A DNA stretch of 40,502 nucleotides from positions 1 to 40,502 of the forward strand of contig CAIOVX010000090.1 in the NCBI GenBank assembly GCA_903861835.1. The letters run 5' to 3'. The notes beneath the pieces were generated by a model. That model had not been told where the DNA came from. It saw nothing but the letters and a program-made list of their open reading frames with translations, and ran no database searches. This document shows, in pieces, positions 1 through 40,502 of the stretch; position 1 is the stretch's first letter; the number at the start of each line of letters is the position of its first letter. Origin of the DNA: Candidatus Firestoneibacteriota bacterium (GTDB taxonomy: Bacteria; Oederibacteriota; D2-FULL-39-29; CAIOVX01). The position numbers and the translations under genes were made by a program.

Positions 1-1
1 A

Positions 2-175
2 AAATACGTGGTGCTTAACAGCGCGGGAGTCATAATCGGCTCCGGACCCTCGGAGCAACAGGGAATTAACGGCAAAAAGTTATTTGAGAGCGAGCTTAAG
101 AACAGGATACTGCGGAGCGCGGAGAATCCGGACAATGTATTTGACACGGACGGAACGAAATTCATCTTCTATTGA
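2..175 (+). CDS. C-terminal end of an unknown protein (5' truncated by window edge)
   Basis: An open frame enters from the left edge and runs 57 codons to TGA at 173-175. The visible tail begins KYVVLNSAGVIIGS and ends DGTKFIFY. The pattern of hydrophobic strand, Asn-Ser-Ala-Gly turn, then IIGS resembles the end of Cache/PAS-type sensor domains, but this is weak resemblance only. Its last 7 bases overlap the end of the convergent M23 peptidase gene, which supports it being a real gene end rather than chance. No function is claimed. Confidence 0.5.
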   Translation, partial: KYVVLNSAGVIIGSGPSEQQGINGKKLFESELKNRILRSAENPDNVFDTDGTKFIFY

Positions 176-1179
176 AGCAGGTAGGGTTTTGGATTGACCA
201 GTGCTCCTTTCTTCCAGACGGTAAAATGAAGATGCGGCCCGGTTGATCTGCCGGTGCTGCCCACAAGGGCAATAACATCGCCTCTCTTTACCTTCTTTCC
301 TTCATTTACGAGCAGTTTTTCGCAGTGACCGTAGAGCGTCACATAACCGCCGGTATGTTTTATCTTCACCGCGTTGCCGAACGCGCCATCCTCTCCGGAA
401 AATATTACCACCCCGTCAGCCACGCTGCATATTTTATCCCCGTAATCGGCCCGTAAATCAAAACCTGAGTGAAAGGATTTTTCTCCGGTAAAGGGGTCTG
501 AGCGGTAGCCAAAACCCGAAGAACGACGGTGCCATTTATCCTTGAACGGGAAGCCGAAGATTTTTCTCAAGGCAAACTGTTCCTTCATCTCCGGAGTTAG
601 ATCAACAGGCTCAGCGCGCGGAATAAACAGGAAGGAATCCTCCGACATAGATTGATACAGTTCATTCTCAATCAGGACCTCTTCCTTCTTCTTCCCATAG
701 AGTTCGCAAATCTGCTCCAGGGTCTCGTCTTTCCTTATCCTGTGAAGCACTCCTATCCTGTTTATGATAATAAGTTCCTGGCCTGGCCTCGCCTCATAGG
801 TCTTAAGGTAGGGATTCGCTCCGATTATTGTGTTCAGGTTTATTCTGAACTTATTCTTTATGGTCCAAAGACTTTCGTTCTTTTGCCTTATCTTATAATT
901 AATCACCAGCAATTTGTCGGTAAGCAGGTTTGCCTTTACCATATTGGCATACGGTTCGATTTCTTTTGTGTAACCCCTGGCGAGCGCGGTCTCTTCAAAA
1001 GCTTCCACGGAAACCGGATCATACACCGGCCTGCGGTACTTGACTTCAGGAGCGCTCTCCGAGTTCAATATCAGCATTATTCCGAAGACGGCGAGCATGA
1101 AAATAACCGCAAGTCCTATGCTGTAAAGGACCAGCGCTTTGTCTATATTTTTAAACTCTTCTTTAATGTCATATTTCAT
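169..1179 (-). CDS. LysM-containing M23 family metallopeptidase, membrane anchored
   Basis: Predicted peptidoglycan endopeptidase, 336 aa. One N-terminal membrane segment lies at about residues 15-38 after a short charged cytoplasmic tail. Two LysM-like peptidoglycan-binding segments follow at about 93-140 and 142-190 (the first contains SLWTIKNKF and ends in a PGQEL turn). The C-terminal M23 (lysostaphin-type) domain occupies about 220-335, with the zinc-site signatures HSGFD and HLHF and the typical SGFGYRSDP entry; both motifs look intact, so it may be catalytic rather than a degenerate activator. It is the third gene of a minus-strand group behind the FecR-like and TIM-barrel genes, 7 bases after the previous stop. 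Likely role: cell-wall remodelling. Family assignment is secure; the substrate bond is unknown. Confidence 0.92.
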   Translation of the reverse strand: MKYDIKEEFKNIDKALVLYSIGLAVIFMLAVFGIMLILNSESAPEVKYRRPVYDPVSVEAFEETALARGYTKEIEPYANMVKANLLTDKLLVINYKIRQKNESLWTIKNKFRINLNTIIGANPYLKTYEARPGQELIIINRIGVLHRIRKDETLEQICELYGKKKEEVLIENELYQSMSEDSFLFIPRAEPVDLTPEMKEQFALRKIFGFPFKDKWHRRSSGFGYRSDPFTGEKSFHSGFDLRADYGDKICSVADGVVIFSGEDGAFGNAVKIKHTGGYVTLYGHCEKLLVNEGKKVKRGDVIALVGSTGRSTGPHLHFTVWKKGALVNPKPYLLQ

Positions 1180-1186
1180 CTGTGGA

Positions 1187-2152
1187 TCAGGCCCACCACA
1201 TTTCGCTGGGCGGTTCTTTAATGACAGACTCTTTCAGGAACGCTACCGCCTTCTTAAAACCCTCGTCGATGGACAGCAAACCATCCTCGTGCTCTATTGA
1301 GAGAGCTCCGTTATACCCGGTTTCGCGCAACGCACTGATCATATCACGCCAGACCTGCTGCCCGTTGCCATAACCGACAGTCCTGAAAACCCAGGAGCGC
1401 GAGGGTATGTTTCCGTAGTTTTTGGTGTCAAGAACACCGTTAACGGCGGTATTATACTTGTCTATTTTCGTATCTTTCGCGTGGAAATGATATATCGCTT
1501 TATGCAACTTCTTGATAGCAGCTACCGGGTCTATCCCCTGCCAGAACAGGTGGCTCGGGTCAAAATTAGCTCCTATGACCGAACCCGACGCGGCGCGAAG
1601 TTTAAGCAGTGTTTCCGGGTTGTAAACTACGAAACCCGGGTGCATTTCCAGGGCTATTTTTTTAATTCCGTGCGCTTTAGCGAAATCACTTTCCTTTTTC
1701 CAGTAAGGGATCACAACTTTATTCCACTGCCAGTCAAGGATTGCAAGGAAGTCTTCCGGCCACGGACAGGTTACCCAGTTCGGATACTTTGAACGCTCAG
1801 AATCGCCCGGACAGCCGGAAAAAGTGACCACAGTGTCAACACCAAGTCTCTCCGCGAGCAAAAGGGTCTTCCTTTGGACCGCGTGATTGGCCGCGGCAAA
1901 TTTCTTATCGGGATGCAGGGGATTTCCGTGACAGGAAAGCGCGCTGATTGTAAGTCCGCGGTCTTCTACCGCAGCTCTAAAGCTTTTCAACTTCTCCTTA
2001 TCTTCCAGCAGTTCGTCCATTTTGCAGTGCGCATCGCCCGGCCAGTTTCCTGTTCCTATCTCGACCGCTTCAACTCCGCTTTCAACAACATAATCCAACA
2101 TTTCTTCAAAAGGTTTCTTAGCAAAAAGCACGGTAAATATACCTATTTTCAT
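1187..2152 (-). CDS. Sugar phosphate isomerase/epimerase-like TIM-barrel protein (xylose isomerase-like superfamily)
   Basis: 321 aa. The AP-endonuclease-2/xylose-isomerase-like barrel is recognised by the N-terminal strand MKIGIFTVLFA, the central ALEMHPGF (metal-ligand Glu), the NFDPSHLFWQG segment (Asp/His ligands), HFHAKDTKID and the C-terminal SIEHED (Glu). Enzymes of this family, such as IolE- and hydroxypyruvate-isomerase-like proteins, isomerise or epimerise sugars, often next to inositol or sugar catabolism genes, but no such genes are nearby, so the substrate cannot be named. I take the ATG at 2152 as start because GGAGG sits five bases upstream; a TTG one codon earlier is possible. 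Lies 43 bases after the FecR-like gene and probably shares its transcript. Confidence 0.85.
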   Translation of the reverse strand: MKIGIFTVLFAKKPFEEMLDYVVESGVEAVEIGTGNWPGDAHCKMDELLEDKEKLKSFRAAVEDRGLTISALSCHGNPLHPDKKFAAANHAVQRKTLLLAERLGVDTVVTFSGCPGDSERSKYPNWVTCPWPEDFLAILDWQWNKVVIPYWKKESDFAKAHGIKKIALEMHPGFVVYNPETLLKLRAASGSVIGANFDPSHLFWQGIDPVAAIKKLHKAIYHFHAKDTKIDKYNTAVNGVLDTKNYGNIPSRSWVFRTVGYGNGQQVWRDMISALRETGYNGALSIEHEDGLLSIDEGFKKAVAFLKESVIKEPPSEMWWA

Positions 2153-2195
2153 CAAATCCTCCGGTTTGAAACGCGGCGAATAAATACCCCGCCTG

Positions 2196-3557
2196 CTACT
2201 TTGCTGCTTCCAGCTCTATCCGATATGCTGTAACACCGACAACAGCCACGCTCTTTCCTCCGGACTTCAGATTTCCAGCTTCTCCGGCAAGACTGCCGGA
2301 ATCCCCGGAGAACTGCACCGTATAGAGCGCTCTTCCGCCGGTAAAATAATATTGCGTGACATTTCCGGCCCCGCTTATACCGGCAAGCGCCTTCTCCAGC
2401 TCTTTTGCCGAGGCATAATCAGGAATATTGGAACACGTAACAGTGAAGATTCCGCCTTTCCTTGCTTCTTCCTTCCACTTTTTGATAATGTCAGCGATGA
2501 ATTTCTGACCTATTTTCGTTGCGGCGTCTTTAATGGCGCCGGCCGCGGCCGCATCCTCGGTTAGATCAACTTTGCGAGAAGGTTGATTCCCTGCGGAAAT
2601 GACTATCGCGTCATCTGTACGGTATACCTTTCCGGAAATATTTGTGCTTGCCGAGACCATACCCGCAAGCAGCTCTTTGTCGCTGAAGATGCCGGTACTC
2701 GTGTCAATCACGATTGCAATGTCAGCGCCAAATTCAAGCCCGGCGGAGGCAGCCGAAGCAGCGTCCCCTTTGAGTACGGCTTTAAGTTTTTCAGACCGCC
2801 TGATATTTGATATTTGAGCTTCATCAACAACCGAGAACAGATAGTTGTTTGAGAAAAGCTCTATGAGGGTGCTTTCCGAGACAGGGACAGAAGAGAGCTC
2901 CTTGTTTTTCATCTCTTTCGCAACAATCATTACCCTTAGCTTATCCCTGGATTTATTCCATTTCACCCAGTCTTCTTTCTCGTCGGCCTGCTCGTCGAAA
3001 ACATTCTTAATCAGGTCTTTTGAGGTGAGCATTTCAAGCTTTGAAAGAAGCACGGGATCAGCCCCCCCCTTACTTATGGCAACCGTGCCGTCATAAACAT
3101 TGACCTTGGTATCGCCGTTTAAAGACACATCCGCCCTATAAGCAGTCCCTTTCACGGCGGCCGTCACTTTAGGGGTGATAAGGCGGCTCTCCTGTCCCAG
3201 GCTTTTCTTTACCTGCATCCAAATCCGTCCAAAAACAACTTTCATTGAGGACTTCACTTTCCCGGAATTACTATCGCCTGACAGCTCTTCGAACACCAGC
3301 GCCGTGTTTTCCGAGATTCTGACGGTGCTGCCATCCTCAAGCTTAAGCTCTACCTTTGTTTCCGCAGAGGTCTCAATCCTGTCGCCTTCCACAAGCCGCA
3401 TGGAAAGCGTTGCCGCTGTCTGCGAAGTTTCGCCTTTCCTTATGACTTTTGCTGAACCTTTGAGGAAACTTATTACAGCTTTTCCGGATTCATCTGCGGC
3501 GCGGGCGGGAATACTCAGGGCCAGAAATATTGCGACGAGAGTAAGGATGCGTTTCAT
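2196..3557 (-). CDS. FecR-domain protein with CsgG/FlgT-like C-terminal region, secreted
   Basis: 453 aa with a signal peptide (residues 1-20, cleavage after ARA). Residues about 25-165 form a FecR-type domain: signatures are the VEGDRIET turn, DGSTVRI, and GTAYRADVS followed by VYDGTVAIS, found in periplasmic or surface proteins of many diderms. Residues about 205-370 look like the CsgG/FlgT-type N-terminal alpha/beta domain (RVMIVAKEM, then a LFSVVDEAQ-like strand and GADIAIVIDT), followed by a C-terminal half resembling the FlgT/CsgG second domain (FTVTCSNIPDY...). FecR is a signalling domain in TonB systems, but standalone versions like this one are of unknown role. No sigma/anti-sigma partner lies next to it. 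A run of seven C near 3064 is inside the gene but the frame is intact. The FecR call is solid, the CsgG-like call tentative. Confidence 0.8.
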   Translation of the reverse strand: MKRILTLVAIFLALSIPARAADESGKAVISFLKGSAKVIRKGETSQTAATLSMRLVEGDRIETSAETKVELKLEDGSTVRISENTALVFEELSGDSNSGKVKSSMKVVFGRIWMQVKKSLGQESRLITPKVTAAVKGTAYRADVSLNGDTKVNVYDGTVAISKGGADPVLLSKLEMLTSKDLIKNVFDEQADEKEDWVKWNKSRDKLRVMIVAKEMKNKELSSVPVSESTLIELFSNNYLFSVVDEAQISNIRRSEKLKAVLKGDAASAASAGLEFGADIAIVIDTSTGIFSDKELLAGMVSASTNISGKVYRTDDAIVISAGNQPSRKVDLTEDAAAAGAIKDAATKIGQKFIADIIKKWKEEARKGGIFTVTCSNIPDYASAKELEKALAGISGAGNVTQYYFTGGRALYTVQFSGDSGSLAGEAGNLKSGGKSVAVVGVTAYRIELEAAK

Positions 3558-3682
3558 GTGGCCTCCATGAGCCTCCCCGGCCTGAAGTCCGGGATTTCTC
3601 TAGTGTAAGGATGGATTTTTCGAGCCGCGTTTTGTCGGCACAAACGCTATAAAGAGTTTCCCTCTATGGCTACATTATAACA
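3558..3682 (-). promoter_or_regulatory. Promoter and ~108-nt structured leader of the FecR-like gene
   Basis: On the minus strand an extended -10 box (TGT then TATAAT; TATAAT is the complement of 3674-3679) predicts a start near 3667 and a leader of about 108 nt. The leader can form three hairpins: arms 3653-3656/3662-3665, 3627-3632/3642-3647 (six perfect pairs) and 3576-3580/3589-3593. A GGAGG ribosome site lies just before the ATG at 3557. I could not match the leader to a known riboswitch. Confidence 0.5.
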
Positions 3683-3736
3683 ATCATTTTTTTGCAAGTC
3701 CATCACAAACAAAAACATCCCTGACAAACTTTAAGC

Positions 3737-5701
3737 TCAGCGCGCGGGAAGCAATTCAGACCCTATACCAGTCTCGCGAAGGCGCCCCTCCCGCTCCGAG
3801 AAAATATCCTGGGTCAGAATTATATCGCCCTCCATTCCGGAGACTTCCGTAATATGGGTTATCCTTCTCCTTCCATCCTTGGACCTTTCCTGGTGCACGA
3901 TAATGTCAACGGCGGAGGCGGCCTGGTCCCGGATGGCTCTAAGCGGCAGTTCCATGCCGGCCATCAGCACCATAGTCTCAATCCTGCTTAAGGTATCCCT
4001 CGGGGAGTTGCTGTGAAGGGTTGTAAGGCTTCCGGCGTGCCCGGTATTCATCGCCTGGAGCATGTCAAAGGCCTCGCCGCCGCGGCACTCGCCGACGATT
4101 ATCCTGTCGGGGCGCATCCTGAGGGCGTTCCTCACAAGGTCTCTTATGGTTACCGCACCTTTGCCCTCAATATTGGCAGGCCTTGCTTCAAGAGTCACCA
4201 CATGTCCCTGTGAAAGCGAGAGTTCGGCGGAATCTTCTATCGTTACAATCCTCTCATCACTTGGAATAAAGGAAGAAATGACATTCAGGAGCGTCGTTTT
4301 TCCGGAACCTGTTCCGCCGCTTACGACTATGTTCTTCCTTGCCCTTACCGCTTTCAAAAGACAGGCGGCCGCCTCTTCAGTAACAGAACCTGAGTTTATC
4401 AGGTCTTCTATTTTAAGTTTCCGTTTTGAAAATTTTCTTATGGTAAGACACGGACCTTTTAGCGCAAGCGGCGGAATTATCGCATTTACTCTTGAACCGT
4501 CCGGCAGGCGGGCATCCACCATGGGAGAACTCTCGTCAATCCTTCTGCCTACCGGAGCAACAATCCTTTCAATGCAGAGCAGGAGCTGGCTGTCAGAACG
4601 GAAGGATCTGCCGGAATCTTCAAGACGGCCTCTCCTTTCAACAAAAATGCTGTCTTTAGAGTTCACCATTATCTCGGATATTTCCGGATCGTTTAACAGG
4701 TCTTCCAGCGGACCAAGGCCTAAAGCTTCCTGGATAATCTCGTTCACCAGAACAGCGCGTTGCTCTTTATCTAAAATGGAGGGCGCCTCTGAAGCAAAGA
4801 GTTCCTCAACAGCTTCCCTGACCCGCGCATTCAGCTCCCCGGAATCTGAACCGTTTAGAGCTCCGGGCTCTGCGTGCTTTTCCCTAAGAAAAGGTATTAG
4901 TTTTGCGTGGATGTTAGATTTAACTTCCAGGATTTGAATTTTTCCTTTTCCCCGGGTTTCAGTTCTCAGGGGAACCGGCGCCGGTAAAAGCGAAAGGATA
5001 TGCTCTGTTAGAAAACTGACTCCCGCAGATATCCTGTTATCTCCTCTGCCGGCAAGAAGCCTGCCTGAGTTGACCGAAAGCAGTGCCTGGCTGTCGTCGC
5101 GGGCTACCAAAAAGTCAGGCGCTCTTCCGCACACAGCTTCAACGTTGAAAAGCTCCTGCGAGGAACCGCTGTGTTTATTCAGGATCAGCTTTATCCTTTC
5201 CTCTTCTAAGTGGAGAGAATAGAGCTTTTTAAAAACCAAAGGCACCTTTTTAAGGGAAGGAAGTTCCGGAGCCGCTACAAGGAAGATCCCGTTTGACTTC
5301 CGCAGTACTTCGCTAATCGGTCCGTTCAGCTCCCTTGCCACAAAAATAATGTGATCAAAGCCTTCTGCTATCTTTGAGATAAATGAAGCTGCGCTCTCAC
5401 CTTCAAAACCGGAGAGCGTAACAATTTTTAAACCGGAGGCATGCGCGGGCAGCAGCGAAATTGCGGAGTTAAGCGGGATAGAATCATTTAGCACATTTCG
5501 GACAAGGTCTTTGTCAGTATCTTCCATTCCGAGCAGCACAGAAGAATTGCAGATGTGAAAATCAGCGAGGAGAACTCTTTTTGTCCTGGCGAGAGCGGCA
5601 GAAACGTTAACGCTTAAAAGCGTGGCCCCCGAACCGCCTCTGGCGGAGACGAAGGAAGATAAGATTACACCTTTTTCCCTCAAAATACCCTTTAGGAGCA
5701 A
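3737..5701 (-). CDS. CpaE-CpaF (TadZ-TadA) fusion ATPase of the Tad/type IV secretion type
   Basis: 654 aa, two normally separate Tad-pilus proteins in one chain. Residues about 10-240 are a MinD/CpaE-type ATPase with the CpaE-like degenerate P-loop RGGSGAT at 21-27 and the following LLADFHICNSS strand. Residues about 290-650 are a CpaF/TadA secretion ATPase: Walker A GGTGSGKTT at 462-470, Asp-box around 486-490, Walker B-like RIIVGECRGGEA at 533-544 and His-box HAGSLTTLHSNSP at 555-567. CpaE positions the machine at a cell pole and CpaF powers pilus assembly; the fusion would make localisation and motor stoichiometric. No pilin, prepilin peptidase, secretin or TadB/C is in the window, so the partners are elsewhere or the protein has another role. 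The start is a TTG; a second TTG at 5683 with AAAGGG upstream is equally plausible. Confidence 0.9.
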   Translation of the reverse strand: MLLKGILREKGVILSSFVSARGGSGATLLSVNVSAALARTKRVLLADFHICNSSVLLGMEDTDKDLVRNVLNDSIPLNSAISLLPAHASGLKIVTLSGFEGESAASFISKIAEGFDHIIFVARELNGPISEVLRKSNGIFLVAAPELPSLKKVPLVFKKLYSLHLEEERIKLILNKHSGSSQELFNVEAVCGRAPDFLVARDDSQALLSVNSGRLLAGRGDNRISAGVSFLTEHILSLLPAPVPLRTETRGKGKIQILEVKSNIHAKLIPFLREKHAEPGALNGSDSGELNARVREAVEELFASEAPSILDKEQRAVLVNEIIQEALGLGPLEDLLNDPEISEIMVNSKDSIFVERRGRLEDSGRSFRSDSQLLLCIERIVAPVGRRIDESSPMVDARLPDGSRVNAIIPPLALKGPCLTIRKFSKRKLKIEDLINSGSVTEEAAACLLKAVRARKNIVVSGGTGSGKTTLLNVISSFIPSDERIVTIEDSAELSLSQGHVVTLEARPANIEGKGAVTIRDLVRNALRMRPDRIIVGECRGGEAFDMLQAMNTGHAGSLTTLHSNSPRDTLSRIETMVLMAGMELPLRAIRDQAASAVDIIVHQERSKDGRRRITHITEVSGMEGDIILTQDIFSEREGRLRETGIGSELLPAR

Positions 5702-5760
5702 AATTCGAAATTCGAAGCACTAAATTCGAAACGAAATCAAAGTCAAAATCAAAAGGCAAA
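5701..5760. repeat. A+T-rich TTCGAATTT phrase repeat
   Basis: The gap upstream of the fusion ATPase is built from near-repeats of AAATTCGAA and A-rich words. A 15-base word at 5746-5760 (AAATCAAAAGGCAAA) recurs exactly, in inverse orientation, at 24964-24978 upstream of pgk. No gene is present. Confidence 0.6.
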
Positions 5761-5773
5761 ATATGAGTATTTG

Positions 5774-5803
5774 ATCACCTAATTTGCTTCCAAATTAGGT
5801 GAT
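5774..5803. repeat. Perfect 13-bp inverted repeat with 4-base loop
   Basis: Arms 5774-5786 and 5791-5803 are perfectly complementary around CTTC (GAAG on the other strand). The stem is A+T-rich with a short GC end. On the minus strand it follows the end of flxA but no T-tract follows, so a rho-independent terminator is not clear-cut. Confidence 0.75.
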
Positions 5804-5850
5804 AGCAGGGTGCTTAATGTATATAATTAGAGTTTTTCAGCACCCTGCTA
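5803..5850. repeat. Perfect 12-bp inverted repeat overlapping the flxA stop codon
   Basis: Arms 5803-5814 (TAGCAGGGTGCT) and 5839-5850 are perfectly complementary around a 24-base A+T-rich loop. The right arm includes the TAG stop of flxA, and the element abuts the 5774-5803 hairpin, sharing base 5803. The shape is that of a very short palindromic element, or of joined inserted-element ends, and it may also serve as the operon's 3' end. Confidence 0.7.
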
Positions 5851-6672
5851 AAATTCGTCAGGGAGTTTCTTTATTTCGGCGTAATCAAAAACTGGACCGT
5901 CTTTGCAGACATAGAGCTGCTGGATGTTGCAGCGGCCGCATTTGCCCAACCCGCACTTCATCTTCATCTCGAGCGTGGTGACTATCTGTTCAGGAGCAAA
6001 ACCAAGATCGGTCAACTCTTTAAGAACAAATTTGATCATTATCGGCGGACCGCAGGTGATGACCGTACAGTTGTCCCTGGAGGGTTTCATTTCCTTAAGG
6101 ACCGCGGGAACAAATCCTACTTTATGCTTCCAACCTTCGGAACCCTTGTCAGCGGTAAGCACCAGGTTCGCTTTCTTTCCCTGCCATTCATCAAACTTGT
6201 CAAAGTAGCAGATATCAAGCGGACTTCTTCCGCCGTAAAGGATGGTGATATCCTTGAAATCAGCGCGGGTGTCCAGGCTGTATTCTATCGGAGACCTTAT
6301 TGCTGCTATGCCGATGCCGCCGCCGACAAAGAGCAGGTTCTGGCCTTTAAATTTTTCAAAAGGAAACCAATTGCCGTAAGGGCCCCTGAGGGCCACAATA
6401 TCACCGACCTCAAGATCGTGAATGGCCTCGGTAACAAGACCGGTCTTCTTGATACTGCACTCTACATACTCAGCTCTTGTTTGCGGATTGGCAAAAGTAA
6501 AGGTCGCTTCCCCCACTCCGAATACAGAGAGAATAAGGAACTGGCCGGACTTCCATTTGAAATTCTTCCTGACCTCCGGGTCAAGAAGCTCAAACTGAAA
6601 GCTCTTAATGTCGGCAGTCTCCTGCTTAATGGAGGCAATCCTCGCCTTATGTGGTATGTATATGTTGTTCAT
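5848..6672 (-). CDS. flxA: FlxA-like NADH-binding flavoprotein, 2Fe-2S (HydG/AsrB family)
   Basis: 274 aa ferredoxin-NADP reductase-type oxidoreductase, the expected NADH entry subunit of Flx-Hdr. Residues 1-105 form the FAD-binding barrel; the NAD site carries FVGGGIGIAA (115-124) and TCGPPIMIKF (206-215). Four cysteines at 240, 245, 248 and 256 (C-x4-C-x2-C-x7-C) form the C-terminal 2Fe-2S site. The family also includes sulfhydrogenase gamma and anaerobic sulfite reductase B; the neighbours decide for FlxA, because flxB, flxC, flxD and hdrABC precede it on the same strand. It is the last gene of the operon, 60 bases after flxB, with a short pyrimidine-rich repeat in the gap. Confidence 0.85.
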   Translation of the reverse strand: MNNIYIPHKARIASIKQETADIKSFQFELLDPEVRKNFKWKSGQFLILSVFGVGEATFTFANPQTRAEYVECSIKKTGLVTEAIHDLEVGDIVALRGPYGNWFPFEKFKGQNLLFVGGGIGIAAIRSPIEYSLDTRADFKDITILYGGRSPLDICYFDKFDEWQGKKANLVLTADKGSEGWKHKVGFVPAVLKEMKPSRDNCTVITCGPPIMIKFVLKELTDLGFAPEQIVTTLEMKMKCGLGKCGRCNIQQLYVCKDGPVFDYAEIKKLPDEF

Positions 6673-6706
6673 GTTTTATTTATTCCGTCCTCCGTCTCCG
6701 CCGGCG

Positions 6707-6732
6707 CATCCAACCTTCCAACCCTCCAACAA
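6707..6732. repeat. CCAACCTTCCAACC phrase repeat between flxB and flxA
   Basis: Short pyrimidine/A repeat made of CCAAC, CTTCCAAC and CCTCCAAC words, lying in the 60-base gap between two co-transcribed genes. It is distinct in sequence from the other intergenic repeats in this window. Confidence 0.5.
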
Positions 6733-7758
6733 CTACTTCGCTTCTTCCACAACCTTCCTTATATCAATCCCCACCGGGCACCTGCGGATGCAGCGCCCGC
6801 AGCCGGTGCAGAGTTCTTCTTTGAAATTGTCAACGTGATATCTGAACTTATGCATAAACCTCTGCCTAAACCTTCTCTTCGTATCGGTCCTCGGGTTATG
6901 CCCGCCGGCCATCTTGGTGAACATCTCAGACATGCAGGAATCCCAGGTGCGGTTGCGCTCGCCGTTCAAATAACCAAACTTTTTCTCGGTTATATCGAAG
7001 CAATAACAGGTAGGGCAGACATAGGTGCACGCGCCGCATTTCACGCACGGCAGGTGGACGGTATCCCAGTAAGGCGAATCAAATGAAGCGTCAAGGTTCT
7101 TCTTTACTGCGGCCAGGTCAAGTTTTTTTGTAATCTTCGCTTCCGCCGCTTTCGCGAATTCCGCCTTCGCCGCGGTTTCAGCATCACCGGCTTCGGAGAA
7201 GTATTTTGAATATTTTGCCGCGAGTTTCTCTCCTCTTTCGGTAAGAAGTTCCGCAAGGAACTTTCCCGAAACAGGGGTCAGGAGAATGTCGCTACCTTTT
7301 CCGTCCGCCGGGCTTCCGCCGGCAAAGGAGGTGCAGAAACAGGTTGTCTCCGGCTTCTCGCAGGAAACGGTAATTATCGTGGTATTCTTTCTGCCGCCGG
7401 TATAAGGCCCGTCTTCATAGCCCGACCAGTTGAAGAGTTTGTCGATTACGTCAAAGCCCCTCGCGTCGCAGGGCCTGCCGCCGAAAATCACCGCTTCTTT
7501 CCCGGGCGCTTTTTCTTTAAACTCCACCGTATCCTTCTTTAACTCATATTGGAAGAGCTGTTCCGACTGCAGGTAAACCTTGTCCTTGGCGGTGGTGTTG
7601 GTAAGCAGCACCCCGGAAACATATTCCTCAAAGGATTGAAGCTTCCCGAAGGAGACGGTGTTCTTGTTCTCCCTTTTAGGCGCGAAAACATCATAGGAAG
7701 CCGCAAGTTCATTGACGAGGGCTTTTAAGTTTTCCTGTGTGATAAGTTTGTTTGCCAT
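6733..7758 (-). CDS. flxB: FlxB-like 4Fe-4S dicluster protein (AsrA/sulfhydrogenase beta family)
   Basis: 341 aa electron-transfer subunit. The N-terminal two thirds are the AsrA/HydB-type domain with the FGGRPCDARGF segment (92-102) and extra cysteines at about 133, 140 and 142. The C-terminal ferredoxin part has two 4Fe-4S motifs: Cys 238/241/244/248 plus following CYC, and Cys 317/320/323/327 with the usual CP pair. A lysine- and alanine-rich insert sits at about 170-215. In Flx-Hdr complexes this subunit carries electrons between the NADH-oxidising FlxA and the Hdr part. It is one base from the flxC stop, so the two are translationally coupled. Confidence 0.82.
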   Translation of the reverse strand: MANKLITQENLKALVNELAASYDVFAPKRENKNTVSFGKLQSFEEYVSGVLLTNTTAKDKVYLQSEQLFQYELKKDTVEFKEKAPGKEAVIFGGRPCDARGFDVIDKLFNWSGYEDGPYTGGRKNTTIITVSCEKPETTCFCTSFAGGSPADGKGSDILLTPVSGKFLAELLTERGEKLAAKYSKYFSEAGDAETAAKAEFAKAAEAKITKKLDLAAVKKNLDASFDSPYWDTVHLPCVKCGACTYVCPTCYCFDITEKKFGYLNGERNRTWDSCMSEMFTKMAGGHNPRTDTKRRFRQRFMHKFRYHVDNFKEELCTGCGRCIRRCPVGIDIRKVVEEAK

Positions 7759-7759
7759 T

Positions 7760-8587
7760 TTACATTATCTCCGCGATACCTTCTTCATCAACTTTGAAGG
7801 TCGAGAGCGGAGGCCTCGAATCTGTGTCTTTTCCGCTTTCATAATTAAAGAGTTTCTTTGCGTCCTTGGACATTTTCTTCGTGAGCAGCGACAGCTTTAT
7901 GCCCACGGGGCAGGCCTCTTCACAGGCCCTGCAATCCGTGCACCTGCCGAACACGTGCTGCATCCGTATCTGCTGGAAGACTTTATTCTCCGCGGTATTC
8001 ACAACTTTGTTAAGATATTCCGGCATCAGCCTGTTCGCGAAACAGTCCGGGCAGTAGCAGACCGGGCACACATTCCTGCAGGCGTAGCACCTGATGCATC
8101 TTTCAAATTCCTTGTTCCAGAAAGCTTCCTTTTCTTTTGAGGAAAGTTCTTCAAATTTCTCTATATCAGACATGTCTTCCTTCCTGCCGAGATCTTTTAC
8201 TGTTCCGACAGTGAAATCCACCCCGTCAAGTTTGTTTTCCGTGCAGGTTGAGCATTTCGAGCTTTCCACTCCCTCGCAGGCAACGCCTATGATGACCACA
8301 TTTTCACGCAGGATCTGGTGCTCCTTGATAATCTCACGGACGCTTCTTAAATCGCAGCCCTTGGCAACAACTGCCGCTTTCTGCTTCTTAATTTTAGGAA
8401 GATAAACCGCGAGATTATTCACGCAGGATTTATTGAAGACGAGTTTTACCGCGTCCTCGGGCTTGTTCATAAAAACAGGACGCGAGGCGCCCGGCTCAAA
8501 GGAATTCTCGTAGCCGATGACCCAGTCAACTTTTTTCTCCGCTAAAAGCTTCTTAGCTATTTCCTGCATCTCTTTTTCCATCCCCAT
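7760..8587 (-). CDS. flxC: FlxC-like 4Fe-4S dicluster protein
   Basis: 275 aa cytosolic iron-sulfur protein. The N-terminal region (about 20-135) resembles the coenzyme F420 hydrogenase/dehydrogenase beta-type fold, with Cys residues at 55, 78, 104, 112 and 115. Two 4Fe-4S motifs follow: Cys 164/167/170/174 and Cys 216/219/222/226, each ending in CP, with additional cysteines at 177, 179 and 182. Position between flxD and flxB supports FlxC. A second ATG two codons in (8581) is better spaced from AAGGA and may be the true start. Distinguishing FlxB from FlxC homologs by sequence alone is uncertain; order of genes is the main argument. Confidence 0.78.
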   Translation of the reverse strand: MGMEKEMQEIAKKLLAEKKVDWVIGYENSFEPGASRPVFMNKPEDAVKLVFNKSCVNNLAVYLPKIKKQKAAVVAKGCDLRSVREIIKEHQILRENVVIIGVACEGVESSKCSTCTENKLDGVDFTVGTVKDLGRKEDMSDIEKFEELSSKEKEAFWNKEFERCIRCYACRNVCPVCYCPDCFANRLMPEYLNKVVNTAENKVFQQIRMQHVFGRCTDCRACEEACPVGIKLSLLTKKMSKDAKKLFNYESGKDTDSRPPLSTFKVDEEGIAEIM

Positions 8588-8632
8588 CCTTGCGTTTTAC
8601 GTTATAAATGTTACGAACGTTAAGAACGTAAA
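8588..8632. repeat. ACGTTATAAACGTT phrase repeat between flxD and flxC
   Basis: The 51-base gap holds words such as ACGTTATAAATGTTACGAACG, GTTAAGAACGT, matching the larger repeat block at 9065-9225 on the other side of flxD. No gene or terminator is seen. Confidence 0.6.
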
Positions 8633-8638
8633 AGACCT

Positions 8639-9052
8639 TTATTTGGAATTACTATCCTTCCAATCCTGCGTCTCTGTTACCACTTTCTTCACCACTTCCG
8701 CAAACTTCTTTCCCTCTGACGCCGAGACCCACGAAGCGTGAAACCTTCTCTTATCTATGCCGAAGAAATCAAGGAGCTCCTTCAGATGAGCGTAGCGCCT
8801 TCTCCAGTAGTAGTTGCCCTCGGAATAGTGGCAGTCGCCGGGGTGACAGCCTGAGACCAGCACTCCGTCGGCTCCCTTGTGGAAAGCTTCAATGACCATC
8901 ATAGGGTCCATCCTGCCCGTGCAGGGTATCCTTATGATCTTGATATCGGCAGGATAAATATTCCTGCCAAGCCCGGTCAAGTCGGCGCCGGCGTAAGAAC
9001 ACCAGTTACATAAGAACCCGACTATATTTAACTTCTTCTCTTTAACTTCCAT
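8639..9052 (-). CDS. flxD: FlxD/MvhD-like 2Fe-2S electron transfer subunit
   Basis: 137 aa, the typical length of MvhD/FlxD. The family's conserved cysteines are all present: C15 and C18 in FLCNWCSY, C44 in RIPCTGRMDP, C69 and C74 in SGCHPGDCHY. MvhD-type subunits pass electrons from a hydrogenase or NADH module to HdrA. The gene sits directly after hdrA, as expected, but separated from it by 173 bases of phrase repeat, and is followed by flxC. Both flanking gaps carry the same repeat family, so this gene is bracketed by it. Confidence 0.9.
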   Translation of the reverse strand: MEVKEKKLNIVGFLCNWCSYAGADLTGLGRNIYPADIKIIRIPCTGRMDPMMVIEAFHKGADGVLVSGCHPGDCHYSEGNYYWRRRYAHLKELLDFFGIDKRRFHASWVSASEGKKFAEVVKKVVTETQDWKDSNSK

Positions 9053-9064
9053 AGCCCCTGTAGT

Positions 9065-9225
9065 TGAACATTCGTTTTTAACGTTACTAACGTTCTTAAC
9101 GTTTATAACGAAAACATTTTGGTGAACATCCGTTTTTAACGTTAATAACGTTCTTAACGTTTTGACGAAAACATACTTGCGCTTTACGTTATAAACGTTA
9201 TAAACCTTATGAACGTTATAAACGA
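9065..9225. repeat. Direct repeats of an AACGTT-rich unit between hdrA and flxD
   Basis: Two near-identical units of about 52 bases lie at 9065-9117 and 9123-9174; each starts TGAACAT, contains TTTTTAACGTTA and TAACGTTCTTAACGTTT and ends ACGAAAACAT. A further stretch at 9187-9225 repeats CGTTATAAACG. The AACGTT core is itself palindromic. Only two long units exist and there are no unique spacers, so it is not a CRISPR array. Confidence 0.8.
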
Positions 9226-11202
9226 TTATTGCGTTACTGTCTCTATCTGATCATACACCTGCCTTTCACTAAACCCCTTTAAATCTACCGCTTTTGAATA
9301 GCAGGCTCCGACACAGGCGCCGCAGCCCTTGCAGACGCTATCAAGCACCTTAGCCACATGCTTAAGGTTCCCTCTGGACACTTCCCTGTCTTCCATTTCT
9401 ATCGCGCTATAAGGACAGACATTGTAACACGTCTCACAGCCGCTGCAGACCAGCGGGTCAACTTTGGCTATCAACGGCTCAACTTCCATTTTCTCTTTTG
9501 AGAAAAGTCCGAGTACTTTTGAAGCGGCAGCGCCGGCCTGAGCGACAGTATCGGGGATGTCTTTACAGGCCTGGCAGGCGCCGGCAACAAAAACTCCTGC
9601 GATTGCGGTTTCTACCGGCCCAAGCTTCGGGTGAAGTTCAGTAAAGAAGCCGTACTGGTCATAGGATACATGGAATAACTGGGCCAGACTCTTTGCGTCT
9701 TTCCTTGGCTCCAGGCCATTAGCAAGCACAACCATATCGGCCACTATCTCAACCTGGCTTCCGGAAAGCGTATCGGCGCCTCTGACAATAAGTTTGTCTT
9801 TCTTCTCGTAGATCTTGCTTACTCTGCCGCGGAGGTAAATAACCCCATATTCATTCTGCGCCTTTTGGACAAACTCTTCGTAATTTTTTCCGGCGGCCCT
9901 GATGTCTATGTAGAAGACATAGCAGTTCACTTCCGGATAATGTTCTTTCATGAGCATCGCCTGTTTCGCGGTGTACATACAGCAGACACGCGAGCAGTAA
10001 GGGCGTCCTTTGGATTCGTCCCTGGAACCGACGCACTGTATCCAGACAAGGTTCTTGGGTTCTTTCTTGTCCGAAAGGCGGACGACATGCCCTTCGGTCG
10101 GACCGGAGGAGTTTATGAGACGCTCAAACTGCAGGCTGGTTACAACATCTTTGTACTCGCCGTAGCCGTACTCTCCGTATACATTTGAATCAAATATATC
10201 AAAGCCGGTCGCCAGAACTACGGCGCCGAACTTTTCGGTTACGACTTCATCCTGCTGATTAAAATCTATGGCCTGCGTGGGGCAGACTTTCTCGCAGATT
10301 CTGCATTTCCCGGTAAGAAAGAAGGTGCAGGCTTCGCGGTCAATAACAGGTTTATTCGGCACGGCCTGAGGGAACGGCGTGTAGATTGCCTTCCTGGGCG
10401 CAATCTTTTCGTCAAACTCGGACTGGGCGCGCTTTGACGGACACTTCAAGGTGCAGACGCCGCAGGAGATACACTTCTTATTGTCTACGGAGCTGGCTTT
10501 CTTTTTTATCTTGATATCAAAGTTCCCTACATAGCCGTTCACTTCCACAACTTCGCTGTAAACGCGAAGCTCAATATTAGGATGCTGTGAAGCGGCGACC
10601 ATCTTGGGAGTAAGTATGCACGCGGAGCAATCCAGCGTAGGAAAAGTTTTGTCCAGTTGGGCCATTCTGCCGCCGATGGAGGGATCTTTCTCGACTATTA
10701 CAACTTTATGCCCCGCTTCCGCTATATCAAGCGCGGCCTGTATACCGGCGATACCTCCGCCGATGACCAGCGCGCGTTTTTCAACGGTCGCATACATTTT
10801 TGAAAGAGCTTCAGACCTGCGGACCTTCGCCACTGACATTTCCATAAGCTTCATAGCTTTTAGTGTCGCAGCTTCCTTGTCGTCGCTGTGCACCCAGGAA
10901 TCGTGCTCTCTGACATTGGCCATCTCTGACATATATTGATTTATTCCGGAACGCTCGGCAGCCTTTCTGAAAGTCCCTTCATGCATGCGGGGAGAGCAAG
11001 CCGTAACCACTATTCTGTCAAGTTTGTGTTCCTTAACGGCTTCAATAATGGCGTTCTGGCCCGGATCAGAGCACATATATTTGTAGTCGATGGCGTATTT
11101 AACGCCCGGCAGGGTAAGCGCATATTCAGCGACCCTCTTCACATCAACTACACCGGCTATGTTTGTGCCGCAATGGCACACAAATACGCCTATTCTGGCC
11201 AT
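9226..11202 (-). CDS. hdrA: HdrA: FAD-containing heterodisulfide reductase subunit A
   Basis: 658 aa, normal bacterial HdrA length. The N-terminal domain has the HdrA signature CHCGTNIAG (9-17) and TACSPRMHEGTF (68-77). The FAD domain starts with VIGGGIAGIQAA (147-157) and EKDPSIGGRM (171-180), followed by the cluster region TLDCSACILTPKM (189-201). Inserted ferredoxin sites are at about 244-254 (CISCGVCTLKC) and 292-307; two more 4Fe-4S motifs close the protein (about 590-645). HdrA is the flavin-based bifurcation centre, splitting electrons between ferredoxin and the disulfide site of HdrB. It begins immediately after hdrB. No selenocysteine codon is involved. Confidence 0.95.
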   Translation of the reverse strand: MARIGVFVCHCGTNIAGVVDVKRVAEYALTLPGVKYAIDYKYMCSDPGQNAIIEAVKEHKLDRIVVTACSPRMHEGTFRKAAERSGINQYMSEMANVREHDSWVHSDDKEAATLKAMKLMEMSVAKVRRSEALSKMYATVEKRALVIGGGIAGIQAALDIAEAGHKVVIVEKDPSIGGRMAQLDKTFPTLDCSACILTPKMVAASQHPNIELRVYSEVVEVNGYVGNFDIKIKKKASSVDNKKCISCGVCTLKCPSKRAQSEFDEKIAPRKAIYTPFPQAVPNKPVIDREACTFFLTGKCRICEKVCPTQAIDFNQQDEVVTEKFGAVVLATGFDIFDSNVYGEYGYGEYKDVVTSLQFERLINSSGPTEGHVVRLSDKKEPKNLVWIQCVGSRDESKGRPYCSRVCCMYTAKQAMLMKEHYPEVNCYVFYIDIRAAGKNYEEFVQKAQNEYGVIYLRGRVSKIYEKKDKLIVRGADTLSGSQVEIVADMVVLANGLEPRKDAKSLAQLFHVSYDQYGFFTELHPKLGPVETAIAGVFVAGACQACKDIPDTVAQAGAAASKVLGLFSKEKMEVEPLIAKVDPLVCSGCETCYNVCPYSAIEMEDREVSRGNLKHVAKVLDSVCKGCGACVGACYSKAVDLKGFSERQVYDQIETVTQ

Positions 11203-12075
11203 TTAGAGTATTCCTTTTTCTTTAAGGACCTTGACGGGGTCCACGAAATGTTTTTTAAATGCCATATCCAGAGCATTGTATCCCAGCGCTAGCCCTATCA
11301 TCTGTGAAATATATATTATGGGGAGCCCTATCTTCTTGCCGCTCTTCCTTTCTATCTCTCTCTGCCGTGAATCAAGATTAGCGTGGCAAAGCGGGCAGGC
11401 AACAACAATAACATCCGCGCCGCATTCCTTAGCGTCGCTTAAAATATCTCCGGTCAATTTCAAAACGGCTTCTTTTTTAGTAAGAGAAAAAGCGGCGCCG
11501 CAGCATTCTGTCTTGTAGCCCCACTTTACGGTTTCCGCTCCAAGCGCCTGAACGGTTTTATCCATAAACATCGGATTCTCTATCCTGTCAAAATCACAAA
11601 CTTCGGGCGGGCGCGTCATAAGACAACCGTAGTAACTGGCAACCTTAAGCCCTTTAAGAGGCTTCTTTACTTTCGCTTTCAGGGCTTCAAGCCCGTAAGT
11701 TTCATAAAATACTCTCGCAAGGTGCAGCACTTTCGCACCGCCGTGATATTCTTCCCCGACCACTTCCCCAACATCTTTCCTCATTTCCTCATCGGTCGCC
11801 ATCGTGTGATGAGCAATGGCAAGGCGCGAGAAACAGGCCGAGCAGGGAGAAGTTATAGGAATATTGTTCTTCTCAGCCCAAATAAGAGTCTTTGCCGGCA
11901 ACGCGTTCGCCGCGATATCGGAGGTTATGTGGGCAGACGTAGCCCCGCAGCATACCCAATGGGGGATTTCAACAAGTTCAATACCTAGATCCTCGCAGAC
12001 TATCCGGGTTGATATGTCATATTCCTTGGCCGTCGATGAAAGCGAGCAGCCCGGAAAATATCCCAGCTTAACCAT
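11203..12075 (-). CDS. hdrB: HdrB: CCG-domain heterodisulfide reductase subunit B
   Basis: 290 aa with two complete CCG motifs, the ligands of the noncubane 4Fe-4S clusters: Cys 10, 42/43, 78/81 (FPGCSLSS, VCCGATS, CSACF) and Cys 151, 191/192, 227/230 (YYGCLMTRP, ECCGAAF, CPLCHANLD). HdrB reduces a disulfide: CoM-S-S-CoB in methanogens, and DsrC trisulfide-like or other protein disulfides proposed in bacteria. There is no methanogenesis gene here, so the physiological disulfide is unknown. The start overlaps the hdrC stop by 8 bases and hdrA follows with no gap, which fits a tight complex-encoding operon. Confidence 0.94.
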   Translation of the reverse strand: MVKLGYFPGCSLSSTAKEYDISTRIVCEDLGIELVEIPHWVCCGATSAHITSDIAANALPAKTLIWAEKNNIPITSPCSACFSRLAIAHHTMATDEEMRKDVGEVVGEEYHGGAKVLHLARVFYETYGLEALKAKVKKPLKGLKVASYYGCLMTRPPEVCDFDRIENPMFMDKTVQALGAETVKWGYKTECCGAAFSLTKKEAVLKLTGDILSDAKECGADVIVVACPLCHANLDSRQREIERKSGKKIGLPIIYISQMIGLALGYNALDMAFKKHFVDPVKVLKEKGIL

Positions 12076-12664
12076 TGGTCTCCCTTATCTTTTCCTTCTG
12101 TTTTTTGTGTATCTTTGAGAACATTTCAAGGTGTTCCCACATAGCTACAGGATCATTTATAAAATGCGGGAAAAGCGCTATTTTCCCTTTGAGGAACATC
12201 TGAAGTCCGAGCGGGAAAACATCCTTGAAAGGATTCAAGCTTATTATATTGTAGGTCATTATTAGTCCAAGCTCGTAAACCTTGCCTGTATATTGAAGCG
12301 ATTTGAGGAAGATCCAGTCGAAGATGGGGATTTCTGTGTCGGAAACTTCGTATTTGCCCGCCTGAGCCATGATCTTAAGGGTGTCCATTACTTTGGCGAT
12401 ATCAATTTCTCTTGGACAGCGTGTCGTACAGGTCTCGCAGGAAACGCAATACCAGGCGGTATTGCTTCCCATTACTTCATCGTGCAGTCCGAGCTGAATC
12501 AACCTCATTGTCATGGTCGGAGGATAATCCATCTTAAAGGCCATAGGGCAGCCGGCGGAGCACTTTCCGCACTGGTAGCAGTTGGATATCTTCTGCTTGC
12601 TTAAGCGTTCGACATCCTTCCTGAAACCCTGTTTAAAGTTCTTTTCTTCGAGATACTGCTTCAT
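12068..12664 (-). CDS. hdrC: HdrC: 4Fe-4S heterodisulfide reductase subunit C
   Basis: 198 aa with two classical 4Fe-4S motifs: Cys 29/32/35/39 (CYQCGKCSAGCP) and Cys 73/76/79/83 (CVSCETCTTRCP), the normal HdrC pattern linking HdrA and HdrB. The remaining C-terminal part is alpha-helical-looking and has no cysteines. It is the first gene of the operon; the promoter and a 63-nt leader with a GC-rich hairpin lie upstream. Confidence 0.93.
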   Translation of the reverse strand: MKQYLEEKNFKQGFRKDVERLSKQKISNCYQCGKCSAGCPMAFKMDYPPTMTMRLIQLGLHDEVMGSNTAWYCVSCETCTTRCPREIDIAKVMDTLKIMAQAGKYEVSDTEIPIFDWIFLKSLQYTGKVYELGLIMTYNIISLNPFKDVFPLGLQMFLKGKIALFPHFINDPVAMWEHLEMFSKIHKKQKEKIRETNG

Positions 12665-12692
12665 TTTTTTAGATTTTTCCCGGAAACAGAAT

Positions 12693-12712
12693 GGGGGGAA
12701 GCTTTTCCCCCC
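12693..12712 (-). promoter_or_regulatory. GC hairpin in the hdr-flx operon leader
   Basis: Arms 12693-12700 and 12705-12712 form a perfect 8-bp stem, six of the pairs G-C, around a 4-base loop within the predicted 63-nt 5' leader of hdrC. No T-tract follows on the minus strand, so it is not a simple terminator; it could be a stabiliser, a protein-binding site or an attenuator. Confidence 0.5.
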
Positions 12713-12733
12713 GCGAAGCCACGGAACGGATTG

Positions 12734-12762
12734 ATTATATCATACGGAAAAAGCGATGACAA
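12734..12762 (-). promoter_or_regulatory. Sigma70-type promoter of hdrCBA-flxDCBA
   Basis: On the minus strand TTGTCA (complement of 12757-12762), a 17-base spacer ending in TGA, and TATAAT (complement of 12734-12739) match consensus spacing and an extended -10. Predicted transcription start near 12727. Confidence 0.7.
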
Positions 12763-12799
12763 CGACTTTTTGGACAGCCGCATATAGCCTTTTATACAT

Positions 12800-12829
12800 T
12801 TTGAACAATTATTTTGGTATAATCTACCC
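12800..12829 (+). promoter_or_regulatory. Promoter predicting a leaderless ldcA transcript
   Basis: TATAAT at 12818-12823 is preceded by TGG (extended -10) and followed by six bases and then the ATG at 12830, so the transcript would begin at the start codon. A TTTTGAAC word ends 11 bases before the -10 box; the same word at the same distance occurs before lptF. No ribosome-binding site is present. Confidence 0.6.
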
Positions 12830-13711
12830 ATGTCAATCAAGAACATCCGGATAATCACCCCAAGCTGGCTCGTTAAGAGCAGAAAAGAACTGGCTCTGGG
12901 GGTGAAGACGCTGGAACGGCTCGGGTTCACGGTCAAGAACGGCGGGTTCGCCGCTAAATTGCCTTCCGAAAAAGAGAAAGCCGACCAGATACACTCCGCC
13001 TTCCAAGATAAAAGTACTGATCTTATACTAGCCCAGCGCGGCGGGTACAGTTCACTTCGAGTCCTCCCCTATATTAATTACGGCCTTATCAAACGGAATA
13101 AGAAACCCATTGCAGGCTTCTCCGACATGAGCACGCTGCTTAACTCCATATATGAACGCACCGGAATGGTGACGCTCCACGCCCCAATGCTCTGGAACCT
13201 CTCGGAGCCGACCACTTTCACGCTGAATTCATTCCTTAACGCGCTGGACGGCTACCCCAACAAAGAACTTTTCAGCGAAGCCCCGGTAAAGGTTCTGAAA
13301 CCCGGCAAGGCCTCGGGAACTCTCAAGGGCGGGAACCTGGTAACCCTGACCTCCCTGACCGGGACTGAATGGGAAATAAACACGGACGAAACAATAATGT
13401 TTCTTGAAGATATCGACGAGAAACCGCACCAGATAGACAGGTTGCTCTCGCAATGGATACTTAACGGCAAGTTTAATAAAGTAAAGGGACTCATTCTCGG
13501 GGATTTCCGGGGCACAGAGACCGCTCAGGTGTTTAAGGTGCTAACTTCGCAATTGAAGCTCAAGATACCGGTAGTCCATTGCCCCTACATCGGGCATGTG
13601 AAGAATAAAATAACTCTGCCTGTCGGAGCTTCGGTAACACTGGATACCGCAAACGGCTCTCTCCTTATAACCGGCCCGTCGCCGGTCCTTCCCTCAAGGC
13701 TGGCCAAATGA
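12830..13711 (+). CDS. ldcA: Muramoyl-tetrapeptide (LD-) carboxypeptidase, peptidase family S66
   Basis: 293 aa. S66 serine peptidase that removes the terminal D-Ala from murein tetrapeptides during peptidoglycan recycling, or cleaves related immunity substrates. The catalytic triad is readable: Ser98 in GFSDMST, Glu193 in LEDIDEKPHQID and His256 in GHVKNKITLPVGA; the substrate-binding RGGYSS segment is at 70-75. No signal peptide, hence cytosolic. First gene of a + strand operon, overlapping the next gene by four bases (ATGA). The start is fixed by the -10 box six bases upstream, implying a leaderless mRNA. Confidence 0.9.
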   Translation: MSIKNIRIITPSWLVKSRKELALGVKTLERLGFTVKNGGFAAKLPSEKEKADQIHSAFQDKSTDLILAQRGGYSSLRVLPYINYGLIKRNKKPIAGFSDMSTLLNSIYERTGMVTLHAPMLWNLSEPTTFTLNSFLNALDGYPNKELFSEAPVKVLKPGKASGTLKGGNLVTLTSLTGTEWEINTDETIMFLEDIDEKPHQIDRLLSQWILNGKFNKVKGLILGDFRGTETAQVFKVLTSQLKLKIPVVHCPYIGHVKNKITLPVGASVTLDTANGSLLITGPSPVLPSRLAK

Positions 13712-14283
13712 ACTATATCTGGGCAGGCCTGATGATACTTTCTGTGATCTTCGCCGTGATAAACGGCAAGACTGCGGAGTTCACAAAAGCAATATTTGAC
13801 GGAGCCAAGTCAGGCGTTGAAATATCCCTGATGCTGGCCGGTATCATTGCCGTCTGGCTGGGTATGACGCAGATAATTGAAGACTCCGGAATGAGAGAGA
13901 AAATATCAAATTTCTTCCGTCCGGTCATTTCAAAGCTCTTCAAGGGCATACCTGAAGGGCACAACGCAACAAGCTCAATCACCTTGAACATCCTTTCAAA
14001 CATGCTCGGGACAGGGAATGCCGCCACCGCGCTCGGCATAAAGGCGATGAATGACCTGCAAACACTGAATCCTTCAAAAGAGACCATCTCCTTTGACCAG
14101 ATGCTCTTCGTGGTCATCAATACTTCAAGCATCCAGCTTGTGCCTTTCACTATAATCGGCCTGCTGTCGCAATTTGGCTCAAAGAATCCGACAATAGTTA
14201 TAGTCCCCATACTAATCGCGACCGTGTTAACGACTACCATAGCCATCACAAACCTCTTCCTCTTCAGGAGGTTCTTTAAATGA
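13708..14283 (+). CDS. spmA: SpmA-like membrane protein (nucleoside recognition/Gate domain)
   Basis: 191 aa integral membrane protein of the spore maturation protein A family. Hydrophobic segments lie at about 3-20, 38-60, 125-150 and 160-185; the Gate-domain pattern GMTQIIEDSGM...FRPVISKLF...SSITLNILSNMLGTGNAATALG is clear. In Bacillus SpmA/SpmB act in spore-core dehydration, but the pair is widespread in non-spore-formers, where its function is not established. It overlaps both neighbours by four bases and is therefore coupled to the carboxypeptidase and to spmB. Confidence 0.88.
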   Translation: MNYIWAGLMILSVIFAVINGKTAEFTKAIFDGAKSGVEISLMLAGIIAVWLGMTQIIEDSGMREKISNFFRPVISKLFKGIPEGHNATSSITLNILSNMLGTGNAATALGIKAMNDLQTLNPSKETISFDQMLFVVINTSSIQLVPFTIIGLLSQFGSKNPTIVIVPILIATVLTTTIAITNLFLFRRFFK

Positions 14284-14819
14284 TGGAAGCAGTCAAGTAC
14301 ATATCAGCGCTAATTATCCCGGTCTTCTTCCTCTTCGTATTAGTTTACGGGCTGGCGAGAAGGGTTAAGGTTTACGATTCCTTTATTTTGGGAGCAAAAG
14401 AGAGTCTGCCGACAATTTTCAAGATATTCCCTTACATAGTCGGTATATTTATTGCAATTAAATGTTTCCAGGCATCAGGGGCTCTTGATGCGGTCAAGAA
14501 TATGCTTTCAGGCGCTTTCGCTCTGGCCGGCGTTCCGGCTGAAGTTATCTCTATCGCTTTGATTAAACCACTATCCGGCAGCGCTTCCACAGCTGTTTTT
14601 ACGGATATGCTTAAAACCTTCGGACCGGATAATATCACGGTGCTGACCGCGGCTATAATAATGGGCAGCACCGAGACCACTTTCTATGTAATCTCGGTTT
14701 ATCTCGGTTCGGTCGGCATTAAGAATTCAAGATACCTGGTGGCGGTCTGCCTGATATCGGACGTTATTGGGATTGTGCTGGCTGTAACTATCGCGAGGAG
14801 ATTCTTCTTTAATGTGTAG
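14280..14819 (+). CDS. spmB: SpmB-like membrane protein (nucleoside recognition/Gate domain)
   Basis: 179 aa, the partner of SpmA, with membrane segments at about 5-25, 45-65, 80-100, 120-145 and 150-172. Typical features are YDSFILGAKESLPTIFKIFP and SGSASTAVFTDMLKTFGPD, the latter characteristic of the SpmB half of the Gate-domain pair. Starts within the spmA stop and is itself overlapped by the amidotransferase gene by eight bases. Confidence 0.88.
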   Translation: MMEAVKYISALIIPVFFLFVLVYGLARRVKVYDSFILGAKESLPTIFKIFPYIVGIFIAIKCFQASGALDAVKNMLSGAFALAGVPAEVISIALIKPLSGSASTAVFTDMLKTFGPDNITVLTAAIIMGSTETTFYVISVYLGSVGIKNSRYLVAVCLISDVIGIVLAVTIARRFFFNV

Positions 14820-15495
14820 ATTATTCGGAATTACAAAGTTTGATATTGAACACCACCTCGGTCTGGCAATGGACTTTTTCGCGCTGGCAGAGAAAGGCAA
14901 CGTTCCCCCGGACCACAAACCGGGGCATCTTGACGGCTGGGGAATCGGCTGGTACAAGGGCGGGCACGGTGAAATTGTCAAAAGCGGCAAACCTATCACT
15001 TCAGAGAAGGAACTTTTCCTTTCAACTATCCGGTCTATCGGAAAAGCGGATATTCTCATTCTGCATCTGAGGTTATCTGCCTGGAAAGGAACCGAATACA
15101 AGGAACACGCGCATCCCTTCCTGCTCCATAACGCGATGCTGGCGCATAACGGAACAATCAAGGATTATAAAGATATGCTGGGCGAGCCGGCATTTACGGG
15201 ATTTGACACGGAAGCATTGCTCAGGTTCGCCTTGAAGCAGAACTCGTGGAGCGTGAAAAAAGCGTTCACCGCAGCGGTCTCAAAGATACGCAAAAACTAT
15301 TCTTATTCCGCATTAAACCTGCTCTTTTCGGACGGGAAAAATCTTTTCGCTCTTCGAGAATTTACAAAATGGCCGGAATATTACACGCTTTATGATGCCG
15401 ATTACCACGGTTCAAAAGTGGTCTGCTCGGAGAGAATTACTTCAAAACTTGACTGGACGGTTTTGCCTCAGAACGAAATCAAAGCTTACACGTAG
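14812..15495 (+). CDS. Class II glutamine amidotransferase (YafJ-like)
   Basis: 227 aa Ntn-hydrolase-type glutaminase domain. Cys2 directly follows the initiator Met (MCRLFGI), the expected N-terminal nucleophile after Met removal, and the oxyanion/glutamine site GHLDGWGIGWY and HLRLSA...HPF...HNGTI are present. The domain stands alone, as in the YafJ/EgtC family, with no synthetase partner, so the acceptor for ammonia is unknown. Last gene of the + strand operon; it ends one base before the stop of the convergent HPS-RraA gene. Confidence 0.88.
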   Translation: MCRLFGITKFDIEHHLGLAMDFFALAEKGNVPPDHKPGHLDGWGIGWYKGGHGEIVKSGKPITSEKELFLSTIRSIGKADILILHLRLSAWKGTEYKEHAHPFLLHNAMLAHNGTIKDYKDMLGEPAFTGFDTEALLRFALKQNSWSVKKAFTAAVSKIRKNYSYSALNLLFSDGKNLFALREFTKWPEYYTLYDADYHGSKVVCSERITSKLDWTVLPQNEIKAYT

Positions 15496-15496
15496 C

Positions 15497-16789
15497 CTAC
15501 TTCTTCTCCCACTTCAGGATATCCATCACGGAAGAAAGCGTCGAACCTTCGAGTATCTCTTTGCGCAGACGGTTCTCTTTCTCAAGCACATCCATCGCCC
15601 TGTTGGTGAACTCCACTGCCTTGTCGGCAGGAATTACCATTACGCCGTCATCATCACCCACTATCCAGTCGCCGGGGAAAACTTTCTGCCCTCCGACCAT
15701 AACGGGAACATTCAACTCTCCGAAACCTTTCGGCTCACCTGCGTGAGAGGTAACAAGGCGTGAAAAAGCAGGAAACTTTAAGTCAACTATCTCTCGTGAA
15801 TCCCTGATGGCGCCGTCAATGACGAGACCGCCCAGTTTCCGGCGTTTCGCGCTCTGCGTGGCCAGCTCGCCCCATACCGCAGGAGCAACTCCGCCGGCGT
15901 CTATAACAATAATTTCTCCGGGTTTCGCGATATCAACTGCTTCAACCGGTTTTGCCCAATCCCCGGGATAAGTTCTTACTGTTACCGCCTTTCCGGCCAT
16001 TCTCATACCGGGGGCAAGCGGTTTGATACCTGAAAGACAGGGCAGCCTGTGAAGAGCATCTGAAATATTGGCTGTTGAAACGAGAGAGAGTACCTTAAGT
16101 ATATCTTCTTCGCCCACGCGCTTGAAGAACTTGCTGTCAACTTTCTTCAAGGAAAGCATCGCTTTCTTAATCTCTGAGGCGGCCTTCTTCGCGTCTTTTG
16201 ACTTAGTTATTGAACCGCCGGCTATAATTATGGAAGCGCCGGCCTTAACCGCTTCTACAACATTCTCTGAGTTAATGCCGCCGGCTACAGCCACAGGGAT
16301 ACTGACTACCGAGACAACCTTGCGGAGCATCTCAAAAGGTTCTTTTCCCTTCATCTGCTCGTCTATCGGGGTGTGAATACCGATGTAGTTAACGCCGAGC
16401 TTTTCAACTTCTTTAGCCCTTTTAACCGGATCCTTAACCTCTATCATGTCAACAATCACTTCAGCACCATAGTTTTTGGCGGCTTCAACACATTCCGCAA
16501 TGGTAGAATCAGAAGCAGCGCCAAGGACATGCACTACTTTAGCGCCGGCCTTCGCAGCAATCTCAACTTCCGCACGCCCGGCATCCATAGTCTTCATATC
16601 AGCCACTATTACATGCTTAGGAAAGGCCTTGTGCAGCTCTCTAATGGCATTCAGGCCTTCGGCCTTTATCAGCGGAGTTCCGGCTTCTATCCAGTCAACC
16701 CCTCCTGCAACCGCTTCGCGAGCGCAGCCAAGGGCTCTGTGCATATCAACGAAATCAAGCGCAACTTGAAGTATACTCTTACGGGACAT
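15497..16789 (-). CDS. Bifunctional 3-hexulose-6-phosphate synthase / RraA-like protein
   Basis: 430 aa fusion. Residues about 1-215 are a hexulose-6-phosphate synthase of the OMP-decarboxylase suprafamily, with the DxKxxD-type catalytic motif ADMKTMDAG and the phosphate-binding AVAGGIN and IIIAGGSIT loops. Residues about 230-425 are an RraA/HMG-aldolase-type domain with GGVAPAVWGELA and GLVIDGAIRDSREI, the metal/substrate site of that fold. Such fusions are known, notably in archaea, where HPS runs in reverse to make ribulose-5-phosphate and formaldehyde; RraA-fold enzymes can be aldolases or decarboxylases. No hexulose isomerase (PHI) gene is adjacent. Both domains keep their motifs. A possible promoter sits just upstream. 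Confidence 0.9.
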   Translation of the reverse strand: MSRKSILQVALDFVDMHRALGCAREAVAGGVDWIEAGTPLIKAEGLNAIRELHKAFPKHVIVADMKTMDAGRAEVEIAAKAGAKVVHVLGAASDSTIAECVEAAKNYGAEVIVDMIEVKDPVKRAKEVEKLGVNYIGIHTPIDEQMKGKEPFEMLRKVVSVVSIPVAVAGGINSENVVEAVKAGASIIIAGGSITKSKDAKKAASEIKKAMLSLKKVDSKFFKRVGEEDILKVLSLVSTANISDALHRLPCLSGIKPLAPGMRMAGKAVTVRTYPGDWAKPVEAVDIAKPGEIIVIDAGGVAPAVWGELATQSAKRRKLGGLVIDGAIRDSREIVDLKFPAFSRLVTSHAGEPKGFGELNVPVMVGGQKVFPGDWIVGDDDGVMVIPADKAVEFTNRAMDVLEKENRLRKEILEGSTLSSVMDILKWEKK

Positions 16790-16836
16790 AGTACTCCGGA
16801 ATTGAGCGGCTTTGCGTTATCCTGCCGTACTAATCC

Positions 16837-16865
16837 ATTATACTATAACTATTCCCTGCTTTCTA
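16837..16865 (-). promoter_or_regulatory. Putative promoter of the HPS-RraA gene
   Basis: On the minus strand TATAAT (complement of 16837-16842) is preceded by a 17-base spacer and TAGAAA (complement of 16860-16865), a 4/6 match to the -35 consensus. Predicted leader about 41 nt with GGAG before the ATG. Confidence 0.45.
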
Positions 16866-17975
16866 TCGTTTTACCATTCTCACAATGCCGGAAATGACTT
16901 TCTCCTCAAAAACCAATGAAATCAGAGCAGTTTCTTCCCTGCCGGCAAAGTTTCCGTGCTCTTCTTTAACTCCGGTGCCGCGCCCAACTCCGGCAGACGG
17001 AGCCCTCTTGCCTATGGAGTCAACAAAACCGGTAATTCCACTCTTGATTGTTTTCATAATAGAGCTCTCCAAACCATATTTTTCAGGGATAGTCTCTTTT
17101 ACCGTATAGAAGGAAGCAGTTACTTCATTGACAGTGGCTTTCAGGTTAGCGGAAGCCTTAGCCGTAAACTTTCTCACAGCCGCGCATATTTGCCCGGCGC
17201 TTCTACCGCAAATCGCGGAAGCTCCGGAGAGAGAACCGGCAGAACCGAGAGCTTCAAGTTCTTCTATTCCTTCTAAGACCGATGTTCCGGCCCAGGTTTC
17301 AACTTTAGCAGCCTTAGCCTTGACAGCCTCAAGATCTGCAGCGCTAAGAGCGCAAAAGACATCTCCGAGCTCCTGCTCCAGCCTAGCTGCAACGTGGTGT
17401 TTACACCGGTTTATTACTGTCCGCGCGCTGGTTTGCTTTTCTTCGAAAACGGCGCCCAGAACCTCGTATTTTAAAGAGGCTCCGCTCATTAGATAGAGCA
17501 GGTAAATCTCCCGATGCCTTCCGTTACGGATGGAAAGCACCGCTGCCTTTATTTGCTTTAGCAGTTCATCTGCAAGCACCGCGGAATCAGGCGGGACTTC
17601 CGGAGACTTAAGACAGTCTTGCGGAGCAAACTCCGCCTCTTCTGTTAGAGGCGCTGACAGAGAAATAATCTTTTTGTTCTCTCGGCCGGCTTTTTCAAAG
17701 AGAGAGAAGACTGTGTTTCTGACTATGGCGCCCATGTAGGTCCCGGCAATCGCCTTGCCGGCATCAAAAGCGTCAAGAGCGCCTCTAATAAATAATTTTT
17801 CCATACATTCAGAATAGGCTTCTTCCGACTGCTGTTTCGTGAGTTTAAACCTGTAGAGGTCTGCTTTCACCTTACTGCTTACGACGATAGCAAGGGCGCG
17901 AAGGTTCTCTTCGTTGTTTTCCTTTTTGTAAACGCATAGCAATCTTTCTATCTCGCCTTTACCCGGATTTGCCAT
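16863..17975 (-). CDS. Divergent sigma-70-family (ECF-like) protein with long C-terminal extension
   Basis: 370 aa. Residues about 30-110 resemble sigma region 2 (FDAGKAIAGTYMGAIVRNTVFSLF, matching the FDP-x-K...YL-x-x-IARN pattern) and residues about 135-200 resemble region 4 (Leu-rich helix, REIYLLYLMSGASLKYEVLGAVF, then TSARTVINRCKHHVAARL as the recognition helix). The remaining 165 residues, rich in Ala, Gly, Ser and Lys, have no recognisable domain; a hydrophobic tail (about 350-366) ends in MVKR. No anti-sigma gene is adjacent. The similarity is remote, so a DNA-binding role is likely but a true sigma function is not proven. A -10 box lies six bases before the ATG, so the mRNA is predicted leaderless. 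Confidence 0.55.
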   Translation of the reverse strand: MANPGKGEIERLLCVYKKENNEENLRALAIVVSSKVKADLYRFKLTKQQSEEAYSECMEKLFIRGALDAFDAGKAIAGTYMGAIVRNTVFSLFEKAGRENKKIISLSAPLTEEAEFAPQDCLKSPEVPPDSAVLADELLKQIKAAVLSIRNGRHREIYLLYLMSGASLKYEVLGAVFEEKQTSARTVINRCKHHVAARLEQELGDVFCALSAADLEAVKAKAAKVETWAGTSVLEGIEELEALGSAGSLSGASAICGRSAGQICAAVRKFTAKASANLKATVNEVTASFYTVKETIPEKYGLESSIMKTIKSGITGFVDSIGKRAPSAGVGRGTGVKEEHGNFAGREETALISLVFEEKVISGIVRMVKR

Positions 17976-17981
17976 TGCAGG

Positions 17982-18010
17982 ATAGTACCAGAGGTGGCAC
18001 TATCCCGCAA
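17982..18010 (-). promoter_or_regulatory. Promoter of the sigma-like gene, overlapped by an inverted repeat
   Basis: Minus-strand TTGCGG (complement of 18005-18010), 17-base spacer ending TGG, and TACTAT (complement of 17982-17987); the ATG begins six bases later. A 10-bp inverted repeat (arms GGATAGTGCC and GGTACTATCC, one G-T pair, six-base centre) covers the spacer and the -10 box and could be an operator. Confidence 0.5.
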
Positions 18011-18075
18011 GGCATTCCGGACTAAGCGGAGAGTTTAATTTTGCCGCGTTCATATCTGAACTTGGCCGGGGGTGG

Positions 18076-18327
18076 TTAAACTCCCGCAGGTTCCGCTGCT
18101 TCAAAATGCTCTGCTGCTTTCTTCAGTTCTTCAATGAAGGCGTTTAGCTCGTTGTTGAAGATAACCAGCGAGCTTCTGCGCTTGTTCCCCTCTTTGTCAA
18201 ACGAGGATTCGCTGACAATTAGGTAGTTGGTGTTATTCGACGCCTTTTTAACGTCAAAGAAGAACACCTTCTTTCCCGATTTACATACTCCGGAGTACAC
18301 CGGCGGTTGTTTCACTTTTTCTTCCAT
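18076..18327 (-). CDS. PUR-alpha-like single-domain nucleic-acid-binding protein (DUF3276 type)
   Basis: 83 aa, basic and small. The pattern SGKKVFFFDVKKASNNTNYL, then IVSESS, RRSSLVIFNNELNAFIEEL matches one PUR repeat (four beta strands then a helix) as found in the bacterial DUF3276 and Borrelia BpuR families, which bind single-stranded DNA and RNA. A strong GGAGG precedes the ATG. It stands alone: upstream lies the terminator of the yjbQ gene, downstream the sigma-like gene after 100 bases. Function here, probably post-transcriptional or DNA binding, is inferred from family only. Confidence 0.75.
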   Translation of the reverse strand: MEEKVKQPPVYSGVCKSGKKVFFFDVKKASNNTNYLIVSESSFDKEGNKRRSSLVIFNNELNAFIEELKKAAEHFEAAEPAGV

Positions 18328-18361
18328 ATTGCCTCCTTGGGCGGTTTTCCGCCTCCGCGTA

Positions 18362-18392
18362 TATATACCCGGGACGAGGCATTTCGTTTCAA
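18362..18392 (-). promoter_or_regulatory. Weak putative promoter of the PUR-domain gene
   Basis: Minus-strand TTGAAA (complement of 18387-18392) and TATATA (18362-18367) with a longer than usual 19-base spacer. The leader contains a small GGCGG-AAAA-CCGCC hairpin right before the ribosome-binding site. Confidence 0.35.
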
Positions 18393-18400
18393 AAAATAAT

Positions 18401-18432
18401 AAAAAAAACCGGTCAACCTTTCGGCCAACCGG
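18401..18432 (-). terminator. Rho-independent terminator after yjbQ
   Basis: On the minus strand a 10-bp stem (arms 18423-18432 and 18409-18418, with three G-T pairs) closes a GAAA tetraloop and is followed directly by eight T (18401-18408). It ends the long minus-strand operon and isolates the PUR-domain gene. Confidence 0.9.
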
Positions 18433-18462
18433 CGTCTCAAATACTGTTATTCTATTCTCGTG

Positions 18463-18882
18463 TTACTCGCCTACCACCTGCACCACCAACTCGCGCTCCC
18501 TCGGTATATTGTCACAATCTATAAAGATTATCTGTTGCCAGACCCCGAGTTTCATTTTGCTTTCAACTATTGGAACAGTTATTGAAGGACCTATCAGGCT
18601 TGCCCTGATGTGTGAATGACCGTTCGAATCAGGATGCGTCAGATTGTGATTGTACATTCCTTTCTCAGGCAATATCTGGTTTAAAAATGACTTTAGATCC
18701 GCTACCAAACCCGGTTCATATTCTATGGTAGTCAACGCTCCGGTAGCTCCCGGAACAAAAACATTGAGCAAACCGTTAGTTATTGAACTGTCCTTTACCT
18801 TCTTCTCTATAAGAGCGGTTATGTTTATTATGTCAGCATTACCCTTGGTGCCAAAATTAATCCTGCCGGAATATACCGCCAT
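18463..18882 (-). CDS. yjbQ: YjbQ/UPF0047 family protein
   Basis: 139 aa, full family length. Hallmarks are GLLNVFVPGATGALTTIEYEP, HNLTHPDSNGHSHIRASLIGPS and WQQIIFIDCD; the His residues in HSH and the Asp/Glu around them line the known active-site cleft. Family members show weak thiamin-phosphate synthase activity, but the native role is unsettled. The start overlaps the korC stop (TAATG), so it is translated with the oxidoreductase, and a terminator follows. Confidence 0.92.
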   Translation of the reverse strand: MAVYSGRINFGTKGNADIINITALIEKKVKDSSITNGLLNVFVPGATGALTTIEYEPGLVADLKSFLNQILPEKGMYNHNLTHPDSNGHSHIRASLIGPSITVPIVESKMKLGVWQQIIFIDCDNIPRERELVVQVVGE

Positions 18883-19424
18883 TATTTGCCGCCCCCCTCT
18901 TTAAAACCCCTGTCAAGCGCCTTTATATTCATCGCTATCATATCTTTATGCCTTGAAGACATTACCTCTTCCAAGCCGGTCTTAAGGGAATCAAGTTTGA
19001 CCGCTTTCGAAACTGCGGCGTAAATCCCGAGCGAAACCATATTAACGATACGGTTAGAACCTACATCTTTTGCGATGTCGCTGATAGGAAGTTCCAGTAC
19101 TTTGCAGCCGGAAAGGGTCCTTCCGTCTTTCACCAAAGACGAGTTTACGATAAAAGCTCCCCCCGGGGCTATGCTTCCTTTGTAAACATTAAAACCAATC
19201 GTATCCAGTCCGATTATGCATTCGGCGTGACTAAGCACGGGAGACATAATCTCTTCATCGGAGATGACTACCGCGCAATAAGAGAGACCGCCCCTCTTTT
19301 CCGCGCCGTAGGAAGGAAGCCAGGTTACTTTCTTCCCTTCGCAAAACGCCGCCACAAGCGCAAGGCTTCCTCCGAGGAGAATTCCCTGCCCGCCGCTCCC
19401 GCACATTATCAGACTTCTTTCCAT
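18882..19424 (-). CDS. korC: 2-oxoacid:ferredoxin oxidoreductase, gamma subunit
   Basis: 180 aa. The gamma subunit is recognised by the N-terminal CGSGGQGILLGG loop, YGAEKRGG and DTIGF; it contacts CoA and helps catalysis in KorABCD/VorABCD enzymes that convert 2-oxoacids, CoA and oxidised ferredoxin into acyl-CoA, CO2 and reduced ferredoxin. It follows korB by 29 bases. The substrate (2-oxoglutarate, branched 2-oxoacid or other) cannot be settled by eye. Confidence 0.9.
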   Translation of the reverse strand: MERSLIMCGSGGQGILLGGSLALVAAFCEGKKVTWLPSYGAEKRGGLSYCAVVISDEEIMSPVLSHAECIIGLDTIGFNVYKGSIAPGGAFIVNSSLVKDGRTLSGCKVLELPISDIAKDVGSNRIVNMVSLGIYAAVSKAVKLDSLKTGLEEVMSSRHKDMIAMNIKALDRGFKEGGGK

Positions 19425-19453
19425 TTTCCTTTCCTTTACACTTTATGTTTTTG

Positions 19454-20194
19454 CTAAACCGTTTCGTCCTTAATCACGCCAAGCTTGAAATATTTAGCCA
19501 TCTCCTCTTTTACGAATTTCAAACTTTCGAGAGGAACCTTCCCCCAGTTTACCGGGCAGGGCGAGAGTACTTCAACAAGGCTGAAACCTTTACCGTCAAG
19601 CTGCGCCTGGAAAGCTTTTTTAATGGCTCTTTTCGCTTTATTAATATTTGCCGGATCGGTAACCATAACGCGTTCCAGATACCTTGTTCCTTCCAGTGTA
19701 GCAAGCAGCTCGCAGACACGGACGGGATAGCCGGATACTTTTACATCGCGGCCGTTCTGCGTGGTAGTCGTCCTCATCCCCGGCAGCGTGGTTGGAGCCA
19801 TTTGCCCGCCGGTCATTCCATAGTTAGCGTTGTTGATAAAGATTACCGTGATGTTGTCGCTTCTGTTAGCGGAATGGATTATCTCATTCGTGCCGATTGA
19901 GGCTAAATCGCCGTCGCCCTGATAGGTAAAGACCACCCTGTCCGGAAGAACACGCTTAACAGCGCACGCAACGGCGGGCGGCCTGCCATGCGGGGCTTCT
20001 GTAACATCAAAATTCCAGTAGTCGTAAGCAAAAACCGCGCAGCCGACAGGAGCAATGCCTATGGTTTTCTCGCGAACACCAAGTTCGTCAATTATTTCCG
20101 CGATCAGCCTGTGAACTATTCCATGACCGCAGCCGGGACAGTAAGAATTAGCGTTATCTTTCAGGCTCTCAGGCCTGCAATATATCTGTTTCAC
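19454..20194 (-). CDS. korB: 2-oxoacid:ferredoxin oxidoreductase, beta (TPP-binding) subunit
   Basis: 246 aa. The thiamine-pyrophosphate motif GDGDLASIG...NN is present in QGDGDLASIGTNE and INNANYGMTGGQ, and SYCPGCGHGI near the N terminus and APHGRPPAVA are typical of KorB/VorB-type beta chains. It lacks the extra ferredoxin domain of fused enzymes, consistent with a separate delta subunit (korD). Starts within the korA stop region with a GTG codon and is transcribed korD-korA-korB-korC. Confidence 0.92.
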   Translation of the reverse strand: MKQIYCRPESLKDNANSYCPGCGHGIVHRLIAEIIDELGVREKTIGIAPVGCAVFAYDYWNFDVTEAPHGRPPAVACAVKRVLPDRVVFTYQGDGDLASIGTNEIIHSANRSDNITVIFINNANYGMTGGQMAPTTLPGMRTTTTQNGRDVKVSGYPVRVCELLATLEGTRYLERVMVTDPANINKAKRAIKKAFQAQLDGKGFSLVEVLSPCPVNWGKVPLESLKFVKEEMAKYFKLGVIKDETV

Positions 20195-21246
20195 TTAATT
20201 ATCTCCCTGACTTTGCCCGCAATTTCTTCGGGGAAAGGACAACCGCCGCCGGGCCTGCCTAAGAAACTGACTTTGGAATCATCAAGCAAAGCCAACCTTA
20301 CGTCTTCCACCATCTGACCCATATTCTGCTCTACCACAAGGACATTCTTTGCATTTGCGGCGGCAGCTTTAATCTCGGCGTACGGGAAAGGCCACAGCGT
20401 TATCGGGCGAAAAACTCCGCATTTTATGCCGTCTTTTCTTAACAGATTGGCTGCTCCCTTGCTGATTCTTCCTATTATTCCATTGGCTATTACGACTACC
20501 TCTGCATCTTCAAGCTTGTACTCCTCGAATTTTCTGACTTCGGCTTCTATCTTCGCGTATTTCGCCGCGAGCTTAAAATTATGTTTTTCAAGAACGCCCG
20601 GCCCCATCATAAGAGAAAAAAGGCTTCTTGGGTTTCTTCCCTTGCAGCCGTCAAGGATATAATCCTTAGGCGGGAGCTTAGGGAATTTGTTTTCTGAAAA
20701 TTCCACCGGCTCGATCATCTGCCCGAGAATACCGTCGGAAAGGAGCAGTGCAGGGTTTCTGTACTTGTCCGCGAGATAGAAAGCTTCTGCCGTAAGATCA
20801 GCGGCTTCCTGCACTGTGGACGGAGAGAAGGTCAGGAGCCTGTAATCGCCGTGTCCTCCGCCCTTTACAGACTGGAAATAATCTGCCTGAGAGCCCTGGA
20901 TGTTGCCAAGCCCGGGACCGCCCCTTTGCATATTTACGATAAAAGCGGGAAGTTCCATGCCCGCCATATAAGATATTCCTTCCTGCTTTAGGCTGATGCC
21001 GGGGCTGGATGACGAGGTCATTGCCCTCGCTCCGGCCACTGACGCGCCGAGCACCATATTAATGGCTGCAAGCTCGCTCTCTGCTTGAATGAAGGAGCCT
21101 CCGGCCTCGGGCATACGCCACGACATGTACTCCGGTATCTGGTTCTGCGGCGTTATCGGGTACCCTGCGTAAAAACTGCAGCCGGCCAGTATAGCCGCTT
21201 CCGCTATCGCCTCATTGCCTTTCATTAGATGTTTTTTATTTTTCAT
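20191..21246 (-). CDS. korA: 2-oxoacid:ferredoxin oxidoreductase, alpha subunit
   Basis: 351 aa. Contains the pyrimidine-binding domain with AGYPITPQNQIPEYM, SSSPGISLKQEG and QRGGPGLGN, then the C-terminal transketolase-like domain with GVFRPITLWPFP. I place the start at the ATG at 21246, which overlaps the korD stop by four bases (ATGA), rather than at an in-frame codon 22 residues upstream that lies inside korD. With korB, korC and korD it makes a complete heterotetramer. Confidence 0.93.
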   Translation of the reverse strand: MKNKKHLMKGNEAIAEAAILAGCSFYAGYPITPQNQIPEYMSWRMPEAGGSFIQAESELAAINMVLGASVAGARAMTSSSSPGISLKQEGISYMAGMELPAFIVNMQRGGPGLGNIQGSQADYFQSVKGGGHGDYRLLTFSPSTVQEAADLTAEAFYLADKYRNPALLLSDGILGQMIEPVEFSENKFPKLPPKDYILDGCKGRNPRSLFSLMMGPGVLEKHNFKLAAKYAKIEAEVRKFEEYKLEDAEVVVIANGIIGRISKGAANLLRKDGIKCGVFRPITLWPFPYAEIKAAAANAKNVLVVEQNMGQMVEDVRLALLDDSKVSFLGRPGGGCPFPEEIAGKVREIIK

Positions 21247-21458
21247 ACATCCTTCTGCACTTCTATCGCTGCTTCCGGGCACATCAACGCGCAGATGGCG
21301 CAGGAAGTGCACTTGCCGTCATCAGTGAACTCAACAAAAGCATAGCCTTTCGCGTTAGAACCTTTCGCTAATACAAGCGATTTCTTGGGACAGAACTCAA
21401 TGCAATACATGCATCCTTTGCATCTTTCCTTATTTACTTTTACCTTTCTCTCAGGCAT
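21243..21458 (-). CDS. korD: Ferredoxin-type delta subunit of 2-oxoacid:ferredoxin oxidoreductase
   Basis: 71 aa with two 4Fe-4S motifs (CKGCMYCIEFCP and CTSCAICALMCP) that relay electrons from the TPP site to soluble ferredoxin. Start set at the ATG at 21458 because GGAGAA lies at good spacing upstream; an upstream in-frame TTG would add seven residues encoded by a phrase repeat. First gene of the kor set, four-base overlap with korA. Confidence 0.9.
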   Translation of the reverse strand: MPERKVKVNKERCKGCMYCIEFCPKKSLVLAKGSNAKGYAFVEFTDDGKCTSCAICALMCPEAAIEVQKDV

Positions 21459-21473
21459 CTGTTCTTCTCCAGC

Positions 21474-21511
21474 GTCCAATCATCCGAGCATCTGATCATC
21501 TGACCATCCAA
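21474..21511. repeat. CATCTGATCATCTGACCATCC phrase repeat upstream of korD
   Basis: The short gap between the aminotransferase stop and korD is composed of TCCAATCATCC, GCATCTGATCATCTGACCATCC words. Same general style as, but different words from, the other intergenic repeats. Confidence 0.55.
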
Positions 21512-22690
21512 TTAGGCGTTCTCCAGCAGCTTCTTAATGTTCCTAATCGCCTGCCTGGTCCTGTCTTCATTTTCTATCAATGCAAACCTCACATAGCCCT
21601 CGCCGTACTCGCCGAAACCCACGCCTGCAGAGACGACAGTATCGGCCTCTAAGAGCAGTTTTTGCGCGAAAGCCTGTGAGCCCATCGCCTTAAATTTTTC
21701 CGGAATCTCGGCCCAAATAAACATTGTTGCATTGGGTTTTGGAATAACCCAGCCGGCCTTTGCCAGACCGTCCACAAGCACATCCCTTCTTTTCCTGTAG
21801 GTTTCCGCGATTTCCTTAACACAGTCCTGCGGCCCGCGGAGCGCCGTGATGGCCGCCACCTGTATAGGGATGAACATACCGTAATCCATATAACTCTTAA
21901 GTTTGGCGAGATTCGCAATCATTTCTTTATTTCCCATGCAGAAGGCGACGCGCCAACCGGGCATGTTATAGGACTTGGACATGGAGAATAACTCAACGCC
22001 TACATCTTTTGCCCCTTTGACCTGCAGGAAAGAAGGAGCTTTGTAGCCGTCAAAAACCAGATCTTTATAGGCCAGATCATGCACAATCATTATATCGTTC
22101 TCTTTTGCGAAAGCAACCACATCCTCAAAATATTTAAGGTCAACCGAAGCGGTCGTAGGATTCTGGGGATAACTCAGAACCATCATCTTCGGCTTTGGCC
22201 AGAAGTTATTCTTCTTGATTTTTTCGAGATCCACCTTAAAACCATTCTCTTTAGTCAGCGGAATGCTGACTAAATTGCCGCCGGCTATGACAACGCTGTA
22301 AAGGTGAATGGGATAGGTCGGGTTGGGCACCAGCACGACATCGCCCTCGTCAATCATGGCCATCGCAAGATGCGAAATGCCTTCCTTCGCTCCAATAGTT
22401 GCAATGATCTCGGATTCCGGATCAAGATCTACATCGAAATCCTCTTTATATCTGTTGGCCATGGCTTTTCTCAGGTTCAGCATGCCTTTCGACACCGAGT
22501 ACCTATGAGCCTTGGGATCACGTGCCACTTCGCAGAGTTTATCCACGATGTAGGCCGGAGTCGGCTTGTCAGGGTTTCCCATGCCGAAATCAATTACATC
22601 AATACCCTTCGCTCTCTGCTCGGACATAATGCCTTTTATCTTCCCGAGCGAATACGGTGGCAGTCTTTTTATTCTGTTGGAATCTATCAT
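21512..22690 (-). CDS. Class I/II pyridoxal-phosphate aminotransferase (AlaC-like)
   Basis: 392 aa fold-type I aminotransferase. Visible motifs: FGMGNPDKPTP near the N terminus, the HRYSVSKG segment, PNPTYPIH, the NPTT turn after SYPQ, HDLAY with the cofactor-contacting Asp-Tyr, and SMSKSYNMPGWR with the PLP-binding Lys; the C-terminal Arg in YVRFAL binds the carboxylate. The close pattern match is to AlaC-type alanine transaminases and LL-diaminopimelate aminotransferases, which would link pyruvate or lysine synthesis to the neighbouring 2-oxoacid oxidoreductase. Exact substrate undetermined. It lies 11 bases after the sugar kinase gene stop. Confidence 0.9.
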   Translation of the reverse strand: MIDSNRIKRLPPYSLGKIKGIMSEQRAKGIDVIDFGMGNPDKPTPAYIVDKLCEVARDPKAHRYSVSKGMLNLRKAMANRYKEDFDVDLDPESEIIATIGAKEGISHLAMAMIDEGDVVLVPNPTYPIHLYSVVIAGGNLVSIPLTKENGFKVDLEKIKKNNFWPKPKMMVLSYPQNPTTASVDLKYFEDVVAFAKENDIMIVHDLAYKDLVFDGYKAPSFLQVKGAKDVGVELFSMSKSYNMPGWRVAFCMGNKEMIANLAKLKSYMDYGMFIPIQVAAITALRGPQDCVKEIAETYRKRRDVLVDGLAKAGWVIPKPNATMFIWAEIPEKFKAMGSQAFAQKLLLEADTVVSAGVGFGEYGEGYVRFALIENEDRTRQAIRNIKKLLENA

Positions 22691-22701
22691 TTATTTTCCT
22701 T

Positions 22702-23610
22702 TTACAGATCTTTGAATTGTGTGAAGGTTCTTATCTCTTTATAGCGCTTGTTAATGGCCGCCCGGTCAGCCTTCCGAAACCTGTTTACCGAGAAATCCTC
22801 AACGCAAAACGAAGCCGCGGCGGTGCCAAAAACCAGCGCGCTCTTTATCTCTTCTTTTGTTATCTTCTTTACGGTGGAGATATAGCCCATAAAACCGCCG
22901 GCAAACGAATCACCTGCGCCTGTCGGATCAATCGCGTTCTCCAGCGGATAAGCCGGAGCGACGAAATGCCAATCCTTCGAAAACAATATGCTGCCGTGCT
23001 CGCCCTTTTTGATGATCACAATTTCAGGGCCAAGCTTCTTTACTTTGGCGGCCGCCTTGATAAGATTCGCCTCGCCGGAAAGTTCCCTGGCCTCAGAATC
23101 ATTAAGGAAGAGTATGTCGACTTTCTTAAGGAGTTGCAGGAGTTTCAGCCTGTCTGATTTGATCCAGATATCCATAGTATCGCAGGCAACGAGCCTGGCG
23201 GAACTAATTTCCTCAAGCACCCTTAATTGAAGCCCCGGGTTTATGTTGGCCAGAAAAAGATGCGTGCTCTTCTTATAGCTGTCTGGTACTTTCGGGCTAA
23301 AGGACGCAAAAACATTCAAGTCAAGTTTCAGCGTTTCCCTGACATTCATGTCAAATTTGTATTCTCCGGTCCAACTAAAGGTCTTTCCGGCAGCCACTTC
23401 AACACCCTCGGTGTCTATACCGCGCCCCTTAAGCTCGCACAGGTATTTCGCCGGAAAATCCATACCAACAACTCCCACCATCTTCACCGGAGTAAAAAAA
23501 CTCGCTGCGTAGGAAAAATAGGTGCACGAGCCGCCGAGCACCCGGGCCACAGACTTAAAAGGCGTTCTTATGGAATCAAGCGCCACCGACCCTACGACTG
23601 CAAGACTCAT
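22702..23610 (-). CDS. PfkB-family carbohydrate kinase
   Basis: 302 aa ribokinase-type kinase. The catalytic signature DPTGAGDSFAGGFMG (Asp as base) and the N-terminal GSVALDSI...VLGGSCTYFSYAAS are present. The beginning MSLAVVGSVALD and 'GGS-x-x-YFS-A' style is that of the PfkB subgroup found next to pgk or purine genes in many anaerobes; the substrate is unknown. I use the ATG at 23610 since AAGAGG is at proper distance; the codon three residues upstream is too close to it. Sits between pgk and the aminotransferase. Confidence 0.88.
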   Translation of the reverse strand: MSLAVVGSVALDSIRTPFKSVARVLGGSCTYFSYAASFFTPVKMVGVVGMDFPAKYLCELKGRGIDTEGVEVAAGKTFSWTGEYKFDMNVRETLKLDLNVFASFSPKVPDSYKKSTHLFLANINPGLQLRVLEEISSARLVACDTMDIWIKSDRLKLLQLLKKVDILFLNDSEARELSGEANLIKAAAKVKKLGPEIVIIKKGEHGSILFSKDWHFVAPAYPLENAIDPTGAGDSFAGGFMGYISTVKKITKEEIKSALVFGTAAASFCVEDFSVNRFRKADRAAINKRYKEIRTFTQFKDL

Positions 23611-23657
23611 ATTTTTCATCCTCTTAGCTTTTTGAGTTAATTACGATATTTGCGGCT

Positions 23658-24839
23658 TTATTTCTCGTTTAGCGCCGCAATACCCGGCAGCTCCTTCCCT
23701 TCAATAAATTCCAGAGAAGCGCCGCCTCCAGTGGAAATATGGGTTATCTTACCGGAAACTCCGGATTTCTTGACAGCGGATACGGAATCCCCGCCGCCAA
23801 CGACAGAGGTAGCCCCGGAGTCTGCGATAGCTTTCGCGATGGCCATAGTTCCCGTTGCAAAACGCGGTATTTCAAAGAAACCCAGCGGTCCATTCCAAAA
23901 CACTGTTTTGGATTTCTTAATCTCGTCCGTGAAAAGCTTTATACTTTCGTCGCCTATATCCAGCGCGGTCAAGCCGTCCGGTATTTCCTTCACGCATTTC
24001 GCATCCGAAGGATTATCCTTATTTGCGGTCACAACATGATCAACCGGAAGCAGCAGTTTGACTTTCTTTTCTGCGGCCGCCTCGATTATACTCGCCGCCA
24101 GGCTGATCTTGTCTTCTTCGACAAGCGAGTTGCCGGTCTTTAGGCCTTTTGCCCTAAGGAATGTGTAAGCCATAGCTCCGCCGATAATTAGCGTATCCAC
24201 TTTGCCGAGAAGATTTGTCAGAACATCTATTTTACCTGAAATCTTGGCGCCTCCTATTATAGCAACAACCGGTTTCTGAGCGCCGCTGACAATCATACCC
24301 AGGTACTTAATTTCTTTTTCTATAAGGAACCCGCAGGCTGCTATCTTTACGAACTTTGCCACGCCTTCGGTGGAAGCATGGGCCCTGTGAGCGGTGCCGA
24401 ACGCGTCGTTAACATAGACCTCGCAGAGCGCCGCAAGCTGCTTTGCGAAGGCCGGATCATTTTCCTCTTCTTCAGCGTGAAAACGAACATTCTCAAGGAG
24501 CAGAACCTCACCATCCTTCATTGCCGCAACAGCTTTCTCTGCTTCAGGGCCGACACAGTCTTTCGCGGTCAGCACCGGTTTGCCGAGCAGCTGCTCTAGT
24601 TTCTTAGCCGCAGGCGCCATTCTCATTTTCTCCACAACCTTGCCGTCAGGCCTACCCATGTGTGAAACCAAAATAACTTTACCGCTTTTTTCGGCGATGT
24701 ATTTGATGGTTGGAAGCGCTTCTTTTATCCTGGTGTCGTCCGTAATATTGAGAGAAGCATCGAGAGGAACGTTGAAGTCCACCCGGACCAGAGTTCTTTT
24801 ACCTTTGAAATCAACATCTCTTATGGATAACTTTGGCAT
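23658..24839 (-). CDS. pgk: Phosphoglycerate kinase
   Basis: 393 aa, standard length. Makes ATP from 1,3-bisphosphoglycerate. Signatures: RVDFNVPLD at the N terminus, SHMGRPDGK, the NDAFGTAHRAHAS segment, GGAKISGK, the WNGPLGFFE loop and the C-terminal GGGDSVSAVKK nucleotide-binding loop. It follows gap in the same direction after 184 bases that hold a strong hairpin and A+T-rich phrase repeats, so pgk may have separate control of mRNA level. Confidence 0.97.
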   Translation of the reverse strand: MPKLSIRDVDFKGKRTLVRVDFNVPLDASLNITDDTRIKEALPTIKYIAEKSGKVILVSHMGRPDGKVVEKMRMAPAAKKLEQLLGKPVLTAKDCVGPEAEKAVAAMKDGEVLLLENVRFHAEEEENDPAFAKQLAALCEVYVNDAFGTAHRAHASTEGVAKFVKIAACGFLIEKEIKYLGMIVSGAQKPVVAIIGGAKISGKIDVLTNLLGKVDTLIIGGAMAYTFLRAKGLKTGNSLVEEDKISLAASIIEAAAEKKVKLLLPVDHVVTANKDNPSDAKCVKEIPDGLTALDIGDESIKLFTDEIKKSKTVFWNGPLGFFEIPRFATGTMAIAKAIADSGATSVVGGGDSVSAVKKSGVSGKITHISTGGGASLEFIEGKELPGIAALNEK

Positions 24840-24861
24840 AGTAGCCCCCGGGAAAGATATT

Positions 24862-24980
24862 GAATTCTAAATTCTAAATTCGAAACAAAGAACAAGAAAC
24901 AAAAGATAAGAAAAAGAATATATCCGCTTGCTTCGTGTTTTCTTTAGTGCTTAGTGCTTAGAATTTGCCTTTTGATTTAG
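24862..24980. repeat. A+T-rich phrase repeats upstream of pgk
   Basis: Contains TTCTAAATTCTAAATTCGAAAC, AAGAACAAGAAAC and TTAGTGCTTAGTGCTTAG words; the 15-base word TTTGCCTTTTGATTT (24964-24978) is the exact reverse complement of 5746-5760. No gene, and no convincing promoter. Confidence 0.6.
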
Positions 24981-24986
24981 TGGGAA

Positions 24987-25008
24987 CGGCAGCCCCGAAG
25001 GGCTGCCG
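24987..25008 (-). other. 9-bp hairpin with UUCG-type loop between gap and pgk
   Basis: Arms 24987-24995 and 25000-25008 are perfect and GC-rich; on the minus strand the loop is TTCG, an exceptionally stable RNA tetraloop. No T-tract follows, so mRNA processing or stabilisation is as likely as termination. Located 15 bases after the gap stop codon. Confidence 0.7.
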
Positions 25009-25023
25009 CGCCCGATTCTTCAA

Positions 25024-26040
25024 TTATAAACCTTTATTAGCGAGTATCTGGGCAAGGTCAACGACCCTGTTTGAATAACCCCATTCATTGTCATACCACG
25101 CGACTACTTTGATCATGGTTCCGTCGATCACCAGGGTTGACTTCGCATCAACAATGGAAGACCTCGGGTCGCCGCAGAAATCCATGGAAACAAGCTCTTC
25201 TTCCGTGTAGCCGAGAATGTTCGGCATCTTGGAGGAGGCTTCCTTAAGCGCAGCATTGACTTCTTCAACAGTTACCGTTTTATCAACATCCGCAACCAGG
25301 TCAACTACCGATACGTTAGGGGTCGGAACTCTCATCGAGAAACCGGTGAGTTTTCCTTTAAGCCCCGGGAGCACCAGACCTACTGCCTTTGCCGCGCCGG
25401 TTGAGGTCGGGATCATGTTTACCGCGCCTGCCCTTGCCCTTCTCGGATCGGAATGCTCGAGGTCAAGAATCCTCTGGTCATTCGTGTAAGAATGGATTGT
25501 GGTCATCAGGCCCCTCTTCAGCCCGAACTTCTCCATAATCACTTTCGCGACAGGAGCAAGACAGTTCGTTGTGCAGGAAGCGTTGGAGATCACATTGTGC
25601 GCTTTCGGGTCGTATTTTTCGTCGTTGACTCCGATAACCACAGTGAGGTCCTCATTCTTCGCGGGAGCGGAAATGATAACTTTTTTCGCGCCGGCCGTTA
25701 TGTGCGACACGGCTTTTTCCTTGTCCGTAAACCTGCCGGTGGATTCGATGGCAATGTCAACGCCCATCGCTTTCCACGGAAGAGCCGCCGGATCCTTCTC
25801 GGAGACTATCTTGATCTTCTTCCCGTTGACGACCAGAGTATCTCCCTCAAGCCTTACTTCACCCTTGAAAGTTCTGTGGACAGAGTCATACTTGAACAAG
25901 TGCGCAAGCATGCTGCCTTTCGCGAGATCATTGACCGCGACGATATCAAGAGCTTTCCACGCTTCCGGGTTCTGCGCCGCTGCGCGAAGAACCATCCTGC
26001 CGATCCTGCCAAAACCGTTTATTCCGACTTTCACTGCCAT
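25024..26040 (-). CDS. gap: Glyceraldehyde-3-phosphate dehydrogenase, type I
   Basis: 338 aa. Rossmann start [15 protein letters not shown], catalytic [13 protein letters not shown] (nucleophile Cys near 153), the THSYTNDQ-type segment TIHSYTND with catalytic His, and C-terminal [12 protein letters not shown]. Oxidises glyceraldehyde-3-phosphate with NAD(P) and phosphate, giving the NADH that Flx-Hdr could reoxidise. GAGGAGG ribosome site upstream; it follows the PAP2 gene by 20 bases. Confidence 0.97.
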
Positions 26041-26060
26041 ACTTTCCTCCTCTTGAAAAT

Positions 26061-26810
26061 TTAAAATCTGATTTTTATTCCATATATTGCCCCGGCATTA
26101 TCCGGTTCAACATAAAAACTCAGTTTTGACTTTTCATTTTTCTTAATTCCCGCCGCGTGAGCTTCGCCTACAACAGCCCCAAGCAAGGCCCCGAAGAATA
26201 CATCCGAGGCCCAGTGCTTTTCCTTGTAAATACGTCCGAACCCGACCAGCGCCGCAACGGGATAGGTAATTATTCTGCAATCATACGCCCCGCCAATAAC
26301 CGCCGCCGTGGCAAACGCGACCGTCGTGTGTCCGGAGGGAAAAGAATTATCACCGAATGACGGGTTGAAGCTATAAGGATTTCCCCCCGCCGGAGGCCTT
26401 GCTCTTCCCGTCGCTGATTTTATAGCCAAGCCCAGGAGGCCTGACTCGACGAAAGCCTCAAGAGCGTTGACCGCAACCGTCTTTTCCTTTTCCGCCCCCA
26501 GCAGGTACAAAACCGCGTAAGACGGCAGAAGCAGCGTGCCGTCTCCGAGATAATTAATTTTCGCAGCCGCATCCAGAAAGGGGCTTTTAATATTCAGAAA
26601 GATATCGTGCATTGCCTCGTCCTGCGTATAGAGAAGCGCTCCCGCCGCAAACAATATCGCCGGCTCCGTAAAATCCGCTATTTTGATTCCGGGCGACGAG
26701 GAAACCTGGCCCAGCGGCCTGTTATCTCCGTCAATCAGCCCTATTTCAGCGCAGAAAATATTTTCAAAGAGCAGCGTTAAAAGGAGCAAAGCCAGAAAAC
26801 CGGCCTTCAC
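26061..26810 (-). CDS. PAP2-family phosphatase with N-terminal signal/membrane segment
   Basis: 249 aa. The three PAP2 motifs are intact: [10 protein letters not shown] (KX6RP), FPSGHTT (PSGH), and [15 protein letters not shown] (R-X5-H-X3-D). N-terminal hydrophobic segment at 1-20 with a cleavage-like AEI; further hydrophobic stretches at about 48-60, 90-105, 165-175, 180-200 and 205-220. Such enzymes dephosphorylate undecaprenyl-, phosphatidate- or lipid A-type phosphates at the membrane outer face. It begins directly at the stop of the glycosyltransferase gene, which suggests lipid-linked glycan work, but the substrate is unknown. Confidence 0.9.
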
Positions 26811-28013
26811 TTACTTACTTCCACCAATCTTGGCTTTATTCTCTTCTATCAGGCGCTCGTAAATCTTAAGCATTTTCATCGCCATATTTTCCGAGGACAT
26901 CTCAAGAGCCCTGGCTTTGGCTTCGTTCGCCTTGCGTTCGTACAGGGCCTTATCGCTTAGCAAAGACACTACCTTATCCGAAAAATCGTTTACGTCATTT
27001 TTTGTGAGAAAACCGCCGGTCTGTTTCTCAAAACCCTGAAGCACATCAATAACGCCCATCTCGCCTATTGAGACCGCAGGCTTGCCGAAATACATCGCTT
27101 CAAGCAGGACCAGCCCCTGGGTTTCGGTGACAGACGCGAAGGCGAAAAGATCTTCCGCCGCGTATGCGTTGACCCAATCCTCCGGAGTAAGAAACCCAAG
27201 GAAAATTACTTTATTCTCAACGCCGAGGCGCTTCGCCTGGGCTTCAAGTTCCGGCTTGGCAACGCCTTCTCCGCATATGACCAGTTTTGTATCTGGAAGC
27301 CTCTTCAAAATAAGTGGCAGAGCGTCTATCAGGAAATTCACGTTTTTCTCGCGCCCTAGACGGCACATGCAGAGAAGCATCTTCTCTTCTTTCTTGATGC
27401 CGTATTTCTGCCTGAACGCGTCACCGCTGTAGTTTACCTTAAACCTGTCGAGGTCAATACCGGTGGGCATTACCTCTATCGGCTTCTTGACGCCGTACTT
27501 GACAAGGTCTTCAGCCATCTGAGGCGACGGGGAAATTACCAAATCGAACTTATTCAGGACCCATTTTGAAAACTTCTTTGTGATATAGGAAAGCGGTTTC
27601 TTAATAAGCGGCTGATTAATGTAGGTGTTTACGTATTCAGGATAGAGAGTGTGGTACGTATTCATCGCCGGTATACCGAGTTTCCTGGCCCAGGTCAAAC
27701 CATGATAACCCAGCGGGAACGGCGATTGTGAGTGAACAATATCAAGATTCCAATCTTTCCAGTTCACATTGGTTTGCCAGGTAAAAGTAAGGCGGTATTT
27801 CGGAGGAAACGGAGCTGACCGGGACACATATCTGATAATGTCCGGTTCGTTGTCGGCATAGCTCTTCGAGGGATCTTTGGGGTCGGGATAAACCGGGCAG
27901 GGGATGTAAACTCTGTGCCCAAGCTTCCGAAACTCCTTGGCATAGGCTCTAATAGATGTTACGGCGCCGTCAAAAGACGGTAAATAGTCATCACCAGGCA
28001 GGCATATGTGCAT
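26811..28013 (-). CDS. GT4-family glycosyltransferase
   Basis: 400 aa GT-B fold enzyme. The N-terminal domain begins MHICLPGDDYLPSFDGAVTS (a glycine-rich acceptor loop) with SPFPLGYHGL; the C-terminal nucleotide-sugar domain has GREKNVNFLIDALP, LVICGEG and the EX7E motif in ASVTETQGLVLLEAMYFGKPAV. The pattern resembles lipid glycosyltransferases such as 1,2-diacylglycerol 3-glucosyltransferase and PimB-type mannosyltransferases. With the PAP2 gene directly downstream, a membrane glycolipid role is plausible. It has its own promoter and an RBS (GGAGG) and appears to head the long operon to 18463. Confidence 0.88.
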   Translation of the reverse strand: MHICLPGDDYLPSFDGAVTSIRAYAKEFRKLGHRVYIPCPVYPDPKDPSKSYADNEPDIIRYVSRSAPFPPKYRLTFTWQTNVNWKDWNLDIVHSQSPFPLGYHGLTWARKLGIPAMNTYHTLYPEYVNTYINQPLIKKPLSYITKKFSKWVLNKFDLVISPSPQMAEDLVKYGVKKPIEVMPTGIDLDRFKVNYSGDAFRQKYGIKKEEKMLLCMCRLGREKNVNFLIDALPLILKRLPDTKLVICGEGVAKPELEAQAKRLGVENKVIFLGFLTPEDWVNAYAAEDLFAFASVTETQGLVLLEAMYFGKPAVSIGEMGVIDVLQGFEKQTGGFLTKNDVNDFSDKVVSLLSDKALYERKANEAKARALEMSSENMAMKMLKIYERLIEENKAKIGGSK

Positions 28014-28047
28014 TTAACCTCCGTAACACTCTATTATATTTAATCTG

Positions 28048-28076
28048 ATTTTATCATATTGGAGCCGGATTTTCAA
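28048..28076 (-). promoter_or_regulatory. Promoter of the glycosyltransferase-glycolysis-kor operon
   Basis: Minus-strand TTGAAA (complement of 28071-28076), 17-base spacer ending TGA, and TAAAAT (complement of 28048-28053). The same box pair recurs at the sprA promoter. A possible 8-bp hairpin (arms 28064-28071 and 28094-28101, 22-base loop) overlaps the -35 box and lies downstream of comF. Confidence 0.65.
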
Positions 28077-28116
28077 TTGAAATGACCTTTTGGAATCCGG
28101 CCTGCAATACTTAACT

Positions 28117-28827
28117 TTATTCAGCCCTGGCAAGCGTGAAAACACGCACTGAAACAGCCTTACTCCCTCCCAGAATAGCCGCGGCGCATTCATCCGCCGT
28201 AGCCCCGGTGGTAAGTATGTCGTCAACCAACAGCACTGTTGCTGAATCAAGCTTTTCCGGGTTTCTGAGAGAAAAAGCGCCGCTGACATTCTGCCTGCGC
28301 TCGTCTCTGCTCAATTCATGTTGCGGCTTGGTGTCCTTTACCCTAAAAAGCACATCGGAATAGACTGGAAGACCGAATTTCTTGCCAATATACCCGGCAA
28401 GGACTTCCGCTTGGTTGAAATCGCGGTGTTTCTTTCTGAAAATAGGAACCGGAATGAGGCAGTCTATTCCGGAAACACCGCCGAAGGCAGAAAGCGCTTC
28501 CGCCGTCATTTCCCCAAAGTATTCCCCGAGCTTCCTCTTGTCTTCGTACTTGAAAAGATGAATGGCATTGCGCATCACACCGTCATAAACTGCCGCAGAA
28601 CGGTTATCGATGAAAAGATGCTTTGACAGGCGGCATTCGCCGCATATCGCTTCCAGATCGCTTTTCATCTGCTTTCCGCAGGAGACACACGCAGGAGGCC
28701 GAATCAGCCGTATGGCGTCCCAGCATTTCCCGCAGAGGCAGGCCCTGCGCGTTAGATCCAATTTTTCACCGCACTCCCGGCAGCGCGCCGAGAAAATCAA
28801 GTCCAGCAATTCTTCAAACAACCTCAC
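28117..28827 (-). CDS. comF: ComF-family phosphoribosyltransferase-like protein
   Basis: 236 aa. N-terminal zinc-finger cysteines CRECGEKL, CLCGKCW, CVSCGK and CGECR, then a phosphoribosyltransferase domain with the PRPP motif VLLVDDILTTGAT and the preceding IPVPIF and NQAEVLA segments. ComF proteins are linked to DNA uptake (natural transformation) and to replication restart with PriA-type helicases. It follows sprA by 12 bases on the same strand, so it is probably read through from the sprA promoter, an unusual neighbour for an outer-membrane translocon. Confidence 0.92.
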   Translation of the reverse strand: MRLFEELLDLIFSARCRECGEKLDLTRRACLCGKCWDAIRLIRPPACVSCGKQMKSDLEAICGECRLSKHLFIDNRSAAVYDGVMRNAIHLFKYEDKRKLGEYFGEMTAEALSAFGGVSGIDCLIPVPIFRKKHRDFNQAEVLAGYIGKKFGLPVYSDVLFRVKDTKPQHELSRDERRQNVSGAFSLRNPEKLDSATVLLVDDILTTGATADECAAAILGGSKAVSVRVFTLARAE

Positions 28828-28839
28828 TTTTCCCCCTGT

Positions 28840-31800
28840 TTAGAACACGGCGCTAACTTTAAGGTTCACGCCGTAACCTATGTAATTATTTACACTCGCC
28901 ATATTGTCGGTAAAATAAGTCAACACAACACCCATATCGGCCTGGATGTTCTTGGAGAATTTATACTGTAAGGTGGTCCCGGCATTGTAAGAATCTGTGT
29001 TGATCTGGCTGTTGAGCGTTGAACCTGAGATCAGGTTTCGTGTCAGAGCTACATTAAGCCTGTAGTTCATTCTTAGCGCCTGGTCTATCCTGATTATTGC
29101 CCCGTTAAAGGGCCAGAAATCAGGCAGGTGAATTGGATCGCTGAAAACAAGGTTTTGATTTATCTCTATGCCCGGTGTATAACTGCGGTTCTGGTAAAGT
29201 ATGTTATTCTCCAGTCTGTCCTCTATTGAGGTCGAGAAGGTTATGGACCCGTTAAAATCATCTGAAATGCGGAACGGCGAGGTAATATTGCCTGTGTGAA
29301 GATAGTCATCAGAGATCTTCAGATTGTTTGAATCAAATCTCTGTATATTCTTAAAATCATAATCTACGTTAAGCGAGACCGGCTTCAGGAAGTCAAGCAG
29401 CGGAATCGGGGGATTTTCCATCACCAACCCCGTGCCTAACGAATAGATGCCGGTGCGCGTGAGGAACTGGCTCTGCAGGTTTCTTTCGCTTGAAAGGCTG
29501 CCTCTCGGATTAAACGAGAGCGCGCCCAGTTTTACCCTTCCGTTGATGTTGTCGGAAATAACCTGCGAGCTGTTTAAGGCCAGTTTTTCGAGCGGCAATA
29601 AGCCCCACTCGTCCATCAACTGCAGGGTTGCCAGGGGGGAACTTGCTCCGCCGGAGTACTGATCATAGAGCGCGTTGGAACCGATCCTGTGGCTTACATT
29701 CAATGAAGGCGACAATGGGGCTAGCTCTGAGAACCACTCACTCAACCTAAATTCTGAGGCTATCTCTATAACATTATTTGTCCTAAGCTGATTAACATTG
29801 AAATCTCTGTCTACCTGACCGCTGTAGTTTACCCTCGGAGTGAAACCCGGCATTCTTGTAAAAGCCGCTGATAAACCGGCTGATTTAGAAGAGGTCTGCG
29901 GCGTGAAGTCGGAAACATAGGGGTTGGATATGTTTATCGATGTGTTTGAGACATAGACATTTCCTCTCTTTTCCTGAGTACGGTACGAATACATCGGACT
30001 TAGCGGAATACCCGGCAAAATTTCATAGCCTCCGCTCCACCTGTAAAGCGTCTCACGGGTTATCGTGTAGGTATTATTCGCGGTGAGCAGGTCATGAGAG
30101 ATCTTGTTCTCGCCATAATTGAAATCAGCTGCCAGGTCATTCTTGCCGAGAGGAATTCCGAATATGTCTGCCGGCAGTGAATAAGAAGCATGCGAAGTGA
30201 GCTGGTAGGCTTTTGACTGCGTATTGTCAACATTAAGGGACTGCGCTCCGGGCAAGTATTTAGAAATATCCTCCATATAACTTCCGTTTACTGAGACGAT
30301 AAAAGGGGCAAGAAAGCTCAGCCCTACGCTTCCCGAATAGGCTTCCGTCTGCCTTTCAGGGAAAGAAAGATAATTAGGGTTATTCTTATCCGAGTCATCA
30401 GTAAGCAGTTCGTCCTTCCTGTAGGTTATATTTATAGGGATGCTCGCGAGAGGTTTTAAAGTGCCCGACGCAAGAGTTGATCTGATTGACTGTTTAACGC
30501 TTTGATTAGATTGGGCCAGAGAAATGGCCGTGTTGGTGCTCGCATTTTCAAAAAGGGTAAACCTGCTCTGCATATTTTTGTAGTCGAGTGTGACTGCCAG
30601 TGTGTCTCCGAACTTGACGCTGCCGCCGAGCCTTTCGGCTATTCCTTCGGTAGCTAAGGGGTCGGCAACCCTGAGGTTGTTAACCCATACTATGCCGCCG
30701 CCTCCCCCTGTCGGACTCAGCACACCGATGCTGATCTGCTTCACATTGTTTATGTAAAAAGTCCCGTTCCTGACAGCAGGGCTTGAGAGCGCCGCGGACA
30801 TTGTCTGCCAACCCTGCCCGGCGCTGTCCAGCTGAAAATTGTATTGATAATAATTTGTCTCATCGCTTCCCAGCCTGATAAAAACGATGTCACCCGGGAA
30901 AGCATTTACCTTGTAGATATCAAATCTCAATGTCGCGTAATCCATAAAACTGACGGCCTGGGAATAGAACTTAACGGCATAATTAGAGTAAGTAGTAGAA
31001 CCGGTGTAGGCAAGCGCCAGAGACTGTTCTCTGGTGGCATCTGCCGCCGTATTGAGCGTGTAGAAATTGCTGGTCAGCGGTATGTAGGAAGAATCCGTAT
31101 CCTTGCTTATAGTCTTAACATTAAATATAAAGGCGCTCGAGATATTCTTAAGCTGCCACTTGTTGCCTGTCAACTGCATAGATTCCACCACGACGCTTCC
31201 CGCGGGAGACGCTCCGGTTTTATTTTTAAGCCAGAGACGAACGTGTTTTATCAGGGTTTTTGAAGGCACCGAACTGCCTGTCACCTTGCCGGTCCCGGTA
31301 TCATCAAAGCTGAGCGGGATTTTTAATAGTTTCCAGGTGCCGGCGGAGTTAGTGACCGTATTTGCCACCCACGAACCAGCGTTGGCATTGTTTAGGTCGA
31401 AATTGTAATAAAAATACGATTCATTTGTGTCTAAAGAACCGTTTGCATCCATATCTTCCGTATCAAGAAGGTTATTGGAAACCCCTTCATTTATAACATT
31501 GCTCGCATACCTTATGGGTATGCCTATATCCTCGCCGTTATCCAACACGCCGTTGCGGTTCACATCTTCCGTCTCAAGCGCGCTGTTGCCGGTGCTGTCC
31601 TCCGAGGTGATCCCCAGGTCAACATTTACCGAGACAGCCTGGGACCAGTCTGCCAGCATCCAGACTTCCATGTATCTGTAGTTGCTGTAATCCGCGCCTG
31701 AAGCCGATATCGGATACCTGATACCGCCCCAAAGCCCGGAGCTGAAATCGTAATCCAGCCTGAGGAGCTGTTTAGATGCGTTGGAGGTCTCATCATGACC

Positions 31801-34143
31801 GCTTCCGTTGAAATTAGAAAGGAGCAGCCGCGACCTGTTGTTTAGGGCAGGATTCGCGCTATCGTTCTTCAAAGCCGCATCTTCAACCGGAACACTGGAA
31901 GCAAACCAGGAAGTATAAAGCGTCGGAAAGCCGGAAATATTATCGGTACCTTCCATACTGTCTATCATCGCCGGGCCTTTTTCGCCGTTCTTAGCGGTAA
32001 AGGTGTTGGGATTGAACATACTTTTTGCTATTTCACCGGAGAAACTGATATCCGTGGGCAGTATCCAGGAATCACCCAGCGCCCCGCGTATCATATCCTG
32101 AGTCAGTGTGATCTTTGAATCTATGTCGAAAACATTGAGACTGGTCGGCGTGGCTCCTATGCTTGGGACCTCCAGAGGCGACTGGCTGCCGGAGAAAAGA
32201 TAAGTGGATCCTAGCGAAAAGGAGGTGAGGTTAAGCTCCGCCCTCGCCCCGAAAATATTACTTTGGCCGGAACCGCCGAACGGAGAATACTCGTAAGTAA
32301 CTACGACTTCTTTATTGGTTATGTCGTCCAGATTAAAGAAGGAGATAAAGCCGCTGTCATAATCAATGCTGTATTGCGAGTCTCTCGAGAATCTTACCCC
32401 TCCTACGGTGATAATTTCGCTGCCTTTAACTATGTTCATATGTTTCAGCTGATAGGAGTTTATCTTGTATTTGTATTCTATGTGTATCCTGTACCTGCTG
32501 AGCGTCGTCGGGTTAGCGAAAGTAGGATAGGCGTCAGGCGGAGATACATAAGAAAAAGGACGGTCCGGATTTGCAACTATCCCGGATTGGATGCGCACCA
32601 GTCCGTTATCTACATCGATGGCGTAGCCATAGTTTGAGAGCGGCTGCTCGGCGTTGTTGTTGTCATAAATCTTAAAGACAAACTCAGCATCGTACTGCGG
32701 CAAAAGTATCTTCTTATTGCCCAAGCTATAGAAGTTCATTACCTGTTCATCGTAATATTTAGGGTCCGCCATAAGCGGTTGAATTGAGTTAATAAGATGA
32801 GGGGGAGTTCCTGCCTCGGTAAAATCAAACTGCCCGCTGATATCATAACCCGCCTTAACGCCGCCTATCGAGTAAGCGACGGCTAAAATATAGTTAGACT
32901 GCACCGACTTGTTCACCGTAATTATGCCGCTGACATAATCTATCACATAATCTATTCCGGGATGCAGGTAATCCAGCGAAAAGGTGTTGCTTGAGCTGTA
33001 CTGGGTATAGAGGGTAGGGTCAGCTCCCCGGTTCGACGGCCAACCGGGAGGGTAGTTGTTGTTCGATCCGTTCTGGTCATCCATCCAGAGCTGCACAGAA
33101 CCAGGATCAATATTCGTAACCCTAGTGGTGCCGGACATTATCTGATAGTACTTATAGCGTATGAAATTCACATCCAGGATATCCAGCTTCACCGGCGTGT
33201 AGCCTCCGGTAAACTTGTCTATGTCAGTTGTGCCTTTTGTCTGTGCTCCAATAACCTTCAGGTTAATAGGTCCGAGTTTCATCTCGGCGTCTCCACCGAA
33301 AATATTTTTATTGTAGCCGGTAAATTGCGTGTTTGGCAGAGAGAGGGTCACGTCGCCGAACTCAGCTTTCTGTATAAACTCCTCCGCCTCTCCTTTGTAA
33401 ACGAGTGAAATATCCCTCTGCTGAATTTTTGTGTCATCGTAGTCAACATTGACTATTACCCGCTTGCCTATGGTGCCGGTCAGCCTGACCTGCAGGTCCT
33501 GGGTAAGAGTGAAACCGTTGGTTATGCCGGGGGCCGCTCCCGGTATATTATTCTGCCCGGCCGGAGGGTTAGTCCTGATCACATTTCCATAATTTACCGA
33601 AACCCCTTTTCTCCCGGAAATCTCCAGTTTAGATTCCAGCGGCAGGTCAAAACCTATCTTTCCTATGCCTTCCGGTATTTGATCCCTCATTGAAACTTCG
33701 GCGTTGATATCCCTTTCCTCGCCCGGAAGCGCAACTTTCCTTTCAATATGGGGATGCAGTCGGGCGTCACGATCCAGCCTGTCCAGTTCAACATTGAAGT
33801 TTTGCCTGAGCTCACCGTCAAATAAACCTCGAAACGCCAGGGCCATGTTAGGAACAAAGACGCCGCTCATATCAGTGCCTGAGTGATCTTCTAGCGCATA
33901 GGAAATATCCTCAATCACAGGGAAACCTGAAAGCAGGGGCAAGATATTCGGTGAATTATTAAATCCGGAAAGCGCAAGGCCAGCCCCGCAATCGGGCTCA
34001 ATAAAAGGAAGCATTGAAGGGGAAAAGGCAAGTTCATCCGGAATAACGTCAAGAAAAGCGGCGCTGGAGGCGGACGCGGGAACGGCAAGGCACACTGAGA
34101 GCCAGGTCAGGAACAGCACGGCCGGTGTAGAAAACCTGTTCAA
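28840..34143 (-). CDS. sprA: SprA-like giant outer-membrane translocon protein (type IX secretion type)
   Basis: 1767 aa from a TTG start that has GAGGGAGGG upstream and lies just downstream of the predicted transcription start; an in-frame TTG 14 codons earlier would lie upstream of the transcript. Signal peptide at 1-25 (cut after ASA). Residues about 210-315 carry the SprA N-terminal pattern: LTGTIGKRVIVNVDYD, YKGEAEEFIQKAEFGDV and NIFGGDAEMKLGP. Around 711-731 lies the second SprA landmark, a FNP...GEKGPAMIDSMEGTDN segment corresponding to the family's conserved 'DDFEGT' region. The C-terminal half has alternating strands, likely a large barrel, ending in SAVF with terminal Phe. SprA in Bacteroidetes is the 36-strand T9SS channel (about 2,400 aa), so this one is shorter. 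Two PorV-like genes lie 4-5 kb to the right. Confidence 0.88.
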   Translation of the reverse strand: MNRFSTPAVLFLTWLSVCLAVPASASSAAFLDVIPDELAFSPSMLPFIEPDCGAGLALSGFNNSPNILPLLSGFPVIEDISYALEDHSGTDMSGVFVPNMALAFRGLFDGELRQNFNVELDRLDRDARLHPHIERKVALPGEERDINAEVSMRDQIPEGIGKIGFDLPLESKLEISGRKGVSVNYGNVIRTNPPAGQNNIPGAAPGITNGFTLTQDLQVRLTGTIGKRVIVNVDYDDTKIQQRDISLVYKGEAEEFIQKAEFGDVTLSLPNTQFTGYNKNIFGGDAEMKLGPINLKVIGAQTKGTTDIDKFTGGYTPVKLDILDVNFIRYKYYQIMSGTTRVTNIDPGSVQLWMDDQNGSNNNYPPGWPSNRGADPTLYTQYSSSNTFSLDYLHPGIDYVIDYVSGIITVNKSVQSNYILAVAYSIGGVKAGYDISGQFDFTEAGTPPHLINSIQPLMADPKYYDEQVMNFYSLGNKKILLPQYDAEFVFKIYDNNNAEQPLSNYGYAIDVDNGLVRIQSGIVANPDRPFSYVSPPDAYPTFANPTTLSRYRIHIEYKYKINSYQLKHMNIVKGSEIITVGGVRFSRDSQYSIDYDSGFISFFNLDDITNKEVVVTYEYSPFGGSGQSNIFGARAELNLTSFSLGSTYLFSGSQSPLEVPSIGATPTSLNVFDIDSKITLTQDMIRGALGDSWILPTDISFSGEIAKSMFNPNTFTAKNGEKGPAMIDSMEGTDNISGFPTLYTSWFASSVPVEDAALKNDSANPALNNRSRLLLSNFNGSGHDETSNASKQLLRLDYDFSSGLWGGIRYPISASGADYSNYRYMEVWMLADWSQAVSVNVDLGITSEDSTGNSALETEDVNRNGVLDNGEDIGIPIRYASNVINEGVSNNLLDTEDMDANGSLDTNESYFYYNFDLNNANAGSWVANTVTNSAGTWKLLKIPLSFDDTGTGKVTGSSVPSKTLIKHVRLWLKNKTGASPAGSVVVESMQLTGNKWQLKNISSAFIFNVKTISKDTDSSYIPLTSNFYTLNTAADATREQSLALAYTGSTTYSNYAVKFYSQAVSFMDYATLRFDIYKVNAFPGDIVFIRLGSDETNYYQYNFQLDSAGQGWQTMSAALSSPAVRNGTFYINNVKQISIGVLSPTGGGGGIVWVNNLRVADPLATEGIAERLGGSVKFGDTLAVTLDYKNMQSRFTLFENASTNTAISLAQSNQSVKQSIRSTLASGTLKPLASIPINITYRKDELLTDDSDKNNPNYLSFPERQTEAYSGSVGLSFLAPFIVSVNGSYMEDISKYLPGAQSLNVDNTQSKAYQLTSHASYSLPADIFGIPLGKNDLAADFNYGENKISHDLLTANNTYTITRETLYRWSGGYEILPGIPLSPMYSYRTQEKRGNVYVSNTSINISNPYVSDFTPQTSSKSAGLSAAFTRMPGFTPRVNYSGQVDRDFNVNQLRTNNVIEIASEFRLSEWFSELAPLSPSLNVSHRIGSNALYDQYSGGASSPLATLQLMDEWGLLPLEKLALNSSQVISDNINGRVKLGALSFNPRGSLSSERNLQSQFLTRTGIYSLGTGLVMENPPIPLLDFLKPVSLNVDYDFKNIQRFDSNNLKISDDYLHTGNITSPFRISDDFNGSITFSTSIEDRLENNILYQNRSYTPGIEINQNLVFSDPIHLPDFWPFNGAIIRIDQALRMNYRLNVALTRNLISGSTLNSQINTDSYNAGTTLQYKFSKNIQADMGVVLTYFTDNMASVNNYIGYGVNLKVSAVF

Positions 34144-34175
34144 TGGACCCTCCCTCTCAACTCGTGCAGTAAGAG

Positions 34176-34204
34176 ATTTTAGCAAATTACCCCTGTGTTT
34201 TCAA
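34176..34204 (-). promoter_or_regulatory. Promoter of sprA-comF
   Basis: Minus-strand TTGAAA (complement of 34199-34204), 17-base spacer ending in TGC, and TAAAAT (complement of 34176-34181); predicted start near 34169 leaves a 26-nt leader with a GAGGGAGGG site. Its location decides that translation starts at 34143. Confidence 0.65.
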
Positions 34205-34241
34205 TGACCGCGTTAGGAGTTGGGGGCTCTTAATTATGGCT

Positions 34242-34271
34242 TTTGAACGTCTTTTGGGGTATAATTTCAAA
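34242..34271 (+). promoter_or_regulatory. Promoter predicting a leaderless lptF transcript
   Basis: TATAAT at 34260-34265 is followed by six bases and ATG at 34272, predicting transcription from the start codon. TTTTGAAC ends 11 bases before the -10 box, the same arrangement as at 12800. The promoter is divergent to the sprA promoter in a 128-base gap. Confidence 0.55.
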
Positions 34272-35387
34272 ATGAAGATCATCAACAGGTACATAGTCAA
34301 GGAGATAAGCGCCCCTCTCCTTCTCGGGTTCCTGGTCTTCACGCTTATCTTCCTGATTGACAAAACGAGGGAACTTTCAGAACTAATAGTCCGCTACGGA
34401 GTTGGCTTTCTGCCGGCTGTTCAGCTCTTTGCCTATGTGCTTCCCGCTTACATAGCTATTACCGTCCCGATGGGCCTCCTTTTCGCGGTGCTTTTCGCAT
34501 TTTCGCGCTTTAACTCGGACAATGAAATTACGGCCATGAAAACGAACGGCGTGCACGTAAACAGCATTGCGGCGCCGGTGCTGGTTTTTGGACTCTGCGT
34601 CTCCCTTGTTATGGTTCTTTTTAACGCAACGCTTTTACCCAGGAGCAACCTGGCTTTCAAACAGCTGTATTTCAATATCGTAGAGAAAAGGGCCAATGTA
34701 GCAGTCCAGGAAAAGGTATTTATTAATGATTTCAACGGTTTTATATTCTATGTTGATAAGAAAGACGAGAAAACCGGAGTGCTTCGCAATATCCTTGTTC
34801 ATGTTCTTGAAAAGAACAACTCCCCCGTATATACCATCACTGCCCCTGAGGGAATGCTCGCTTCGGATAAGGGGCAGAAACGCCTTATCCTGAAACTTAA
34901 GAACGGAAGCATTCACCAGGCGCTCGGGCCGGGCTTAAGCGGTTACAATCTTATCAAATTCGACTCTTACGACCTTGACCTGGACATTAACAGCGCCTTG
35001 TCTGGCGTTTCGAATATGAAAGGCTTCAGGGAAATGACCTTTTCCGAATTGTCCGAGGAGATCACCAAGTTCAGGGAAAGCGGCATAAGGGATGTAACAC
35101 CTCAAATAGAGTACCACAAAAAGATTTCAATCCCTTTCGCCTGTCTGGCGCTTACGCTTACCGGAATAGCTCTCGGAATATCAGTCAGGATTAAGGGCAT
35201 GTCCTGGAGCATTTCTATGAGCCTGGCGCTTATTGTACTCTATTACTATTTCCTGATAACGGGTGACGCGCTTGCGCAGAAAGGGACTCTTTCTCCCGTC
35301 CTCGGAATGTGGCTGCCAAATATTGTAATAGGAACGGTCGGGGCGGTGCTGTTGCTTTTGGCAATGAGGGAAAAAGTCAAATTCTAG
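34272..35387 (+). CDS. LptF/LptG-type lipopolysaccharide export permease (first of two)
   Basis: 371 aa YjgP/YjgQ family protein. Start set at ATG 34272 (MKIINRYIVKEISAPLLLGF), six bases after a -10 box; an upstream in-frame ATG lacks support. Membrane helices at about 12-33, 53-80 and 95-118, a periplasmic jellyroll (about 130-265) and three C-terminal helices at about 280-300, 305-325 and 335-360. Conserved pieces include VPMGLLFAVLFAFSRF, SDNEITAMKTNG and YHKKISIPFACLAL. LptF and LptG with LptB2 pull LPS from the inner membrane toward LptC/A/D. Adjacent to a second homolog; I cannot say which is F and which is G. Confidence 0.92.
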   Translation: MKIINRYIVKEISAPLLLGFLVFTLIFLIDKTRELSELIVRYGVGFLPAVQLFAYVLPAYIAITVPMGLLFAVLFAFSRFNSDNEITAMKTNGVHVNSIAAPVLVFGLCVSLVMVLFNATLLPRSNLAFKQLYFNIVEKRANVAVQEKVFINDFNGFIFYVDKKDEKTGVLRNILVHVLEKNNSPVYTITAPEGMLASDKGQKRLILKLKNGSIHQALGPGLSGYNLIKFDSYDLDLDINSALSGVSNMKGFREMTFSELSEEITKFRESGIRDVTPQIEYHKKISIPFACLALTLTGIALGISVRIKGMSWSISMSLALIVLYYYFLITGDALAQKGTLSPVLGMWLPNIVIGTVGAVLLLLAMREKVKF

Positions 35388-35446
35388 CTAATTAATAATT
35401 AGACTTATTTCGGAAATAGATTATCCGGATTAAAACACAAGGGGAT

Positions 35447-36544
35447 ATGAGAGAACCCAGGACAGTTTACTTCTACATAACCAAAGAATTCTTCAAGGCC
35501 TTCGCCGCATCTGTTGCGGCTATTACAATAATAATGCTGGCCAACGAGTTCTTTGAAGTAATCCACGAGATGCTGGTTTACCGCGCGTCCCTTTCCTCAA
35601 TATTTAATTATTTCGCTTACAGGGCAGCGTTGACCTCCCTTAAAATATCGCCTATTGCTACGCTCCTCAGCGTTCTTTTCACTTTAAACAACATGGCTAA
35701 GCACAACGAAATAACCGCTATGAAGACCAGCGGCATGAACCTGGCAAGAATAGCCGCCCCAATTCTTTTATCCTCGCTTCTAATAAGTTTCGCGGTAATC
35801 ATAATCCACGAATCTTTCGCGGCAGAACTGTACTATAAATCGAAAATGCTGAAACACAATCAGATATTGAAAACCGGTTTTGACGACAGGGTCTCAGCCG
35901 CCGATAACGTGGCTTTCAGTTCAGGAGCCGGGATTACCGCGTATGCCAGACATTTTGACTCTGACAAAGGAGTGCTGGAGAACGTTTTCCTCCTTTACTG
36001 CAAATCAAACGGGTCTGTTTTCAGGCGCATCGACTCGCCGCTGGGGCGCTGGGACGGGAAAGAATGGAAGTTCTATGACTGCAGTATAAGGGATTTTTCC
36101 GGACCTCTCCAGGTAGAAACTCTAAAGAAGACAGCTGTTCTCTCAATCGCTCTGCGGGAGCGGCCGGAAGATCTGGTAAAGAGCAAGAAACTCTTTGAAG
36201 AGTTCACCCTTGCCGAAATGAGAAAATACATTGATAATCTTAAAAAATCCGGCGGAATATTCAAACAGCAGGAAATGAATTACCAGTTTAAGATTTCCCT
36301 GGCGTTCGCGAATGTGATACTGGCGCTGATTGGAATACCCTTTGGCCTTGGAGCCGGGAAGTACAGCGGGATTATTTTCAGTTTTGTGGTAAGCCTGATA
36401 TTCGCGCTCATCTATAACAATCTGCTCTTTATAGGCCAGTCTCTCGGCTCAAACAACCTCTTAAATCCTTTCTTTGCGGCCTGGTTTGGGAATATTCTCT
36501 TCCTGATATTCGGCGCCGCCATGCTCTACAGGGTGAGAAAGTAG
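35447..36544 (+). CDS. LptF/LptG-type lipopolysaccharide export permease (second of two)
   Basis: 365 aa, same architecture as the preceding gene: three N-terminal helices, beta-rich periplasmic domain (about 130-250) and three C-terminal helices. The cytosolic coupling segment NNMAKHNEITAMKTSGMNLARI and MNYQFKISLAFANVILALIGIPFGL match the family. An AAGGGGAT ribosome site precedes ATG. It is 59 bases after the first copy and the two should form the LptFG heterodimer. Convergent to the DUF2341 gene, 80 bases away; the gap shows no clear terminator. Confidence 0.92.
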   Translation: MREPRTVYFYITKEFFKAFAASVAAITIIMLANEFFEVIHEMLVYRASLSSIFNYFAYRAALTSLKISPIATLLSVLFTLNNMAKHNEITAMKTSGMNLARIAAPILLSSLLISFAVIIIHESFAAELYYKSKMLKHNQILKTGFDDRVSAADNVAFSSGAGITAYARHFDSDKGVLENVFLLYCKSNGSVFRRIDSPLGRWDGKEWKFYDCSIRDFSGPLQVETLKKTAVLSIALRERPEDLVKSKKLFEEFTLAEMRKYIDNLKKSGGIFKQQEMNYQFKISLAFANVILALIGIPFGLGAGKYSGIIFSFVVSLIFALIYNNLLFIGQSLGSNNLLNPFFAAWFGNILFLIFGAAMLYRVRK

Positions 36545-36624
36545 CGTTAATCTTACTTTGAAAACACCTTAAACTTTTCTATCGTGCAGTGCTTTCCTTC
36601 TACCGCTAATTTTGGAGTTTCATT

Positions 36625-38223
36625 CTATTTAATCAGAGTCACCGTGCCGGTTTTCACAGTAGCGCCGCCCACGCTTAGTTGATACAGATAGATACCGCCC
36701 TTAGCCAGCGTGCCGGAGCCGTCAGTTCCGTCCCAGGAAGTGCCGGTCCCTGCGCCCTTTATTTCCCTGAAAAACCTGCCGCCCGAATCAAAGAGCCGTA
36801 ATTTCACTTCAGCGTTGCCCTGATTAACCACGGCGAAAGTAACAGCACTAAACCTGCCGTCCAAGGAAGCCGGAGTGAATATTTTTGCGGAAATTGCCGC
36901 CTGGCTTGACTCTATAAGAACAGCCGAGGCTGAACTCACAGTCATATCTGCGGCAACACTTGCCTGTATGGAGGCCGGGAAGAAACAGTACCCGGATTTT
37001 GAAAAGGAAACAGTGTACAAGCCGGCCGGACCGGAAGGTATCCAGAACTCGTAATTACCACCCACCTGGGAAATATAACTTTGTGTTGTTAGATCGCTAT
37101 TTTTGGTTAGCGTTACGGCAACCCCGTCCACTCCGTTTATGCCGGAGTAAATCTTGCCGGTCATATGGTACAGTGAATAGGATGATGCCACTGTCGTTCC
37201 CGTGGTGCTGGCGTCATAGTCATACTGTTTGGCAAGATATATCCATTCATACTGCTGGTGCGCCGTAGTGCTGGTAAAGAAGGAAGTCCAGTTCCAGCTT
37301 ACTGTATTCCAGGCTGCCTGTGTAACTGTTTGCGAGCTTGTCCCTGTCCCGTCATCAGCCGTTAGCGCGAGACTATAAACCGTCGGAGATTTTTTGGTAA
37401 CGGACATTCTGTTCCAGGTATTTGAAGATGCGGTCATAAGCGTAACTGCCGTACCTACTGCGACTCCTGCTTTCACATAGGACTTGAAAATGTTTGTAGA
37501 AGAAGTTGCGCTTGTGCTGTCTACAATGCCAAACCTGTCCGTGTCAGGAGTTGTAGAAGTGCTTATCATAAAAGGAGCATTGGTCGAATTAGCAGTGGCA
37601 AGAGTTCTCGCGCCTATCCGAAACGCATTGATCGTTGAAGCCAGCGTAGTATTCATCGCAAAGGTGCTTGTTCCGGCGGCCACGCCGAGCGCATCAATTA
37701 TTGAAACTCCGGTTGTTAGGGTCGGCGAGATGGTATAACCGGTGGACTTAGTCCACTTGGTCTGATCGACAACAGAAGAAGTGAAATCATCAAAAAAATC
37801 AAAAACACCGTTGCCGTTGCCGGAGGTAACTGTCTGGGAGGAATCGCCATAATCTATTTTGACTATTGTGGAAAGACCGGGCGCAAGCGGAGACGGCAGT
37901 CTAAACCAGATAACTGCCTTTGATTTATTAGAGGTAGACGGAGAGCTCCCGGTATTGTTGAATAACTCGATCCAGTAGGGTACGGGATTTCCGTTATTAT
38001 CTCGCACTCTTATATCTCCGCCGTCAGACCTAACTGTACTCCAAAAAACACTTTCGGCGGCGGTAGAAACACCCGTGCCGGTATTAGTTAGGTCTACTTT
38101 GCTTTCCGTAATAGTCACGCTGCTCGCGGTGGTGTTTACTATAGACACATCCATCCGATGACCAGCCGCTACGGCGGTAAGAGCCAACGACAGCGCGGCC
38201 GCTAATATTATAAGTTTTTTCAT
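36625..38223 (-). CDS. Secreted DUF2341 protein with carboxypeptidase-like and FlgD-type Ig C-terminal domains
   Basis: 532 aa with a signal peptide (1-19). A DUF2341-type beta domain comes first (SDGGDIRVRDNNGNPVPYWIE ... IWFRLPSPL ... IDYGDSS pattern, about 65-140), then a concanavalin-like stretch (about 145-345), a carboxypeptidase-regulatory-like beta fold (about 350-420, GKIYSGINGVDGVAVTL ... GNYEFWIPSG) and a C-terminal FlgD-type Ig domain (about 445-532) ending GGIYLYQLSVGG...KTGTVTLIK. DUF2341 domains often bind carbohydrates or sit in surface enzymes; no catalytic site is visible, so adhesion or binding is the likely role. The tail resembles T9SS-type cargo C-terminal domains. Downstream of two PorV-like genes in the same operon. 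Confidence 0.75.
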   Translation of the reverse strand: MKKLIILAAALSLALTAVAAGHRMDVSIVNTTASSVTITESKVDLTNTGTGVSTAAESVFWSTVRSDGGDIRVRDNNGNPVPYWIELFNNTGSSPSTSNKSKAVIWFRLPSPLAPGLSTIVKIDYGDSSQTVTSGNGNGVFDFFDDFTSSVVDQTKWTKSTGYTISPTLTTGVSIIDALGVAAGTSTFAMNTTLASTINAFRIGARTLATANSTNAPFMISTSTTPDTDRFGIVDSTSATSSTNIFKSYVKAGVAVGTAVTLMTASSNTWNRMSVTKKSPTVYSLALTADDGTGTSSQTVTQAAWNTVSWNWTSFFTSTTAHQQYEWIYLAKQYDYDASTTGTTVASSYSLYHMTGKIYSGINGVDGVAVTLTKNSDLTTQSYISQVGGNYEFWIPSGPAGLYTVSFSKSGYCFFPASIQASVAADMTVSSASAVLIESSQAAISAKIFTPASLDGRFSAVTFAVVNQGNAEVKLRLFDSGGRFFREIKGAGTGTSWDGTDGSGTLAKGGIYLYQLSVGGATVKTGTVTLIK

Positions 38224-38224
38224 A

Positions 38225-39187
38225 TTATTTCAGACCTCCCTCAGGATTAAGCTTGTCGTCCTTTAGGTTGTAAAGTTCCGTAAAGGTAAGAGTGAATTTG
38301 TGGGTTCCCGCGGTACCGTCGGCAAACGCAGTCGGAAGCATGAATCCGTAATCAAAAGAACAGCCCGCGCCAACCAGCGGTATATTGAATTTTAACCCTG
38401 TGCCCGCGCAGATATTAAAGTAGCTGCCGTCGCCGAAACCTGCTCCGAGCCTGAAACTCATTAGTCCAAGGTCGCCTGCCTTAAAGCCGTTTATTTCTCC
38501 GCCCACCTGGAACTTAGTCAGATTTGCCCTGGATATTATTTCTATGGCCACTAACGTGTCTTTTTGGCGGTAAGAAACCCCTCCTTTAAGGGTGACCGGC
38601 AGTCTCTCTTCCGTGGAAAGCCCTATATCCGGAGAATTGAAATCATCCATGAAGAACCCGACAGTAAAGTCGTTAAAGAATCTAGAACAGAAAGAAACTC
38701 CAAAAGAGAAAACGTTTTTTGAGAGCGAACTAAAATAGGGATTAATATTGGTCCAATCGTTAGCGGCAAAAGCATTTGACAGATACTTAACATTTACGCC
38801 AAAAGAAGAATTTAGCGCGGAATAAGCGTAGGCCAGTTGATAAACCGTCTCAGAATATACGGTGTCTCCGAAAGTGTACCAACTAAATCCGAGTGAACCG
38901 TAATTCTTCATTGGATAAACGACTCCCAGGTAATTCTCCCCGATATCATCCCCGGTGCCGATCACCAGTTTATTGTAACTTAGCTGTACTTCCCAGGATT
39001 TCATATTGCCAATCCCTGACGGGTTTGCAAAAAGCGCGGAAGAATCGTCCGCGACGGCAACAAAAACATTTCCCATACCGACGGACCTTGCGGAGTAATC
39101 CAGCTGGTTGAAAGCCCCGAAAGCAGGTCCGGACAGAAGAAGAATAAAAAAGAGCACTCCGGTAATATATTTTATATTATTTCGCAT
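38225..39187 (-). CDS. PorV/PorQ-family (UPF0164) outer-membrane protein, copy 2
   Basis: 320 aa, signal peptide (about 1-24) then the family hallmark DYSARSVGMGNVFVAVADDSSALFANPSG, followed by alternating beta strands expected of a 14-stranded barrel. The start is the ATG at 39187, preceded by GAGGG at five bases; it overlaps the end of the preceding paralog by 11 bases. In T9SS, PorV binds the C-terminal domains of cargo leaving SprA and carries them to the sortase. The two copies share only the general pattern, so each may serve different partners. Confidence 0.88.
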   Translation of the reverse strand: MRNNIKYITGVLFFILLLSGPAFGAFNQLDYSARSVGMGNVFVAVADDSSALFANPSGIGNMKSWEVQLSYNKLVIGTGDDIGENYLGVVYPMKNYGSLGFSWYTFGDTVYSETVYQLAYAYSALNSSFGVNVKYLSNAFAANDWTNINPYFSSLSKNVFSFGVSFCSRFFNDFTVGFFMDDFNSPDIGLSTEERLPVTLKGGVSYRQKDTLVAIEIISRANLTKFQVGGEINGFKAGDLGLMSFRLGAGFGDGSYFNICAGTGLKFNIPLVGAGCSFDYGFMLPTAFADGTAGTHKFTLTFTELYNLKDDKLNPEGGLK

Positions 39188-40121
39188 CTTCACCCTCTTT
39201 TCCCGGCTTCTTTGGCAGTTCTCTGAAGGTCAGGGTTATAATATGAGACCCGGCGGAACCGTCAATAAAACCAAGTTGATAACTGAAGCCGTAATCAATG
39301 TCTATGCTTACTCCGGACCCCGGCAGAGTGTAATCGTACCCGATACCGGCGTTAACCCTTGAGTAGGAATCCGAACCAATCCCTCCGCCAAGCCGCATAC
39401 AGAAGTTGGATTTATTTATGTTATACTCACCGCCGGCGCTGGCAACCCAGGAGTTACCAAAGACCGAGTAATCGGCTTCGGCTACCAGCCCTGCCATTAC
39501 CTTAACAGCCGCCCCTCCGGTTATCCTCATAGCCACCGGATCTGAGGCAGTCCCAAAGTTTATGTCAGGCTGGTTTATATTTTGCAAGGACAAACCAAAA
39601 CTGGCACCGCCAACCCGATAGATGGCTCCGGCGTCAAAACTTAAAGCGGAAACGCTGTGTTTTGCGGCTAAGAGAGGATTAGCGTCGATACTATCTCCGT
39701 TTCCCAACTCTTTCACGAGATTTTTTGCGGAAAGGCCGAAAGTCAGATACTCCTTATTGCCCATGGAATACTTGTAGCCGGCAGTAAACGCATAAGTCTT
39801 CTCGCTATAGATAGCAAGTCCAAAGCCGGTGTAGTAGACGCCAACCGAGACATTTTCATCTATAGGAAGAGCCATAGCCAAATAACCGTTTGAAAGTTCC
39901 TCGCCGACACCGACATAGGGTTTGCTGTAGGAGAAAGAAACGCTCTTCTTGTTAATGAAGGCCGTGCCGGCAGGATTTATATACATCGCCGAGACATCAT
40001 CCGCCATCGCCGTAAAAGCATCCCCGAAGCCGACAGCACGGCCCGAATAATCGTAGTACTCAAAGGCCGCCTGCGCAGACACCGCGAAGAAGAATAATAG
40101 CGCGAAAAATAGCTTTTTCAT
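39177..40121 (-). CDS. PorV/PorQ-family (UPF0164) outer-membrane protein, copy 1
   Basis: 314 aa. Signal peptide at 1-18 (cut after AQA), then YDYSGRAVGFGDAFTAMADDVSAMYINPAG, the family hallmark, and barrel strands ending ITLTFRELPK with a charged tail. Start set at the ATG at 40121, eight bases after AAGGAG; two upstream codons belong to no ribosome site. It lies 17 bases after the partial FlgD-domain gene and is translationally linked to the second copy. Function as for copy 2: probable SprA partner or cargo shuttle, by family. Confidence 0.88.
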   Translation of the reverse strand: MKKLFFALLFFFAVSAQAAFEYYDYSGRAVGFGDAFTAMADDVSAMYINPAGTAFINKKSVSFSYSKPYVGVGEELSNGYLAMALPIDENVSVGVYYTGFGLAIYSEKTYAFTAGYKYSMGNKEYLTFGLSAKNLVKELGNGDSIDANPLLAAKHSVSALSFDAGAIYRVGGASFGLSLQNINQPDINFGTASDPVAMRITGGAAVKVMAGLVAEADYSVFGNSWVASAGGEYNINKSNFCMRLGGGIGSDSYSRVNAGIGYDYTLPGSGVSIDIDYGFSYQLGFIDGSAGSHIITLTFRELPKKPGKEGEDAK

Positions 40122-40137
40122 TAACACCGCTCCTTAA

Positions 40138-40502
40138 TTATCTGGCAACCGCAAAAGTGCCTTTGCCCGCCTGCGTGCCGCCAACCTTTACCTCGTAGAT
40201 ATAGAGCCCGGTCTCAGCGTACTTGCCGCTGTAATCTTTGCCGTCCCAGATGACCTGTGTTGAACCGCCGTCATTAATGGTCCGCAGCAGCACGCCGTTA
40301 ACATCCCACACCTTAAAGACCACAGAGTTCCCGCCGGAATTAGGGAAAGAAACAGTAAGCCGATTGAAGAGCGGATTCGAGCTCAGCGGCGTAAAGGGAT
40401 TCGGCTGCGCCTTTACCACCAAAGAGTTTGGCGAAGCCGCTACAATAGCATACTTTGAGAAATGAGTGACCCTTGCCGAAACATTTATCACGTTGCCCGC
40501 GG
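40138..40502 (-). CDS. C-terminal part of a secreted protein with FlgD-type Ig domain (cut by window edge)
   Basis: The frame is open through the right edge (121 codons visible plus stop). The part seen begins AGNVINVSARVTHFSKYAIVA, a linker strand often found just before such C-terminal domains, then an Ig-like fold with VVFKVWDVNGVLLRTI, VIWDGKDYSGKYAETGLYIYEVKVGG and the final GKGTFAVAR. The same WDG-x-D-x-SG ... G-x-YxYxVxVGG ... G pattern closes the DUF2341 protein at 36625. Probable surface protein exported with the help of the neighbouring PorV-like and SprA-like proteins; full length unknown. Confidence 0.8.
   Translation of the reverse strand, partial: AGNVINVSARVTHFSKYAIVAASPNSLVVKAQPNPFTPLSSNPLFNRLTVSFPNSGGNSVVFKVWDVNGVLLRTINDGGSTQVIWDGKDYSGKYAETGLYIYEVKVGGTQAGKGTFAVAR

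Follow-up and report, generated by a model that had tools for sequence, protein, structure and literature searches.

A probable type IX-like exporter with a single SprA channel and many cargo-paired PorV-family barrels in a Firestonebacteria lineage

Results

The window analyzed here is one whole contig (C90) of 40,502 nt from a draft genome of 2.18 Mb that is 98% complete. Read in the direction of transcription, its minus strand carries the end of a gene for a secreted protein, two barrel genes (a and b), and the gene for a second secreted protein; these are followed along the window by a divergent pair of LPS-export permease genes (34236-36544, plus strand), sprA, and a comF-like gene (Table 1). 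A preliminary description of this DNA had placed sprA, both PorV-like barrels, and the C-terminal domains (CTDs) of both secreted proteins within 12 kb, and the coordinates agree, with candidate cargo 1 truncated where the contig stops. In the nearest relative (locus L076), the counterpart of cargo 1 is an open frame of 809 aa. The direct neighbor of sprA is the lptF/lptG pair, not the barrels.

Table 1. Features between the comF-like gene and the end of the contig
Feature	Position	Strand	Evidence
ComF-like phosphoribosyltransferase gene, conserved downstream neighbor of sprA	28117..28827	-	Named from sequence, without profile search
SprA/Sov-type outer-membrane translocon, at most 1781 aa, start codon uncertain	28840..34185	-	TIGR04189; family profile vs 6h3i_A; colinearity with P. 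distasonis SprA
LptF-type LPS-export permease, divergent neighbor of sprA	34236..35387	+	PF03739 290 bits, TIGR04407 225 bits
LptG-type LPS-export permease	35447..36544	+	PF03739 232 bits, TIGR04408 173 bits
Candidate cargo 2: signal peptide, DUF2341, prealbumin-like domain, CTD	36625..38223	-	PF10102 64.6 bits, PF13620 17.7 bits, hydrophobic N-terminus
CTD (candidate export tag) of cargo 2	36628..36903	-	76.2 bits with local CTD alignment A2; FlgD_ig 15 bits
PorV-family barrel b, candidate shuttle	38225..39193	-	NF033709 PorV_fam 59.6 bits, E 3.7e-16; UPF0164: no match
PorV/PorP-family barrel a, candidate shuttle; overlaps start of barrel b	39177..40127	-	PorV_fam 66.5 bits; PorP_SprF 60.4 bits; AF2 model
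Candidate cargo 1, 3' end, cut by contig end	40138..40502	-	Open frame running to contig end
CTD (candidate export tag) of cargo 1	40141..40416	-	FlgD_ig 27.4 bits (cut-off 27); 85.9 bits with A2; AF2 model

We compared the surroundings of sprA across loci with enough flanking sequence. Of 51 loci, 37 had the lptG-lptF pair divergently adjoining sprA (33 of 47 when Firestonebacteria are left out); comF directly followed sprA on the same strand in 42 of 58 (38 of 54 when they are left out). The order lptG-lptF / sprA-comF-(gapdh) is common to Firestonebacteria, FCPU426, and Elusimicrobiota (window 28117-36544; loci L076-L155), whereas the cargo-PorV-PorV-cargo block was found beside this neighborhood in the present genus only. 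The compact export island of the preliminary description is therefore better seen as an ancient lptG-lptF / sprA-comF-gapdh neighborhood with a genus-level insertion of the cargo-PorV-PorV-cargo block. The lptFG neighbors also suggested SprA as a replacement for LptD. We rejected this for the genus: the LptD domain (PF04453) had no match in the window SprA, and three sister genomes (G001-G003) carry separate LptD-like open reading frames of about 750 aa. In most other members of the group, LptD was not found by the Pfam profile, which may simply miss it there.

The sprA reading frame extends over 1781 aa from a TTG start; the start is uncertain, because 1767 aa, the length given in the preliminary description, is also the full length of the open frame in the closest relatives. 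The encoded protein matched TIGR04189, the equivalog-level NCBIfam model of SprA, in five stretches with an E-value of 1e-57 and 195.4 bits, missing the cut-off of 200 bits by 4.6 bits; the profile match on which the earlier SprA assignment had been made to depend was thus found. A family profile of 17 relatives retrieved the solved Flavobacterium johnsoniae SprA (6h3i_A) at 1.9e-45, and its remaining matches were fibronectin-type repeats aligned to the N-terminal part of longer relatives. A PDB search with the single sequence gave no match, and Pfam models gave no SprA assignment, only a sub-threshold match to DUF4097. In a joint alignment of the window protein with 14 others, it was colinear with Parabacteroides distasonis SprA (2472 aa) from the signal peptide to the last residue, at 17% identity. 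It is 28% shorter than that protein, in keeping with the earlier estimate of about a quarter, and the trimming is spread over many segments, the largest being 1527-1609 (82 vs 291 residues) and 862-901 (39 vs 129 residues). The same length is found in Elusimicrobiota SprA (1740-1785 aa), and the nearest relatives, from Candidatus Firestonebacteria, are 82-84% identical. By profile and alignment, we assign the protein to SprA.

Of the 59 genomes searched, 47 had SprA matches, which in G048 and G058 were very weak. In a tree of 54 SprA rows, those of Firestonebacteria, Goldbacteria, FCPU426, and Elusimicrobiota formed one supported group of 46, including a few unplaced or oddly labeled bins, apart from Parabacteroides and the other phyla; inside it, the taxonomic groups held together. 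Together with the conserved gene order, this grouping points to inheritance of SprA from a common ancestor of the four lineages rather than recent transfer, the direction of inheritance being inferred since the tree was rooted at its midpoint.

By sequence, both barrels belong to the PorV/PorP family. Barrel a scored well above the cut-off of Pfam PorP_SprF (22.3 bits), and both barrels scored below the cut-off of PorV_fam (NF033709; Table 1). Of the earlier label UPF0164/PorV-like, the PorV part holds; the UPF0164 part does not, barrel a reaching only 19.5 bits, below the cut-off, and barrel b none. A family profile built from 34 members reached an E-value of 1.9e-36 for the PorV in the solved SprA complex and of 1.3e-9 for TodX, the best FadL-family protein. 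The AF2 model of barrel a (pLDDT 83.6) had a TM-score of 0.74 to PorV (8gl6_F; 5.1 Å) and of 0.57-0.66 to FadL-type transporters; Foldseek ranked FadL above PorV by E-value, but not by TM-score. PorV_fam matches above the cut-off occurred in all 44 genomes of the group (6-43 members per genome), and all SprA-bearing genomes searched carried PorV-family genes. In the window genome, the genome-wide PorV search that the preliminary description had proposed gave 11 family matches. The PorV and candidate cargo proteins inspected had a hydrophobic, signal-like N-terminal stretch (start unclear in L187). In some loci, PorV-family barrels were fused to other domains, namely OmpA, FlgD_ig plus OmpA, TPR repeats, or CarboxypepD_reg (L193:1960-4092, L194:2616-4523, L195:2824-5226, L196:9320-11299, L090:10941-12869, and L180:3597-5147); the FlgD_ig-OmpA fusions combine a shuttle and a tag-like domain within one protein.

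Both secreted proteins end in 95 residues of one family, 32% identical between the two, in agreement with the earlier report of a shared C-terminal FlgD-type domain (Table 1). Among FlgD and Por proteins, a profile of this family placed flagellar FlgD highest (9e-12), then the CTDs of PorU (7e-9) and PorZ (3.5e-8); two substrate CTDs from structures in which they are trapped on the type IX translocon matched weakly (9e-4 and 1e-3). The AF2 model of the cargo 1 CTD (pLDDT 95.3) has seven strands; its best PDB match was PorZ (5m11; TM-score 0.70), equaled by PorU, and FlgD reached 0.46-0.58. Type A CTDs have likewise been described as Ig-like sandwiches of seven strands (PMC12618676). The domain thus lies between FlgD_ig and the PorU/PorZ CTDs; "FlgD-type" is the label of the first profile to match, and in view of the family profile and predicted fold, "type IX CTD-like" is the better description. 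Against the type B model TIGR04131 (cut-off 35 bits), cargo 1 scored 16 bits, which does not place it in that class, and cargo 2 had no NCBIfam match and thus none to TIGR04131.

The CTD count proposed in the preliminary description, which had taken this domain for the export signal, gave 16 matches in the window genome, 14 of them strong, and up to 98 per genome in relatives. Together with the large PorV family, this large CTD family runs counter to the second outcome that the description had said would refute its reading. The domain stands at the extreme C-terminus of secreted proteins, which agrees with a role as a tag. Judged by hydrophobicity, the N-termini of the candidate cargo inspected resemble Sec signals, and their other domains are of surface or secreted types (NHL propeller, two M6 peptidases, sortilin/BNR, TIG, and DUF2341). 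In FCPU426 and in family f12, sprA is directly followed by the gene for a protein of some 1500 aa that carries a type IX-like CTD (L042:2578-7089, L043:13370-17896, and L045:12976-17397); the body of this protein matches only fn3, and it is a candidate system-specific surface component. The possibility that this protein, which in FCPU426 lies between sprA and comF, is PorU or PorZ was rejected, as only its CTD matches.

In the window genome, five CTD genes (on contigs C3, C9, C11, and C49, and in the window) have a PorV gene immediately downstream in the same orientation. By chance, 0.009 such pairs would be expected, and none of 20000 random-placement simulations reached five. The same order recurs in several relatives, for example in three pairs within one 20-kb stretch (L196) and in one pair in L194. 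A porP/sprF-like gene commonly follows the gene for a type B cargo in F. johnsoniae (PMC12618676).

Across phyla, the SprA, PorV, and CTD families occur or are missing as a set. In 14 genomes from other phyla, 14-97 CTD and 6-18 PorV matches were found where a full SprA is present (five genomes), against 0-2 and 0-3 in the remaining nine. Four genomes of the same group lacked a SprA match yet held 41-43 CTDs; these absences are probably mostly gaps, because three of the four are incomplete and the other (G021), although 99% complete, is in 160 contigs. G021 has 43 CTD and 28 PorV matches, and two genomes of its genus have SprA. Some of the Elusimicrobiaceae sampled keep SprA with 1-6 PorV and 0-4 CTD matches, which leaves room for another role of SprA there; one Elusimicrobium genome (L152/G074) has SprA, four PorV-family matches, and no CTD match.

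We searched for the sortase and for motor and ring proteins. The PorU model NF033707 found full PorU in four genomes of other phyla (E-values 1e-173 to 1e-233; 575-776 bits). PorU was not found in the 45 genomes of the group, where nothing exceeded 66 bits, matches had E-values of 1e-18 or weaker, and almost all of the matches listed covered only the CTD end of the profile; the best match in the window genome had an E-value of 4.9e-8. The preliminary description had seen no sortase in the window, and this now extends to these 45 genomes. In 59 genomes searched at E 0.01, the motor model GldM (PorM; TIGR03517) and the ring model GldN (PorN; TIGR03523) had no match, and the motor model GldL (PorL; TIGR03513) had three weak sub-cut-off matches only. 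These profiles gave no convincing match even in the PorU-positive genomes G045, G047, G051, and G053, which are expected to have a working system; their reach outside Bacteroidota is therefore doubtful, and, with no positive control for the three profiles, the silence of those of GldM and GldN in every genome does not prove absence. The suggestion of a stripped-down version fits PorU, the motor and ring proteins being undetected, and fails for the shuttle side: with 11 PorV-family matches here and 6-43 in relatives, the system is expanded on that side and not poor in parts.

Discussion

We consider it probable, with good confidence, that the window genome encodes the outer-membrane half of a type IX-like exporter, in which one channel serves many gene-paired carrier barrels and cargo is probably held non-covalently. 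By analogy with the solved Bacteroidota translocon (PMC10994853), on which the entry of cargo, the binding of its CTD by PorV, and lateral exit are modeled, cargo would cross the inner membrane via Sec and enter the single SprA barrel from the periplasm. Its C-terminal Ig-like domain would be bound by a PorV/PorP-family barrel docked at the lateral opening of SprA, and the pair would then leave sideways into the outer membrane. One SprA would serve many barrels, several of them encoded directly after their cargo. Given that the searches found no PorU, the tag probably stays uncleaved and the cargo is probably anchored non-covalently by the barrel itself, as has been proposed of PorP-like proteins for type B cargo (PMC9143113).

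Several observations count against this explanation: the GldL, GldM, and GldN profiles brought up no convincing motor or ring protein; SprA falls 4.6 bits under its equivalog cut-off and both barrels fall under that of PorV_fam; the CTD profile scores FlgD slightly above PorU and PorZ, and Foldseek places FadL above PorV by E-value; and some Elusimicrobiaceae keep SprA with few or no CTD proteins. Alternatively, the system could be a complete type IX system whose PorK, PorL, PorM, and PorN are too diverged for Bacteroidota profiles, so that only its host and the missing sortase would set it apart. This is a realistic possibility, to which we would give somewhat less than even weight. The failure of the same profiles in PorU-positive genomes speaks for it, as does the mere 17% identity of SprA to its P. 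distasonis counterpart, but the SprA and PorV profiles still reach their targets at such distances, and of the three Gld profiles only that of GldL returned anything from the 59 genomes, all of it sub-threshold.

The Elusimicrobiaceae and the divergent lptF/lptG genes, kept beside sprA at most loci outside Firestonebacteria, would also suit a core outer-membrane task of SprA tied to LPS export, its link to CTD cargo being secondary or absent. However, the LptD-like barrels in three other genomes of the genus indicate that SprA is no replacement there, and the co-occurrence of the three families across phyla, with PorV-family genes in every SprA-bearing genome searched, argues for a tie to cargo; we judge such a task unlikely as the main explanation. 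As for the two search rankings, one could take the barrels for FadL-like transporters and the CTDs for FlgD-like structural modules, with the adjacency to sprA accidental; that the barrels adjoin the sprA neighborhood only in this genus would fit. But in the search with the PorV family profile, the E-value of PorV is better than that of TodX by 27 orders of magnitude, the predicted CTD fold is closer to PorZ and PorU than to FlgD, secreted proteins carry the domain at their very C-terminal end, and cargo-barrel pairs recur on five contigs of the window genome, which together make an accident very unlikely.

In F. johnsoniae, substrate loading needs no motor and precedes an energy-requiring release, whereas release from the translocon does need the motor (PMC10994853); a motor-less system would therefore need another driving step. 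Tentatively, and as something we think on balance doubtful, Elusimicrobiota, Goldbacteria, FCPU426, and Firestonebacteria might represent an ancient type IX branch without PorLM, PorKN, and PorU, in which cargo is pulled from SprA by capture on a large set of cargo-paired PorV proteins, powered by folding or binding, or else by another motor. On that view, an exporter of simpler build, with one channel and many shuttles, would have come first and been elaborated later into the Bacteroidota machine.

Compared with the type IX systems of Porphyromonas gingivalis and F. johnsoniae, the group shares a homologous SprA/Sov, PorV-family carriers, and Sec-exported cargo with an Ig-like CTD of about 95 residues. 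It differs in that PorU was not found and GldL, GldM, and GldN were undetected, in the shorter SprA and the 6-43 PorV-family genes per genome, and in that sprA adjoins lptFG and comF, whereas P. distasonis sprA adjoins ruvA. It resembles the type B CTD / PorP-SprF pairs of F. johnsoniae (PMC12618676, PMC9143113) in having a shuttle gene directly downstream of the cargo gene and a barrel (a) above the Pfam PorP_SprF cut-off; however, the CTD resembles FlgD_ig and the Ig domain of PorU/PorZ (type A-like) rather than type B, and the match of the barrels to the PorV profile is just as good. CTD-tagged enzymes outside Bacteroidota are also known from the proposed type IX-like secretion of Fibrobacter succinogenes (PMC6851124), but the superphylum said to hold all type IX systems (PMC12421860) includes Fibrobacter and not the Firestonebacteria lineage. 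FlgD is the flagellar hook-cap protein. Its Ig-like domain (PF13860) was the profile that first recognized both CTDs; here, unrelated secreted proteins end in the domain, which takes up their final 95 residues and in predicted fold is nearer to PorZ and PorU.

The core parts are thus members of type IX families that, by analogy, would work like a type IX system, and the presence of SprA, PorV, and CTD families bears out the type IX-like route outside Bacteroidota that the preliminary description had proposed. We do not class the whole as a full type IX system, because PorU was not found in the group and GldL, GldM, and GldN went undetected without a positive control. A type IX system in the Firestonebacteria/Goldbacteria/FCPU426/Elusimicrobiota clade is unreported in the open-licence literature, where mentions of type IX in papers on Goldbacteria/Elusimicrobia and Omnitrophota are reference-list entries only; individual genes may already carry names from public annotation pipelines. 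Should the system work here, the origin of type IX would be much older or wider than stated, and a likely surface-protein route would be named for several poorly known phyla. It would also be a natural test of which parts are needed, with channel, shuttle, and tag kept, the sortase gone, and the motor in question. The many cargo-barrel pairs offer natural material for learning how a shuttle recognizes its tag.

Two further reading frames in the window, both read by eye only, appear to be fusions: one of 654 aa (3737-5701) reads as an ATPase of the CpaE type joined to a secretion ATPase of the CpaF type (Tad pilus), and one of 430 aa (15497-16789) as a hexulose-6-phosphate synthase fused to an RraA-like domain.
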